58,734 nucleotides of DNA from the NCBI RefSeq assembly GCF_000934755.1, contig NZ_JYNP01000037.1:1-58734 (forward strand). The letters are read 5' to 3'. Made by a program: the position numbers and the translations under genes. Positions 1 to 58,734 of the stretch are shown here, piece by piece. The DNA is from Desulfonatronovibrio magnus (GTDB lineage Bacteria > Desulfobacterota > Desulfovibrionia > Desulfovibrionales > Desulfonatronovibrionaceae). The notes under the pieces were generated by a model. That model worked only from the letters and a program-made list of their open reading frames with translations. It was not told the DNA's origin and did no database searches. Each line of letters starts with the position of its first letter. Position 1 is the first letter of the stretch.

Positions 1-318
1 AGCTTCTAAGTAACTAAAACCAAATAAGTAATAAATTCAAAGTATTATGGTTTTGCCATACAGATTACTTCGGTCGCTTAGGCTCCCTCGTGGGTGACAA
101 GTTTTCAGCAACTACATCCCTGACAGCTCAGCTGTCATTGCGAGCGAGTCTTTTTACCTCGTTGAATACACGCAGTGTAGGCGCAGCCATTCAACTGGGG
201 CGAGCGCGGCAATCCTTGTTGCGAGCGAAGCGAAGCAATCTCGTGTTAAGGTTGATTTTTTAGTTACTCACACGTTCGGTCCCGGTCCGCCCGGGTGATG
301 AGCTTACAAGCAACTATG
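1..318 (+). repeat. Interspersed repeat family B, copy 1
   Basis: This copy runs from the border AGTAACTAAAACC through a core containing TGTCATTGCGAGCGAGTC and GCGAGCGAAGCGAAGCAATC to the GC-rich hub GTTCGGTCCCGG and the border GAGCTTACAAGCAACT. It is almost identical, in inverted orientation, to the copy at 2505-2757, except that it carries about 49 extra bases near 153-201. Other copies lie near 23742, 33136, 43018 and 58617. It cuts off the 5' end of the SNF2 remnant that follows, so it probably arrived by insertion or recombination. The ORF that begins inside its right border owes its first codons to the repeat. Confidence 0.85.
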
Positions 319-1216
319 ATTGCGGGCATCTTCTACACCATGGCAGCGATGGCCCGGGACCATGCAGAGATGCATGATCTTCTTCAGCCTCAGCTCAATT
401 TTCTAAACAAGAAAAAAAATTATTCTCTTTTTGCTGACAGCCAGAGTTTGCTCTTAGAAATTGCCCAGACTATTATGGGAAAAATTCCACTTAAGGATAG
501 TTCACTGACTGGCAACATGCTGACTTATCGCAAAGAATCTCTTTTTGAACTTGTACGTGCTCTCGGAACTCACTGGACAGGGCAGGATGTTTCTTCCAAT
601 ACTTTGAGTCAACTGAATATGCACTTCAACACAGCAAATGAAAACGGTTTTGTCTGGTTTGCTCGCGAGGCAGCACTGATCCTACATAAATTCGGTAAGA
701 AAAAACCTCTGCAAACCCTGAAAGATTCCAAAAAGCTGGACAAATACCCCCCTTTAACAGAACTGATCAAGCCAGTTTGTGGACCATTTGCGTTTGACGC
801 GTCAGTATCTGGACCAGAAAAAAGTCAAGTACCAGTATCTTGACGGTTCCACGCCTGCAAAAAAAAGACACACCGCTGTCAATGCGTTTCAAGCCGGGGA
901 AGGAAACCTTTTTCTCATCAGCCTCAAGGCTGGGGGATTCGGCCTGAATCTCACGGCTGCAGACTATGTAATCCATTTAGACCCCTGGTGGAATCCAGCA
1001 GTTGAAGATCAGGCTTCGGACCGCGCTCATCGAATAGGACAGACCCGTCCTGTGACCATTTACAGACTTGTGACCAGAAACACCATAGAGGAAAAGATTC
1101 TGGCCCTGCATACCCACAAGCGTGACCTGGCCACAAGCCTGCTCGAAGGCACTGATACCGGCTCAAAGCTTACTCTGGAGGATATGCTTGAACTTATCCG
1201 GGATCACAATAGTTAA
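295..1216 (+). pseudogene. Remnant of a SNF2-family helicase (truncated, internal deletion, frameshift)
   Basis: Two reading frames make up this remnant. The first, to about 770, encodes roughly 155 residues that resemble the region upstream of the ATPase core in bacterial SNF2 proteins. The second, from about 770 to 1216, is in another frame and encodes the end of the helicase C-terminal domain, with motif V (LKAGGFGLNLT) and motif VI (QASDRAHRIGQ). The frames meet near base 770, where the second frame reads SQFVDHLRLT. Everything between is missing, including Walker A and the DExx box, so no ATPase can be made. The true start is also lost, because the first frame runs back into the family B repeat. 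The assignment of the second part is firm; that of the first part is an inference from position. Confidence 0.8.
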
Positions 1217-1259
1217 AGATCCGGACAAAGCCGGAAAAATATTTTCCAATTGAATCTTT

Positions 1260-1565
1260 TTACTGGGAATTGACATCTTTATATGGGCATGTCTTGTTTT
1301 CAAGACACTCCTTTAATGTTGAGACTCCGCATGAGTGGCACATCAATACTGGGATATTCTCAGCCCTGGCCGCGTTGAGAGCAATTTTACGGGCGCTGTG
1401 AGATACTTTTCCTGTAAAAATTATTAAAAGATCAATATTGCCTATACGCTCGTTAATGGTGTTTTCAGTTCCAGTAAACATCTTGAGCTTATAGCCGGCC
1501 TTTTTCGCAGTTTTCTGGTAGTGAGGCTGAAGCCTGTCCATACCTCCAATTAATGCTGCAGTCAT
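1260..1565 (-). CDS. DUF2325 domain protein
   Basis: This is a 101-residue protein matching the DUF2325 pattern: an N-terminal strand with a Gly-Gly turn (AALIGGMDRL), a central hydrophobic segment (IDLLIIFTGKVSH), and a Cys-containing C-terminus (MCHSCGVSTLKEC). DUF2325 proteins are small, probably nucleotide- or ligand-binding proteins of unknown function. The ATG shares one base with the stop codon of the upstream 61-residue gene (TAATG), and a strong GGAGG site lies inside that gene's end, so the two should be translationally coupled. The gene converges on the SNF2 remnant. Family assignment is fairly confident; function is unknown. Confidence 0.75.
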   Translation of the reverse strand: MTAALIGGMDRLQPHYQKTAKKAGYKLKMFTGTENTINERIGNIDLLIIFTGKVSHSARKIALNAARAENIPVLMCHSCGVSTLKECLENKTCPYKDVNSQ

Positions 1566-1750
1566 TACTCCTCCTTGTTTTTATCCGGATAAAGTTTATG
1601 CTTTCTGGAAAAGCCTGTTCTAACCAGACGAATCAACCTGGTATACTCTTCCATGGTTTCAATATTACTATTTGCTGTTTGCTGAATTTCATCCCTGAGG
1701 TGTTGACATGACTTGTGGTTCAACCCACTCAAACTTGTTCTGGTGGTCAT
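1565..1750 (-). CDS. Small hypothetical protein upstream of the DUF2325 gene
   Basis: This 61-residue product is basic and soluble, with no signal peptide or membrane segment and one Cys (NHKSCQHL). I do not recognise a family. It is supported as a gene by a good ribosome-binding site (AAAGGAG, 7 bases before ATG), by a promoter-like pair 40 bases upstream, and by its one-base overlap with the DUF2325 start. The predicted shape is a helical hairpin rich in charged residues. It may work with the DUF2325 protein, but only the operon arrangement supports that. Confidence 0.6.
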   Translation of the reverse strand: MTTRTSLSGLNHKSCQHLRDEIQQTANSNIETMEEYTRLIRLVRTGFSRKHKLYPDKNKEE

Positions 1751-1789
1751 TTTTTTCTCCTTTACGCTTAGCGCTTTTGATTTTCAGTA

Positions 1790-1818
1790 TCATTATCTTC
1801 ATCCTGTTTTAATGTCAA
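1790..1818 (-). promoter_or_regulatory. Sigma-70-type promoter of the 61-aa/DUF2325 operon
   Basis: On the minus strand TTGACA (1818-1813) is followed after 17 bases by TAATGA (1795-1790), about 40 bases before the ATG of the 61-residue gene. The -35 box is perfect and the spacing is ideal, while the -10 box is a partial match. Confidence 0.5.
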
Positions 1819-2364
1819 CATTTTGTTGGAAAAATATTGAATTTGCTGCAAACTTTAACAAATCTTCTAACTAACTGGAATCATATTGGCTATAAAATCA
1901 AATACTTACAAATTGCATTATATTTGCTCTTGTTCCCAGGCTCCAGCCACATGTTTAAGAAGCAGCAGGAGCCGCAAGACCAAAACGATCCCTGGCTCCT
2001 GCCTGGGATCGAGGGTAGTTATTTGTTCCCACACCCTCGCTGCATATCCCAGCGTCCAACGGCTGGGCTACTTTGTGCGAGGCGAAAAAGAACATCAACA
2101 TCAAAGTGGTTGCGTAGCAAGCCATTTGTGTTTATCAGTTGCCGTGACCCTTGGCAAAATACTCATTTTTTTTACCTGTGGGTGGATATTTTTTTAACCT
2201 GGATATTATCAACAATCACAAAAGCTCTCGCGTAACACCCTGAATTTACTTGACCCTTTTGCGTCTTGTATGATTAGACAAGCATGTAGTCTAACCACTC
2301 GAAATGATGATGTTTATTTCTTGCCCTATTAAGAATCATCTGATATTTTACAAATAAAATTTGC
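1819..2364. other. Gene-poor spacer, no supported gene
   Basis: Overlapping open frames exist here on the plus strand, but they lack a ribosome-binding site, show no recognisable domain and have a composition unlike that of neighbouring genes. I see no RNA gene. The stretch is probably decayed DNA between the DUF2325 promoter and the repeats starting at 2365. Confidence 0.5.
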
Positions 2365-2512
2365 GTATCTGCCTATCACTTTGGATATGGCATTTGGCTT
2401 GACTTTTCCGAGACCTACTTGTCCCAGGAATGAGTTATTTTGAACTCAAATTGATGCTCAAGCACAGGTCCCGAAGTCTTGAACACCATTTTCCTTAAAA
2501 GCGCTTTACCCG
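2365..2512 (-). repeat. Degraded MITE, family F copy 2, truncated
   Basis: Read on the minus strand this matches the intact MITE at 21861-22042: GCGCTTTTAAGGAAA, then CTTGAGCATCAATTTG, then ATATCCAAAG and a terminal CAGATAC. The outer part of one terminal repeat is missing, because after AAAAGCGCT the sequence passes straight into the GC-rich hub of the family B repeat. Many substitutions separate it from the intact copy, so it is older. Confidence 0.6.
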
Positions 2513-2757
2513 GGCGGCCCGGGACCGAACGTGTGAGTAACTAAAAAATCAGCCTTAACACGAGATTGCTTCGCTTCGCTCGCAACAAGGATTGCCGCGC
2601 TCGAAGACTCGCTCGCAATGACAGCTGAGCTGTCAGGGATGTAGTTGCTGAAAACTTGTCACCCACGAGGGAACCTAAGCGACCGAAGTAATCTGTATGG
2701 CAAAACCATAATACTTTGAATTTATTGCTTATTTGGTTTTAGTTACTTGTAAGCGTC
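2505..2757 (-). repeat. Interspersed repeat family B, copy 2 (inverted)
   Basis: This copy is the reverse complement of copy 1. It starts with the hub (CCCGGGACCGAACGTGTGAG), continues through the core and ends at TTTTAGTTACTTGTAAGCG. It lacks the 49-base insertion seen in copies 1 and 3. With copy 1 it brackets the segment 319-2504 as a large inverted repeat. Confidence 0.85.
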
Positions 2758-2790
2758 AAACAGAAACAATCTTGCATGAAGGAGATAACC

Positions 2791-3300
2791 ATGGACATAA
2801 AGGATGCTGTACGTTCTGTTATACAGGAATGGATGATGCCCGAATTTAAGAGCATCAGGGACGATATTGCTGGCGTTAAGGCCACCCTGGACATGACAAA
2901 TAAAAGACTGGACGATGTAAACCTTCACCTGGCTGATCAAAGCAGGCGTATTGATGAGACTAACAAGCGTATTGATGAGGTTAAGAGTGAATTAACAGCG
3001 CGCATTGATGAGACCAACAAGCGTATTGATGAGTTTAAGAGTGAATTAACAGCGCGCATTGATGAGACCAACAAGCGTATTGATGGGGTTAAGAGTGAAT
3101 TAACGGCGCGCATTGATGAGACCAGGGCTGAGCTGAAAATGGAAATTATGAAGAATACTGACAGGATTGATACTAACAACCGGCGCCTTGATGAACTCAC
3201 CAGGGCCTTTGTCCGACGGGAAGAGCACGATAATCTCAAGGAACGTATTCATCAGGTTGCGCTTGACGTGTCAATAATTAAACAGCAACTGGCCGCCTGA
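2791..3300 (+). CDS. Coiled-coil protein with internal 18-residue repeats
   Basis: This soluble protein of 169 residues has no signal peptide. After a short N-terminal region (MDIKDAVRSVIQEW) it is almost entirely heptad-like and strongly charged, and should form a long coiled coil. Three consecutive 18-residue units of the type RIDETNKRIDEVKSELTA occupy residues 53-106 and are followed by a partial fourth. At DNA level these are near-identical 54-bp units (2947-3108). I chose the ATG at 2791 because AAGGAG lies just upstream; an in-frame ATG at 2776 would sit within that site. It resembles many unnamed bacterial coiled-coil proteins, and no function can be assigned. It directly follows repeat B copy 2. 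Confidence 0.75.
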   Translation: MDIKDAVRSVIQEWMMPEFKSIRDDIAGVKATLDMTNKRLDDVNLHLADQSRRIDETNKRIDEVKSELTARIDETNKRIDEFKSELTARIDETNKRIDGVKSELTARIDETRAELKMEIMKNTDRIDTNNRRLDELTRAFVRREEHDNLKERIHQVALDVSIIKQQLAA

Positions 3301-3480
3301 TTCTTATTTCGGTTCAAATCCTGCGCAGCCTTGCTTTCCCCATGAAATTGACTATAGTCGTGCGCTTTGCGGGCTAACTATTTAGGTTGTGCAACTTCAC
3401 TTTATCGGACCTTTCCGTATTATCCCGTTCCTGACACATTCCTTCCTGAACACACCCGAATAAAGCGCTTACAAAATAAC

Positions 3481-5910
3481 ATGAAAGATTTAAGGCATCC
3501 CTGCATTTTCGCCTGCCTTGCTCTGGGCATGGCTTCACAAGTCTCTCAGGTCCTGATCCTGCGTGAACTGCTGATGGTCTTTCATGGAAACGAGCTTTCC
3601 ATCGGAACCATCCTCTGTGCATGGATGGTCTGGGTAGGTGTGGGCAGCAGTGCTGCTGCCAGAATAATTCACAGGTTTGCCAAGCCTGTTGCCTTGCTCA
3701 AAGCCAGCACACTAACTGCCTTTATCTGCCTGCCTTTGACAATCTATGTCTGCAGGTCCCTGAGACAAATCCTTGATGTTGCCCCAGGCACTTATCTGTC
3801 CCTGTGGGAAATGATCCAGTCCTCATTTTTGGCCATAAGCATTATAGGCATCCTGCTGGGAGCGCAGTTTGTAATTCTGTCCAGGGTATGGCGGGAACTG
3901 GATCAGAAGCACGACACTTCAGGCGCTTCCAAGGTTTATATTGTTGAAGCTGCAGGCAACATGCTGGGCGGGCTTATCTTCACTTTCATTCTTGTCCATG
4001 TCCTGAACTCCTTTCAAACAGCTGTTCTTGTCATGGCAGCCATGCTCCTGCCGGTCTGGATTATGGCTTCTTCCCGAAACAATACAGTACTTTCACCATT
4101 TTCAGGCAGCAGGAAAGCGTGGCTGGTTCTTCCATTAACAGCCGTCTTGCTTATGCCTGCCATGATCTTCATTGATGAGCATGCCTGGACAAAAAAATGG
4201 CAGCGCCTGACCCCTGAGCATGAACTGCAGGAAATTCTGCAATCCAAACATGGCAGTATTGCAGTGCTCAAACGCAAGGATCAATACAGTTTTTTTCAGA
4301 GCGGGCATCTCATGTTCTCCACGGCCGGGCCTGAAACCCTGGTACCGGGATTTGAAGAGCAGGAAGCTGTTGTTCTTGCTCACTTTGCCATGACCCAGCA
4401 CCCTTCCCCTGAAAAAGTCCTGCTCATTGGAGGGGGACTCAGAGGAGTACTGGCGGAAATACTCAAGCATCCAGTGGCTGAGGTCAGCTATGTTGAGCTG
4501 GACCCGGTGCTGACCAGATCTGCCTTAAAACGCGCCCCACCAGCAACAGTGGATGCAGTAAATGATCCCAGGGTGAACATGGTTCATTCTGATGCCAGGC
4601 TGTATGTCAAGCAGGCCCGGGGCAGCTATGACCTGATCATTGTGGATGCTCCGGACCCGGCAACTTCTGTACTCAACAGATTTTATACCAGAGAGTTTTA
4701 TGATGAGGCCAAAAGGATTTTAAGACCAGGCGGAGTTCTGGCAACAGGGCTCATGAGTACACATGACTTACGCTCCAGGTCCGTAGCCAATCGCAATGCA
4801 GCAGTTTACCATACCCTTGCATCGGTTTTTGAGAAAGTTTTGCCCGTGGGAGACAGTTTTCTTTTTTATTTTGCCACTGATCAGCCGGGACAAATTTCCC
4901 ACGACCCTGCGCTGCTGAGAAACCGCTTTGAGAATCGCAGCATTCAGGCCCAGGGGTTTTCCGGACTTCATTTTCATCTTCTGCTGGAAGACTCCCAGCT
5001 CAGAAGAGTGAACTGGACCATTCGCAATCATGGCCGCTCAAGCCTTGCCCATCTTCAAGGTCCCTCCCCTGTTCCTGTAAATCCTGAACCGGTTGCAGTT
5101 CAGAAAGAGGCCGAGCACAGGCTTCCACCGCCAGACAGCAGATACTTTATCAACTCAGATTTCAGGCCCATTGTTTACTTCTACACCCTCATGTTCTGGG
5201 ATGAAGTGACCCGGTCAGGACAAAGCCGGACCCTTGCCCATTTGCTCCAGGTCCAGTTCTGGTGGTTTTTTCCGGTTATTCTTTTTCCTGTTGTCATTGT
5301 GGCCGGACTGAAAATGCTTAAGCCGGGAAAGCACTCCCTGCCGGGTCTGCGTTTTGCAGTCCTGTTTACTGCTTTCAGTACAGGATTTTCCACCATGGTC
5401 ATGCAGGTAGCCTTGATTTTTTCATTTCAGAGCATATATGGTTTTATATACGAAACAGTGGGGCTGATTATTGCCATGTTCATGACCGGGCTGGCAGCTG
5501 GTGCTTACGCAGCCAGCCAGAAAATCAAGAATAAATCCAGCCTGACCATTCTGGGACGGATTCAGCTGCTCATGGCTGCTGCTTCCGCTCTCATGGCGCT
5601 CATCATTCCTGTGACTGCAGGCATGCACAGCCCGGCAGTAATTTTCTCTGTCTTCTCCCTGCTTACTCTAAGCGCAGGCTTTATCAACGGAATTGACTTT
5701 CCCCTGACTGCAGCCTGCTATATGAGCCTTGGAAATACAGCGGAAAAATCAGCAGGAAGGGTCTACGCCACTGAGCTGGGTGGTGCATGTGCAGGAGCTC
5801 TTGTGGCTGGAGTAGCAGCAGCGCCGGTGCTGGGTATACACGCCTGTTTCATGTTGGCGGCTCTTTCCAGCTGTGCTGCCTGTTGTTCAATTTTCATCAC
5901 CAGGAGATAG
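3481..5910 (+). CDS. Fused MFS-like membrane protein / spermidine synthase-like protein
   Basis: This product of about 809 residues has an N-terminal block of hydrophobic helices (roughly 1-240), a soluble aminopropyltransferase/methyltransferase-like domain (about 260-480) and a second block of helices (about 590-809). The soluble domain has the SAM/decarboxylated-SAM binding glycine motif (LLIGGGLRGVLAEI), an acidic strand end (YVELDP) and the DAPDP-x8-FYTREFYDEA segment typical of spermidine synthase relatives. It matches the known fused spermidine synthase/transporter family. The polyamine product is not proven, and substrates for such fusions are generally unknown. The open frame extends upstream to a TTG at 3367, but the ATG at 3481 starts a sensible membrane protein. 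The radical SAM gene starts one base after its stop, so they form an operon. Confidence 0.8.
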   Translation: MKDLRHPCIFACLALGMASQVSQVLILRELLMVFHGNELSIGTILCAWMVWVGVGSSAAARIIHRFAKPVALLKASTLTAFICLPLTIYVCRSLRQILDVAPGTYLSLWEMIQSSFLAISIIGILLGAQFVILSRVWRELDQKHDTSGASKVYIVEAAGNMLGGLIFTFILVHVLNSFQTAVLVMAAMLLPVWIMASSRNNTVLSPFSGSRKAWLVLPLTAVLLMPAMIFIDEHAWTKKWQRLTPEHELQEILQSKHGSIAVLKRKDQYSFFQSGHLMFSTAGPETLVPGFEEQEAVVLAHFAMTQHPSPEKVLLIGGGLRGVLAEILKHPVAEVSYVELDPVLTRSALKRAPPATVDAVNDPRVNMVHSDARLYVKQARGSYDLIIVDAPDPATSVLNRFYTREFYDEAKRILRPGGVLATGLMSTHDLRSRSVANRNAAVYHTLASVFEKVLPVGDSFLFYFATDQPGQISHDPALLRNRFENRSIQAQGFSGLHFHLLLEDSQLRRVNWTIRNHGRSSLAHLQGPSPVPVNPEPVAVQKEAEHRLPPPDSRYFINSDFRPIVYFYTLMFWDEVTRSGQSRTLAHLLQVQFWWFFPVILFPVVIVAGLKMLKPGKHSLPGLRFAVLFTAFSTGFSTMVMQVALIFSFQSIYGFIYETVGLIIAMFMTGLAAGAYAASQKIKNKSSLTILGRIQLLMAAASALMALIIPVTAGMHSPAVIFSVFSLLTLSAGFINGIDFPLTAACYMSLGNTAEKSAGRVYATELGGACAGALVAGVAAAPVLGIHACFMLAALSSCAACCSIFITRR

Positions 5911-5911
5911 T

Positions 5912-7075
5912 ATGCCAAAGAAATATTTGTTATCAAGAAAGGATTTTCTCAAGACCTGCACAGTCGGTGCAGGCGCCTTATGTCTGACAGGAATGCCTGC
6001 AATGAGGACGTCGGCCTCTCACGCCGGCAACCCGGACAGCACAGGCGGAGGCAAGGGCTTTACCAGTCCTGTTGAAGCCAGCTGGTATGAACAGGAAGAT
6101 GGGCAAAAAGCCAGATGCCTGTTGTGCCCCAATGAATGTCTTCTGGAACAGGGTGAAAGGTCACTCTGCAGGGTACGCGAGAACCGAAACGGTAAGCTGT
6201 ATACCCTGGCCCATTCTAATCCGGCCCTGATCCAGCAGGACCCTGTGGAGAGAAAGCCTTTTTTTCATGTGGTGCCCGGATCCAGAGCCTTGTCTGTGTC
6301 TACTGCAGGCTGCAATCTCAGGTGCAAATTCTGCCAGGTGTGGGACATGGCCCTGGTAAGGCCTGAAGATATACATGCTTACCACATGCCTCCTGATCAG
6401 GTCATTGAACAGGCCAAAGCAGCAGGGCTCAGATCCATGAGCTATGCCTTTGGCGAACCAGTTGTTTTTTTTGAATACATGATGGAGATGGCTGAACTGG
6501 CTATGGAAGCAGGCCTGCTCAACCTTGTTCATACTGCAGCTTATATCAAGGAAAAGCCTCTGACGTACATTTGTCAGGCAATGGATGCTGCCAATGTGGA
6601 TCTTAAAGGATTCAATGCTGATTTTTATCGCAGATATGTAGGAGGAGAGTTAAGTAATGTGCTGAACACCCTGCTCTTGATGAAAAAGTCAGGCATTCAC
6701 GTAGAAGTGACCACCATTGTCATTCCGGGCATTAATGACTCGCCCGCAGAAATTGCGGAAATGTGCAAATGGATAGTCAGGGAACTCGGCCCTGATACAC
6801 CCTTGCACTTTGCCAGGTTTTATCCCCTGTACAGGTTGTCAGGTCTACCCAGAACACCTGTATCCACTCTGGAAATGGCCAGGGAAAAAGCCATGGAGGC
6901 AGGCATAAACTATGTTTACATAGCCAAGGTCACCGGACATGAAGCTGAAAGCACGTTCTGTCCGGGATGCAAAGCCAGGATCATCACCCGCCTGGGATTT
7001 ATCGTGGACAGGGTGGAGATCAGCAATGGACAATGTGATCATTGCGGACACAAGATCCCCGGCATCTGGGCTTAA
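5912..7075 (+). CDS. amrS: AmrS-type radical SAM protein with Tat-like signal
   Basis: The product has 387 residues. Residues 134-141 hold the radical SAM triad CNLRCKFC that binds a [4Fe-4S] cluster and SAM. An upstream Cys set (C69, C72, C76, C86) and a C-terminal double CxxC (CPGC...CDHC) fit the AmmeMemoRadiSam radical SAM family, whose substrate is not settled. The start follows a CAGGAG site one base after the upstream stop. Oddly, the N-terminus reads SRKDFLK followed by a hydrophobic stretch (TVGAGALCLTG), which resembles a twin-arginine signal with Lys in place of the second Arg. The AmrB partner lies about 31 kb away at 37849. The family call is strong; export is inferred. Confidence 0.85.
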   Translation: MPKKYLLSRKDFLKTCTVGAGALCLTGMPAMRTSASHAGNPDSTGGGKGFTSPVEASWYEQEDGQKARCLLCPNECLLEQGERSLCRVRENRNGKLYTLAHSNPALIQQDPVERKPFFHVVPGSRALSVSTAGCNLRCKFCQVWDMALVRPEDIHAYHMPPDQVIEQAKAAGLRSMSYAFGEPVVFFEYMMEMAELAMEAGLLNLVHTAAYIKEKPLTYICQAMDAANVDLKGFNADFYRRYVGGELSNVLNTLLLMKKSGIHVEVTTIVIPGINDSPAEIAEMCKWIVRELGPDTPLHFARFYPLYRLSGLPRTPVSTLEMAREKAMEAGINYVYIAKVTGHEAESTFCPGCKARIITRLGFIVDRVEISNGQCDHCGHKIPGIWA

Positions 7076-7077
7076 GG

Positions 7078-8136
7078 TCAGCTTACCAGACGTTTATGAA
7101 TCATATACTGGGACATGGATCTTTCATCAAGATTGGTCAGTCCGGCCTCAATGGCCCAGTCTATGGCTTCAACAAACTCTCTTGAGTTTATGGCTCTGGA
7201 AATCCTCTCATACTCAAAAGCCATATGTTCCACCCGGTACTGAGACATGATATTCACATAAGTATCTGCAGGCAGATTATCCGCCATCCACAACACAAAT
7301 TCTCTTGTTCCGGCCACCCTGTTGGGCATGACAAGATGTCTGACCATCAACCCTCTGAGGGCGATCCCACTCCTGTCAGTAACCAGGTTTCCGGTCTGTC
7401 TGTACATTTCAAGGATGGACTGCTGAGCGTGTTTCGGATAATCCCCCGCCCCCTCAAGCACATACTTTGCCGATTCATCCGGGTCCATGAACTTCAAGTC
7501 TGGCAGATAAATATCGACAATGCCATCCAGCAGCCTGATATTTTCCACAAGTTCATACCCTCCGGTGTTGTAACACAGGGGCAGACGCAATCCTTTTTCA
7601 CGGGCTATCATCACTGCCTTGAGAATGTTGGGCATGACATGAGTCGGGGTGACCAGGTTGATATTATGACAGCGTCTGCGCTGCAGATCCAGCATCATAT
7701 CTGCCAACTGCTCTTCACTGACTTCCCTTCCCCGTCCTTCATGGGCTATGGGCCAGTTCTGGCAGAACACGCACCTTAAATTGCAGTTGGAAAAAAAGAT
7801 GGTCCCTGATCCTCCGCGTCCCACAAGGGGGAGCTCCTCTCCAAAATGAGGACCAGCACTGTGCACCACTGCCCTTGCCGGGGCCTGACAAAATCCCAGT
7901 TGTCCATTAAGCCGGTCAACTCCGCACTTATGAGGACACAGGTCGCACTTTTTCATTTTGTCCATGGCCTGCTCCACCCTGGACTTAAGAGTACTCTGCC
8001 GCGCCAGCATGGCATATGCCGGCTCCCAGTTTTTGGCATCGGCTGCTGGTTTTCCGGCAAGAACCTGACTGCTGAACAAAAGCGATCCCGAAGTCAGGCA
8101 AAGGGTCTTTAAAAAATTTCTGCGCGTGGTATTCAT
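7078..8136 (-). CDS. PflX-type radical SAM protein with twin-arginine signal
   Basis: This 352-residue protein has the radical SAM motif C118, C122, C125 (CNLRCVFC) and an N-terminal Cys cluster (C64, C67, C71, C83), as in the COG1313/PflX group of PFL-activase-like proteins of unknown substrate. The first residues, TTRRNFLK, are a consensus Tat motif, followed by a hydrophobic stretch ending in VLAG, so secretion of a folded Fe-S protein is predicted. The start has a good GGAGG site. The gene ends two bases from the end of the AmrS-type gene on the other strand. Despite opposite orientation, the two share the Cys quartet and a Tat-like leader, which suggests a related role. Confidence 0.85.
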   Translation of the reverse strand: MNTTRRNFLKTLCLTSGSLLFSSQVLAGKPAADAKNWEPAYAMLARQSTLKSRVEQAMDKMKKCDLCPHKCGVDRLNGQLGFCQAPARAVVHSAGPHFGEELPLVGRGGSGTIFFSNCNLRCVFCQNWPIAHEGRGREVSEEQLADMMLDLQRRRCHNINLVTPTHVMPNILKAVMIAREKGLRLPLCYNTGGYELVENIRLLDGIVDIYLPDLKFMDPDESAKYVLEGAGDYPKHAQQSILEMYRQTGNLVTDRSGIALRGLMVRHLVMPNRVAGTREFVLWMADNLPADTYVNIMSQYRVEHMAFEYERISRAINSREFVEAIDWAIEAGLTNLDERSMSQYMIHKRLVS

Positions 8137-8402
8137 TATTCTTAACCTCCACAGAATCAGCGGTCTGTCTCATCCTGGATAAATGAAAAACAGTTCACCG
8201 CCTCCCTGGCAGGGTTGATCCAGGGTTTACTCCTTTAGATCTGCCATTTTTTCAGGGAGCAATACGCGTTTAAAAGTCAATAGGGGAATGCCCCAGGTTT
8301 CGGCAAAGTATTTCTTTCCATTCAGGTTGTGGGCACGGCCCATATTAGAAACGCGTAATGCTCCTTATTTTCAAAAGTGCGGAAGTGCACAGCGAAGCTC
8401 AT

Positions 8403-10193
8403 TTAATCTGCTTTTCTGTCGGTTATGTCTCTGCCAATTCCGCAGGTCAGGTTTGCATTGCCCTCCATGGGCATGGCGTTCCACTCTATAGTTCTGTAGT
8501 CCCCGGCAGCTGTTTGCAGACGATTGACAAAATGAGTTCCTTCAATGCCTTCTTTGATTTTTTCTATAGTATCATGAGTTGCCTGCAGGTCATCAGGGTG
8601 GATAATATCCAAAAATTTCTTACCTCTTATTTGTGATTTTTCATGCCCAAGCAGCTTTTTCCAGGCTTTATTAATTTCAAGCACTCCATCTGTGCTGTTT
8701 CCAAGGAAAATTAAATCCCTTGAGGCCTGAAAAAATGCATTGAGCATTTCGGTTTTAAGGCTTAATTCCTTTTCTGCCTGCTTCAAACGGGATATGTCCA
8801 TGGCCATAACAATAGAACCATTGTAAACACCGTTTTCATTCAATATGGGCGAAAGAGATATCCATCCAGGAACAACCTTTCCGCTTCTGTGCAGCATATC
8901 AACTTCAATTTGCAGCTTCATGCCCAAAGATACTTGGTCATAGTAGGCCTGAAGCTTGTCCCGACTATCCGAAACAACAAAATCAAGGACAGAACAACCA
9001 AGCACCTCGGCAGTTCTATAACCCAGAACATTCTCCACCACAGAGTTAACAAATACGACCCTGTTATCCGGACCTAATTTAAGTATCATATCATTGGAAG
9101 TATTAACGAGACTGTCGTAAAGCTCTTCAGTTTCTTTCATCCTGGTCATGTCATTGAGCAAAAAAACCAGCCCTGTTACTTCATCATTTTTGAACGCGGG
9201 TGACAACTTTATGCTCATGTACCTTAAATCATCATCAGCAAACGTAAACCACTCCTGATGGTAAATATGTTTTCCCTGGAGTGCAGCCCTGGTCCAGGGC
9301 TCAATCTTCTTATGGTAATTGAAATTTCCAAACTTTGTTTTGCATATTTCCTCAAAATCCTGGCCAACGATATTTTTAACAGTCGCTCCCATCATCCTGC
9401 AATAAGAATTATTCGCGGCCTGATGCTTCAGGTCGGTGCTGATAAAAGCCTGTGGGTACTGGGAAGCTCTGACAATTGATTCATAATTTTCCAGGCTTTG
9501 GATCAGATTGTTTTCATTAGCTGACATTTCTTCATATTTTTCAGACAATGCAGCGCGTTCCTGGTTTATTTGAGCGACGTAGTCTTCAATTTTTTTTCTT
9601 TCATGATTGAAATAATCCAAGTAAAAAAACAGGTCTGTAACATCAGTAACACTGACAATAGTGTCTTGATCACTCTCGTCAAAAGACAAGTTGAACACTC
9701 GTTCTCTACCCTTTTTACAGTAACGGACAAATATAGCTTCTGGCTTGGTATCAGAGGAAGTCTGATCAATAAATTCCCTGACTTTCTGCTGGTCATCCTG
9801 ATGAAAATTCTTCAACAGATGATTCAGTTTTGAACTGATGGTAAATGGCTCAAAGCCCAGAAGCACATACATCTTATTAGACCATTTCATGCGCCCAGAC
9901 TGCTTATTAATGAATACAGCACCCGTTCTTACCGGTGGTGTATAATGCTCTGGAGCATACTTTTCTTCCGGAATATCGTTCATTAATGAAGATGAAAACA
10001 TAAACAGTGAACATAAATCAATATTAAGCTCTTTGGAAATTTTTCTGAGAATTTCTAAGGATGGATCTGATTTGCAGCGCTCTATCCTGCTCATATGCTG
10101 GATGGTAATCCCGAGCCTTGCCGCAAGTTCTTTTTGTGAAATCCCACAAAGTGTACGAAAAAATAAAACGCGTTTGCCTAATGTTGTTGCCAT
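8403..10193 (-). CDS. XRE-type HTH regulator with multiple PAS domains
   Basis: The 596-residue product begins with a Cro/C1-type helix-turn-helix (about 8-65; ISQKELAARLGITIQHMSRIE). Four PAS-like regions follow at about 85-175, 240-345, 355-475 and 480-592, separated by a coiled coil near 190-235. The last PAS ends in the PAC signature GIGRDITDR at the C-terminus. There is no histidine kinase, GGDEF, EAL or AAA+ domain, so DNA binding by the HTH is presumably the output and the PAS domains sense ligand or redox state. No transmembrane segment is seen. Its target is unknown; the nearest genes are the Tat-radical SAM gene and the flavodoxin-like gene. Confidence 0.85.
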   Translation of the reverse strand: MATTLGKRVLFFRTLCGISQKELAARLGITIQHMSRIERCKSDPSLEILRKISKELNIDLCSLFMFSSSLMNDIPEEKYAPEHYTPPVRTGAVFINKQSGRMKWSNKMYVLLGFEPFTISSKLNHLLKNFHQDDQQKVREFIDQTSSDTKPEAIFVRYCKKGRERVFNLSFDESDQDTIVSVTDVTDLFFYLDYFNHERKKIEDYVAQINQERAALSEKYEEMSANENNLIQSLENYESIVRASQYPQAFISTDLKHQAANNSYCRMMGATVKNIVGQDFEEICKTKFGNFNYHKKIEPWTRAALQGKHIYHQEWFTFADDDLRYMSIKLSPAFKNDEVTGLVFLLNDMTRMKETEELYDSLVNTSNDMILKLGPDNRVVFVNSVVENVLGYRTAEVLGCSVLDFVVSDSRDKLQAYYDQVSLGMKLQIEVDMLHRSGKVVPGWISLSPILNENGVYNGSIVMAMDISRLKQAEKELSLKTEMLNAFFQASRDLIFLGNSTDGVLEINKAWKKLLGHEKSQIRGKKFLDIIHPDDLQATHDTIEKIKEGIEGTHFVNRLQTAAGDYRTIEWNAMPMEGNANLTCGIGRDITDRKAD

Positions 10194-10780
10194 GTTATCT
10201 CGCCTCTTTAGGTGTAAAAATTAGTAAAAGTAACAGTTGGATTTTTGAGATAAGCAGGGAACATTCCGACGCTGAGCGCATCAGAAACAAATCTCTTGCC
10301 CAAATTAACAGGGCACTTGGATTGAGTGCCTGACTGTCCCCTGAGGCCTTTGCAAAATAAAAAGTCCCTGGACCAAGCCATTAGTGTTGTTTATGAGTCA
10401 GCTGAAGCAATTCCTTGTCCAGTAAAGAATATGTGCTGTACTCATGAAGTTTGTTAAGATATTACTCAAAGATTTCTTAAGGTTGTCCAGAATAATTCTG
10501 TTTGATTTCTAAGCCTTATAACGGAAAATTGCTGTTGGCAATAAGCAGATAACTTTTTTTATTATGATATTTTTAAAGCTTCATATAAATATAGGGGTGT
10601 CGTCCTTAGCTCATTTTCATTTTTCAAGTTTCAATGCCCATCGATTTGCTACTGGATTAGTAGAAATATGACCAGAAACCTGTCAAGCTTTTTTTATTTT
10701 TTGATACACTGGCTTGGATGTTCAGTGGGTCCCGGTGTGCCTGATTCCTGCCTGGCTTAAAAACGGCCTTGACTGTACGC
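10194..10780. other. Intergenic region, no supported gene
   Basis: AT-rich, with the 5' region of the HTH-PAS gene at its left end. A short codon-like stretch at about 10245-10333 ends in a TGA and could be the tail of a lost gene, but nothing recognisable precedes it. No tRNA or clear terminator was found. Confidence 0.4.
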
Positions 10781-11356
10781 TTAATTATATAGTCTTTTCA
10801 TAAGCCACGCCATATTTTTACCTAAGTTGTCCATGGTCTTTAAGCCCTCATCATCCTTTTCCACATCTCCCGGGTTAAGCCCCTGCCCTATGTTCCAGTA
10901 AGTTGAGCCAGGCACCACCATCTGACTGATAAAATAAAAATGATTGATGGAGTTAAAAACATGAATGGCACCGGCCCTGCGGACAGCTACTACTGCAGCT
11001 CCTGTCTTTCGGGCAAACATATCGTTATTGGCTTTGGCTACCAGCCCGGACCTGTCTATCAGGGATTTTATATTTGTGCTGACATTGGCGAAATAAGTCG
11101 GGGATCCCATAATGATGCCGTCAGCCTCAAGCATCTTGTCAATACACTCATTGAGCATGTCTTTGGTGACAGAGCAGTGCCTGTCCTGGTTCTGAAAACA
11201 TTTGTAACATGCAATACATCCCTGAAGGTGCCTGCCTCCAAGCTGCACAAGCTCTGTGGAAATTCCTTCTCGTTCAAGACGATGCAGAACATGCCTTAAC
11301 AGGCTGGCGGTATTGCCATCTTTTCTGGCGCTTCCATTAAATGCTGCGACCTTCAT
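10781..11356 (-). CDS. Flavodoxin-fold NAD(P)H-dependent FMN reductase / iron-sulfur flavoprotein family
   Basis: This 191-residue protein opens with FNGSARKDGNTASLL, the FMN phosphate-binding loop of the flavodoxin-like NADPH-dependent FMN reductase family. It contains CIACYKCFQ (CxxCxxC), as in iron-sulfur flavoproteins and their relatives, and GSPTYFANVST, the second flavin loop. Such enzymes reduce quinones, metals or flavins using FMN, often in anaerobes. The start has a perfect AGGAGG site, and no membrane segment is present. It stands alone, transcribed leftward. Substrate cannot be told from sequence. Confidence 0.85.
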   Translation of the reverse strand: MKVAAFNGSARKDGNTASLLRHVLHRLEREGISTELVQLGGRHLQGCIACYKCFQNQDRHCSVTKDMLNECIDKMLEADGIIMGSPTYFANVSTNIKSLIDRSGLVAKANNDMFARKTGAAVVAVRRAGAIHVFNSINHFYFISQMVVPGSTYWNIGQGLNPGDVEKDDEGLKTMDNLGKNMAWLMKRLYN

Positions 11357-11502
11357 TACAATAACCTCCTTTTTTGTAGCTACATTTAAAGAATTTTAAT
11401 CTCTGAAAATTCGTAACATGTTGAATAATTACATTATTTTTCCGGAAATAAAATATTACTTCTATCTCAGATCATACCTGGCGATGGACAGTCCCATTGC
11501 CC

Positions 11503-11541
11503 AGTGCTCAGTCTTAATCCTCGCCTGAGCACTTTCTTTTT
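11503..11541 (+). terminator. Orphan rho-independent terminator-like hairpin
   Basis: AGTGCTCAG (11503-11511) pairs perfectly with CTGAGCACT (11525-11533) around a 13-base loop and is followed by TTCTTTTT. No plus-strand gene ends nearby, because the flavodoxin-like gene is divergent, so the transcript it would end is unexplained. Confidence 0.5.
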
Positions 11542-11648
11542 CAAGTGACAACAAAACAGGCAGATGACAACTATATTGGCGCAAATCCCAGGCATGATCC
11601 GGCTGATACTTATGGCAACATGACTGGACAACGTTTTTTGTGACAGTT

Positions 11649-11826
11649 TAGTAACTTACCGTTTCAATCCTGTAGAAAATAACAAGAAAGTTTTTTAAAC
11701 TTGAAAGAGCAATAATGCCCAGGAACCATATTCTTCAGCCTTCAGCCTTCAGTCTCAAAAGTACGGTTATCACCCCAACTTAACGATTCTTGTTTAAACT
11801 GGGTTGTGGGCACAGCCCTCCTTAGA
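11649..11826 (+). repeat. Interspersed repeat family A, copy 1
   Basis: The consensus runs TAGTAACTTACCGTTTCAATCC, TGTAGAAAA, a stretch with TTGAAAGAGCAATAATGCCC, a short TTCAGCC heptamer array (about 3 units here), CAACTTAACGATTCTTGTTTAA, then GGGTTGTGGGCACAGC and CTTAG. Other copies: 19898-20067, 23597-23741, 29312-29525, 51882-52051 and a fragment at 51358-51430. Confidence 0.85.
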
Positions 11827-11975
11827 CTTTTGGTTGTGGCACAGTACTGGCTCTTGCTGGAGCCCCACCTGCCTCATAAATGGCACGTTAAAACACGGGT
11901 TATCGCTCACGCGAGTGCCGGAGCACCTGCCCCTGCTTTGCAGAAAAATGATCAAGCTATTACGTTTTTTTTTAA

Positions 11976-12004
11976 TTGGCATGAGTTGTGCTTTACGATA
12001 AAAT
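11976..12004 (+). promoter_or_regulatory. Sigma-70-type promoter of the Cys-rich protein gene
   Basis: TTGGCA (11976-11981), 17 bases, then TAAAAT (11999-12004), about 80 bases before the ATG at 12085. Spacing is ideal and both boxes are one or two mismatches from consensus. Confidence 0.45.
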
Positions 12005-12084
12005 ACTCAACATTACAAAAAAGCGCTATACATATATCTTGGGTAAAGCTAAATATTGCAAACAGTACTACAGGAGGTCTGGTC

Positions 12085-12393
12085 ATGCTAAGGAAATTTG
12101 CTATTTGTTCAATTTTTTTCTTTTTGTGCCTATTAATGGGTTCGCCGGCAATGGCTGGCGAGGCTTATACTAATCTTGTTGAGTGCCTTGATGGATGCGA
12201 AAGCTACGATACTCAATGTTCTCAATGCTGCAGGGAAACATTTGCTGAAATGCTGGCCAGTAAATGCGGCACATACGCAGATTGTGCCCTTTGTACCCCT
12301 GTGCTGGTCCGCGGTGACTGCGTTGAACACTGCAGGAGACAGGTGATGTTTTGCGCCAGCATGACCAGAGTTAGCCATACGTGCTGGCAATAG
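12085..12393 (+). CDS. Small secreted cysteine-rich protein
   Basis: The product has 102 residues. Residues 1-24 form a clear Sec signal (basic start, long hydrophobic core, cleavage after AMA). The mature part of about 78 residues contains 12 cysteines in pairs and clusters (CLDGC, CSQCC, CGTYADCALC, CVEHC). That suggests disulfides or metal binding outside the cytoplasm. I do not recognise a family. The ATG at 12085 was chosen because AGGAGG lies just upstream and because it begins the signal peptide; the open frame extends much further 5' without support. It lies 202 bases before the 1850-residue secreted protein in the same direction, so they may be co-expressed. Confidence 0.75.
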   Translation: MLRKFAICSIFFFLCLLMGSPAMAGEAYTNLVECLDGCESYDTQCSQCCRETFAEMLASKCGTYADCALCTPVLVRGDCVEHCRRQVMFCASMTRVSHTCWQ

Positions 12394-12493
12394 TTTTTTA
12401 GTTATCCTCATGCTCTGTGAGCACAAGATCAGTCTGCTGTTCTGAGCGCATGTGAAGACTGCATGAACTTGTGATAAAAGGAAACTGTATAAA

Positions 12494-12544
12494 ACTACAG
12501 CGACATTTTATTAAATTATTGCCTCCCCCCCGGGGACAGGCACT
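12494..12544 (+). repeat. Hairpin repeat family E, partial copy 1
   Basis: ACTACAGCGACATTTTATT, then AATTATTGCCTC and CCGGGGACAGGCACT, directly repeated at 18150 after the giant gene. This copy stops after the first arm of the hairpin. Confidence 0.65.
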
Positions 12545-12595
12545 GTCGTGGGAAAAATTGAGGCTTCATAATCTGCCTGTCAAGAGGAAAAAGTA

Positions 12596-15500
12596 ATGAA
12601 TCATTATTTCAGGTATGTTTATTTGGTTTTCACTTTGTTTATAGTTAATGCTTCTCTTATTGTTTTTTCGCATAATTATGCAGCAGCTTCACAATTTGTA
12701 AGTGGTGCAGATAATCGAACGTATGCTGTAATGGAGGAGGTTTTTCCAAGCACAGGTAAGGTATTTTATTCAGGCCGTGAACTTTTTGTCCCATTGGTTG
12801 TGCAAAGCGAATATTGGCAGACATTTGTGGAGATAGCCAATGGAAGTGACCGTCCTCAGACTTATTTTGTTCAGGGTTTTAATCATGATGGCCGACAGGT
12901 TCCGGATCCGGGAGATGAGTCTCTGGTTAAAGGCGGTAAAAAAATTGATGTTAGCCCGGACTCAGCAGTGGTGTTTGGCTTGGATGAACTTTTTGACCTT
13001 CCTTTTCTTTCAAAAGTGACAGCCATACGCATCTATAGTGATGAAGATCATGGTCCGAATGCGTTAAATACAGTGTCCATTGGCTACCGGCCTGTGGGTG
13101 GTGGTGAAAATGTTTTGCTTTCAGTGCCGGTTACGGACCCGCATCAACGTGTTTTTGTGGAACGCTTCATACAGGAAGACATAGTTGTTACAGCCTGGCA
13201 ACCTTTTGTAGTTGCTGCGAATATCAGTCCATTTCCTATGGATATATGGATAAATATTCAGGGTGATGATGAGGTTTTGTCTGCTCAGGTTGCTCAAAAT
13301 CTTGCCCCATATGCTCAAATCATGCTCCATCCTCAAGATGATTTTTTAACAGAAATTGTTGATATGACCAGTAAAGGCTTCAGTGGAGCTGAACTGACAG
13401 CTTATATAGCCGGAACAATGGACCCTCTCGCAGGATTGAGTGCCAGTCTTATTCTTCTCGGCAAAGGTTCAGAAGGAGAAGATGTACTAGCCGGGTGGAT
13501 GCTTCGAGGTGATTCATTAAAGGGTGACGCATCCGGGACTGCACTCAGGCGCGGCACTTTAAATGAGATTGGCAATGAATGGTTTTTGCCGCTGCTGATA
13601 GCGCATGAAGAGGGCTTCTGGTCCCGGCTTGGGTATTTCAACGGAGACGCTGCTGATCACATTCTCTGGCTGGACCATCATCTTCCTGATGGCAACCTGG
13701 TGCAGACACTGCAGCTTAATGCACCTGCTTTCCAGACCAGTGAATGGAATTTACAGGATGCCGGGATGGACCTTTCCAAGGGAGGGATGGTCAGGGTGCG
13801 GGTTCAGGATTTGACCCTCGGTGGCAGTGCATATTGGATGTTTGGTTACAACGAGCACGATTCAGCACAGCCACGTGTGCTTACTGCAGCCCAGGCTCCG
13901 ACCTGGATGGATGCTTCAACGCGTCTTCTTCTAACTGGAGTTTCAACCCATGAGGAAGAAACCATCCTGAATCTGATTAACCCCGGATCCGCCCCGATCA
14001 CCTGCACCATTGTGCTTATGGATCTCCAAGGCCAGCCCTCGGGGCAAAAATCCATTGAAATGGCTGGCAGGGCAAGCACTGTTTTGACCCTTCCCGCGGA
14101 AAAAGCTCCTTTTCAGGGACTGATTGAAATTACTGCAGATCAGCCCGTCATGGGTATGACCACCCGCATTGCCTCAGATATTTCAGGTACACGTCTTCAT
14201 GCCTCGAGCGCCCTGTTTTTATCAGGTGAAGAGGAGGCTGCACCCGAGCAGGAGTATACGGTTACCATTACTGTGCATGACCATTTCAGTGGTAAACCAG
14301 TTTCCGGAGTCTATTACGCCAGTCCGTATGGCGTGCAAGGGCCTACAGACGAATCCGGCCATGTAACATTCATCCTCAACAGCACCCAGATGCGTTTTTT
14401 CAGCCTGTTTACCAGGCCTGACTCTTCAATAGATTACATGACCCGCCAGCTGGACTGGAGTCAATTTGTTCCAGAAAATGATCATTATACCCTGAACCTG
14501 ACCCTGGCCCGCAAAGATCAGCCCCTTCCTGAAGTTGTGGCTGCCCGCCTGATGCCTCATGGCTCCATTGAAGAGTTTGACCTTCTTACCGAACCTGTAG
14601 ATTTTATGCGTCACAAAAAAAATACAGCCCGCCTTGTGCTGGATGTAAACAATCCCGGATGGAATATAACCGGGTATCGCATTCAGCAGGGTGACAAAGC
14701 AATATTCAGCTCCAGTGCAGACTTTAGTTTACTAACCCCTGGGATGCAGTTTGTTGCCAACAGGCCTGTTTTCGCCATCATTGAGACCGATTTAAGAACA
14801 TTTGCCGTACCCCTGGGCCTGCGTATACGCGACAATCCCGACTGGCCGGACCCCATGAATACGTTGCCGTCTACTGAAGCATTCCAGGTTGGCGATCAGG
14901 TCCCATTTTTTGACAAATCTACTGTTGGCATAGAAATTCTGCCTGTGTCGGTCAACCTGGTTTATGAAGATAACAAGCTAATCCTTTTTTTTGGACTTAA
15001 AGATGGATTTGAAGATGGAAAACTTGTCACTCCATCCAAAGTTATCAGCGATATGAAAGAAGCAGGCAAAAATTACACTCAGGCCTTACGCAAGTTGCAG
15101 GAGTGGGGTGTCAGGCCTCAGCCCATGCAGAATACAACAACCTGGAACGCCGAGGTAAGCGCCATGGGGTTTGTGAAATTCAGCAAGGATGAACATGGAG
15201 ACTTTGAGGTAATTGACGGCGGGGGATATATTTTCGGATCAGGCTCTCTGACCCATACCAGACCTTTTGTTGTGGTTATAGTTCCCTGCTTTATCTCTGG
15301 GACCGTTGGTGCAGAGGTCAAGGCTGAATTTGAGTACCACTCCGCAATGCGCAAGATGGAAGAACTGTTCAGCAATATCATTTTTACTTTTACTCCCAAT
15401 CTTGAATTGGAGGGTGGAGTTGGAATGAAAGGAGTTGCTTCCGTCAGTATAGCCGGCAAGGGGGACATCCCTATTGAATATAGACCAGTTAGCGATCTTT

Positions 15501-18148
15501 TTAAGGTTGATTTGCATCTCGGTGCTGAATTCAGGATTGTTGTCAACTCCTTTCTGCACTATGAAAAAGTTATTGCAGAGGATACCTGGCAGCTTTACTC
15601 CAATCACACGGCAAATCCCCAAGCCCTGACTCTGGAAAAAAATCAGTCAGCTGATATTTTTGATATGGCTGCCTACAAACCTTCAGTTCGCTCCACTGAT
15701 ATCCCTCAATGGTTGGGATATGAGGATGCGCCTCCGAGGCTGGGTCCGGTCAAAGAGCAGGTTGTCATCCGCAATGTCCTTGATGGAACGGAACCCCGTT
15801 TGTTGCGTTTTGGCAATCGAGAGATTTTATTGTGGATAGACGATGATCCCCAGCGTGATGCTGCCAACAGGTCAGCCCTCATGTATATGGTGCGCTGGGT
15901 GGGAGGAAAATTTGATGAACGACCAAGACATGTTCTGGATCAGGGCACCAGTGATGTGTCTTTTCATGCAGTGGTCCACAAAGGACAACTTTTTGTGGCA
16001 TGGCAGAACATCAATAAAAAAATTGAACTGTCCGACAGCATGCTTGAGGAAATGTGCAGACACAGTCAGGTACATGTAGCGCGCTATATTCCTGGTTGGG
16101 GTTTCAGGGATCATGTCACTTCACTGCCTGAAATGTACGAAAGCAATCCCCGTCTGGCATCAGACGGAGAACATCTCGGGCTTTTCTATCTGCGAAACAG
16201 CGATTACAATTATTTTCGCAACACAGGGCTTAACGAGATTGTTGCCAGTGTGTACGATGGATGGGGCTGGCGTAATTCAGAAGTAGTCATGCAGGCAACA
16301 GAGCACGCGGTTGTTGCCTATGCTGCAGCCATGGACGGCAGCACGCCAGTGGCTGCTGTTGTCATAGACTCTGATGGTGACCTGCGTACCATTGATGATC
16401 GGGTTCTAAAACTTTATCGATCCGGAATCAGCAGGGATGTGGTTGCCAAACCTGACATTACCGGACATCCTGTTTTTGCAGGACACCAGAACACCGCGGC
16501 CTTATTCTGGTTCCAGGACCATGATATATATTACCAGAAAGATATTTTTCAAGGTAAAGCCAGGACAGAACGTGTGTTTGGCAAACATGTAGAAGCGATA
16601 ACTGACGAATATGACCTGATGCTTGATGCAGATGGTCAGGTCCGTGCAATTTTGTGGACTGACAGCGATATGCAGCTCAACGCTGAAGCGGTGGCATCTT
16701 TCTATATAGACAGGGGCGATCATGGTCAATGGGGACAACCAGTGCCCCTGACAAAATCCGGGAGGCGGGTTGAAGCCCCTCAGGGATTCATGGCCGATGA
16801 CGGTTCTGCAGTGTTGACCTACCGTGTGCTAAGCTTTGATATATCCAGTCAACAATACCGACGCAGCAATAGTGATCTCGTGGTAGCGGATGTAACCCCT
16901 TCCATTGATCTGGCATTGGCGGAAAATGCCATTTTAATGCATTTTGCTCCTCAGCAGCCCGGGACTGACCATCATTTTGATTTTATTGTTTCCAACTTTG
17001 GCACTGTGCTTTGCAATGGACTGATTCTGGAAGTTATGAATGTTCGAGGCGAGGTAGTTAATACCATGACCTTCAGCGATTTACTTCTACCAGGTGAGAG
17101 CATTATTTTGACTGGTAAATATCCAGTGCCTGATCCACTTGTAAAACATAATTTCAGCATTCGCGTCAAACCACTTAACGGCAAGGATATTGGTCTTTCT
17201 TCCAAAACAGCTTCAACTACTGTGGGTATTGCCGATGTCAGAATTGTAAAGGCCTCCATCTGGAGACCAGAGCCTAACACCCGGCATACCAGAGTGCGGG
17301 TGCGCAACATGAACTATGTCAGGATTCCTGAAGCTGTAGTGGTTGTTACTGAAAATGACAGAGTCATCAAAAAAAGTGATCCTTTCTCCCTGGAACCTCT
17401 GCAGGCCCACAATTATGAGTTTGTAGAAAATGTGGATGAGAGCAGTGATCCAACCTACAATCACAGACGGAGCTATGCTCTGGAAATTCAAGGGGTTGAT
17501 GCCTTAGATACAGTTATATATCACAGCGTTTCCATCAATCCATTCAGGCTTACAGCCCTGACCCCTTCCATTCATGGAGCAAGTGGTCAGGATGGATCCA
17601 TCAAAGTTGATATTGCAGTAAAGAATAACCATCCCGTAAAGAGATCAGGAGAGCTTCTTGTGGAGCTTCTGGATGATCAGGAAAAAGTAGTGGACAGTGT
17701 GCGGCAGGTGGTAAGTCAGCAATCCAACTCTGCAGAATTGATAACAAAATATTTCAGCATCAATGGCAGAGCAGATGGCTATTCTGTGCGCGTATCCATA
17801 CCCCGCGACACCCTTGGATATGATCCGGGGCCTGTATACAGCGGGCCGTCCCTTCTGGCTCCGGACATGGATATTGCCCGGGTAGTGCTGGATGGTGCGG
17901 AAATACACAACAGGGCCTCCCGTATAATGGACTGGGCTGAGTCAATTCTTCCAGATTTGTTTCCTGAGCAAGGAAGAATTGTCATTCACGAAGATAAAGT
18001 GTATTATAGATATTATCCTGATGCAGGAGTATATCTTGCCGGCTATGAGGGACAACTTCTTTATTACAATCCATCAGAACATCAGGAAATTATTCATCTT
18101 GGGACCATTGATGAACTGTTGATGCATGCTGCATCTGCAGGTTTTTAG
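12596..18148 (+). CDS. Giant secreted multi-domain protein of unknown function (1850 aa)
   Basis: A Sec signal (about 1-32, ending AAAS) starts this 1850-residue protein. Residues 33-540 are beta-rich with a possible internal repetition. A carboxypeptidase-regulatory-like segment lies near 552-610 (SGKPVSGVYY). A Gly-rich beta region is at about 850-980, and a propeller-like region at about 1035-1420. CARDB-like Ig domains occupy about 1435-1755 (FDFIVSNFGTVLCNG). The C-terminus (about 1770-1850) has the pattern WAESILPDLFP then YYRYYPDAGVYLAGYEG, a module I recall at the end of other secreted bacterial proteins. There are no catalytic motifs and no LPXTG or autotransporter barrel. AGAGGA precedes the ATG. 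It is probably an extracellular or surface protein; type II secretion could export it. It is flanked by family E repeats. Confidence 0.8.
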   Translation: MNHYFRYVYLVFTLFIVNASLIVFSHNYAAASQFVSGADNRTYAVMEEVFPSTGKVFYSGRELFVPLVVQSEYWQTFVEIANGSDRPQTYFVQGFNHDGRQVPDPGDESLVKGGKKIDVSPDSAVVFGLDELFDLPFLSKVTAIRIYSDEDHGPNALNTVSIGYRPVGGGENVLLSVPVTDPHQRVFVERFIQEDIVVTAWQPFVVAANISPFPMDIWINIQGDDEVLSAQVAQNLAPYAQIMLHPQDDFLTEIVDMTSKGFSGAELTAYIAGTMDPLAGLSASLILLGKGSEGEDVLAGWMLRGDSLKGDASGTALRRGTLNEIGNEWFLPLLIAHEEGFWSRLGYFNGDAADHILWLDHHLPDGNLVQTLQLNAPAFQTSEWNLQDAGMDLSKGGMVRVRVQDLTLGGSAYWMFGYNEHDSAQPRVLTAAQAPTWMDASTRLLLTGVSTHEEETILNLINPGSAPITCTIVLMDLQGQPSGQKSIEMAGRASTVLTLPAEKAPFQGLIEITADQPVMGMTTRIASDISGTRLHASSALFLSGEEEAAPEQEYTVTITVHDHFSGKPVSGVYYASPYGVQGPTDESGHVTFILNSTQMRFFSLFTRPDSSIDYMTRQLDWSQFVPENDHYTLNLTLARKDQPLPEVVAARLMPHGSIEEFDLLTEPVDFMRHKKNTARLVLDVNNPGWNITGYRIQQGDKAIFSSSADFSLLTPGMQFVANRPVFAIIETDLRTFAVPLGLRIRDNPDWPDPMNTLPSTEAFQVGDQVPFFDKSTVGIEILPVSVNLVYEDNKLILFFGLKDGFEDGKLVTPSKVISDMKEAGKNYTQALRKLQEWGVRPQPMQNTTTWNAEVSAMGFVKFSKDEHGDFEVIDGGGYIFGSGSLTHTRPFVVVIVPCFISGTVGAEVKAEFEYHSAMRKMEELFSNIIFTFTPNLELEGGVGMKGVASVSIAGKGDIPIEYRPVSDLFKVDLHLGAEFRIVVNSFLHYEKVIAEDTWQLYSNHTANPQALTLEKNQSADIFDMAAYKPSVRSTDIPQWLGYEDAPPRLGPVKEQVVIRNVLDGTEPRLLRFGNREILLWIDDDPQRDAANRSALMYMVRWVGGKFDERPRHVLDQGTSDVSFHAVVHKGQLFVAWQNINKKIELSDSMLEEMCRHSQVHVARYIPGWGFRDHVTSLPEMYESNPRLASDGEHLGLFYLRNSDYNYFRNTGLNEIVASVYDGWGWRNSEVVMQATEHAVVAYAAAMDGSTPVAAVVIDSDGDLRTIDDRVLKLYRSGISRDVVAKPDITGHPVFAGHQNTAALFWFQDHDIYYQKDIFQGKARTERVFGKHVEAITDEYDLMLDADGQVRAILWTDSDMQLNAEAVASFYIDRGDHGQWGQPVPLTKSGRRVEAPQGFMADDGSAVLTYRVLSFDISSQQYRRSNSDLVVADVTPSIDLALAENAILMHFAPQQPGTDHHFDFIVSNFGTVLCNGLILEVMNVRGEVVNTMTFSDLLLPGESIILTGKYPVPDPLVKHNFSIRVKPLNGKDIGLSSKTASTTVGIADVRIVKASIWRPEPNTRHTRVRVRNMNYVRIPEAVVVVTENDRVIKKSDPFSLEPLQAHNYEFVENVDESSDPTYNHRRSYALEIQGVDALDTVIYHSVSINPFRLTALTPSIHGASGQDGSIKVDIAVKNNHPVKRSGELLVELLDDQEKVVDSVRQVVSQQSNSAELITKYFSINGRADGYSVRVSIPRDTLGYDPGPVYSGPSLLAPDMDIARVVLDGAEIHNRASRIMDWAESILPDLFPEQGRIVIHEDKVYYRYYPDAGVYLAGYEGQLLYYNPSEHQEIIHLGTIDELLMHAASAGF

Positions 18149-18149
18149 C

Positions 18150-18300
18150 ACTACAGCGACATTTTATTTAATTATTGCCTCGGCCTCCGGGGACAGGCAC
18201 TTTTGCCGACCTCTATACATGAAACTGTTGGACTGCACGGCGGCAAAAGAGCCAGTCCCCTTCAAGCTTACATAATATGTCACAGTAGTGTCAGTTTTTT
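18150..18300 (+). repeat. Hairpin repeat family E, copy 2
   Basis: Begins one base after the stop of the giant gene. It contains a near-perfect 20-bp stem: GGGGACAGGCACTTTTGCCG (18189-18208) pairs with CGGCAAAAGAGCCAGTCCCC (18241-18260), with two mismatches. A similar hairpin is at 51548-51660. It may also act as the gene's 3' structure. Confidence 0.7.
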
Positions 18301-18477
18301 GCAATTTATCTTCCCTCAAAAAGATAACGTTTAAAAACATCTGTTGATGCTCAAACGGGTCCCGGATTGCATGCCTCCTGCTTTCCTGAAAATGGACTGA
18401 ACTGTTGCAAATAAGGATGTCAAAGACTCGCGATATTCCTGAAAAACTTTTCATGCCTCCTTGTAAAAGAGCACACT

Positions 18478-19779
18478 ATGAGTAAGAAAAATATTTTGAC
18501 TCCGGAAGTTGACCAGCTGCTGAAAAAAATGGATCGAATCTGTCATGATCTGGCTTGGAACAGATTTGAACCTGCAGATGAACTGTTTGAGATGACCAGG
18601 CAGAAAATCTACCCGGAGAGCATAGCAAAGCTGGCCGAGTCATTTGGAATGATGCTGGTCAAGGTGGAAGCCAGAGAGTATCGTATGGAGGAAATGCTCA
18701 AAGAGTTGCAACAGGCCAAAAAGCAGCTGCTTAAAGAAAACGCCGGTCTTAAAATGGGTCTGCGAGATCGTTTTTCATCCAAAAGCATCATCGCTCAAAA
18801 CCCTGAAATGAGAAAGGTGCTGGATCAAGTGGAACGGGTTGCAGACACCTCTGCCAATGTGCTCATTACAGGAGAGACAGGAACAGGGAAGGAACTGATA
18901 GCCAAAGCCCTGCACTATAATTCTTTTCGAGGTCCGGGTCCTTTTGTTGCTGTCAACTGCTCTGCGGTTCCGGAAAACCTCTTTGAAAGCGAGCTTTTTG
19001 GCATTGAAAAGGGTGTGGCTACCGGGGTGGCCATGCGCAAGGGGCTGTTGGAACAGGCTCAGGGAGGAACGGTCTTTCTGGACGAAATTGGTGAAATGCC
19101 TTTCTCCTGTCAGGCCAAGATTTTGAGGGCCATTGAAGAGCGCGAAATAGTCAGGGTCGGGGGCAAGAAATCCATTCCTGTGGAAATAAGGATAGTTGCC
19201 GCTACCAATAGAGAGCTCAAAACAGAGTCTGCCTCTGGAACTTTCCGCAGCGACCTTTTTTTTAGACTCAACGTCATATCTTTAAACTTGCCGCCTCTGC
19301 GCGAGCGTATGGAAGATATTCCTTTGCTGGTAAAAAAATTTATTGATATGCATTGTAAGAATATGAGCAGAACTCCCATGAAGATTAGTGCAGAGGCCAT
19401 GAACGTTTTGCTCAACTATTCCTGGCCGGGTAATGTACGCGAGCTGGAAAACGAGGTGGAGCGACTGGTAGCATTGTCTTACTCCACGACCATCAGGCTG
19501 GAAGATCTTTCTGAAGGTATCAGATGCTCAGACCCTTCCGGACTGGAACCATTTTCCAGAGATGACTACAGCTTTGAGAATAAAACAGCTGAACAGACCA
19601 ATACTGCGGCAAGCGAGCCTGCAGCACTTGTCCAAAGCCTGGTGGAATCTGAAAAGCATCTAGTTGAAAAGGCACTCAAATTCAGCCGGGGCAACAAGAC
19701 TCAGGCAGCCAGACTTCTTGGCATCAGCAGGGAAGGTTTGCGTAAAAAAATGAAAAGACTCTTTGAAAGTGATGGCTGA
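18478..19779 (+). CDS. Sigma-54-type AAA+ transcriptional regulator with altered GAFTGA loop
   Basis: This 433-residue protein has a helical N-terminal region (1-95) with a coiled coil and no receiver domain, and an AAA+ domain at about 102-340 with Walker A GETGTGKE, Walker B TVFLDEIGE and the R-finger region PLRERMEDI. A Fis-type HTH is at the C-terminus (KTQAARLLGISREGLRKKM). The loop that contacts sigma-54 reads GVATGV instead of GAFTGA: the key Phe is lost while Thr and the following Gly stay. This may change coupling to sigma-54. No signal input domain is evident. Its position just after the giant secreted protein suggests control of that region, but this is inference. The ribosome-binding site is weak. 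Confidence 0.85.
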   Translation: MSKKNILTPEVDQLLKKMDRICHDLAWNRFEPADELFEMTRQKIYPESIAKLAESFGMMLVKVEAREYRMEEMLKELQQAKKQLLKENAGLKMGLRDRFSSKSIIAQNPEMRKVLDQVERVADTSANVLITGETGTGKELIAKALHYNSFRGPGPFVAVNCSAVPENLFESELFGIEKGVATGVAMRKGLLEQAQGGTVFLDEIGEMPFSCQAKILRAIEEREIVRVGGKKSIPVEIRIVAATNRELKTESASGTFRSDLFFRLNVISLNLPPLRERMEDIPLLVKKFIDMHCKNMSRTPMKISAEAMNVLLNYSWPGNVRELENEVERLVALSYSTTIRLEDLSEGIRCSDPSGLEPFSRDDYSFENKTAEQTNTAASEPAALVQSLVESEKHLVEKALKFSRGNKTQAARLLGISREGLRKKMKRLFESDG

Positions 19780-19897
19780 TAACCTTACTATGCCAGCAGG
19801 AATTACAAGGCCTTTTTGATCGTAATTTGCAGCACCATTTTTCCTGCATCCTGGCTGCGGTCATATATCCAGCACTGGCCTCAAGGCCTTGATTGTT

Positions 19898-20067
19898 TAG
19901 TAACTTACTGCCTCAATCCTGTAGAAAAAAACAAGAAAAATTTTTTACCCTGACAAGAGCAATAATACCCAATACCCTTATTCTTCAGCCTTCAGCCTTC
20001 AGCCTGAAAATTATGGTTATCGCCCCAACTTAACGATCATTTGTTAAATTGGGTTGCGGGCAAAGCT
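19898..20067 (+). repeat. Interspersed repeat family A, copy 2
   Basis: Full-length copy with about 3-4 TTCAGCC units at 19983-20006. Its tail (GGGTTGCGGGCAAAGCTCGCCTTAG) lies about 50 bases past the stop of the leftward 57-residue gene, so on the minus strand it is a 3' element. Confidence 0.85.
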
Positions 20068-20116
20068 CGCCTTAGAATATAAGTCAAGCTGCAGCTTGAA
20101 GCTTCCAGCTCTGTAA

Positions 20117-20290
20117 TTATTCATCATCATTTTGTTTTTTTTGCCATATCATGACAAAAAAATAACATGCAACCAGTGCAGGAAATACAGACATTCCCTC
20201 CAGAAATCTTCCCTGCGAAAAGGAATAGGTGCTGTATATCAGAGAACCCACCAAAAAAACCAGAATAAATACTGACAGAAAACGGTTCAT
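20117..20290 (-). CDS. Small membrane protein (57 aa)
   Basis: Translating the minus strand from the ATG at 20290 gives 57 residues: MNRFLSVFILVFLVGSLIYS, a short loop with YSFSQGRFLEG, a second hydrophobic segment (SVFPALVACYFFVMIW) and a charged tail KKQNDDE. This predicts two transmembrane helices with positive and negative ends sensible for an inner-membrane hairpin. It follows the secreted 169-residue gene by 36 bases on the same strand, so they are probably co-transcribed. The ribosome-binding site is GGGG-like and only moderate. No family is recognised. Its support is the clean two-helix pattern and the operon position. Confidence 0.55.
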   Translation of the reverse strand: MNRFLSVFILVFLVGSLIYSTYSFSQGRFLEGMSVFPALVACYFFVMIWQKKQNDDE

Positions 20291-20326
20291 TTTCAAAACC
20301 CCTAATGACCTTGGATAGACGAACCG

Positions 20327-20836
20327 CTATTCAAAAAGGTTGTCTAACTGAGGTATATACGGCTCAATGGCAGCAATGTTGTCCTCAGGGATGTCTGCTA
20401 TTGCTTCTTTTGTAGACATGATCGCCTGATAAAATGGAGAGTTTTCAAAAGCCTGTTGTTCTGCCGGACTCATCTGGGATATGGATTCTTCAAATTCTTT
20501 AAATCCATCTTGAGCCGAATAGCCAATGTAGGCTCTGATAATTTGGGCACTGTTCTCTGAAAATTGTTCCACGGATGAGTAGCCATGCTTATTTATGATA
20601 TTCTTCAAAGAATCATTATGAGCAAATGCATCCATAAAACCCTGCTGAATGGACGCTAAATCAAATCCAAAATCATCTTCAAATACATCCATGTCATCAA
20701 GTTCATCAAAATAGGGCATCATTTCCTCATATGTCTTGATAAATTTTTCTACATCCGCCGATGAAAAATCAGCAGCATTGGCACTGCTCAAAGACAAGAA
20801 CAAAAACAATGCAAAAAGGAAAATTTTTTTAACCAT
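20327..20836 (-). CDS. Secreted acidic protein of unknown function
   Basis: This 169-residue protein has a Sec signal at residues 1-21 (basic start, LFALFLFLSLSS core, cleavage after ANA). The mature part of about 148 residues is strongly acidic and helical, with clusters such as FDELDDMDVFEDDFGFD, and has no Cys and no membrane anchor. It is therefore likely periplasmic or exported. I do not recognise a domain. A small two-helix membrane protein gene follows on the same strand. The start is fixed by the signal peptide, with GGAGG-like bases upstream (CTGGAGGCTGTC). Confidence 0.75.
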   Translation of the reverse strand: MVKKIFLFALFLFLSLSSANAADFSSADVEKFIKTYEEMMPYFDELDDMDVFEDDFGFDLASIQQGFMDAFAHNDSLKNIINKHGYSSVEQFSENSAQIIRAYIGYSAQDGFKEFEESISQMSPAEQQAFENSPFYQAIMSTKEAIADIPEDNIAAIEPYIPQLDNLFE

Positions 20837-20869
20837 GACAGCCTCCAGGGTGTTTAAGGTTGTGCCTGC

Positions 20870-20935
20870 TTCCAGAACTATTTTCGTTGCATGCCCTGTG
20901 GGCCGGCTTCTTGGAGCTATTCAACCCCGATTGAA
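20870..20935 (+). repeat. Short element G, copy 1
   Basis: GTTGCATGCCCTGTGGGCC then a segment ending TATTCAACC. A second copy at 34702-34742 has GTTGAAT/ATTCAAC termini. It lies in the divergent region between two genes. Confidence 0.4.
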
Positions 20936-21023
20936 TGAATAGATGTCATTTAAGCTAAAGCTCCATAAAGAGCAAGAAAACTTAACGTCCCTTCATTCAT
21001 ATTCCATCACGTTCAAAAATCAT

Positions 21024-21052
21024 TTGCCTTTTTCAGGATTAATAAGCATAAT
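21024..21052 (+). promoter_or_regulatory. Sigma-70-type promoter of the HEAT-like gene
   Basis: TTGCCT (21024-21029), 17-base spacer, CATAAT (21047-21052), about 28 bases before the ATG at 21081 with AAGGAG in between. Confidence 0.4.
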
Positions 21053-21080
21053 GGCAAGATCTAAAATGAAGGAGTAAACC

Positions 21081-21857
21081 ATGAGCCAACCCCCTGAATG
21101 TATAGATTGTACGCATTGTCTGCCTGACGGTCAGGGCCCGACTCATATGGGCATCTGCCTTCTGGACCCTGAATTTGAACCCTACCTCGATGAAATCTTA
21201 GAGTTTAATTTTGAAAATTGTCACTCTCTAATCAAGAAAAAGAGCTTTGATTTCAAATGCGAGGGCTGTCCTGATTTCTCTCCTATCGAAGCAATTGATA
21301 TTGCAGAGTTTGATAACTCTGTGTTTGATTCTGAACCTTCGAATTTTAATAGTTTATTTGTTGATGAAAACCAGATTATCCATGATATACAGCAGATAGA
21401 CTTTGAAAATATGCCTGTAGAACGTTACCTCCAGGATCTTTACTCATCCAGCAGTGCAAAAAGAGAAAAAGCAATCGGCACTCTTGGCGCACTTACAATG
21501 CAGCGCAATAAAAAGGCAGGAGAAGCACTTGTCAATCTTTTAAATGAGCAGGGACCTCCAAAAACTTTAAAACAAGCCAAATTTAAGGTTGAAATTTTAA
21601 GACATTTCCGGAGCCAGGAAAATAATCAAGAACTTCTTGAGATACTGCTTTCAGATCTTGAGAACACTGTTTCCAACAACACAACCCGTCAATGGATTTC
21701 AGCTATACTGGACTTTCTAAGACTTGCCCCCTTAGAGATGATAGATGATCGACTGCAGTCCATGGTGGACAGAAATGTTTTTTCATACCGTCTGAAAAAA
21801 AGAGTAATGGAAATTCTCGATCCTGAACCCAGCTTCTTAGATGACCCCTTTTTTTAA
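21081..21857 (+). CDS. Cys-motif plus HEAT-like repeat protein
   Basis: The 258-residue soluble product starts with Cys pairs (CIDCTHC, later C at 36, C at 53, and CEGC near 70), which could bind zinc or an Fe-S cluster. After an acidic linker, residues about 110-250 form paired helices resembling HEAT/ARM repeats (YSSSSAKREKAIGTLGAL and following). HEAT-like folds usually mediate protein contacts. There is no signal peptide. AAGGAG precedes the ATG. The stop codon TAA lies inside the left target-site duplication of the MITE that follows, so the C-terminus (DDPFF) was kept when the MITE inserted. No named family is recognised. Confidence 0.7.
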   Translation: MSQPPECIDCTHCLPDGQGPTHMGICLLDPEFEPYLDEILEFNFENCHSLIKKKSFDFKCEGCPDFSPIEAIDIAEFDNSVFDSEPSNFNSLFVDENQIIHDIQQIDFENMPVERYLQDLYSSSSAKREKAIGTLGALTMQRNKKAGEALVNLLNEQGPPKTLKQAKFKVEILRHFRSQENNQELLEILLSDLENTVSNNTTRQWISAILDFLRLAPLEMIDDRLQSMVDRNVFSYRLKKRVMEILDPEPSFLDDPFF

Positions 21858-22050
21858 ATCGTATCTGTTTAGCGCTTTTAAGGAAAGCAGGGTCAGGTAC
21901 TCCGGGACCCACTTGAGCATCAATTTGTGCTCAAAATGGCGCTTTTTTTGGGATAAGTGTGTTCCTGGAAGAGCCAGTCCCCCTCCGGGCTGTATGCCTC
22001 CGGGCAGGAAGCCATGCCACATCCAAAGCGCTAAACAGATACTTTAAATC
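21853..22050. mobile_element. MITE, family F copy 1 (18-bp perfect terminal inverted repeats, 8-bp target duplication)
   Basis: GTATCTGTTTAGCGCTTT at 21861-21878 is repeated exactly, inverted, at 22025-22042. Both ends are flanked by TTTAAATC (21853-21860 and 22043-22050). The element itself is 182 bp with no coding capacity, so it needs a transposase elsewhere. Perfect ends and target duplication indicate recent movement. An older truncated copy is at 2365-2512. The target duplication contains the stop codon of the upstream gene. Confidence 0.9.
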
Positions 22051-22264
22051 TAACTTTGATAGAGTTACAGAGTTTCAACCCACCAGAGCCGACAAAACTC
22101 TTTTCCACGGCGTTTTACTGCATCTCTACGTAAGAACATTCTTTTGTGCTGTAGGTATGTCCCGTGGCAGTTTCTGATAATTTTGCTGCTGCAAAATTCA
22201 GCTTATCCAAATGGCCGCAGAAAGTTATCACCAATTGCAACTTAAACAAATTAAGGAAACAGTA

Positions 22265-23596
22265 ATGAAGCGTATTGATACCCTGGTGACCGGTGGTACT
22301 GTCCTGACCATGGATAAAAACAGTAATAAGTTCAAAAACGGGGCAGTAGCCATTGATGGGGACAGGATCATTGCCGTGGGCAGCCAGGACACGATAACTC
22401 AGTCCTACAGTGCGGATCAGATTATTGATCTGCCCGGCTCACTGATCATGCCCGGACTGATCAACGCCCATACCCACGCAGCCATGACCTGCTTCAGGGG
22501 GATTGCCGATGACATGGAACTTATGGACTGGCTCAACAACTACATTTTTCCGGCAGAAGCGCGAAATGTCAGTCAGGATCTTGCATACTGGGGCAGCCTT
22601 CTGGCTTGCGTTGAGATGATCAAGTCAGGAACCACTACTTTTTCAGATATGTATATATTTGAGGATGAAACAGCGAGAGCTGCCAAACAGGCAGGCATGC
22701 GCTGCCTCATAGGAGAAGTGCTCTTTGATTTTCCCTCCCCCAACGCCAAAACACCGGAAGAAGGGCTGGAATATACCGAAAAACTCATCTTGAAATGGGC
22801 AGACGACCCTCTTATAAACGTTATGGTTGAGCCGCACTCCCTCTATACCTGTTCCCCTGATCTTTTGAAGGCTGCCAGTGATATGTCTAACAGATATCAG
22901 GTGCCTTTGTCCACGCACCTTCTGGAAAACAAAAATGAAGCCAGACAGATAAAGGAAAAGCTTGGAACAAGAGCTACATCATTCTTAGAAGAAATGGGCA
23001 TGCTAAATGAGAGATTTTTTGCTTTTCATTGTGTCGTATTTGATGATGATGACATGCGTTTATTTACTGATCATGGCTGTAAGGTTGTGCACAATCCTGA
23101 GAGCAACATGAAGCTGGCTTCCGGAGTAGCGCCAATCTCAGCCATGCTGCACAGGGGCATCACAGTGGGACTTGGCACAGACGGCTGCGCAAGCAATAAC
23201 AACTTAGACATGTTTCAGGAAATGGATTCAGCTGCTAAACTGGAAAAATCATCATTGCTTGACCCTACTGTCATGCCTGCAGAAAAAGTCGTTCGCATGG
23301 CCACGTGTGATGGAGCAAAAGTTCTGGGCATGGAAAATCAAACAGGCATTATAGAGCCAGGTAAAAAGGCTGATATATGTATTATTGACATGAACAAACC
23401 GCACTTAACCCCCATGTATGACGAATATTCACACCTGGCCTATTGTGTTTCAGGAGCAGATGTGGATACGGTTCTGATCAACGGTCAAGTGGTCATGCGC
23501 GGACGCAGGATGACCACTGTTGATGAACAGGAAATCATGGACAGAGTTCGTGAAATTGCCGAGGGCATTCGAAAAAGTCTTAATCTTAATCCTTAA
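22265..23596 (+). CDS. mtaD: 5-methylthioadenosine / S-adenosylhomocysteine deaminase
   Basis: This 443-residue amidohydrolase has the metal site HTHAAMTCFRG near residue 70, the conserved EPHSLYTCSPDLL segment, the STHLLEN strand with the third metal His, HC followed by an acidic run (FDDDDM), and LGTDGCASNNNLDM carrying the catalytic Asp. This order fits the MtaD/SAH deaminase family, which deaminates methylthioadenosine, S-adenosylhomocysteine or adenosine with a divalent metal. The ATG at 22265 was chosen because TTAAGGA lies upstream; the open frame extends to 22211. It stands alone and is followed directly by a family A repeat. With metK at 29530 it covers both ends of SAM metabolism. 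Confidence 0.88.
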   Translation: MKRIDTLVTGGTVLTMDKNSNKFKNGAVAIDGDRIIAVGSQDTITQSYSADQIIDLPGSLIMPGLINAHTHAAMTCFRGIADDMELMDWLNNYIFPAEARNVSQDLAYWGSLLACVEMIKSGTTTFSDMYIFEDETARAAKQAGMRCLIGEVLFDFPSPNAKTPEEGLEYTEKLILKWADDPLINVMVEPHSLYTCSPDLLKAASDMSNRYQVPLSTHLLENKNEARQIKEKLGTRATSFLEEMGMLNERFFAFHCVVFDDDDMRLFTDHGCKVVHNPESNMKLASGVAPISAMLHRGITVGLGTDGCASNNNLDMFQEMDSAAKLEKSSLLDPTVMPAEKVVRMATCDGAKVLGMENQTGIIEPGKKADICIIDMNKPHLTPMYDEYSHLAYCVSGADVDTVLINGQVVMRGRRMTTVDEQEIMDRVREIAEGIRKSLNLNP

Positions 23597-23741
23597 GGCG
23601 AGCTGTGCCCGCAACCAAAATTAAACAAGAATCGTTAATTTGGGGCGAAACCGTTTTTATACTGAAGGCTGAAGGCTGAAGGCTGAAGGCTGCAGGATAT
23701 GTATCTTGAGCATGATTGTTCTTTCAAGGTTAAAATACCAG
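23597..23741 (-). repeat. Interspersed repeat family A, copy 3 (truncated)
   Basis: Starts immediately after the mtaD stop codon, in 3'-element orientation, with about 4-5 heptamer units (GAAGGCT) around 23663-23692. The distal end is missing where a family B repeat begins. Confidence 0.85.
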
Positions 23742-23935
23742 CAACTACATCCCTGACAGCTCAGGTGTCATTGCGAGCGAGTCTTTTTACCCCGTAGAAT
23801 AAACCCAGTTTTGGCGCAGCCATTCAACTGGGGCGAGCGCGGCAATCCCTAACGCGTTAAGGCTATTTCAAGTTGCTCAGAAGTTCGGTCCCGGGCGACC
23901 CGGGACCGAACGTGTGAGTAACTTTAAGACTCTGT
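23742..23935 (+). repeat. Interspersed repeat family B, copy 3
   Basis: Lacks the first part but carries the 49-base insertion found in copy 1. It ends in a perfect inverted hub: GTTCGGTCCCGGG (23883-23895) and CCCGGGACCGAAC (23899-23911) around 3 bases, as if two hubs met head to head. Confidence 0.8.
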
Positions 23936-24232
23936 CACTTTTCTGAAAATTGGGACAGTCCCCGCGAGGTACTATAAAAAAGGTTGATGCTGCATTATTG
24001 GTTCCTGGAAGTAATTTGCTTCAATGGAAAAATTTACACAGCGAGGGACAGTCCCTGTGCCAGACGCAAAGTTCCCTTCTTTGACGGAACTTTTCAGGCA
24101 AATGTGCATGAATCCTAAGCAGAAATCGTAAAAATGTGAAAACTGTAACCAACTGATTTTATTATTAAAAAGATTATAGTTACTTGTAAGTTCGGTCCCG
24201 GGCGCGCCGGGGTGAGGAGCTTTTAAAACAAT
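23936..24232 (+). repeat. Interspersed repeat family C, copy 1
   Basis: Contains two copies of the 11-base palindrome GGGACAGTCCC (23952-23962, 24045-24055) and GCGAGGTACTATAAAAAAG, and ends at AGTTACTTGTAAG followed by a hub. Its ends match those of family B. Copies are at 28838-29200, 32690-33010 and a fragment at 33316-33366. Confidence 0.8.
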
Positions 24233-24373
24233 AAGGTTGGCCTAAGTAATGCTCAGCCTGCACAATAAATACACAATGAACTTAAGCCTGCTTCTTGAGC
24301 TTTTGGCCCTTAAATGTCACTGCCCCCCAACGCAGGTTCGTTGCAACTGATTTGAACAAACGGAGGTAAAAGT

Positions 24374-26695
24374 ATGTCCTTACGAAGTAATGGATCCGGT
24401 TTTTTAACTAACCCATCTACAGGATACACCAAACATAATGATTCCGGCCTATGTGCCATTCTAAGCTTCAGGGGCTTGATCCTGATCTTGGCCATGTGTT
24501 TTGTAATTGGGATGAGCCTTCAAGCTCTGGCAGATGATCCTGAACTGGTAACTGTCAACTGGCAGGATCCTCCTGCAGATATCCTGCCTGAAGCAGAACT
24601 GGAAAAGATTCGTCAGCTTAACCAAATATGGAATATACAATTTGAAACAGAATTGAACCCAGCCGGTGATACAGTGGCTTTAAGGGCGGTCCATCCAGAA
24701 GAAGAAACTTTGAAGGGATTCTGGAACTTTGTGGATCATAATAAAGGCTTTGTTACTTCTGAACTTCTAGATATGCCTGTGGTAGAGACTGCCTGGGCTG
24801 ATGAAAATTATCTGGTTTCCATTCTGGAAGATGAAAATGATGAAACACTTTTTATGGCAGGCACAAATAAAAACAACGGCCGAACTTTTGTTGAGGATAA
24901 CCCTTTGCCGGTAAGCGGCAATGTTCTGGCCCTGTCTCCAGATGCTTCTAAGCTGCTTGTGCTTGCACCACACGATCGCGCGCAACTCCAGAAACAAGGG
25001 GAAAAGCGGGAATCATCCAAGGTCAAAACCATCACCATACTTGAAAAAATGGCAGCTTTTGATGAGCAGGATGGTCTGGAAATCACTGCCGAAGACTCAG
25101 TTCTTCTTCAGGTGGACTTAAATAATATGGATGTCCATGAACTAGCTGTTTTTAACGCCGCTTCTGTCATCCCCACAGCATCTTTCAGTCCAGATGGCAA
25201 AAATTTAACTGTGGTGCACAACTACATGGGCAAACATATAGAAAACATTGTACGCAAGGGTGGTGTTGTTGAGTCTTTGACCCATGTTCATGTCCAGGAG
25301 GCTTTAGGACTTTTGGCGCCTTCAGAAAACCCCCTGCACACCAACAGCAGTATACTTTTTTTTGATATCCAGAGCCTTGAAAACCCGCAACCCAAAATCA
25401 TGGAAGCCAGGAATACTCCTGGTTTCTATCCCAGGTTTCCAAACAATTCCAAGCCGGTATGGAGTCCCTCAGGAGACCTGGTGGTCTTGATGACTCAGCA
25501 TCCAGCGGTCCTGGAAGGTAGAGAAAAGCCAGTTTATATCAAGACCGCGTCTTCAAGCTATCTTATAGTGGACAATGAACTAAATATCCATAATGTCATT
25601 GACAGCCCTCCTTTCAACTATCCTGGCCAAATACCCGACATTAACTGGCTGAGCACCCATGAGCTGATCTTTGAGCTCATTGATGGCCTTGATATGGCAG
25701 TATATCACTATGATATCAACAGCGGATCCCAAGCCAGGCTCTACAACAGAGGCTATATCAGATCCAGCCTGATACTCCCTGATAACCGGTCCATGTTTAT
25801 GGTGGTCAGCAGTGCAGATCAGGCTCCTGAATTGTTGAGCCTGAATCTGGACAGCGGAGAAGCAGTTCATTTGACAGAGATGAATACTCAAATCAGCCTG
25901 GCTGCCGGTGTCGCTGTACACCCTGTAGAATTTACCCTGGAGAGCGGAAAAGTCCGCAAGGGATACTGGTTTGCCCCGGAAAATATGCAGTGGCCTCCAA
26001 GAAATGAAAGGGTTGTTTTCTGGCAGAACGGAGGACCAGGCGACTCCATGATCAATACGTGGATAAACAGAGTTGAAGCCCCTCTTACCCTCTTGCCACG
26101 AATGGGCATAAGTGTTCTTATGATCCCTTTGCAGGAAAGGCCTGGCTGGGATTCAGACAACTGGACAGAACTTGTCCAGGGGCAGAATTTTGGCAAGATA
26201 GATATTGACGAACTGGCCGACATAGCCATGCAGCTCAAGAGCAGAGGCTAGGTATCTGATAAAGGTGCCGGCATTACCGGCTGCTCCTATGGCGGTTACA
26301 TGACCTCCCAGAGCATTGTCCGGCATCCTGAAATCTGGGACGCGGCTGTAACCCAGTGCAGTCTGCTGGATCTGCATACCGAGTTTCAGATGGGTTATGC
26401 GTCGCATATTGCCTATCTCATGGGCAGTGTTCCCTGGATGGCCCGGGACCATTATTATCAGGCCTCTCCTGGATTTCACGGCAGCAGCGTAACCACTCCA
26501 ACCCTGGTTTTTCACGGTGTGGACGATTTTCTGCCTGTGGGTATAGCCCAGAATTTCTTTTATGACATTCATTCCGCCGGAACTCCGGCCAGGATGCTCA
26601 GATTTCTGGATGAGCAGCATGGAATCAGCAAAGATCCCAACAAACTATACGCTGCCCAGGAACAGATTCAGTGGTTCAGAAAGTATTTGCAGTAA
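24374..26695 (+). pseudogene. S9 prolyl oligopeptidase-family peptidase interrupted by one in-frame TAG
   Basis: The frame is open from 24374 to 26695 except for one TAG at 26249-26251. Upstream of it: a signal-like hydrophobic segment (about 34-54, ILILAMCFVIGMSLQALA) and a propeller-like region to about residue 510. Downstream in the same frame: GITGCSYGGYM with the nucleophile Ser, HGVDDFLPV with the Asp, and DEQHG with the likely His. All three catalytic residues are after the stop, so the 625-residue product would be inactive. The stop replaces one residue in SRG-x-VSDK, probably Leu (TTG to TAG). No other damage is visible, so this is either a very young pseudogene, a readthrough gene or a sequence error. 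Confidence 0.85.
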
Positions 26696-26939
26696 GTTGT
26701 TTTATACTTTCAACTGACATTTTCAACCCTGACCCTTCAGCTTCTGTAATAGTTTAGACCCTTGGATATGGCTCAGATGCTGGCTCTTCCGGGATCCACC
26801 TGCAACATAGTGGATCCTGGAGTGCCTGCTCATGATAATAACGACAAAGCCCGTTTACTTTAAAGACTACTATCATCACAGCTTTCCACAACACCCAGGA
26901 ATATATGATCCAGCACCGCGTGAAATCCCAGGGATGCAA

Positions 26940-27842
26940 CTATCTGGACGATATTTCAGGAGGAAGAGGCTCATCCTTTGCGCCTGAATGCACGCTAAGC
27001 GCGGTGACAGTAACAAGGATCAGTCCCATGCCTAAAACCTGCAGAGCAGCCAAAGTTTCGCTTAAAACAACCACTCCGAACAGAGAAGCTGTGACCGGCT
27101 CCACCATTGCTATTATAGAAGCTACTGCCGGTGCAGTATGCTTCAGCCCGACAATATAAAAGATAAAAGACAATCCAGCCCCAACCACACCTAAAATAAT
27201 AAACAGCGGCCAGCTTGGAGTCTTCAGGACTGCAGCAGTCTGGTCAGCATCGCCCAGCCAGAAAAGTATCCCAGCCAGGACTGCAAAGGCAATCACCAGA
27301 ATCGCCTGGGGGCTGCCGTGGGGTGCAGCATATTTAAAGCCAAAAATAAATACTGCGTAGGATAACCCGGAAAGCAACCCTGCACCAGCGGCCAATGGTG
27401 TAACTTCTCCTGCTCCAATATCATAAATACCTGTGAGCAGCACAATGCCCAGCATAACCAGAACAATGGCTGCCCACTTGAAGATAGTGGGTTTTTCCAG
27501 TTTGAGCGTGAAAGATACCAGGTAGACAAACACCGGTGCACAGTACATCAATGTTGCTGCAACAGCGACACTGCCTTCGGCTATGCTTATGAAGTAAAAT
27601 GAAAAGTTTCCAGCCACACCAATACCTGCAACTGCCGACCAGAGCCATAAACGCCCACAGGCCAGACCATTGCCACGGGGGCGCAGAGCTAACCAGACAA
27701 GCACAAACAAAAATCCAATAGCCCCTCGATAAAAGGAAACAACTACCGGATCCCAGCCCTGGCCAGTGAGAATGCCTCCGATCCCCCCTGACAGGCCCCA
27801 GCATAACGCTGCAAGCGCTACAAACATAGTATTTAAATTCAC
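26940..27842 (-). CDS. DMT-superfamily transporter (EamA family)
   Basis: This 300-residue integral membrane protein has about ten hydrophobic helices arranged as two five-helix EamA halves. The first half starts LAALCWGLSGGIGGI and contains FYRGAIGFLFVLVWL. The second contains FGFKYAAPHGSP and ends with ASIIAMVEPVTASLFGVVVL, the hallmark proline-containing helix of this family. Members move amino acids, sugars, nucleotides or other metabolites; the substrate cannot be told. AGGAG precedes the ATG. A second, related transporter lies at 44027. The gene is downstream of, and co-oriented with, the 268-residue unknown gene, but 153 bases apart. Confidence 0.85.
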   Translation of the reverse strand: MNLNTMFVALAALCWGLSGGIGGILTGQGWDPVVVSFYRGAIGFLFVLVWLALRPRGNGLACGRLWLWSAVAGIGVAGNFSFYFISIAEGSVAVAATLMYCAPVFVYLVSFTLKLEKPTIFKWAAIVLVMLGIVLLTGIYDIGAGEVTPLAAGAGLLSGLSYAVFIFGFKYAAPHGSPQAILVIAFAVLAGILFWLGDADQTAAVLKTPSWPLFIILGVVGAGLSFIFYIVGLKHTAPAVASIIAMVEPVTASLFGVVVLSETLAALQVLGMGLILVTVTALSVHSGAKDEPLPPEISSR

Positions 27843-27996
27843 CAGGTCTCCTCTTAACTAACTGGGGCTGTACCCCGCAACTCAAACAAAATATTTTAAC
27901 AGCCCGTTGGAAGACTCACTCAAGACTCAAAGGGCGCAAAGGAAGAAAGAAGTTTTTTTTATTTGCAGGAGAAGGCGGTTAAACCCGTCTTTTAGT

Positions 27997-28803
27997 TCAA
28001 AACAGGTAAGAAGAGCCTACAAGATGCAGATCATTATAGCTTAACCCTGATTTTATTCCCGAACACATATGCAGAGACATGTCCATTTTTGACTCAGTCA
28101 GATCCAGAATCTCCTTTTTCTGTAAATTCAACCGATGCTTGATGAAGTCATAATCAAAACCGTCAATTATCAAAGACAGACCCTCTACAAAATAAAATGA
28201 ACGGATATGCTGCACATATTCGCCCAACTCCCTTTTCCCGAGACGACGGGCCAGCATATTGTAAATAATAAGATTGATAATCAGAGACTCTATTTTCATG
28301 CGGTGGTCAATATTCAGGAACTTATCCTTATTCAAACTGCCTTCATCCATTTTCTTTAAAACTGTGGCTGCAGCATCAAAGACCTGACGCTCGTAAATCG
28401 GGGATATGGGAAACTTGGAAATAATTCTGATTAGAACCTTTTGCGGATTTTCATTAGTGGACATGCCCAGAATTGAGATGGACATAAGAATGAACTTTCT
28501 TTGAAAATCGCGCAGGATGGACTGTTTTTTAATTCCTCCAAACCGCTCCAGCTTTTCCGGGCCAAGCGATGACAACAAAAGACCAAGCAAATGATGGACA
28601 AAAGGTTCAGTGGTGTTGTCCCTTTCAGTTGACAAAAAGGCTTGCCCCTTTGTATCCAGCACTTTTTTTATGGAAAGCCAGTAGGCCATCACTGCCTCAA
28701 CCGGCATTTCCAGAAGGTCAAAGTCACTGGAAAGCCTTGAACTTTCTTTGGCTGATTTGGCCAGGAAAAAACTCCTTACTTTTTCAGATAGATTCTGGTT
28801 CAT
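27997..28803 (-). CDS. Unknown helical protein (268 aa)
   Basis: This soluble, mostly helical protein has no signal peptide and no confident membrane helix. Features seen are an N-terminal charged region (NQNLSEKVRSFFLAKSAKES), a Leu-rich segment (VHHLLGLLLSSLGPEKLERF), a segment rich in Ile/Leu (MKIESLIINLIIYNMLARRL) and a C-terminal Met-rich part. I recognise no domain. It is supported by its length and by codon use similar to its neighbours. Upstream lie only family C repeats. It could be a regulator or an accessory protein; nothing in the context decides. Confidence 0.6.
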   Translation of the reverse strand: MNQNLSEKVRSFFLAKSAKESSRLSSDFDLLEMPVEAVMAYWLSIKKVLDTKGQAFLSTERDNTTEPFVHHLLGLLLSSLGPEKLERFGGIKKQSILRDFQRKFILMSISILGMSTNENPQKVLIRIISKFPISPIYERQVFDAAATVLKKMDEGSLNKDKFLNIDHRMKIESLIINLIIYNMLARRLGKRELGEYVQHIRSFYFVEGLSLIIDGFDYDFIKHRLNLQKKEILDLTESKMDMSLHMCSGIKSGLSYNDLHLVGSSYLF

Positions 28804-28837
28804 TGATGTTGTATTCTTTTGGATCCAGCCCTTTAGA

Positions 28838-29200
28838 AACGCTCCTCACCTTGGCGGCCCGAGACCGAAATTGTGAGTAACTTTAGGAGACTGTCACTTT
28901 TCTGGAAATTGGGACAGTCCCCGCGAGGTACAATAAAAAAGATTAATACTGCATTGGTTCCTGTAAAAAATTTGCCTTAATGAAAAAATTTACACAGCGA
29001 GGGACAGTCCCTGTGCCAGGCGCAAATTTCCCATCTTTGACGGAACTTTTCTGGTAATTGAGAATCAACCATATGTAAAAATCTTAAAATTGTAAAAACT
29101 ATAACTGTCTGATTTTGTTGATAATTTGGTTTTAGTTACTTAGAAGCGCTCCATGCGGGCGCCTCCAGGCCCGAAACTGCGAGTAACTGAAAGAGTTTTA
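28838..29200 (+). repeat. Interspersed repeat family C, copy 2, flanked by hubs
   Basis: Starts with a degenerate hub (CTCACCTTGGCGGCCCGAGACC), carries two GGGACAGTCCC palindromes (28911-28921, 29001-29011), ends TTTTAGTTACTTAGAAGCGC, and is followed by another hub-like GC block to GAGTAACT. It matches copy 1 closely over about 260 bases. Confidence 0.8.
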
Positions 29201-29201
29201 T

Positions 29202-29295
29202 CGCTCCCACGCTCTGCGCGGGAGCGTACTTGAACTTTTCTGCCATAACTTGTGGACGCGGAGCATCCTGAAAATGCTCTCGAGCGTGGGGGTTA
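29202..29295. repeat. GC-rich inverted-repeat element (REP-like)
   Basis: CCCACGCTC (29206-29214) pairs with GAGCGTGGG (29282-29290), and an inner GCTCCC/GGGAGC pair lies at 29203-29224. It resembles extragenic palindromes of the CCCACGCTCTGCG type that I recall from other genomes. Only one copy is seen here. Confidence 0.5.
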
Positions 29296-29311
29296 TGGAC
29301 AAATGCCATTT

Positions 29312-29525
29312 TAGTAGCTTACCGTTTCAATCCTGTAGAAAAAAACAAGAATGTTTTTAACCTTGAAAGAGCAATCATGCCCAAGATTAGTATTCTTCAG
29401 CCTTCTGCCTTCAGTCTTCAGTCTTCAGTCTTCAGTCTTCAGCCTTCTGCCTTCAGCCTGAAAAGGTTTTGGCACAAATTAACGATTCTTGTTTAATGTG
29501 GGTTGTTGGACAAAGCACGCGTTAG
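29312..29525 (+). repeat. Interspersed repeat family A, copy 4 (expanded heptamer array)
   Basis: Ends 4 bases from the metK stop codon, in 3'-element orientation for metK. The heptamer array (29396-29460) has about 9-10 units of TTCAGCC, TTCAGTC and TTCTGCC, compared with 2-5 in other copies. Confidence 0.88.
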
Positions 29526-29529
29526 ATCC

Positions 29530-30699
29530 CTAAACTTTACAAGCTGTTTTAAGATCCTCAACAGCATCAGTCTTTTCCCAGGTAAAATCTACATCTTCAC
29601 GTCCAAAATGACCGTAGCAGGATGATTTTTTATAAATTGGACGCTGAAGGTTGAGCCTCTTGATGATATGGTAAGGTCTAAGATCAAAAACCTCCTTGAC
29701 TGCCTGAGAAAGAGTTTCGTCAGGAACCTCACCTGTACCCCATGAGGTAACAAGAACTGAAACCGGCTCTGCAACTCCAATGGCGTATGCCACCTGCACC
29801 TCGCACCGGTCAGCCAGTTCAGCAGCTACAATATTTTTGGCAATATATCTGGCCATATAAGCACCGGAGCGATCCACTTTGGAAGGATCTTTTCCAGAAA
29901 ATGCTCCTCCACCATGGTTACCCATGCCACCGTAGGTATCTTGAATGATTTTTCGACCGGTCAGACCGCAGTCCGCTTTGGGACCGCCTTCCACAAACCT
30001 TCCAGTGGTATTGATAAATATGCGTATATCTTTATCTATCATATCTTCAGGCAGTACCTTGAATATAACCTCTTCTTTTACTGCCTCCACAAGATCTTCA
30101 TAGGAAATATTTTCGTTATGCTGGCAGGCCACAACCACATCATGAATCCTGGTGGGCTTTCCATTTATGTATTCAACGCTTACTTCAGTCTTGCCGTCTG
30201 GTCTCAGAAATTCCAGAATATTGTCCTTGCGCACATAAGAGAGACGTCTTGAAAGTTTATGTGCATAATAAATTGGTGCCGGCATCAAGGTCTTGGTTTC
30301 ATTTACTGCAAAGCCAAACATCATTCCCTGGTCTCCAGCTCCCTGCTCTTCAGGACTTTTACGGTCAACCCCTACTGCAATATCAGGGGACTGCTTATCA
30401 ATGGACGAAATTACTGCGCAGGTTTCGTAGTCAAACCCCATGTCTGAGCTGTTATAACCAATATCTTTAACTGTCTCACGCACAATATTTGGAAAATCAG
30501 CGTAAGCGTCAGTGCTTATTTCTCCTGCAATAAAAGCCAGACCTGTTGTAACCAGTGTTTCGCAGGCTACACGGGCATTGGGATCCTGGGCAATGATGGT
30601 GTCCAGAACTGAGTCTGATATCTGATCGGCTACTTTATCCGGATGCCCTTCGGTTACAGATTCTGAAGTAAAAAGATAACGGCTGTTGGATGAGATCAT
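29530..30699 (-). CDS. metK: S-adenosylmethionine synthase
   Basis: This 389-residue enzyme condenses ATP and methionine to SAM in the cytoplasm. Conserved parts are all present: [17 protein letters not shown] at the N-terminus, [12 protein letters not shown], and the P-loop-like [19 protein letters not shown]. Length is normal for the family (about 385-395). The ATG overlaps the stop of the DUF502 gene by four bases (ATGA), with GGAGG upstream, so it is the last gene of the panC-panD-DUF502-metK run. A family A repeat follows at once. SAM made here would feed the two radical SAM proteins and the spermidine synthase-like protein. Confidence 0.97.
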
Positions 30700-31361
30700 G
30701 TATTTCCTCCCTGTTTTTGTTTTCTTTCCGGGGTTATTATTCCACCGGACATAAGTAATTTAAAAGATTCTTCAACGGACATTTCCAAAGGAATAGTTTC
30801 ATCTTCAGGAACCATTAGATAAAACCCTGAAGTTGGGTTAGGAGTTGTGGGCACATAGACATTAATCATTTTTCTCCTTGTCTTTTCCTGCAACTCTCCC
30901 ACAGCTATCCCGGTTACATAGGCCATGGCAAATACGTTTTCCTTGGGATACTCAATAAGCACCACCCGTTTGAAATCCTTGGAGGTTCCTCTGGCAATGG
31001 TGTCAATAAGCTGTTTGACAGCTGTATATATCTTGTTGACTATGGGAATATAATCAATGATTTTTTCCCAAATCTTGACAAGCTTGTTACCGATATAATT
31101 GCGAACAAACACACCGGACAAGATCAGCACTATTACCAGGACGATGAGCCCAAGCCCTGGAACAGGAAAAGGCAAAAAATTTTCAGGACGAAACTTTGCA
31201 GGAATTATGAGCAGTATCTGGTCCAGCCAGCCAATGGTCAGCCTGAGCAGAAAAAATGTGGCTGCTATTGGGGTCAGAAAAAGCAGTCCGGCAATAATAT
31301 TGACTTTGAGAAATTTCCTGATTCTTCCAAAAAGAGTCAGATTTTCATGTTTATCATCCAT
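30696..31361 (-). CDS. DUF502 membrane protein
   Basis: This 221-residue protein has two transmembrane helices near the N-terminus: [20 protein letters not shown] at about 19-38 and [17 protein letters not shown] at about 72-88. The conserved soluble part has [26 protein letters not shown] and [18 protein letters not shown], which are hallmarks of DUF502. The function of this family is unknown. It overlaps panD by eight bases and metK by four, so expression is tightly coupled to both. DUF502 genes are common in Desulfobacterota and related bacteria. The last residues are polar and cytoplasmic. Confidence 0.92.
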
Positions 31362-31713
31362 TTGTTATTTCTCGAACCTTATTGTTCTTGTCCACAAAGA
31401 CCAGTACTGGCATGTGAGAGGCATAGCTATCCTGAGACAGTCCGACATAAGCGGCTATAATGACCTTATGCCCCTTTTTACCCTTATGTGCTGCAGCACC
31501 ATTGAGCCTTATTTCGCCTTCCTCCCCTTTAATAATATAAGTGGTAAAACGCTCACCGTTTTCAAGGTTATATACATCCACCTGCTGAAAAGGCAGGATG
31601 TTTGAGGCGGAAAGAAGCTCAGGGCAGACTGAAATACTGCCTTCATAGTCCAGGTTAGCTCCTGTGAGAGTTCCTCGGTGAATTTTGGCTTGTAAAAATG
31701 TGCGAATGTTCAT
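31354..31713 (-). CDS. panD: Aspartate 1-decarboxylase precursor
   Basis: This 119-residue pyruvoyl enzyme makes beta-alanine from aspartate for pantothenate synthesis. It contains the self-cleavage site Gly-Ser in YEGSISV (near residue 24), where the Ser becomes the pyruvoyl group, and the conserved KIHRGTLTGANLDY upstream and NGAAAHKGKKGHKVIIAAY downstream. I chose the ATG at 31713, since family members start at about this point. The open frame extends upstream through a heptamer array and a long leader that looks non-coding. No good ribosome-binding site precedes the ATG, which is unusual. Next to panC, as in many bacteria. Confidence 0.95.
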   Translation of the reverse strand: MNIRTFLQAKIHRGTLTGANLDYEGSISVCPELLSASNILPFQQVDVYNLENGERFTTYIIKGEEGEIRLNGAAAHKGKKGHKVIIAAYVGLSQDSYASHMPVLVFVDKNNKVREITNG

Positions 31714-31714
31714 G

Positions 31715-31774
31715 ACTTTCTGGTTCCTGGTTCCTGATTCCAGGTTTCTGGTTCGTGGTTCGTGGTTAGTGTTT
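31715..31774 (-). repeat. Heptamer tandem array in the panD leader
   Basis: Read toward panD, about seven 7-base units of the AACCAGG/AACCACG type run up to 5 bases before the ATG. No Shine-Dalgarno sequence is seen apart from GG pairs within the units. Confidence 0.7.
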
Positions 31775-31813
31775 AAAAACAAATGATTACAAAAAACCTA
31801 ACTGTTCAGCTAA

Positions 31814-32659
31814 CTAACCCAAAACAATATTGTCAATAAGCCGGGCCCTTCCAAGCCTGACTGCCACAGCCATAAATGAATTTTTACCGGCCAGGTCCGG
31901 TTGCTCTAAGGTGTTGGCGTCAACAATCTTAATATAGTCTATCTCAGACCCTGGAATATTATGAAGATAGTATTCTTTGAGATTTTGTTCCAATTTTAGG
32001 GGATTAGTATTTCCAGACAGCACTTCATCTTTTATAATCCTGAGCCCCTGATAAATATGTGGCGCAAGATTTCTTTGCTCTGTGCTCAGATAGGAATTTC
32101 TGGAACTCATGGCCAGACCATCAGCTTCACGACAGGTAGGACGCCCTTCTATCAATACTGGAATGTTCAGCTCTTTGACCATTTTCTCAATAATAAGCAA
32201 TTGCTGCCGATCTTTCTGTCCAAAAACAGCCATGAAAGGACGGACAATATTTAACAGTTTGCATACTATTGTGGAAACCCCTCTGAAATGCTGAGGTCTG
32301 GATCGGCCGCACAATGTTCTGGAAAGACCTGGCACTTCGACCCAGGTATCAAACCCGGCAGGATAAAGATCTCTGGTGGATGGAAAAAACATATGGTCAA
32401 CACCAATATCGCGAGCAAGCTCCATATCACGTTCGATATCCCTGGGATAACTGTCCAAATCTTCATTGGGGGCAAATTGCGCTGGATTAACATATAATGA
32501 AACTACAACCTCATCTGCGTGCTCCTTTGCCCAGCGCATCAAACTTAAATGCCCATCATGAAAAAAACCCATGGTGGGCACAAAAGCCAGCTTTTGACCG
32601 CCAACAATGGCAGACAGACCTATGTTCTGCATTTCAGAAATACTGTTAACTAACTTCAT
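31814..32659 (-). CDS. panC: Pantothenate synthetase
   Basis: This 281-residue cytoplasmic enzyme joins pantoate and beta-alanine with ATP. The nucleotide-binding signature is PTMGFFHDGHLSLMRWA near residue 27 (HxGH). Also present are VVSLYVNPAQFAPNEDLDSYPRD, the FRGVSTIVCKLLNIVRP segment, FGQKDRQQLLIIEKM and SSRNSYLS. Length is normal. The ATG at 32659 (MKLVNSI) was chosen, because homologues start a few residues before the first strand; the frame runs upstream to 32731 without support. It is the first gene of the panC-panD-DUF502-metK run, with 100 bases to panD. Confidence 0.95.
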   Translation of the reverse strand: MKLVNSISEMQNIGLSAIVGGQKLAFVPTMGFFHDGHLSLMRWAKEHADEVVVSLYVNPAQFAPNEDLDSYPRDIERDMELARDIGVDHMFFPSTRDLYPAGFDTWVEVPGLSRTLCGRSRPQHFRGVSTIVCKLLNIVRPFMAVFGQKDRQQLLIIEKMVKELNIPVLIEGRPTCREADGLAMSSRNSYLSTEQRNLAPHIYQGLRIIKDEVLSGNTNPLKLEQNLKEYYLHNIPGSEIDYIKIVDANTLEQPDLAGKNSFMAVAVRLGRARLIDNIVLG

Positions 32660-32689
32660 AACTATCAATGTTAGGGTATGTTTGGCTCT

Positions 32690-33010
32690 TACAACGGTCC
32701 CGGTCCGCCCTGGAAAGGAGCTTACAAGCAACTAGAATCGTTTTGCTAATAAAATCAAACGTTTACAATTTTCATATTTTTCGATTTTTCGATTTTTGCT
32801 TATGATTGATGCACATTTGCCTGAAAAATTCCGTCAAAGATGTGAACTTTGCGCTTAGCACAGCTTCCTGCCCGGAGGCTTACAGCCCGGAGGGGGACTG
32901 TCCCTCGCTGTGTAAATTTTGCCATCAAACCAAATTACTTACAGGAACCAATGCAGCATCAATCTTTTTTATAGTACCTCGCGGGGACTGTCCCAATTTC
33001 CAAATATGGG
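32690..33010 (-). repeat. Interspersed repeat family C, copy 3, with hub
   Basis: Hub (CGGTCCCGGTCCGCCCTGG) and GAGCTTACAAGCAACT at the left, then family C inverted with GGGGACTGTCCCTCGCTGTG and CCTCGCGGGGACTGTCCCAA. The middle has diverged and includes a repeated TTTTTCGA stretch near 32780. Confidence 0.75.
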
Positions 33011-33020
33011 ACTGTTCTTC

Positions 33021-33082
33021 AAGGTGGAGGCGGCTTCCAGCCGCCTGGAATTAAATAGCCTGCAGGATGCAGGCTCCACTTT
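33021..33082 (+). other. Three-way-junction (cloverleaf) element
   Basis: AAGGTGGA (33021-33028) pairs with TCCACTTT (33075-33082). Inside are two perfect hairpins: GGCGGC-TTCCA-GCCGCC (33029-33045) and GCCTGC-AGGAT-GCAGGC (33058-33074). It is a compact structured unit between a family C repeat and a hub. Confidence 0.65.
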
Positions 33083-33090
33083 AAAGACAG

Positions 33091-33325
33091 TTACTCACAA
33101 GTTCGGTCCCGGTCCGCCCTGGTGAGGAGCTTACAAGTAACTACAATCGTATATGTAATAAATTCAGATTATTGTTTTAAGATACAGATTGCTTCAGTCG
33201 CTTAGCCTCCCTCGTGAGTGACAGGTTTTCAGCAACTACCTCCCTGACAGCTCAGGTGTCATTGCGAGCGAGTCTTCGAGCGCGGCAATCTCAAACGTGC
33301 TAAGGCTGATTTTTTAAGTACCTCG
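33091..33325 (+). repeat. Hub plus interspersed repeat family B, copy 4
   Basis: GTTACTCACAAGTTCGGTCC hub, GAGCTTACAAGTAACT border, then the family B core (CTCAGGTGTCATTGCGAGCG) without the 49-base insertion. It runs into a fragment of family C at 33316-33366 (CCTCGCAGGGACTGTCCCAA). Confidence 0.8.
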
Positions 33326-33366
33326 CAGGGACTGTCCCAATTTCCAGAAAAGTGACAGCCTCCTGA
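33316..33366 (-). repeat. Family C fragment
   Basis: About 50 bases of one end of family C, with GGGACTGTCCC and GAAAAGTGACAG. It directly joins the family B core without the usual border, so it is a recombined or truncated junction. The remaining bases to 33520 hold only the leader of the Fe-S protein gene. Confidence 0.65.
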
Positions 33367-33520
33367 AGCAACACAACACCTTGCTACAATAAAACATATA
33401 AATTTAACCCAAAATCTTTAAAATGTCCAATTATTTGTGGCAGGTTTCCAGGTATATCTTTCAAAAATGTTTGCTGCCAATCTATTGCCAAACCACAGGG
33501 ATAAAATTAGACAGTAATAC

Positions 33521-34633
33521 ATGAGCAGGCAGCAGACACGAAATAACTGCATACTTTGCGGCAGGTGCATGGAAGTATGTCCGGTATTTGAGATTACCAA
33601 CCTGGAGGAAATGAGCCCCCGGGGCAGATCATACCTGTTAGATAAGGGATCTGAGCATGGTGTTCAGCTGCAGGACATAATTAATGCTTCACGAACATGT
33701 GTAGGATGTGGCAGATGCTCGCGGATATGCCCACGGGGCATAAATTTGCCTGAGGAGCTGTCCATTCTCAAATCCAGCAGGCCGGACTGGAAAATATGGT
33801 TTGCTTCCAGGATTCTTCGTTCCAACCCCAAGCTCCTTGCCTCGGCCGCGAAAGTTCAGCACATCCTGCCTGGCAGCCTGCCACTTTTACCAGCTGAGAG
33901 TCATGCACCCGCAACCGAACTGCTCGTCCTTCAGGATGCATTACAAAAACAATCCGGCAGAGCGGCAGTCTTTCCAGGATGTGCAGCTCGATCATTAATG
34001 CCTGGCCTTGAGAAAAAGGCTCTAAGGATTTTAAGCAGTTGTGGATTTGAAATTGCTGATATACATGACTGGCGCTGCTGTGGCCTTCCTTTAAGTTCTG
34101 CTGGCTTGCCTGGTCCTGCAGTTAAAGACCTTGAGCACAATCTTGCTCTTTGGCAAAATGCGGGACAGCCTCGCATCTTTACTTTCTGCGCCTCTTGCAC
34201 ACATGGACTGAAAAATACCGCCCTTTCGCCTCATGACCTTAGTCTTGGTCAAAAATTCAAAGAAGCAGTGTTCCCCCTCAGTTCTTTACTGCCCAGCCTG
34301 CATTTTGTCGGCAATTTATCAGAGGATGAGTCTCTTTACTGGCACCAGCCCTGCCACGGACATAAGTCAACTCCCGCCATATTTTATTCTATTTTTCAAC
34401 AGGCAGGTATTTATCTGAACATCCTGGACAATCAGTGCTGCGGAATGGGCGGTTTTTTTGCCATGATCAATTCCGGGTTAAGTGCTGCCATAGCAACCAG
34501 GTTTATGGACAAATTCAAGAATACATACAAGGCCCGAGTGCTCACGGACTGCAATGGCTGCGCTCTTCAGCTCGCTAATCATGCACCTGCAAATATCATA
34601 TCTGACCACTGGCTTGAAGCAATTAAAATTTGA
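33521..34633 (+). CDS. Fe-S protein with two 4Fe-4S sites and two CCG domains (GlcF/LutA-like)
   Basis: This 370-residue protein begins with two ferredoxin-type motifs, CILCGRCMEVCP (about 10-21) and CVGCGRCSRICP (about 62-73). Two CCG (Cys-rich) domains follow: CCGLPL with CASC, and the second with CHGHKS, CCGMGGFF and CNGC. This order is that of glycolate oxidase GlcF, lactate utilisation and heterodisulfide reductase-like electron-transfer subunits. It would pass electrons from a partner dehydrogenase, but no FAD-linked partner gene is in the window. No signal or membrane segment. Upstream is repeat-rich DNA; coaX follows after 144 bases. Confidence 0.85.
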   Translation: MSRQQTRNNCILCGRCMEVCPVFEITNLEEMSPRGRSYLLDKGSEHGVQLQDIINASRTCVGCGRCSRICPRGINLPEELSILKSSRPDWKIWFASRILRSNPKLLASAAKVQHILPGSLPLLPAESHAPATELLVLQDALQKQSGRAAVFPGCAARSLMPGLEKKALRILSSCGFEIADIHDWRCCGLPLSSAGLPGPAVKDLEHNLALWQNAGQPRIFTFCASCTHGLKNTALSPHDLSLGQKFKEAVFPLSSLLPSLHFVGNLSEDESLYWHQPCHGHKSTPAIFYSIFQQAGIYLNILDNQCCGMGGFFAMINSGLSAAIATRFMDKFKNTYKARVLTDCNGCALQLANHAPANIISDHWLEAIKI

Positions 34634-34701
34634 CTATTATCATCTGAAACTATATCTTACACACTGACATGGCCCAGCAGAAACTTTTTTGAACACACGC
34701 C

Positions 34702-34742
34702 GGTTGAATGCCCTGCGGGCCAGTTCCTGAAGATATTCAACT
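34702..34742 (+). repeat. Short element G, copy 2
   Basis: GTTGAATGCCCTGCGGGCC ... GATATTCAAC: a GTTGAAT/ATTCAAC inverted pair around a GC-rich centre, about 36 bases before coaX. It resembles copy 1 at 20870 and the 49-base insertion in family B copies. Confidence 0.45.
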
Positions 34743-34777
34743 CGGTTTACCCTAAACAATCTACAACCGGAAAATAC

Positions 34778-35581
34778 ATGTCATGGACCCTGCTTCTCGA
34801 CGTTGGTAACACTAATATCAAACTCAGTCTTACCGACCAGGGCGGCCTGAAATCTGTGCTGAAGCTGCCCACAGACATAAAAGAAACTCCAGACTCTATC
34901 GGACTTAGAATCCTCGACTATTTTCGCTTAGAAAATATTGAACCACATAACATTCAGGCATGGGTAATTTCATCTGTGGTTCCCATCATGGACGGAACCC
35001 TGGCCCGAGCCTGTCACAGATTTTGCGGATGCCCCTGCTATTTTGTACCCGGCGATATTTCTATCCCCATCAACAACATGTACAGCAGACCCATGGAAGT
35101 TGGATCCGACAGGCTTGTAACCGCTTTTGCGGCAAGAAATATTTATTCCCAGGCAAGTATCATTGTAATTGATTTTGGAACAGCCACCACCTTTGACTGC
35201 ATTACCAAAAACAACTATCTTGGCGGCCTCATTTGTCCCGGCCTGAACTCTTCCGTACGAGCCTTGAGCACCCAGACTGCCAAGCTGCCTCAGTTCTGTA
35301 TTGAATACGCCGGCAAGGACATTGAAATTGGCAAGAGTACTCTGCAAAGCCTCAGTCAGGGTACCCTTTTCGGATTTGCCGACTTAGTGGAAGGCCTGAT
35401 AAAACGACTCAGGCCCAAACTTGAGTCAGAACTGATGGTAGTAGGCACGGGAGGCATAGCTGAACAACTGCTGCCTCTTTGTCCTTCCATGCAGGAATTA
35501 CAGCCACAATTACTGCTGCTCGGACTAAGACAGCTATGCCTTGCTAACAATATAATTAAAACCCACCAGGTAACCATTTAA
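34778..35581 (+). CDS. coaX: Type III pantothenate kinase
   Basis: This 267-residue enzyme catalyses the first step from pantothenate to coenzyme A, using ATP. It has the ASKHA-fold phosphate motif LLLDVGNTNIKL at the N-terminus, the pantothenate-binding GSDR (after SRPMEVG), and DFGTATTFDCI, followed by GGLICPGL. These are the standard type III (CoaX) motifs, and length is normal. The ATG at 34778 gives the expected N-terminus. It is 15 bases before eno in the same direction, so the two probably share a transcript with folD. panC and panD are 2-3 kb away on the other strand. Confidence 0.95.
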   Translation: MSWTLLLDVGNTNIKLSLTDQGGLKSVLKLPTDIKETPDSIGLRILDYFRLENIEPHNIQAWVISSVVPIMDGTLARACHRFCGCPCYFVPGDISIPINNMYSRPMEVGSDRLVTAFAARNIYSQASIIVIDFGTATTFDCITKNNYLGGLICPGLNSSVRALSTQTAKLPQFCIEYAGKDIEIGKSTLQSLSQGTLFGFADLVEGLIKRLRPKLESELMVVGTGGIAEQLLPLCPSMQELQPQLLLLGLRQLCLANNIIKTHQVTI

Positions 35582-36889
<1,308 letters not shown>

Positions 36890-36891
36890 TC

Positions 36892-37743
36892 ATGCTGGTA
36901 CTGGATGGCAAAACAACCTCTGCCGAGATCAGAGCCAGGCTGAAGCAACAGGTGCATAGTCATAAAAGCCAGGCCGGGAGACCACCCGGCCTGGCCGTTA
37001 TTCTGGTGGGAGATGACCCGGCCTCAGCAGTCTATGTACGCAACAAGGAAAAAAACTGTTATGAAATCGGCATCAAGTCTTTCGGACACAGGCTAAGCTC
37101 TAATGTAACTCAGGATGAACTTGAGGCTCTCATCCATAAACTCAATGCAGACCCAGAAGTTGATGGTATTCTTCTGCAGCTGCCTTTACCTTCCGGGCTG
37201 AATTCCCAGAAATGCCTTGAACTTATCAGTCCTGAAAAAGATGTGGATGGTTTTCATCCCGAAAACGTCGGCAAGCTCACCCTTGGGCTGCCAGGCTTTC
37301 GTTCATGTACTCCATTGGGTATCATGACCATGCTGGACGAATACAAGTTGGACGTGAGCGCCAAAGACTGCGTTATCGTTGGTCGCAGCAACATTGTGGG
37401 CAAACCTCTAACTTTAATGCTGCTTGGACGCAGTGCAACAGTCACTGTCTGCCACTCAAGAACTCAGGATCTCCCGAGACATGTGCGCAAGGCAGATTTT
37501 GTTTTTGCGGCTGTAGGAATTCCCAAATTCATAACAGCGGATATGGTGAAGCCTGGGGCAGTTGTGGTAGATGTTGGCATTAACCGCACTGAGGATGGAC
37601 TGACCGGCGACTGTGACTATGAAGGCATCAAAACCAAAGCCAGGGCCATGACACCTGTTCCCGGCGGGGTTGGTCCCATGACCATTGCCGCCCTTCTCAG
37701 TAACACTGTGTTGTCCTGGAAAATACGCATGAAAATAACATAA
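36892..37743 (+). CDS. folD: Methylenetetrahydrofolate dehydrogenase / cyclohydrolase
   Basis: This 283-residue bifunctional enzyme interconverts methylene-, methenyl- and formyl-tetrahydrofolate. It carries VGDDPASAVYVRNKEKNC (substrate site with the catalytic Lys), DGILLQLPLP, the NAD(P)-binding VGRSNIVGKPL, and the terminal PGGVGPMTIAALL. The start codon is two bases after the eno stop, with GAGGAA upstream. In sulfate reducers and acetogens this enzyme also serves the methyl branch of C1 metabolism. It converges on the AmrB gene, and a large hairpin lies in the gap. Confidence 0.97.
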   Translation: MLVLDGKTTSAEIRARLKQQVHSHKSQAGRPPGLAVILVGDDPASAVYVRNKEKNCYEIGIKSFGHRLSSNVTQDELEALIHKLNADPEVDGILLQLPLPSGLNSQKCLELISPEKDVDGFHPENVGKLTLGLPGFRSCTPLGIMTMLDEYKLDVSAKDCVIVGRSNIVGKPLTLMLLGRSATVTVCHSRTQDLPRHVRKADFVFAAVGIPKFITADMVKPGAVVVDVGINRTEDGLTGDCDYEGIKTKARAMTPVPGGVGPMTIAALLSNTVLSWKIRMKIT

Positions 37744-37783
37744 ACCTACAGATTGAATCTATAAAACAGTCAAATTGCAGTGA

Positions 37784-37840
37784 GTGCCGGATCTTCCCGG
37801 GTATAGCCCCAGAGTGGACATTCCCTTGGATCCGGCGCAC
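37784..37840. other. Imperfect hairpin between convergent folD and amrB genes
   Basis: GTGCCGGATC (37784-37793) pairs with GATCCGGCGCAC (37829-37840), with a two-base bulge and a 35-base loop. No T-run follows on either strand, so it is not a standard terminator, although its convergent position would suit one. Confidence 0.45.
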
Positions 37841-37848
37841 CACCCGAT

Positions 37849-38649
37849 TTAACTGATGATCATTCCAGCATATCCCACTACCTGTGAGTAGTCTTGATTC
37901 ACTTCTCCAGAAGTGGCGTAGGATACAAGCTCGGCTTTCTTTGCTCCAAGTTCCTTGACGCATGCCATACCCATTACCATGGGTAATACTCCACACATGG
38001 AAATATTATTGGCGCGTACTGTCTCATACAAGCCTTCCGGATTAAGTTCCAGGATCTGTTCTAGAGCTTTGGCATCAACTTTACTGGCATTTTCATGCGA
38101 AATATAATGACTCATATCAGTACTGACAACTATGCTCACTTCCAGGTCTTTCTGCCTGACAGCATGGGCAATTGCCTTTCCAGCAGCCAGAAGATTGTTA
38201 AGATCAGTCTGAGATACAGCTACAGGGACCATGGAAAAATCAGCCCTGATTACGGACAAAAATGGCAAGATAACCTCTAATGAGTGTTCGCCCGCATGAG
38301 CATCATAATCTGCGGTAAAACCATCAATTCCCAGCAGCACGGATGACAACTCCTGATCGACTTTTATCTCGCCACCTGGGATAATCCAGGATCCATCCGG
38401 CCAGACCGAGATCTTTGCTCCCCGTCCTGTGTGGTTGGGACCCAGCAGAACTACCCTGGATGCCAGATTAGCCCTGGCCAGAGTCCGGCCTGCTACTTTA
38501 CCGGAAAAAATATAACCTGCGTGAGGCACCATGGCCAGCAGCGTCTTCTGGCTGTCACGCTCTCCATGTAAGTAACCAGCTACCTTATCTTTCAGTGCAG
38601 CTTCATTGCCAGGATAAAACTGCCCTGCTACTACTGGCTGTCTATTCAT
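37849..38649 (-). CDS. amrB: AmmeMemoRadiSam system protein B (MEMO1 family)
   Basis: This 266-residue protein has the MEMO1/AmrB signature: VVAGQFYPG at the start, VPHAGYIFSG, LLGPNHTGRG, HAGEHSLEVILPFL, STDMSHY and a conserved Cys in MCGVLPMV. The His and Cys residues line the metal-type pocket shared with extradiol dioxygenases. Its reaction in bacteria is not established; genetically it belongs with AMMECR1-like and radical SAM partners. The radical SAM partner type is at 5912, not adjacent. A GAGGAG site precedes the ATG. It stands alone, downstream of the TPR gene on the same strand (45 bases). Confidence 0.93.
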   Translation of the reverse strand: MNRQPVVAGQFYPGNEAALKDKVAGYLHGERDSQKTLLAMVPHAGYIFSGKVAGRTLARANLASRVVLLGPNHTGRGAKISVWPDGSWIIPGGEIKVDQELSSVLLGIDGFTADYDAHAGEHSLEVILPFLSVIRADFSMVPVAVSQTDLNNLLAAGKAIAHAVRQKDLEVSIVVSTDMSHYISHENASKVDAKALEQILELNPEGLYETVRANNISMCGVLPMVMGMACVKELGAKKAELVSYATSGEVNQDYSQVVGYAGMIIS

Positions 38650-38694
38650 ATCTCCTCCTTATTGTCTGTAGTGCTCCTTTGAGGAATAAGCCTC

Positions 38695-41433
38695 TTATGG
38701 ACGATACTGTTCAGCATCACTTGTCAATCTTCTGGTATTAATTTCAGAGCGAGCCATTCGGCTGTACATATCATCTGGAAACTCTCTTATAATTCTGCGC
38801 AATGTTCTCTCCCATTGCTCGAATTGATTGTTCATCCTGTAAATTCTGGCCAGCCGGTATTGAAAAGCCGGCCAGTCAGGGTCGTCTCTGGTGATATAGT
38901 TTTCATATTCAAGGGCCCAGACCAGAGCTTCCCGCACCCTGCCGGTTTTGGAGGTGGCTTCTATAAGCATATCAAGGCAGGTCATGATACGGTTTACATT
39001 TTGCTCTTCCTGTTCCATGAACTGAGCCAACGCTTCCTGGGCAAAAATATATACATTCTGATAGTCAGACCTTTCAAAGGCATCCCAGGCCAGGAAAAAC
39101 AATGCAAAAGCCCGCTGACTTCCTGGAAAATCCCTTTCTACTGCCAGTCGTCTCCAGATAGGCAGCGCTTCATCTTCCAACGCAGTATTCTGCATAGCCA
39201 GAGCTTCAGCATAATCTACCTGCAGTCTGTCATCCCTGGGAAGGTCCCAGTCTCGTACATGAGATGCCAGATCCTTGAGGCTTTCCCAGTCTGATGTTTC
39301 AAGATAAATACTCATTAAGAGTGATAAAGCCGCATAGTTGTGCTCGTCAATTTCTGGTTCATCAAGAAGCGGTTGCGCCAGGGCCAGGGCCTCCCCTGCC
39401 CTGTCACTATGCCAGTAAGCACTGGCCAGGGCGACTCTGGCCTCACTGCTGAGCATTTCTGGATGCTCGTTCAGATAGGAGTAAGTCTCCCATGTTTCTA
39501 TTATATTCTCAAAATCTTTTTCTGGAAAATCCTGGGCCACCACCGAGGAAAAGGCTTCAAAACCTATTTCTAAGGCTCTGGGCCAGAGCTCCTTGTGAGA
39601 GTAAAGCTCGTAAAACCTTTCGATTGCCTCTAATGATTCTATATAATTGAAATAGCCATGATGTATATCCCACATGGCCAGTTTGAGAAGCGCTACCGAT
39701 GCCAGCGGACTTTCAGGGAACTCCTCACTTATTCTTCTGTAAATGGCCCTGGGCCGCATGGAAAAGGGACGATCAAAATCACTCAATCTGGGATCATCGT
39801 ATATCCCCTCTTCAGCCAGACGCATAGCCGCAATCAACCCGCCCTCTTCATCCGGATACTTGCGCACGGTTTCCTCATGCATCTCTCTCGCAGCATCCCT
39901 TCTGCCCTGCAGCAGATAAATATCTCCAATCCTGGCCATGGAAACTGGCACGTGTTCGCCATCCGGCCTGAGATTAATATAGTGCAGAAATCTTTCTCTG
40001 GCTTCATCCAGCTTGTCATTCTGGTACAAAATATATCCGGCACGAATGAGTGCATCCGGATCATCAATGTAATACCTTGGCCATCTGTTTTCAATAAAGT
40101 CAAGAATATCCAGGGCGTCTTCATGAAAATCCAGCTCACTCAACGTCCTGGCCAGGGCCAGAGCAGCCGGCTGCACAAGATCATCCTCAGGAAATTCCTG
40201 GATAATATATTCAAACTGCTCAACAGCCTCCTCATAAAGTCCCTGATTCTCGAAATAATCCCCCCAGTAAAAATATGTAGATGGAACATTGGGGTCATCA
40301 GGGAAACTGTCTCTTAAAAGGTTGAAATAGCCCCTGGCTTCAGGTTCATTACCAACCCTGAGGTTAATATAGCCCAGATTCATCAAGGCATCCGCCACCC
40401 TTGGAGAGTTGGGATCATAATTTATTGCTCTCTCAAATGGCGCCACAATATCAGTGTAGTTGTCTCTCATCTCTGATCTGAGCATTTGAAAGTTAGCATT
40501 GGCATAGGTATAAAGAACTTCTTTAAGATGCTCTTCTGGCAATTCCGGATCATCAAGCATGCTTTCGAGCAATCTGACTGCCGGCCTGAAATCAGCCCCG
40601 CTCATCATGGCCTGAGCCGCAAAAATACGGTCAGCATACATATCGTGTACTTGTTCAGGATAATCAAGATCTGGATAAACAACTTCAGGGGCAGGCTCTT
40701 GTGCTATTGGATCAGCTTCCGTTACTTCTGGTTCTTGAATTTCTGCTTCAGGGGGGGGAGGCTCAGACTCAACCCTGCTGATGGACCGCCTGACAATATT
40801 GGCTCCAGGCTCATCATCGGGCTGCATCAAACTGACTTGTTCCGGAGTTGTCATTTGAACAGGCATCCTGAGGCGATGTCTGACATCCGATTCATCTGCG
40901 GGGGGCTCATCTTGATCCACAACCGGGGATCCATCTGCTCGAGGTAAAATTTCCCTGACTGCAGGCTGCTCTATGGGAGTATCATCTGGAACTGGCGGGG
41001 GTACAGGCTCCAGGTCGAGAGGAGCCGACACAAAATCATGGTCACTCCAGGCATCGCCAAAGGAATCAAAAAAAATATCAATAACTACATTATCCTGACT
41101 GACAAATGAAATAAAGCCAAATGAACTGGTAGTGGTGGATAGTACAATATTGCTGTTGTGAATATCGAGCCTTTCCAAAAGGTCCGATTCAGGAAAGGTA
41201 CCAGGGGATGGCTGAGATTCTCTTTGCCATATATCGGCAGGGAGATTAAGAGTCAGCTCCTGCCTTCCAGTACGCAGTACATCGAAACCAGGCTTCTCGC
41301 CCTGAAATTCAAACACAACCCTCTCGTGATCAGGATGAGAACCCCAATTGTATTCCAACGCCATGCTGTCAATATGAATCATTAAACACAAATGGCTCAG
41401 AAAAAATATAATGAGAGTCAGCTTTAGCTTCAT
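38695..41433 (-). CDS. Large exported TPR protein with N-terminal AMIN-like domain
   Basis: The product has about 912 residues. Residues 1-26 are a signal or anchor segment (LTLIIFFLSHLCLMIHI). A beta-rich region follows (about 27-125; HPDHERVVFEFQGEKPGFDV), similar to AMIN domains that bind cell-wall material. A Pro/Glu/Asp-rich linker covers about 130-250. From about 260 to the end there are many tetratricopeptide-like helical repeats (for example LMNLGYINLRVGNEPEARGY, and ASTYFYWGDYFENQG-type segments). It should be a periplasmic or envelope scaffold. Start: the ATG at 41433; an in-frame TTG at 41442 is possible. A sigma-54 regulator gene lies just upstream on the same strand. Confidence 0.8.
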   Translation of the reverse strand: MKLKLTLIIFFLSHLCLMIHIDSMALEYNWGSHPDHERVVFEFQGEKPGFDVLRTGRQELTLNLPADIWQRESQPSPGTFPESDLLERLDIHNSNIVLSTTTSSFGFISFVSQDNVVIDIFFDSFGDAWSDHDFVSAPLDLEPVPPPVPDDTPIEQPAVREILPRADGSPVVDQDEPPADESDVRHRLRMPVQMTTPEQVSLMQPDDEPGANIVRRSISRVESEPPPPEAEIQEPEVTEADPIAQEPAPEVVYPDLDYPEQVHDMYADRIFAAQAMMSGADFRPAVRLLESMLDDPELPEEHLKEVLYTYANANFQMLRSEMRDNYTDIVAPFERAINYDPNSPRVADALMNLGYINLRVGNEPEARGYFNLLRDSFPDDPNVPSTYFYWGDYFENQGLYEEAVEQFEYIIQEFPEDDLVQPAALALARTLSELDFHEDALDILDFIENRWPRYYIDDPDALIRAGYILYQNDKLDEARERFLHYINLRPDGEHVPVSMARIGDIYLLQGRRDAAREMHEETVRKYPDEEGGLIAAMRLAEEGIYDDPRLSDFDRPFSMRPRAIYRRISEEFPESPLASVALLKLAMWDIHHGYFNYIESLEAIERFYELYSHKELWPRALEIGFEAFSSVVAQDFPEKDFENIIETWETYSYLNEHPEMLSSEARVALASAYWHSDRAGEALALAQPLLDEPEIDEHNYAALSLLMSIYLETSDWESLKDLASHVRDWDLPRDDRLQVDYAEALAMQNTALEDEALPIWRRLAVERDFPGSQRAFALFFLAWDAFERSDYQNVYIFAQEALAQFMEQEEQNVNRIMTCLDMLIEATSKTGRVREALVWALEYENYITRDDPDWPAFQYRLARIYRMNNQFEQWERTLRRIIREFPDDMYSRMARSEINTRRLTSDAEQYRP

Positions 41434-41443
41434 ATGGTCCAAT

Positions 41444-41461
41444 AAACCGCCCAGGCGGTTT
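41444..41461. promoter_or_regulatory. Perfect 8-bp hairpin immediately upstream of the TPR gene
   Basis: AAACCGCC and GGCGGTTT are separated by two bases, ending 11 bases before the ATG of the TPR gene (read on the minus strand). No T-run follows on that strand, so it is more likely a translation or attenuation element than a terminator; on the plus strand a GGAATTTTTTG follows. Confidence 0.4.
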
Positions 41462-41575
41462 GGAATTTTTTGTCAGTTGAGCATATTCATGAAAATCAGA
41501 GGTGGAGTTCAAGGCAACTAAAATTTTAACAAAACTAATTCAGCCCGTTAGCGCTTCCAGTTTGTTGCCAGAAAC

Positions 41576-42595
41576 TCAATTAAGCTGCTTTTTTTTCAAC
41601 TTCTCAATCAAGGTAGTGCGCTTTATGCCCAGAATTTCAGCAGCCTGATTTTTGACACCCTCTGCAGTACGTAACGCCTCTATCAGCAGATTCTCTTCAA
41701 TTTTATCAAGAAATTCTTTAAGATTCATTTTCCTTTCATTCATATCACTTAGAACCGGCCAATCAAAGCTTCTCACTTCAACCCTGGTTTCTTGAGGCTC
41801 TACCCCGCTTGCCAACAAAATTTTATCCGGCAGATCTTCAGGTGTGATCTGGCTGCCATCACAAAGAATGGTCATTCTCTCCATGAAATTTTCCAGTTCA
41901 CGAACATTGCCCGGCCATGAATAATTCATAAGCATTTCTCTGGCCTGTGAAGAAATCTTGAGCTTAGGACAACCACTTTTTTCGCAGAACCTGTTGAGAA
42001 AAAAATCTGCCAGCAAAAGTACATCCTTGCCTCTTGTACGCAGAGGGGGCAAAATCATGGGAATGACATTAAGTCGGTAAAAGAGGTCTTCCCTGAAATT
42101 ACCCAGTTCCACTTCTTTTTCCAAATCTCTGTTTGTAGCAGCAATAACGCGAACATCCACTTTAAGAGAACGAGAACCGCCAACTCTTTCAAATTCTTTT
42201 TCCTGCAAAAAGCGTAAAATCTTTACTTGCAAACTTAGGTCCATTTCTCCGATTTCATCCAGAAACACAGTGCCCCCATCTGCCAGTTCAAACCTGCCCG
42301 GCCTGGATCTGATGGCATGCGTAAATGCACCCTTTTCATGACCAAACAGCTCGGACTCCAGGAGTTCTTTTGGGATTGCTCCGCAATTGATGGGCACGAA
42401 AGGTTTGCTGTTTCTGGGACTGTTTTTATGCAGCGCCCTGACCAGAAGCTCCTTGCCGGTGCCAGATTCTCCGGTAACCAGAACAGTAGTATCTGTCGGC
42501 GCTACTTTGTTTAGAACCTTGAACACATCTTCGAGCACGTCGCTCTCGCCGATTATACCAGTCTTATCCATAGCTGCGTTTTCCTTTAGATTCAT
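41576..42595 (-). CDS. Sigma-54-dependent AAA+ activator without receiver domain
   Basis: This 339-residue protein is just an AAA+ domain (about 12-240) plus a Fis-type HTH (KNQAAEILGIKRTTLIEKL). Walker A is GESGTGKE, Walker B TVFLDEIGE, the arginine-finger region PLRTRGKDV, and the sigma-54 loop GAFTHA (the usual GAFTGA with His for the second Gly). It has no sensory domain, so regulation must come from expression level or a partner. The TPR gene lies 133 bases downstream on the same strand. The first ATG at 42595 is used; an ATG at 42571 is also plausible, with AAAGGA upstream. Confidence 0.88.
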   Translation of the reverse strand: MNLKENAAMDKTGIIGESDVLEDVFKVLNKVAPTDTTVLVTGESGTGKELLVRALHKNSPRNSKPFVPINCGAIPKELLESELFGHEKGAFTHAIRSRPGRFELADGGTVFLDEIGEMDLSLQVKILRFLQEKEFERVGGSRSLKVDVRVIAATNRDLEKEVELGNFREDLFYRLNVIPMILPPLRTRGKDVLLLADFFLNRFCEKSGCPKLKISSQAREMLMNYSWPGNVRELENFMERMTILCDGSQITPEDLPDKILLASGVEPQETRVEVRSFDWPVLSDMNERKMNLKEFLDKIEENLLIEALRTAEGVKNQAAEILGIKRTTLIEKLKKKQLN

Positions 42596-43017
42596 CGTAT
42601 TATTTTATCCTTTTGAGCGTATTATGGTAAAATCAACCCTCACCTCTACGGACATCCGCAAATATCATCAAGAAGAGGCTTTGCCAGCTAATGCTTGTTT
42701 GACAGACCAGGCTGCCTTATGGGTAATTATAAACTGGCAGTGCCCTTATGCCCCTCTCTAAAAAAAACCTTACTCTATAAGAATAAATATCCAAGCTACC
42801 AGCAAAGGCAAATCAAACATGACAACCATCTGTTTTCATTTATTATTTTAAAAATTATATGTAGCAGAACCTGTACTTTCCATAAAAAAGCAAAACTGAT
42901 ATCGTGTTGTTCACTTTTTGCTGTCAAAAGAATGACGTAAAGTCAATACGTTTCATTAATTTTCATCCGGAAATTCTATTTTTTGTAACCATTCATCACA
43001 ACTTGAGAATTATAAGC
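42596..43017. other. AT-rich intergenic region, no gene seen
   Basis: Between the sigma-54 regulator start and a family B repeat. Several short open frames exist but none with a ribosome-binding site or recognisable domain. No clear sigma-54 (TGGC-N8-TTGC) promoter was found by eye. Confidence 0.4.
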
Positions 43018-43245
43018 TCCTCCCCCGGGCTGCCCGGGACTGAACTTGTGAGTAACTTGAAATAGCCTTGGCGCGTTAGGGATTGCCGCGCTCGAAGACT
43101 CGCTCGCAATGACACCTGAGCTGTCAGGGATGTAGTTGCTCAAAACCTGTCACCCGCGAGGGAGCCTAAGCGACCGAAGCAATCTGTATGATAACACCAT
43201 AATAGTCTGAATTTATTACATATATGATTCCAGTTACTTTGTGAG
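43018..43245 (-). repeat. Interspersed repeat family B, copy 5
   Basis: Inverted copy from the hub (CCCGGGCTGCCCGGGACTGA) through GAAGACTCGCTCGCAATGAC to CCAGTTACTTTGTGAG, without the 49-base insertion. It lies about 84 bases upstream of sfsA. Confidence 0.8.
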
Positions 43246-43328
43246 TTACAGGTAATTCTAGGTGTAGCACGAAAGCTTTTGACTATCAGGACCACAATTA
43301 ATTATTTTTAAAATACAGGTAAATAAAA

Positions 43329-44033
43329 TTGTCCACAAAATCCATTCCTTTACCTTCTAAAGTCATACATGTCCGATTTGTGAGCAGAGAAAAAAGATTC
43401 ATCATCAAAGCTATTGCACAAGATCGCCCTGTGACCATGCACACCAATAACTCCGGTTCCATGCTGGGCCTTCTTCGCCCTGAGCGTAGACTTCTGGCAT
43501 CAGTATCAGATAATCCCAAGAGAAAACTTCCCTATACACTGGAACTGGTAAGAAATGATGATTTCTGGGTAGGAGTCAATACTCAAACCCCTAACAAAAT
43601 GCTTAAACTATGCTGGAAGAACAGGTTGATACCTGAACTGGAGGAATTTACACACTTCAAGGCAGAAGCAGGTTCAGGACAAAGCAGAATCGATGCGCGC
43701 CTTGAAGGCCCTTCCGGAGTTATGTGGATTGAAGCCAAAAATGTTACACTGGTGGAAGATGAACGAGCCTGTTTCCCAGATGCCATAAGCACAAGAGCTG
43801 CAAAGCATATGAAGGAGCTCACTTCTCTTGCCCGTTCCGGACACAGGGTGGCCTGTTTTTACCTGGTACAACGCCCTGATTGTAAATGTTTCGGCCCTGC
43901 AGATTTTATAGATCCAGAATTTGCCAGGGCCATGTATGATGCAGTAAGTCATGGACTTGAAGTCCTGGCATTCAAGACTGAAATATCTGAAACAGCCATT
44001 ACCCTGGGTTCGAGGTTATCCCTGAAATGGTAA
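43329..44033 (+). CDS. sfsA: SfsA homologue (sugar fermentation stimulation protein)
   Basis: This 234-residue protein matches SfsA: the N-terminal FVSREKRFIIKAI, the conserved HTNNSGSMLGLLRP, ELVRNDDFWVGVNTQTPNKM, WIEAKNVTLVEDERACFPDA (nuclease-like acidic residues), and FYLVQRPDCKCFGPAD. SfsA proteins are cytoplasmic and linked to sugar metabolism and nucleic-acid binding; their reaction is unclear. The gene starts with TTG; no ATG or GTG would give a full N-terminus, and the only ATG comes after the conserved region begins. It overlaps the DMT transporter gene by seven bases. Confidence 0.93.
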   Translation: MSTKSIPLPSKVIHVRFVSREKRFIIKAIAQDRPVTMHTNNSGSMLGLLRPERRLLASVSDNPKRKLPYTLELVRNDDFWVGVNTQTPNKMLKLCWKNRLIPELEEFTHFKAEAGSGQSRIDARLEGPSGVMWIEAKNVTLVEDERACFPDAISTRAAKHMKELTSLARSGHRVACFYLVQRPDCKCFGPADFIDPEFARAMYDAVSHGLEVLAFKTEISETAITLGSRLSLKW

Positions 44034-44902
44034 GCAATCTGGAAAAAATCAAAGGTTTTGCTCTAATTCTTACAGCAGCTGCTTTATGGGGCGGCATTGG
44101 ACCAGTGGCCAAATCAGCCTTTGCTCAAGGCATGACTCCGCTGGAAGTTGCATTCTGGAGAGCAATTATTGGCTGGCTTTTTTTTGCGCTGCACGCAATA
44201 TCCATTCAGCAAATGGGAATCAAAAGGAATGATTTTCCTGTTATGCTTGTCTTTGGACTGGTCTGCGTAACTGGTTTTTATGGGTCATACCAGCTGGCAG
44301 TTGACCTTGGAGGGGCTGCCAAAGCTTCTGTACTGCTTTACACTGCCCCGGCCTGGGTGGCTGTGCTGGCAATGATTTTTCTCAAGGAAAAAATATCATT
44401 ACCCGGAGCACTCAGTATCACTGCATGCATTGTCGGGGTGGCCATGATTTCCGCTGCTTCCGACGATATTGCCGGACATGAATTTTCCCTTGCGGGCATT
44501 ATCTTCGGACTGATTGCCGGTTTTACATACGCACTGTATTATATTTTCGGCAAAAAGCTTTTTGCCCGTTACCATCCAGTCACAATTTTCTTCTGGATCC
44601 TCATTCTGGGAGCTCTTGGGCTTATCCCGTTCATCAATATTACCTGGCCAGATATTAATGCCTGGCCTGCTCTGATTTTTCTCGGTTTTTTCACTACCTA
44701 TGTTGCATACTTTGTCTATTCCAGAGGTCTGGCCAGACTTAAGGCCTCCCAGGCTGCTGTAGTCGCAACCATGGAACCGGTTGTGGCAGCCTTGCTGGCA
44801 TATTTATTCTGGCAGGAAAATCTTGGCCTTTGGGGTTACGCAGGAGCAGCAGTAATTATTAGCGGAGTAATAATGCAGGCAGGTATCAGGGCTGAGGAAT
44901 GA
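44027..44902 (+). CDS. DMT-superfamily transporter (EamA family), second copy
   Basis: This 291-residue protein with about ten transmembrane helices forms two EamA halves: ALILTAAALWGGIGPVAKSA opens the first, and FYGSYQLAVDLGGAAKASVL and GFTYALYYIFGKKL are typical segments; ATMEPVVAALLAYLF ends the second. Substrate unknown. It overlaps the end of sfsA by seven bases, so translation is coupled. It differs in sequence from the paralogue at 26940. The shared transcript with sfsA suggests a metabolite exporter or importer for a carbon compound, but that is only context. Confidence 0.88.
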   Translation: MVSNLEKIKGFALILTAAALWGGIGPVAKSAFAQGMTPLEVAFWRAIIGWLFFALHAISIQQMGIKRNDFPVMLVFGLVCVTGFYGSYQLAVDLGGAAKASVLLYTAPAWVAVLAMIFLKEKISLPGALSITACIVGVAMISAASDDIAGHEFSLAGIIFGLIAGFTYALYYIFGKKLFARYHPVTIFFWILILGALGLIPFINITWPDINAWPALIFLGFFTTYVAYFVYSRGLARLKASQAAVVATMEPVVAALLAYLFWQENLGLWGYAGAAVIISGVIMQAGIRAEE

Positions 44903-44985
44903 TCAGCTTTACAGAAAATTATTCGGATTTGTTACTCAGGGCAGACAGGTTTGAAGCGATATTTTTACCAATCTATCTGTTGCAC

Positions 44986-45903
44986 TCACCCGGAAAAAAG
45001 ACCCAGTATCAGTGGCATGCTGATCATGGCAGCAACGGTCTGTACAGTTATGATTGCCGCCATCATATCTAAGCTGCCTCCCAACTGCCTGGCCAGCACA
45101 TAGGCTGCAGCACCACATGGCAGCGATGCGAAAATAACCGCAACAAAAACCACTTCAGCTTCAAGACCAAGCCATAATGCAAAGTAGCCCATCAAGAGAG
45201 GCAAAGCTGCCAGCTTGAAAATACTTGAACAGAAAATTGGCAGCCATTTTGACACTAATCCCCTGAACTCAAGCCCCGCGCCCACAGCGAGAAGCCCGAG
45301 AGACAGCGATGCCTGACTGAGAATGCCCACAACTTCATCCGTTCCCAGTCCCAGCCTTAAGCCTGACAAATTAGCCACTATGCCCGCTGCACAGGCAATA
45401 ATCAGCGGATTGGTCAGCAAAGATTTAAAAGCCCGCAGCCACCCCTTGCTGTGGTTGTCACCCATCCTGGTTACTACGGCCACACTTATGGTGTTGGCCA
45501 GTGGAATCATTATTGCGATAACCATAGCAGATAAAGTGAGGCCTGTTTCACCAAGAAAAATGTACGCTGCAGAAATGCCTACATATGTATTAGGTCTTAG
45601 CCCTCCCTGAAAGAGTGAGGAAAAAGCAGGATCAGATATCCTGATCAGCGGCCTGAAACAAAGCATTAACAGGCAAACAGCAAGCATGGGAGCGCTTACT
45701 GCAACGATTAAAACAGGAAAGTCTGCTTCACTGAAGTCTGCCTGATATAGACTTAAAAACAATAATGCCGGAAAAAAAACAAAATATGTAATTTTCTCAG
45801 CCATAGGCCAGAATGTGGGACCAGGAAATTGAGCACGCTGGAAAATCCAGCCCATGACAATCAAAATAAAGATTGGGGAAAGTGCCAGGAATACATTATA
45901 CAA
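44986..45903 (-). CDS. AEC-family transporter
   Basis: This 305-residue protein has about ten hydrophobic helices in two inverted sets, matching the auxin efflux carrier (AEC) family: LALSPIFILIVMGWIFQRA at the start, FVFFPALLFLSLYQADF, FQGGLRPNTYVGISAAYI, and SLPCGAAAYVLARQLGG in the second half. Bacterial members carry malate, malonate and other organic acids or unknown solutes. It is transcribed toward the convergent DMT transporter and stands upstream of, and apart from, other genes. The C-terminal helix ends in LILGLFSG. Confidence 0.88.
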   Translation of the reverse strand: MYNVFLALSPIFILIVMGWIFQRAQFPGPTFWPMAEKITYFVFFPALLFLSLYQADFSEADFPVLIVAVSAPMLAVCLLMLCFRPLIRISDPAFSSLFQGGLRPNTYVGISAAYIFLGETGLTLSAMVIAIMIPLANTISVAVVTRMGDNHSKGWLRAFKSLLTNPLIIACAAGIVANLSGLRLGLGTDEVVGILSQASLSLGLLAVGAGLEFRGLVSKWLPIFCSSIFKLAALPLLMGYFALWLGLEAEVVFVAVIFASLPCGAAAYVLARQLGGSLDMMAAIITVQTVAAMISMPLILGLFSG

Positions 45904-46000
45904 TTATGGTTCTCTAAAGCGGGCATTGCATGCAAAAAAGTTACCGATTATTTTTCAAAATTAAACTCAGGATCAATCCCGGGTCTCCCCGGTGAAATGC

Positions 46001-46297
46001 TCAAAAACCCAGGCTGTCTTCTACAGGCAGCACCATGACTCTTAAATGCTGATGTGAAGATTTACTGGAGCGAAACTCCTGCAGATCGCTCATAAGGCCC
46101 GGGAACTGATCTGGCTCAACCCGGGCCTGGATTACAGTAAAATTGCCCGGAAAAACCTGAGTCCCCATGTGCTTGCCATCCTGGCCTTTGCCCTCCACCA
46201 TTGGGTAGCGCACATAATCATCTATGCGATGTTTATCTAATAAGGCATCGATGTTGTCTGTATACTCAAACCTGAAGCTGATATGTACAAATTTCAT
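46001..46297 (-). CDS. PG0541-type transporter-associated small protein
   Basis: This 98-residue protein resembles the PG0541 family of PII-like ferredoxin-fold proteins found next to RND efflux genes. Visible features are the central segment RYPMVEGKGQDGKHMGTQVF with a conserved Gly-rich turn, alternating strands at both ends (FVHISFRFEY, LRVMVLPVED), and the short total length. Function is not known; a role in sensing or regulating the pump is plausible. The gene starts 17 bases after the end of the pump gene on the same strand, so it is the last gene of the efflux operon. Confidence 0.75.
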   Translation of the reverse strand: MKFVHISFRFEYTDNIDALLDKHRIDDYVRYPMVEGKGQDGKHMGTQVFPGNFTVIQARVEPDQFPGLMSDLQEFRSSKSSHQHLRVMVLPVEDSLGF

Positions 46298-46314
46298 AAT
46301 TCTCTCGTGACTTG

Positions 46315-49300
46315 TCAGACGTTTTTTGCCTCTACCCCCCAGAGTCTGAGGATAAAGCTCTGTAACTGGTCATACAAGGTGTAAACAACTGGAATGACTA
46401 TCAGAGTCAAAGCGGTTGAAGTGAAAAGCCCGGCAACAATGGAAATGCCAAGGGGAGACCTGGCTTCACCGCCTGTACCGAATCCCAGCGCAATAGGCAT
46501 CATACCCAGAATGGTTGAAAAGGCAGTCATCAGGACAGGTCTGAATCTTTCCCGCGCAGCCTCCTGAGCAGCTTCCATGGGTTTTCTGCCCCTGGCCACA
46601 AGTACATTGGTATAGTCAATGAGCAGGATCGCATTTTTCGTAACCAACCCCATGAGCATGATCAACCCGATAAAAGCGTAAACATTAAAGTTCATTCCCA
46701 TGAGCCATAATGATCCAAAAGCACCAACCGTTGCAAGGGGCAGAGAAGTCATAATGGTCAGCGGATACACAAAAGACTCAAATTGAGCAGAAAGCACAAG
46801 ATAAATAAAAATAATGGAAAAGATAATTGTAATGGTCAGGTAATAGAATGACTCTTCAAAAACCTGCGACATACCTGCCATTTCAAACTCAGCCTGAGGT
46901 GGCAGCTCTGTTTGCAGATGCTCTTCAAGAAGATTTACTGCATCACCCATGGCCACTCCCGGTGGAATGGATGAAGAAATGGTTGCTGAGCGCATCCTGT
47001 TGAAACGATGAATTTGACTGGGCCCGACAGTCTCTTCTATGGTTACTAAGCTTTCTAAAGATATCAGGCTGCCATCATTATTTTTGACATATATACTTCT
47101 GAGGAAATCCGGGGTCATACTGCCCCTGCCCTTGGCCTCTGTAATAACATCATATCTTTCCGAGAGACGTTCAATCTTGGATATGTCCACTTCTCCCAGG
47201 ATGTAGCGTAATGTATTGGATATACCTGAAACAGATACACCCATCTCGGCCGCTCTTTGTCTGTCTATGGAAACATCGATCTGAGGCTTGTTCAGCTCAA
47301 GGTTGGTCCTGACCCCTACAAACCATTCCGGGCGGGAACGCATCCACCCCATTATTTCATTTTGCAGCTCATCCAGTTCGTACAGATCAGGGTTCTTTAA
47401 CACAACTTCAATTGGCGAGCCCCCAACTCCACCAGGTGTCAATTCCAGCACAAAAGCCCGTCCATCCGGGATTTGGGCCATGACACCCCGAAAATTCTGC
47501 ATTACCTCACTTTGATGCTTTTCCCTATCCTGTCGCGGAGTCAGGGTTACAAAAGCTATCCCTCTATTGGGCTGTCCCGGTCCGGCCGGGCCAAGTCCTA
47601 CTGCAAGAAATTGATGACTGATATTAGGGTCATCAGCAAGGGCCTTTTCAATCTTGGCTGCAAAAGCATCTGTCTCCCTGATTGTTGAGCCTTCCGGGGT
47701 TTCAAAAACAAGCATGAATCTTGATCTGTCCTCATCAGCCTGAAACTCCTGAGGGATGCTCATCAATGCGGCAATGCCCAGAAAAAAGGCAAAAATGGCC
47801 ACAGCTACCACAAGCCCCCTTCGCTTGAAGGCCCCCCTGAGGACCCATACATAAGCTCTCTCAAAATTTTTCAGGTGCCGTTCCGACATTTGGTAAAGAA
47901 AACTTTTTCGCTTCTGATATTTCAGCAGCCTTGAGCAGAGCATTGGGGTAAGAGTCAGGGCGACAAACGTTGAAGCAAATACTGTGACAGCTACGGTAAG
48001 CCCGAATTCAAAAAAGAAACGCCCTATTATTCCCCCTGTAAAGGCAACTGGAATAAACACAGCTGCAAGAGAAAGCGAGTTGGCCAGCGCAGGAAAAGCA
48101 ACTTCCGTGGTACCCACTCTCGCAGCAGGAACAGCCGAAGCACCATTTTCCATATGATAAAAACTTCTTTCCAGCACAACAATGGCATCATCTACTACAA
48201 TGCCTATAACCAGAATCAGAGCCAGCATGGTTAAAACATTGATGCTGAAGCCCATTATATTGATAAAAGCCAGGCCAATGAGAAGAGAGGTCGGAATGGC
48301 CAGAGCTACCACTATGGTTCCTCTTAAGCTGCGCAAGAATGCCAGGACAACAAAGACCACGAGAAAAGCCGCAATAAGAATCGTCGTCTGCAGGTCATTG
48401 ATGTTTTCCTTGATATAAATGGATGCGTCCATAGCCTGTCGATATTCAAGCCCGGGAGGAAATCCCGGAGCGAGCTCCTTGACCCTGGACCTGACAAGTT
48501 CGGCAAGCTCAACAGTATTGGCACCGGTCTGCTTTACAACACCCAGCCCCACAGACGGCTCGCCTGAAAATCTGGCAATCTGCCGGTCACTTTCAACACC
48601 GTCAACAGCCTGCCCAACATCAGACAGTCGAACAGGAGAACCGTCCCTGTATGCTATAATCAAATCATTAAAGGGCTCCGCTTCCGAAAATTGCCCTTTA
48701 GTTCTGATCAAGAATTCTCTCGACACTCCTTCAATACGGCCTGAGGGAATATCTACGTTTTCACTTCGTATGGTATTAACCACATCATCAATAACAAGAT
48801 CATAAGCAGCGAGGCGTTCAGTATCAATTATGATTCTAACAGCATAATTCCTGGCTCCGCCCACCATGATCTGGCCCACGCCGCGTAGAGTTTCCAACTG
48901 GGGCTTTAGTATATTATCCGCGTATTCACTGAGCCTGATCTCATCCCAGCGCTCATCTCCCACCAGAGCTATCCACATGATGGCCTGTGAATCCAGGTCA
49001 AGCTTGCGCACAATAGGTGATTCAGCATCCTGAGGGAGCATCCTTCTGGCCCGCTCCACTGCATCACGCACATCCTGAGCAGCAAGATCCTGGTTGCGCC
49101 ATAATTCAAATTCAGCCACCACCTGGCCCAGGCCGTCGCTTGCAGTTGATGTAATGTCCTTGAGACCTTCAATGGCATTGATCTCAGCTTCAAGGGGGTC
49201 GATGATTTCCTGTTCGATGATTTCCGGGGCTGCACCGGGCAATACAACAGTCACACTGATCACAGGAAATTCAACATCAGGATTTTCCTGAACAGGCATT

Positions 49301-49398
49301 TGTAAATAGCCATATGCTCCAAAAATTGCGAAAACCATGAAGATGACAATGGTCATCACCGGCCTGCGAATACAAAAATTCCAGATCACCTGTATCAA
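46315..49398 (-). CDS. RND efflux pump permease (HAE1/AcrB-like)
   Basis: This 1027-residue inner-membrane proton antiporter has the RND architecture: an N-terminal helix (VMTIVIFMVFAIFGAYGYL), a large periplasmic loop, a helix block with the proton-relay Asp pair in GIVVDDAIVV, a second periplasmic loop, and a second block ending with FTSTALTLIVIPVVYTLYDQ. Length is typical. It would export hydrophobic compounds, organic acids or drugs with the adaptor encoded just upstream (four-base overlap) and an outer-membrane channel not seen in this window. The PG0541-type gene follows. Substrate cannot be assigned. Confidence 0.93.
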   Translation of the reverse strand: MIQVIWNFCIRRPVMTIVIFMVFAIFGAYGYLQMPVQENPDVEFPVISVTVVLPGAAPEIIEQEIIDPLEAEINAIEGLKDITSTASDGLGQVVAEFELWRNQDLAAQDVRDAVERARRMLPQDAESPIVRKLDLDSQAIMWIALVGDERWDEIRLSEYADNILKPQLETLRGVGQIMVGGARNYAVRIIIDTERLAAYDLVIDDVVNTIRSENVDIPSGRIEGVSREFLIRTKGQFSEAEPFNDLIIAYRDGSPVRLSDVGQAVDGVESDRQIARFSGEPSVGLGVVKQTGANTVELAELVRSRVKELAPGFPPGLEYRQAMDASIYIKENINDLQTTILIAAFLVVFVVLAFLRSLRGTIVVALAIPTSLLIGLAFINIMGFSINVLTMLALILVIGIVVDDAIVVLERSFYHMENGASAVPAARVGTTEVAFPALANSLSLAAVFIPVAFTGGIIGRFFFEFGLTVAVTVFASTFVALTLTPMLCSRLLKYQKRKSFLYQMSERHLKNFERAYVWVLRGAFKRRGLVVAVAIFAFFLGIAALMSIPQEFQADEDRSRFMLVFETPEGSTIRETDAFAAKIEKALADDPNISHQFLAVGLGPAGPGQPNRGIAFVTLTPRQDREKHQSEVMQNFRGVMAQIPDGRAFVLELTPGGVGGSPIEVVLKNPDLYELDELQNEIMGWMRSRPEWFVGVRTNLELNKPQIDVSIDRQRAAEMGVSVSGISNTLRYILGEVDISKIERLSERYDVITEAKGRGSMTPDFLRSIYVKNNDGSLISLESLVTIEETVGPSQIHRFNRMRSATISSSIPPGVAMGDAVNLLEEHLQTELPPQAEFEMAGMSQVFEESFYYLTITIIFSIIFIYLVLSAQFESFVYPLTIMTSLPLATVGAFGSLWLMGMNFNVYAFIGLIMLMGLVTKNAILLIDYTNVLVARGRKPMEAAQEAARERFRPVLMTAFSTILGMMPIALGFGTGGEARSPLGISIVAGLFTSTALTLIVIPVVYTLYDQLQSFILRLWGVEAKNV

Positions 49399-50645
49399 CC
49401 TCCGTCAACAGCTTGATCGGTCACAATGTGATCACTGCCGGACGAGCCGGGAGCAGTGGGTTCATCAAGCTCTGCCCAGTCACTTCCCAATTGCTTCACA
49501 ATGTTGACTGCAGCGCCGTCATTGAGATTCATATGCCCGGCCACCACAACCTCTTCTCCAACCTCAAGGCCTTTGACAATTTCTACCAGACCCGGCCTGC
49601 GCATCCCGATTTCAATATTTCTGCTTTCAACAACCTCCTGATCATTTACCACCACAAAAACCAGATAACCCTCTCTTGTAGCCACAAGAGATCTTTCCGG
49701 AATTATCCTGGTATCATGTCTGTATCCCAGTATAAGCTGGGCCGAAGCGAAAGAGCCGGGCCTCAACATATTTTCAAGGTTGGGTATGGATGCCTTGATC
49801 TCAAAACTACGGGTTGATTCGTCAACTGTGGGGCTTATAAAAGTAACATGGCCGGAAAACTTCTGATCCGGATGAGCTGAGACCTGGACATGAATCTTCT
49901 GACCAGCAGCTACTCTCGGTATATAAAGTTCTGGAATCATAACTGAAATTTCTAAGGGACAGGTCTGGTACATGGAAGCCAGTACCTGCCCGGAGGAAAC
50001 ATATGCTCCAGTATCAACCAGACGCCTGGAAATATAACCTGAAAAAGGTGACCTGATCACAGTATCAGAAAGGTCTTCTCTTGCCAGAGCCACCTGAGCC
50101 GACAAGCGCCTGACTTCAGCGGTCACTGATTCCAGGTCTGTCTTCACACTGTCAAATTTATCTTCAGCAATTAAATTTTCTTCAAAAAGACTGGCAAAAC
50201 GTTCATAGTTGCGCCGCAGATTCTCTTTCCTGGCCTTTGCTTCTTCAAGGGCCGCCTCATTGGAGGTCAAGCGCTGCACCTGCCTTTGCTCCTCTATAGA
50301 AAAAAGTATCTGATCCTGCTCTACGAAGCTGCCCTCCTGAAAGTGTATCGAACCTATCCTGCCTCCAGTTTCCGGTTTAATCTCAACTCTTTGAGCAGGC
50401 CTCAATGTGCCGATGCCGCGAACAGTTTCACTCAGTGTAACCTCAATAACATTTGCAGTTTCCACAGCAGCAGGAGGGCGTTGAGGTGCTTGCACCTCTT
50501 CTTCCTCCTGCCCCATGGTCTGCATGAAAAAATATCCGGCCACACTTAAAATTATAATAAAAAAGGTCCACGGACCAAAAAGCTTGAGCATCACCTTCCG
50601 GGTGGTGCTCCTTTCATCGGACCTGTATTGAGTTTCTGTACTCAT
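49395..50645 (-). CDS. RND periplasmic adaptor (membrane fusion protein)
   Basis: This 416-residue protein is anchored by one helix (LFGPWTFFIIILSVAGYFFM, about 22-41). The rest has the membrane-fusion-protein layout: biotinyl-lipoyl half (GIGTLRPAQRVEIKPETGGRI), a coiled coil from about 120 to 190, the second lipoyl half (DTVIRSPFSGYISRRLVDTG), a beta barrel, and a C-terminal region. It links the pump with an outer-membrane channel. Its stop overlaps the pump start by four bases (ATGA). The first gene of the efflux operon, with 51 bases to the divergent-looking but co-oriented SLOG gene end. Confidence 0.92.
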   Translation of the reverse strand: MSTETQYRSDERSTTRKVMLKLFGPWTFFIIILSVAGYFFMQTMGQEEEEVQAPQRPPAAVETANVIEVTLSETVRGIGTLRPAQRVEIKPETGGRIGSIHFQEGSFVEQDQILFSIEEQRQVQRLTSNEAALEEAKARKENLRRNYERFASLFEENLIAEDKFDSVKTDLESVTAEVRRLSAQVALAREDLSDTVIRSPFSGYISRRLVDTGAYVSSGQVLASMYQTCPLEISVMIPELYIPRVAAGQKIHVQVSAHPDQKFSGHVTFISPTVDESTRSFEIKASIPNLENMLRPGSFASAQLILGYRHDTRIIPERSLVATREGYLVFVVVNDQEVVESRNIEIGMRRPGLVEIVKGLEVGEEVVVAGHMNLNDGAAVNIVKQLGSDWAELDEPTAPGSSGSDHIVTDQAVDGG

Positions 50646-50699
50646 AACATTTATTCTCCAGCACGAGTTGACCCTTCCCCCTGTCTTACCAACAGCGGC

Positions 50700-51248
50700 T
50701 TAAGCAAATGATCTTTTAAACAACTCTTTGAGCGCCTCTTTGCCGTTGGACTCAAGAAATCTGGTGCCTGTACCTGTAAAATGATTTTTAGAAATAACCG
50801 GCTCCTTTATTTCAGCCCATTCTCCTTCATTCCATCTGAACCAGTTTTCTTTGACCTGATCAAAGACATATAAAGGTTTGTTACAGATTTTGGCGTACTC
50901 AGCACCCCACCCGGTTCCTCCTTTGACAGTTTTGTCATCCTGGATCTGACCTACAACAAATATTTCCATACCGCTGGAAACCTGCCAGCATATTGTCTGC
51001 AGCACCTTGCGGAATATTGGAGCCCGAGAATAAGTTCTGCTCATGAGACCGGAAACATATGTAATGCTCACGTCTTTTCTGGCAAGTTCCTCGCTGGTCA
51101 GATATCTGACTCCTCTGGTTCTTTCGATGGTGTGGCCTTCAAAGCTATAGTTAACCTCGTCAAAACCATGTTTTTCCGCCAGTTCGCAAAAACAGGCTTC
51201 AGCACCCTTTGCCCCGCCACTATAAAGTATAAATTCGTTGGACCTCAT
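50700..51248 (-). CDS. SLOG-fold (YpsA-like) protein
   Basis: This 182-residue soluble protein opens with FILYSGGAKGAEACF, the Rossmann-type glycine motif of SLOG proteins (YpsA, DprA and related), which bind nucleotide-like ligands. Another conserved-looking stretch is KGGTGWGAEYAKICNKPLYV, again typical of the fold, where the second Gly-rich turn faces the ligand. No effector domain is fused. SLOG proteins act as sensors or hydrolases of nucleotide signals, sometimes with defense or stress functions; which applies here is unknown. AGGAGG precedes the ATG. It is upstream of and co-oriented with the efflux operon. Confidence 0.75.
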   Translation of the reverse strand: MRSNEFILYSGGAKGAEACFCELAEKHGFDEVNYSFEGHTIERTRGVRYLTSEELARKDVSITYVSGLMSRTYSRAPIFRKVLQTICWQVSSGMEIFVVGQIQDDKTVKGGTGWGAEYAKICNKPLYVFDQVKENWFRWNEGEWAEIKEPVISKNHFTGTGTRFLESNGKEALKELFKRSFA

Positions 51249-51357
51249 TATTTCCTCCTTTTGAAAGTGTATCAGCTCAGCGCTTTTGTCGTGTCAAGTT
51301 TAACTCCAAACACAAAGCATTATCTATGCAAATAGTTGAACTGATGTGGTTATTATT

Positions 51358-51430
51358 AGACTTACCGCTTCAATCCTGCAGCAGAAAACAAAAAAAATGA
51401 ACAGCAAAGTCAAAGAGCAATGCTTAACAG
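51358..51430 (+). repeat. Family A fragment
   Basis: GACTTACCGCTTCAATCCTG then AAAGAGCAATG: the first part of family A only, diverged. Confidence 0.5.
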
Positions 51431-51547
51431 ATTTCACTGGTTCATGCAAAGCGCTCTTGCTTAAGACAAAAAACTACATTAAAAAGAATTAGCTGTCACA
51501 GACTTTTTCACTCTAAAAATACTTGTCCAGGTAAAAATTTGCCCCTG

Positions 51548-51660
51548 TGTACGAGAGAGGGTGCAGGCACTTTTGCCGATCTCAAACCGTAAAACAGGCA
51601 GACTATTTGGCGGCAAAAGAGCAAGTCCCCTTCCAGCATAAAAAAGCGTCGCTATGGTGA
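51548..51660 (+). repeat. Hairpin repeat family E, copy 3
   Basis: GCAGGCACTTTTGCCG then CGGCAAAAGAGCAAGTCCCC, matching copy 2 at 18189-18260. A further fragment (ACTACAGCGATATTT) is at 51762. No gene is seen between 51249 and 52068. Confidence 0.6.
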
Positions 51661-51881
51661 TATCTTGCTCCAAGTAATTATTAAGAACTTATTCTTTGAA
51701 TGGGCTGATAAATTATCCCTCAATCCGGGTCAACACAATTAATTTTATAATCTCTGTAATACTACAGCGATATTTAAAAAATTTGGCATTTTGTAAATAT
51801 ATGTTTCAGTGTACTATTAATGATGCTCATACTGTAACCTGGAAGCCAGTGGCGTTAATTTTCACTCAGTAATTCAGATAC

Positions 51882-52051
51882 TAATGCGGGCTGTGCCCAC
51901 AACTCAATTTAAACACGAATCGTTAAGTTGGGGTGATAACCGTACTTTTCAGACTGAAGGCTGAAGAATAAGGTTCCTGGGCATTATTGCTCTTTCAAGG
52001 TTAAAAAAACTTTCTTGTTATTTTCTACAGGATTGAAACGGTAAGTTACTA
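51882..52051 (-). repeat. Interspersed repeat family A, copy 5
   Basis: Full copy with about 2 heptamer units, ending 17 bases before the gspC start codon. In this place it sits at a 5' end instead of a 3' end. Confidence 0.85.
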
Positions 52052-52068
52052 ACCATTAAACAGACTTT

Positions 52069-52866
52069 ATGATAGCAAGACTGATATCCTTATGGCCTCT
52101 TTTCCTCGGACTTGGCATAGCCTATCTCATATCAGGCTACGTACAGTTCAGGTCAGTGAGTCCAGTAATTCCAGGTTTGCAGGAGCAAAGTGCGCCCCTG
52201 CAGGATTCAGAACCATCCATGGAAGGCGTCATTCTTTCCACCAACCTTCTTCGTCTTGAGATACCCGACGTATCACCCAGACCACTTAAGGTGCAATCGG
52301 AATCAGACCCTTCAGACTGGCGACTGGCAGGAGTATTTTACGGAGATGAAAAACTCGCTCTCGTTAATGTTCAGCAGCAGCCTCATCTCATTGCGCTTGG
52401 TGAATCCCTTGACGGATGGCGTCTTGTGGCCGTAAACTTCCACTCAAGCACATGGCAGTCCGGCAGTGAAACCAGGACCCTGGCCCTATGGCAACAAATT
52501 GAAAAGCAAGGCCAGAGAACTGCCAACAGCCAAAGCCAGGCTTCATCTAACCGGATAACCATGACCAGACAGGATGTAGCGCCCATAGTAAATGACCCCA
52601 ACTCTCTTCTGCAAATGGCCAGATTCAGTCCTTATTCCCATCAGGGACAAACAAAAGGTTTTGAGATCAGCAATATTCGTCCTGGATCCATTCTGCAGAA
52701 AATTGGTCTGCGCGGAGGTGATGTGCTGCTTAGAATTGATGGTAGACAGATCAGTGGGCCAACAGAACTTTTAAGAGCATACTCCTCCCTGAGCCAAAGT
52801 TCTCTGGTCACCATGGACATTTTGCGCCGGGGCGACAACATGAGCATTGTCATCGAAATCAACTAA
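52069..52866 (+). CDS. gspC: Type II secretion protein GspC
   Basis: This 265-residue inner-membrane protein has a single helix (LFLGLGIAYLISGY, about 10-25), a periplasmic homology region (about 75-130; DWRLAGVFYGDEKLALVNVQ) and a C-terminal PDZ domain (about 195-262; GFEISNIRPGSILQKIGLRGGDVLLRIDGRQI is its core, with a break here). GspC links the inner-membrane platform to the secretin GspD. Family A repeat copy 5 ends just before the start. GspD follows after 158 bases. Length and domain order are normal for the family. Confidence 0.9.
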   Translation: MIARLISLWPLFLGLGIAYLISGYVQFRSVSPVIPGLQEQSAPLQDSEPSMEGVILSTNLLRLEIPDVSPRPLKVQSESDPSDWRLAGVFYGDEKLALVNVQQQPHLIALGESLDGWRLVAVNFHSSTWQSGSETRTLALWQQIEKQGQRTANSQSQASSNRITMTRQDVAPIVNDPNSLLQMARFSPYSHQGQTKGFEISNIRPGSILQKIGLRGGDVLLRIDGRQISGPTELLRAYSSLSQSSLVTMDILRRGDNMSIVIEIN

Positions 52867-53024
52867 TGCGGCTGAGCCTGCAACCGGGAGCATCAGGCGT
52901 TTCAGAAAAGTCAATTGGGGACAGTCCTGAAGCCGGTACAGCCCTCGTGCCAAACCGTCACAACAGGGTTTTAACCCCAATATTAAGTATGACATGAAAC
53001 TTCCGACACATAAAATGGTAAAAA

Positions 53025-55088
53025 ATGCGTAAGAAAAAACCAGTTCTGTTTTCTTCCAGCCAGAAACATACAATATTGTCCCTGTTTTCACTCCGGGCGC
53101 TGTCACAAGCCATTCTAATACTGCTATTATGGTTTGCGTTGGCAACACTGCCCTTTGAACCTTTGACTGTTTTTTCTGCAGATGCACATGCCCGGGATGA
53201 AGCTCTGGAAAACAGAGAGATGACCGCCAACCTTGACGGTATGGCTCTTAAAGAATTCATCCTCTTTATCAGTAGATTCACAGGCAGCAACATTGTTTTC
53301 AGGGAAGACCATATACCGGCAGCCACCATCACCATGCACACCAGCGAGCCCATGAGTGAGCCGGAACTGCTTGCTGTGTTTGAAAGCATTTTAGCTGGGA
53401 ACAATCTTGAACTTATTTCCCGGGACGAAATTTTATATATCTTGCCGGGCCCCATTGTGCAGGGTGTAACAGATCCCTTCTTATACCCACACGGTCCGGG
53501 AGAAAATCAAGAGCTTATAACCACAATCATCCAGCTGAGCAAGAATACTCCTGTCAGTCAGGCAGCCGAACTTTTGAAGCCTTTTATTTCCAGGTACGGT
53601 CTTATTCAAGAGGTTCCGCCGGCAAGAGCAGTGCTTGTACGCGACACCAGACAGAACATTAACAAAATCTCTGATATTGCTGCAACTCTGCAAAGTCTGG
53701 GAACTGACTGGACAGCTGAGCTCATTCACCTTGATCAGGCAGACGCTGTCAACGCTGCATCTAAAATTGTAGAACTGTATCAAGGCCTTTTAGAGCGAGG
53801 CCGCATGGGAGAAGCCCCTGTTGTCCTGCCTGTAGAGTGGTCCAATTCTCTTATGGTTGCTGGAGACCGGGACCAGATCAGTACTGTCCAGGGTTTGATT
53901 GACAGTTTAGATAGCATATCAGAGCGATCTACAGGCCTTATCATCTATCCTTTAAAAAATGCCAGAGCTGAAACTGCCTCTGAAGTGCTGCGAGAGCTTT
54001 TAAGTACTCCGGACGCCACTCGTGACAGGGACCAGGGTCGTCTTAGCACCAGAATGTTTGTTGTATCCCCTGACAAGGAAACAAATTCTCTGCTGGTGCT
54101 GGCAGATCCAAGCATGGTCTCCAAGGTTGATCGCATCGTGGAACATATTGACCGTCCCCTTTCACAAGTATTTGTGGAGGCCCTAATAGTAGAAACAACT
54201 CTGGAGCACAGTCAGGATTTCGGGGTGGAATGGCTTGCAGGTGGCGGAGGGGCTGACGGCATAGTCACAGGAGGCTTTGTCGCTCCTGATTCACGTCTGG
54301 GACCTTTGTTGTCCAGGCCGGCTCCTCCTGTGGCACCTGGCGGATTTTCCGTAGGAGCTCTTGGCAACACAATAACCTATGCAGGTAAACAATTTTCCAC
54401 TCTCGGAGCCCTGGTCAACTTCCTCAAAACAGCAACTGACTTCAACATCCTGTCAACTCCTCAGATCATGACTCTTGACAACTCCGAGGCAGAAATTTTT
54501 ATTGGTGAAAACAGGCCTTACCTCGTAAGCGAAAGAGTAGACCAGAACAACAATGTCATTCAGAGTTTTGACTATCGCGATGTAGGTATCAGACTGCTGG
54601 TCACCCCCATTATTAATACTGAATCCGGGGTCATTCGCCTTGATGTGCAACAGGAGGTCAAGAACGTCATTGACGCCACAGACAATCTGGCCCCCATCAC
54701 CATGAACCGCAATACCAGAACCAATGTTCAGCTGCCCAGCGGTTCCACCATGGTCATTTCAGGTCTGATTGAAAATGCCTTTTCACAGACACGCAGAGCA
54801 GTACCCGGCATTTCCAAAGCACCCGGCATAGGCTGGCTGTTCAGAAGGGAAAGGATTGTTGCTCCCAAATCAACTCTCATGGTTTTTTTAAGCGCGCGCA
54901 TAATTGAAACCCTGGAGCAGGCTGATGAACTCACCTCACAACGCATGGATGAGGTCCGTCAGGCAAGACAGAGACATGAAGAAATTCTGGAAAGAGAGTT
55001 CTGGGGAAGATCTGAAAAGCAAAGACAATCCTATGAAATTGATATGAATATGTATCTGCCAGAGCCTCTTATTGACCGTAATGAATGA
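53025..55088 (+). CDS. gspD: Type II secretion secretin GspD
   Basis: This 687-residue outer-membrane secretin subunit begins with a signal-like segment (ILILLLWFALATLPF, about 27-41). The N0 domain is near 65-135 (FILFISRFTGSNIVFREDH), N1-N3 repeats span about 155-390, and the secretin domain about 395-630 has VFVEALIVETTLEHSQDFGV, LVTPIINTESGVIRLDVQQE and TNVQLPSGSTMVISGLI. No pilotin gene is seen. Its end overlaps the gspE start by 8 bases, so the two are coupled. Confidence 0.92.
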   Translation: MRKKKPVLFSSSQKHTILSLFSLRALSQAILILLLWFALATLPFEPLTVFSADAHARDEALENREMTANLDGMALKEFILFISRFTGSNIVFREDHIPAATITMHTSEPMSEPELLAVFESILAGNNLELISRDEILYILPGPIVQGVTDPFLYPHGPGENQELITTIIQLSKNTPVSQAAELLKPFISRYGLIQEVPPARAVLVRDTRQNINKISDIAATLQSLGTDWTAELIHLDQADAVNAASKIVELYQGLLERGRMGEAPVVLPVEWSNSLMVAGDRDQISTVQGLIDSLDSISERSTGLIIYPLKNARAETASEVLRELLSTPDATRDRDQGRLSTRMFVVSPDKETNSLLVLADPSMVSKVDRIVEHIDRPLSQVFVEALIVETTLEHSQDFGVEWLAGGGGADGIVTGGFVAPDSRLGPLLSRPAPPVAPGGFSVGALGNTITYAGKQFSTLGALVNFLKTATDFNILSTPQIMTLDNSEAEIFIGENRPYLVSERVDQNNNVIQSFDYRDVGIRLLVTPIINTESGVIRLDVQQEVKNVIDATDNLAPITMNRNTRTNVQLPSGSTMVISGLIENAFSQTRRAVPGISKAPGIGWLFRRERIVAPKSTLMVFLSARIIETLEQADELTSQRMDEVRQARQRHEEILEREFWGRSEKQRQSYEIDMNMYLPEPLIDRNE

Positions 55089-56568
55089 TTTCAATCTTAA
55101 TTCACTCCCTGAAAAAGTCGTAAATGCCTACCTGGCATTTCCTCAGCGTAACCACTTTCTTCCGGTCAGTCTTGAAAACGGAGTGCTTAATGTCATGCTT
55201 CTAACGCCTGAAGCCATTATCCAGGCGGACCATCTCGTCTGGAAACTCGGTTTAAACATACGTACAAGTATAGCTGACGAAGAAGTATTCTATCCTGCCC
55301 TTGAACAGGCCTTGTCTTTATGGGAAGAGGAAAGCGACTCCCATTCCCACGAAGACGATCAGAATATAGATTCTCAGGGAGCAGACAGAGATCTGCTTGG
55401 CTGGTCTTACGAAGACGCACCCATTGTCCGTCTGGTAAACAAATCCCTGCACCAGGCCATAAGCCAGGGAGTCAGCGATATACATTTTGAAAACCATGAC
55501 AGACACTTTGCCATTCGCTTCCGCATGGATGGAGAGCTGCATACAGTGCGCAAACTTGATACGAGGGTGCAGCCAACAGTTCTGGCCCGCATCAAGGTCA
55601 TGGGCAAAATGGATGTTGCAGAGACGAGAGCTCCTCAGGACGGCAGGTTTGATGTTCTAGTGGGAAATAAAAGAATTGATCTGCGGGTTTCCACCATGCC
55701 CACTCTCAACGGTGAAAAGGCAGTACTGCGTGTCCTGGATCGGACCAAAAATATCCTTTCCCTTTCCCAGTTGGGCTTGCAGAGCACTGATGTCGAGAGT
55801 TTACGCTCCATCATGTCTTCTCCTTTTGGCATTATCCTTGTTACAGGACCCACTGGAAGCGGCAAGACTACAACCCTGTATGCCGCACTTTCTGAAGTTA
55901 TTAATGACAAAATAAATATTATGACCGTGGAAGATCCTGTGGAATACCATCTAACAGGTGTTAACCAGGTCCAGGTCAACCGGGCTGCCGGAGTAAGCTT
56001 TGCCAAAGCTGTCAGAGGTTTTTTGCGTCAGGACCCGGACATCATTCTTGTAGGAGAAATTCGGGACCATGAAACTGCATCCACTGCTGTGCAGGCTTCT
56101 CTAACCGGGCATCTTGTCCTGACTACCCTGCACACCAATGATGCGCCAACAGCCATAACCAGGCTGCTGGAAATGGGCATTGAACCTTTTTTACTGGCAT
56201 CTTCCATGATTATGGCCGTGGGCCAGCGCCTTGTCAGGCTGAACTGCCTTCACTGCTCTGTTGAAACCAGCATCAGCACTGCAACAAGGTCCATCTTAGA
56301 GCGGCAGAACATACACATGGCAACCCAGGTTGTGGGTCAGGGATGTGCCAGGTGCCGCCAGACAGGATTTCAGGGACGACAGGGAGTTTTTGAAATCATG
56401 CCGGTCACCGAAAATCTGCGCGGCATGATGATAAAAAAGTGCACTGTGGAAGAAATACGCGCCGAAATTCGTTCTTCCGGACATGCAGGTATGCTGGAGC
56501 ATGGTCTTCAGGTAGTCTCCCAGGGCAAAACAACCATAGAAGAGGTACTGCGGGTAACAAGGTTTTAG
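55081..56568 (+). CDS. gspE: Type II secretion ATPase GspE
   Basis: About 495 residues. This cytoplasmic ATPase drives pseudopilus assembly. It has the N-terminal N1E-like region, Walker A GPTGSGKTTTLY, the Asp box (TVEDPVEYHL), Walker B (DIILVGEIRDHETA) and the His box (HLVLTTLHTNDA). A zinc-binding Cys set is present (CLHC and CARC), as in GspE rather than in pilus retraction ATPases. The ATG at 55081 overlaps gspD; a TTG at 55072 is possible but less likely. gspF follows after 79 bases. Confidence 0.93.
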   Translation: MNDFNLNSLPEKVVNAYLAFPQRNHFLPVSLENGVLNVMLLTPEAIIQADHLVWKLGLNIRTSIADEEVFYPALEQALSLWEEESDSHSHEDDQNIDSQGADRDLLGWSYEDAPIVRLVNKSLHQAISQGVSDIHFENHDRHFAIRFRMDGELHTVRKLDTRVQPTVLARIKVMGKMDVAETRAPQDGRFDVLVGNKRIDLRVSTMPTLNGEKAVLRVLDRTKNILSLSQLGLQSTDVESLRSIMSSPFGIILVTGPTGSGKTTTLYAALSEVINDKINIMTVEDPVEYHLTGVNQVQVNRAAGVSFAKAVRGFLRQDPDIILVGEIRDHETASTAVQASLTGHLVLTTLHTNDAPTAITRLLEMGIEPFLLASSMIMAVGQRLVRLNCLHCSVETSISTATRSILERQNIHMATQVVGQGCARCRQTGFQGRQGVFEIMPVTENLRGMMIKKCTVEEIRAEIRSSGHAGMLEHGLQVVSQGKTTIEEVLRVTRF

Positions 56569-56647
56569 TCCGGGTCACTACGCTTTTTCCAAAAAACCAG
56601 ATTCATAACCTGCCAGAACTTATCGCAACACAGACAAATTCACTGAT

Positions 56648-57850
56648 ATGCCGACTTACAGCTATAAAGCCTTAGACACCCAGGGAAAAACCAGAAAGGG
56701 ATATTTAGAGTCAGACAGCCGGAACTCTGCTTTCAGACGTCTCATGGAGCAGCAGCTTACGCCTGTAAGTCTGTCTCAGGTCAGAGAAGAGGTTCTAAGT
56801 GGAAAATGGAAACTTAAGACACTGAATCCATTTAAAAACAGCATCCGTCTGGATGAGGCCTTTTACTACCTGAGCATGATGCTTCTGGGAGGAGGTTCAC
56901 TTGCCCAGAGCTTAGATATCCTGGGACGCATGAATAAAGGCAGTTCTGGTCGAATATGGCTGGATATCAGGGATTCTGTAGAATCAGGTTCCTCTTTTTC
57001 AAAAGCCTTGATGCGCCACCCCAAAACTTTCCCATCAATTTATATCGGCATGATACAGGTAGCGGAGCAATCTGGCAAGTTAGGCGAAATTCTTGAAAAA
57101 ATGGCCTTTTATGAAGAAAAACGGCACGATATGAAAAGCAGGCTCATTACTGCCCTGTCTTATCCAATGATCGTTGTGCTTATAGGCATTGGTGCTGTAT
57201 ATTTTTTATTATCCGCAGTACTGCCCGGTGTGGCAGGGATTTTTTCTGCCACAGAGCAGGAACTTCCCCTTAGCACAAGACTGCTTCTAAGTACAGGCCA
57301 CTGGCTTGACACTTATGGCCTGCCTCTTTTTATGACTTTTATCTGTCTTTTTCTAATCATACGGTACTGCTTTCGAAAATATCCGGCTCTGAAATTCAGG
57401 CGAGACAGTTTAATCTGGAAAATCCCCCTGGCCCGCAACTCCATTCTGGCCGATTTTTCCAGCCTGCTGTCATTTCAGCTTAAATCAGGCATATCTCTGG
57501 TCCAGGCCATGAACAGTGCTTCCAAAGGGGCTGGCTCATTATTTTTCCAAAAACAGATCAGCGAGGCATCCTCAGAAGTGGCTGCAGGCAATCCCTTGGA
57601 GCAGGTTCTTGCCAGACAGGACATCTTTCCAGACATGTACCTCACTGCCTTGAGCGCCGGTCAGAGAGCCGGCAAGGTTCCTGAGTTCCTGGACCGGGTG
57701 AGCAGAATTCTTGAGAAGGAAGTGGACAATACTTTACGCAGATTTGTAGGCCTTCTGGAGCCTATGGTCATCCTTGCTCTGGGCATAATCGTAGGTTTGT
57801 TTGTTCTGGCCGTCATGGGCCCCATATTCGACCTTACTTCCGGATTGTAA
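56648..57850 (+). CDS. gspF: Type II secretion inner-membrane protein GspF
   Basis: This 400-residue platform protein starts with the usual PTYSYKALDTQGKTRKGYLE and has two cytoplasmic T2SSF domains (about 70-190 and 270-390), each with a conserved pattern (FYYLSMMLLGGGSLAQSLD, and FSSLLSFQLKSGISLVQAMN), and three transmembrane helices (about 170-190, 220-240 and 370-395). Length is standard. The following gene starts one base after its stop codon. The pseudopilin and GspK-GspM genes that normally come with gspC-F do not follow here. Confidence 0.92.
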   Translation: MPTYSYKALDTQGKTRKGYLESDSRNSAFRRLMEQQLTPVSLSQVREEVLSGKWKLKTLNPFKNSIRLDEAFYYLSMMLLGGGSLAQSLDILGRMNKGSSGRIWLDIRDSVESGSSFSKALMRHPKTFPSIYIGMIQVAEQSGKLGEILEKMAFYEEKRHDMKSRLITALSYPMIVVLIGIGAVYFLLSAVLPGVAGIFSATEQELPLSTRLLLSTGHWLDTYGLPLFMTFICLFLIIRYCFRKYPALKFRRDSLIWKIPLARNSILADFSSLLSFQLKSGISLVQAMNSASKGAGSLFFQKQISEASSEVAAGNPLEQVLARQDIFPDMYLTALSAGQRAGKVPEFLDRVSRILEKEVDNTLRRFVGLLEPMVILALGIIVGLFVLAVMGPIFDLTSGL

Positions 57851-57851
57851 A

Positions 57852-58580
57852 GTGCATAACCACCAAAAACGATATCAGCTGCTCGATATGCTCAGGGGAT
57901 CTGCCATTTTCATGATGGTGGCCTTCCATTTCTGCTATAATCTGGAGTTTTTTCAACTGGCAAACCTTAATATCAAAAGTGATGCCTTGTGGATTAATCT
58001 TCGTAACTTTATTGTCAGCCTTTTTCTTTTTATTGCCGGTGCAAGCCTGTTCATTGCTTCAAAAAAGCGGCCGGACTTCAAAACCCACTTGCGTAAACAG
58101 AAATGGCTTGCCATTTGTGCCGTTGCTGTAAGCGCAGCAACCTATCCCATATTTCCACACTCCTGGATATATTTCGGGGTCCTTCACTTTATACTCGTGG
58201 CCAGATTACTAAGTTATTTCGTGGTAAGTAAATGCCTGCTGTGCTTTTTTCTCGGTGTTCTGATACTCATTCTTGGATGGACCTTTGAACATGAAGCCTT
58301 CAACCCCAAATGGATCAACTGGATAGGACTTGCAACCCATAAACCTTTTACCGAGGATTATGTGCCCCTTATACCATGGCATGGGGTATTCCTGCTTGGA
58401 TCCTTCAGTATGTGCCTGTTGTTACGAAATCCTTCATCTGAAAAGTTTCTATGCAAGTCATATCTTACTAAAACAGCCAAACTCCTGACCCTGGCAGGCA
58501 GGCACAGCCTGCTCATTTATATTCTGCACCAGCCTCTGTTGATGGCATTTATGTTCCCCTTGAGCAGGCTTTCTCTCTGA
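57852..58580 (+). CDS. DUF1624 (heparan-alpha-glucosaminide N-acetyltransferase-like) membrane protein
   Basis: This 242-residue protein with about six or seven hydrophobic helices carries LLDMLRGSAIFMMVAFHFCYNLEFF near the N-terminus, which marks DUF1624 and related acyltransferase-type membrane proteins; the split reads LLDMLRG then AIFMMVAFHF. The His in AFHF is the likely key residue. A second typical segment is LIPWHGVFLLG. I chose the GTG at 57852, one base after the gspF stop; the open frame extends further 5' inside gspF. Being joined to a type II secretion operon is unusual, and its substrate is unknown. The frame ends 30-40 bases before a family B repeat. Confidence 0.8.
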   Translation: MHNHQKRYQLLDMLRGSAIFMMVAFHFCYNLEFFQLANLNIKSDALWINLRNFIVSLFLFIAGASLFIASKKRPDFKTHLRKQKWLAICAVAVSAATYPIFPHSWIYFGVLHFILVARLLSYFVVSKCLLCFFLGVLILILGWTFEHEAFNPKWINWIGLATHKPFTEDYVPLIPWHGVFLLGSFSMCLLLRNPSSEKFLCKSYLTKTAKLLTLAGRHSLLIYILHQPLLMAFMFPLSRLSL

Positions 58581-58616
58581 GTTGAGCTCTGCTTCACAGC
58601 TGTCTGCTTGACATCA

Positions 58617-58734
58617 TAGCAATGACAGGTTTTGAGCAACTACATCCCTGACAGCTCAGGTGTCATTGCGAGCGAGTCTTCGAGCGCGGCAATCCTTGTT
58701 GCGAGCGAAGCGAAGCAATCTCGTGTTAAGGCTG
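58617..58734 (+). repeat. Interspersed repeat family B, copy 6 (cut by window end)
   Basis: Begins at ATAGCAATGACAGGTTTTGA, includes the TGTCATTGCGAGCGAGTC core and GCGAGCGAAGCGAAGCAATC, and is cut off at the window edge. It lacks the 49-base insertion. Confidence 0.75.

What the first reader, a model, noticed from the sequence alone, without database searches (positions are those of the whole stretch)
5912..8136. Two convergent radical SAM proteins, both with Tat-like signals
Seen: the AmrS-type protein starts SRKDFLK plus a hydrophobic stretch; the PflX-type protein starts TRRNFLK plus a hydrophobic stretch ending in VLAG. Both have intact CxxxCxxC radical SAM motifs and the same Cys quartet upstream. 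Their genes meet with a two-base gap. Established: Tat exports folded cofactor proteins; SAM is a cytoplasmic metabolite. Inference: either an Fe-S/SAM chemistry operates outside the cytoplasm, or the Tat-like leaders are used as anchors or for quality control. A periplasmic radical SAM pathway would be new to me.
Basis: partly seen in the sequence, partly recalled or inferred. Interest (0 to 1): 0.8.

Follow-up and report, generated by a model that had tools for sequence, protein, structure and literature searches.

The report
Exported radical SAM enzyme cassette
Two enzymes of a kind that normally works only inside the cell carry export signals kept across many bacterial families, next to a membrane protein whose SAM-binding-type part appears to face outside, suggesting that radical chemistry based on SAM may take place outside the cytoplasm.

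Summary
Both leaders pass NCBI's curated Tat-signal cut-off and follow good ribosome-binding sites. The pair belongs to a conserved cassette: a 14-TM protein with a spermidine-synthase-like domain predicted outside, a Tat-AmrS enzyme, and a convergent Tat-PflX-like enzyme, often with a lipoprotein-type Cys. The genome holds leaderless paralogues of both enzymes. By my script's criterion 114 distinct AmrS bear a leader, from 38 family codes and two named records. A cassette partner lies within 1.5 kb in 33 of 42 leader-bearing loci and 0 of 43 leaderless loci. In 40 wider phylum loci the commonest partners are the membrane protein (22) and Memo and/or AMMECR1 (22), mostly with signal peptides; there the whole 'AmmeMemoRadiSam' set appears exported. 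In one clade 16 of 30 AmrS carry a c-haem motif (CxxCH) between Tat leader and catalytic core. Radical-SAM motifs are invariant. Best reading: an extracytoplasmic AmmeMemoRadiSam branch, probably doing SAM chemistry outside. Export is well supported (about 0.85); the chemistry outside, SAM source and substrate are inferred. I found no such report, but a key Memo paper was not held.

The parts
3481..5910 (+). SPD: 14-TM membrane protein with a spermidine-synthase-like (SAM/dcSAM-type fold) domain; mechanical ORF starts TTG 3367 (847 aa), likely ATG 3481 (809 aa)
   Evidence: PF01564 90.4 bits; 35 homologues, 14 TM in the family profile; K+R count higher on the N-terminal side in 35 of 35, per column in 33 of 35
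4165..5262 (+). the 366-residue region between TM7 and TM8 of SPD, predicted extracytoplasmic, holding the aminopropyltransferase-like domain
   Evidence: family hydropathy and positive-inside count; PDB relatives are spermidine synthases, e.g. 1uir E=1.9e-28
5902..5906 (+). Shine-Dalgarno AGGAG of RS1, 5 nt before ATG
5912..7075 (+). RS1: Tat-leader AmrS-type radical SAM enzyme, 387 aa
   Evidence: TIGR04337 342.2 bits, cut-off 220
5912..6025 (+). RS1 Tat-type leader (SRKDFLK, h-region), possible SPase I site ASHA^G
   Evidence: TIGR01409 20.2 bits; cleavage site read by eye
6116..6169 (+). RS1 Cys quartet C69/C72/C76/C86
   Evidence: invariant in 13 sequences
6311..6334 (+). RS1 radical SAM CNLRCKFC (C134, C138, C141)
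   Evidence: PF04055
7078..8136 (-). RS2: Tat-leader PflX-type radical SAM protein, 352 aa, convergent with RS1
   Evidence: PF04055 51.8 bits; alignment A4
8056..8136 (-). RS2 Tat leader (TTRRNFLK, h-region), possible SPase I site VLA^G; most close relatives have a lipoprotein-type Cys here
   Evidence: TIGR01409 18.8 bits; lipobox comparison
7888..7947 (-). RS2 Cys quartet C64/C67/C71/C83
   Evidence: invariant in 10 sequences
7762..7785 (-). RS2 radical SAM CNLRCVFC (C118, C122, C125)
   Evidence: invariant in 10 sequences apart from N119
8145..8150 (-). Shine-Dalgarno GGAGGT of RS2, 8 nt before ATG

Best explanation
The two genes encode exported radical SAM proteins. They belong to an extracytoplasmic branch of the AmmeMemoRadiSam system. 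Each is folded with its Fe-S clusters in the cytoplasm and carried by Tat. RS1 is released or held outside; RS2 is probably held as a Tat lipoprotein in most close relatives, and in this genome is probably cut by signal peptidase I. Outside, they work with the 14-TM protein SPD, whose spermidine-synthase-like domain is predicted to face the same side, and in many other families with a secreted Memo-AMMECR1 fusion. The most likely function is reductive cleavage of SAM outside the cytoplasm to modify an envelope substrate. SPD would supply or retain SAM (or remove its products), and low-potential periplasmic electrons, in one clade through a c-type haem on the AmrS itself, would reduce the cluster. 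Supported by sequence: leaders, conserved motifs, cassette, co-inheritance, predicted topology, CxxCH. Inferred: catalysis outside, SAM delivery by SPD, electron source, envelope substrate.
For: Both window leaders pass TIGR01409, and TatC is in the genome. RS1 leaders are kept in 13 of 13 aligned sequences, window included, in the 30 best phylum loci, window included (30 of 30; 9 of them by eye), and by script criterion in 114 distinct AmrS against 51 without, of which two are cut by contig ends. On a tree of 86 AmrS the leader label changes once, 100/100; on 124 rows, four times against about 37 for shuffled labels. In the close RS2 leaders, 11 of 13 end in a Cys at the end of the hydrophobic stretch, 6 of 13 by a PS51257-like pattern. 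SPD: K+R count higher on the N-terminal side in 35 of 35, per column in 33 of 35, so the domain is more likely outside. A cassette partner lies within 1.5 kb in 33 of 42 leader-bearing loci and 0 of 43 leaderless loci. Memo/AMMECR1 neighbours carry a strong hydrophobic segment before the domain in 22 of 25 ORFs, L120 being one more. CxxCH plus a His seven residues before the quartet lies between Tat leader and core in 16 of 30 AmrS of one clade, in six family codes. Fe-S and radical-SAM Cys are invariant, and RS1 aligns with PFL-activating enzyme over much of the core.
Against: No catalysis, export or SAM outside was measured. The window's RS1 has RK, and most RS1 leaders of its order have RK or RN (RR only in L035 and L045 of the 13). 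Of ten RS1 leaders scanned, three reach the TIGR01409 cut-off (L047 exactly at it) and five do not match it. Leaderless sequences occur inside or beside the leader clade (L186, L187, L188, L190, L191, L202), some with exported Memo or SPD beside them. The window's cassette has no exported Memo-AMMECR1; the genome's Memo and AMMECR1 match at separate places and the Memo has no leader. Twelve of 40 phylum loci showed no partner in the stretch held. TatC was not found in 5 of 45 leader-bearing genomes, all multi-contig drafts. Phylum loci were chosen by similarity to the window's family. SPD topology rests on hydropathy and charge only: the residues flanking the domain are as K+R-rich as the inside loops (4.14 in 30 columns), and a cruder count favoured the outside model in only 16 of 35 with 5 ties. 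SAM is a cytoplasmic metabolite, and no exporter is shown.
Confidence: 0.57

Rival explanations
1. The proteins are exported but no longer do radical SAM chemistry: the Fe-S clusters serve periplasmic electron transfer, or the fold binds a ligand such as a SAM-derived product, in the low-potential envelope of anaerobes.
For: SAM supply outside is unknown; relatives with a c-haem motif on the AmrS would also fit an electron-transfer protein; SPD's glycine-rich motif is GGGLR where spermidine synthases have GGGDG (recalled), and Asp residues nearby vary.
Against: The radical-SAM Cys and the GEP segment are invariant and the DLK segment nearly so in 13 RS1, and the DLK segment aligns with LDLK of PFL-activase. 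The partners SPD (nucleoside/SAM-type fold) and Memo-AMMECR1 would be odd companions for a simple electron carrier.
Confidence: 0.26
2. The leaders do not lead to export: they act as N-terminal membrane anchors or Tat proofreading tags, and the enzymes work on the cytoplasmic face with ordinary SAM.
For: The window's RS1 has RK, and several RS1 leaders score weakly or not at all. SAM is cytoplasmic (established knowledge). Leaderless relatives exist in similar cassettes.
Against: Processing-type sites and lipoprotein-type Cys; Memo-AMMECR1 with signal peptides; SPD domain predicted outside; CxxCH motifs. Leaderless versions of both enzymes already exist in the same genome.
Confidence: 0.13
3. 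The leader-like N-termini are chance or misassigned starts.
For: Internal start codons exist, some with 4-base Shine-Dalgarno matches.
Against: Shuffles pass 0 and 1 of 200,000; longer Shine-Dalgarno matches precede the leader starts; leaders recur across 38 family codes.
Confidence: 0.02

Closest known systems
AmmeMemoRadiSam system (TIGR04335 A/AMMECR1, TIGR04336 B/Memo, TIGR04337 radical SAM)
   Same: RS1 passes TIGR04337 (342.2 vs 220); the two Memo-AMMECR1 fusions tested from relatives' cassettes (L145, L050) pass TIGR04336 and TIGR04335, and a lone AMMECR1 (L148) passes TIGR04335
   Different: Components carry export signals in the relatives; a 14-TM SPD protein is added; the window's cassette has RS2 and no Memo-AMMECR1. 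I know of no settled function for the classic system (recalled)
PflX-type Fe-S/radical SAM proteins
   Same: RS2 shares the Cys quartet and CxxxCxxC with a leaderless paralogue in the same genome (47% identity)
   Different: Tat leader, often with lipoprotein-type Cys; adjacent to the Tat-AmrS
Pyruvate formate-lyase activating enzyme (3c8f/3cb8)
   Same: Closest solved structure by sequence for RS1 (profile E=7.2e-11); radical SAM core
   Different: Cytoplasmic, 245 aa, no leader or N-terminal extension; I did not look systematically for a glycyl-radical partner
Membrane-bound polyamine aminopropyltransferases (PRK03612; fused MFS/spermidine synthase NF037959)
   Same: SPD has TM segments plus a spermidine-synthase-like domain and passes the NF037959 cut-off
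   Different: A second block of 7 TM after the domain; below the PRK03612 cut-off (181.1 vs 472); altered substrate motif
Tat-exported Fe-S proteins and Tat lipoproteins
   Same: Leader type, cofactor folded before export (established knowledge)
   Different: I found no radical SAM protein named as a Tat substrate in the literature searched

Membership tests
AmmeMemoRadiSam radical SAM enzyme (TIGR04337) | score above the curated cut-off | tested here: met
   342.2 bits vs 220
AmmeMemoRadiSam radical SAM enzyme (TIGR04337) | CxxxCxxC radical SAM motif | tested here: met
   C134/C138/C141, invariant in 13
AmmeMemoRadiSam system | Memo and AMMECR1 encoded with the radical SAM enzyme | tested here: inconclusive
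   not in the window's cassette (genome Memo at 37849-38649, AMMECR1 on contig C121); Memo and/or AMMECR1 beside the AmrS in 22 of 40 phylum loci, four of them AMMECR1 only
Tat substrate | Tat signal model over its curated cut-off | tested here: met
   TIGR01409: RS1 20.2, RS2 18.8, cut-off 16.7; 7 of 10 RS1 leaders scanned fall below it or do not match
Tat substrate | Tat translocase present in the genome | tested here: met
   TatC 261.9 bits; TatA/B not searched
Tat substrate | demonstrated export | not testable with these tools
   needs reporter fusion or fractionation
Tat lipoprotein (RS2) | lipobox Cys after the h-region | tested here: not met
   the window's RS2 has VLA^G and no Cys there; 11 of 13 leader-bearing RS2 (window counted among the 13) have a Cys, 6 by pattern
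Polyamine aminopropyltransferase (SPD) | spermine/spermidine synthase domain | tested here: met
   PF01564 90.4 bits vs 22.9
Polyamine aminopropyltransferase PRK03612 (SPD) | equivalog cut-off | tested here: not met
   181.1 bits vs 472
fused MFS/spermidine synthase NF037959 (SPD) | subfamily cut-off | tested here: met
   51.1 bits vs 40
Active radical SAM enzyme | reductive SAM cleavage | not testable with these tools
   needs an enzyme assay
c-type cytochrome (AmrS of one clade, not the window) | CxxCH in a protein with an export leader | tested here: met
   16 of 30 loci; haem itself not testable; the window's RS1 lacks the motif
PflX / COG1313 (RS2) | score to a PflX family model | not testable with these tools
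   no PflX model among the matches to NCBIfam or Pfam

The most novel reading that the evidence does not exclude
An entire radical SAM pathway (AmrS, Memo, AMMECR1, in some lineages a second, PflX-type radical SAM lipoprotein) operates outside the cytoplasm. SAM would be supplied across the membrane by the SPD protein, and electrons would come from c-type haem or periplasmic low-potential carriers. That would be the first extracytoplasmic SAM radical chemistry that I know of.
Probability: 0.5. Interest if true: 0.93.

Novelty: new variant of a known kind. Interest (0 to 1): 0.82.

Why it matters
Radical SAM enzymes are one of the largest enzyme superfamilies and are taken to be cytoplasmic (or organellar matrix) enzymes because SAM is made there (general knowledge). 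An exported branch kept over dozens of families would mean that SAM, or a SAM-loaded enzyme, is used in the envelope. That opens questions of SAM export, low-potential electron supply outside, and what is modified. It would also give a new handle on Memo and AMMECR1, conserved up to humans and, as far as I know, still without a settled molecular function: the exported cassettes bring the three proteins together with a membrane partner. The clade with a c-haem motif on the enzyme is directly testable by haem staining or mass spectrometry.

Tried and rejected
The loop table is wrong (a script error: loop starts were not updated) and was replaced; only its conserved-residue list and printed domain letters are used. 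A cruder topology count, K+R next to the domain only, favoured the outside model in 16 of 35 with 5 ties; it is not support. The first script failed on a file path. The RS2 count uses a motif made for RS1 and is not used.

Literature, what I saw: listings only for (10 papers; 'AmmeMemoRadiSam', 5 papers; six phrases for periplasmic, secreted or exported radical SAM, 0; 171, 20 listed; 33, 20 listed; only the string 'periplasmic sam' occurred in those listed, presumably 'samples'; 68, 10 listed; 2; 1; 0), 92 (7). Passages read: PMC10924467 (one: a radical SAM gene only as a neighbour), PMC2964644 (one: a Radical SAM InterPro entry in a table of proteins of the extracellular fraction of Rhizobium etli; I did not see which protein or whether it has a signal, so it stands as a possible counter-example to 'never reported outside'), PMC7159879 (two), PMC12710340 (four: Memo-like domains fused to RiPP recognition elements, not followed up). 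The Burroughs 2019 paper on Memo-AMMECR1 systems is cited in PMC7159879, but the DOI I recalled was not held, so I cannot say whether it noted the exported forms.

Glycyl-radical-enzyme activation was considered, since both proteins resemble activases, and set aside: the recurring neighbours found were SPD, RS2, Memo and AMMECR1, but other neighbours of the phylum loci were not systematically annotated. L035's label (Syntrophomonadaceae) was not used to claim a Gram-positive host: it is a metagenome bin.
Full report
What is there. RS1 (5912-7075 +, 387 aa) and RS2 (7078-8136 -, 352 aa) converge with a two-base gap. RS1 is an AmrS-type enzyme (TIGR04337, 342.2 bits against a cut-off of 220). 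One base separates RS1's start from the stop of an upstream ORF (SPD, 847 codons from TTG 3367, likely start ATG 3481) with membrane segments on both sides of a spermidine-synthase-like domain. The contig is the whole window, 1 of 134 in a 4.8-Mb genome.

The leaders. RS1's leader has SRKDFLK, RS2's has TTRRNFLK, each followed by a hydrophobic stretch and a plausible signal-peptidase site (ASHA^G, VLA^G, read by eye). NCBI's Tat model TIGR01409 scores them 20.2 and 18.8 bits against 16.7. Shuffled N-termini pass my pattern, written after seeing the sequences, 0 and 1 times in 200,000. The leader-bearing starts have the longest Shine-Dalgarno matches. TatC is present. Against: in the 13 aligned RS1 the motif is mostly RK or RN, with RR only in L035 and L045 and KR in L036. 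Of ten RS1 leaders scanned, three reach the model's cut-off (one exactly) and five do not match it. Eight of 10 RS2 sequences match it at E<=10.

Paralogues. The same genome holds a leaderless AmrS (36% identity, C114) and a leaderless PflX-type protein (47%, C114). Its Memo (37849-38649 -, in this window) has no leader; an AMMECR1 matches on C121, whose N-terminus I did not inspect. So the exported pair is additional to an apparently complete cytoplasmic set.

The cassette nearby. Twelve loci show RS1 convergent with RS2: ten from the 60 relatives, and the two named metagenome bins. Ten of the twelve also hold SPD in the stretch (L035-L038, L040-L045); L039 and L046 do not. In 11 of 13 leader-bearing RS2, the window's included in the 13, a Cys ends the hydrophobic stretch (FFAGC, LFAAC, FTAGC and the like); 6 of 13 fit a PS51257-like lipoprotein pattern (pattern recalled; L036, cut by the contig end, and the leaderless L053 were left out of the 13). 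RS1 of L035 and L045 also have such a Cys. Switching between lipoprotein and signal-peptidase-I endings in one family is what one expects of leaders that are used for export.

Across the phylum. The RS1 profile finds AmrS in 365 of 395 genomes at 1e-60, leaderless ones included (its match list was cut). The 30 best loci, the window's among them, all show a Tat-like leader: 21 by that script, 9 by eye (mostly KR in 'TKREFLK'), all found by a wider pattern except L084, which that script did not extract. In all loci held, 114 distinct AmrS bear a leader by script criterion (38 family codes plus two named records) and 51 do not (L030 scored just over my threshold and was set to leaderless by eye; L189 and L233, in the 51, are cut by contig ends). 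On a careful tree of 86 AmrS, the 71 with and 15 without a leader are separated by one branch at 100/100; those 15 were all from the window's order. Adding 25 leaderless AmrS loci of other families and 20 more loci, most chosen because the profile match began late, gives 4 changes on 124 rows against about 37 for shuffled labels (quick method; nine near-duplicates were dropped first). The exceptions are L186/L187/L188/L191 and L190/L202. The RS2 profile finds 17 full-length leader-bearing matches at E<=3e-164, window included, then a gap to 6.5e-133; 12 of the 16 others have RS1 in the fetched stretch.

Partners. In flanks of about 1.5 kb, 33 of 42 leader-bearing loci (window included) have SPD (14), Memo/AMMECR1 (7) or RS2 (23) beside them; 0 of 43 leaderless loci do. 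In 40 wider phylum loci, SPD is seen in 22, Memo and/or AMMECR1 in 22, RS2 in 5, and none of them in 12. The two Memo-AMMECR1 fusions tested pass TIGR04336 and TIGR04335 and the Pfam models, and a lone AMMECR1 passes its own; the others rest on BLAST similarity. Of 25 Memo or AMMECR1 ORFs, 22 show a strong hydrophobic segment before the domain; L120 does too when the right stretch is viewed; two AMMECR1 ORFs (L127, L134) do not. L206 has a Memo-AMMECR1 with a lipoprotein-type leader, read by eye. Thus in many families the AmmeMemoRadiSam set carries export signals.

SPD. An alignment of 35 SPD proteins gives 14 hydrophobic segments, 7 before and 7 after a 366-residue region; taken singly, 28 of 35 show 7 before the longest loop. 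Lys+Arg counts are higher in loops on the N-terminal side in 35 of 35, but that side also has more columns (123 against 54); per column it is higher in 33 of 35 (L150 and L153 are the exceptions; my arithmetic), about twofold on average. This places the domain outside. Against it, the residues flanking the domain are as rich in Lys+Arg as the inside loops (4.14 in 30 columns), and a count restricted to those flanks was equivocal. The nearest solved relatives are spermidine synthases. Glu339 and Asp371 (numbered from 3481) are conserved, but GGGDG (recalled) is replaced and Asp residues near the active site vary, so classical spermidine synthesis is doubtful. It may bind SAM, decarboxylated SAM or a product.

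Haem. A search of 119 genomes of the class of G260 with the L147 AmrS brought 30 loci; 16 of 30 have CxxCH between the Tat leader and the Cys quartet, each with a His seven residues before the quartet, in six family codes; the other 14 lack the motif (L233 is cut by a contig end; L229 keeps the His). Three of the 16 are the L147, L149 and L150 genes already seen beside Memo-AMMECR1 and SPD. Covalent c-haem attachment takes place only on the outer side of the cytoplasmic membrane (established knowledge of the Ccm and Ccs systems). The window's own RS1 lacks the motif.

Catalytic constraint. In 13 RS1 and 10 RS2 sequences the cluster Cys and the auxiliary quartet are invariant, as are, in RS1, the GEP segment and the C-terminal Cys pairs. 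RS1 aligns with PFL-activating enzyme over positions 137-292 of the profile, including the LDLK segment (that this holds SAM-binding residues is recalled). These sites look constrained as in enzymes.

How it may work. Shown by sequence: export signals, cassette, predicted sidedness. Inferred: Tat carries the folded enzymes out; SAM is either loaded before export or supplied by SPD; electrons come from periplasmic carriers such as cytochrome c3 of sulphate reducers (recalled; I did not establish the organism's metabolism) or from a c-haem on the enzyme; the product is a modified envelope component. The 2020 eLife paper PMC7159879 mentions radical-SAM domains of 'recently-described Memo-Ammecr1 systems' (passages read); the source cited there was not available to me. 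In searches I saw no report of a Tat-exported radical SAM enzyme; the one possible counter-example is a table entry in a Rhizobium extracellular proteome (PMC2964644, one passage). Most subscription papers are not held.

TatC is found in 40 of 45 leader-bearing genomes checked; the five misses (G054, G422, G192, G145, G130) are multi-contig drafts. Phylum loci were chosen by similarity to the window's family, so fractions are not prevalence estimates.

Verdict. Location outside: about 0.85. SAM radical chemistry outside: about 0.5 to 0.6.

Noticed in passing
L147, L149, L150, L211-L213, L215-L218, L220, L221, L224, L226, L227, L232 (AmrS N-terminal regions): CxxCH haem-c motif plus a downstream His between Tat leader and radical SAM core, present in some and absent in other close relatives
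   Followed up: yes
L050, L125, L131, L138, L145, L146, L206 and others: Memo-AMMECR1 fusion proteins of about 500 aa with N-terminal signal peptides, beside Tat-AmrS and SPD; L206's looks like a lipoprotein by eye
   Followed up: partly
L186, L187, L188: AmrS without a leader beside Memo (and AMMECR1 in L187) that carry N-terminal membrane anchors instead
   Followed up: partly
L202 and L203: tandem AmrS genes, in L202 one with and one without a leader; G067 (L203) has five AmrS-type matches
   Followed up: no
L045 4709-6349 +: RS2 homologue of 546 aa, longer than the others by a C-terminal region
   Followed up: no
window 37849-38649 -: leaderless Memo (TIGR04336, 300.8 bits) about 30 kb from the cassette on the same contig
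   Followed up: partly
L035 (PWRN01000060.1): the cassette with a Cys at the end of both radical SAM leaders in a bin labelled Syntrophomonadaceae (Bacillota); binning not checked
   Followed up: no
L150 14795-15313 +: 172-aa ORF with four CxxCH motifs, a likely multihaem cytochrome, just past SPD in a genome whose AmrS has a CxxCH motif
   Followed up: no
window 12596-18148 +: 1850-aa ORF with a hydrophobic N-terminus; not examined
   Followed up: no
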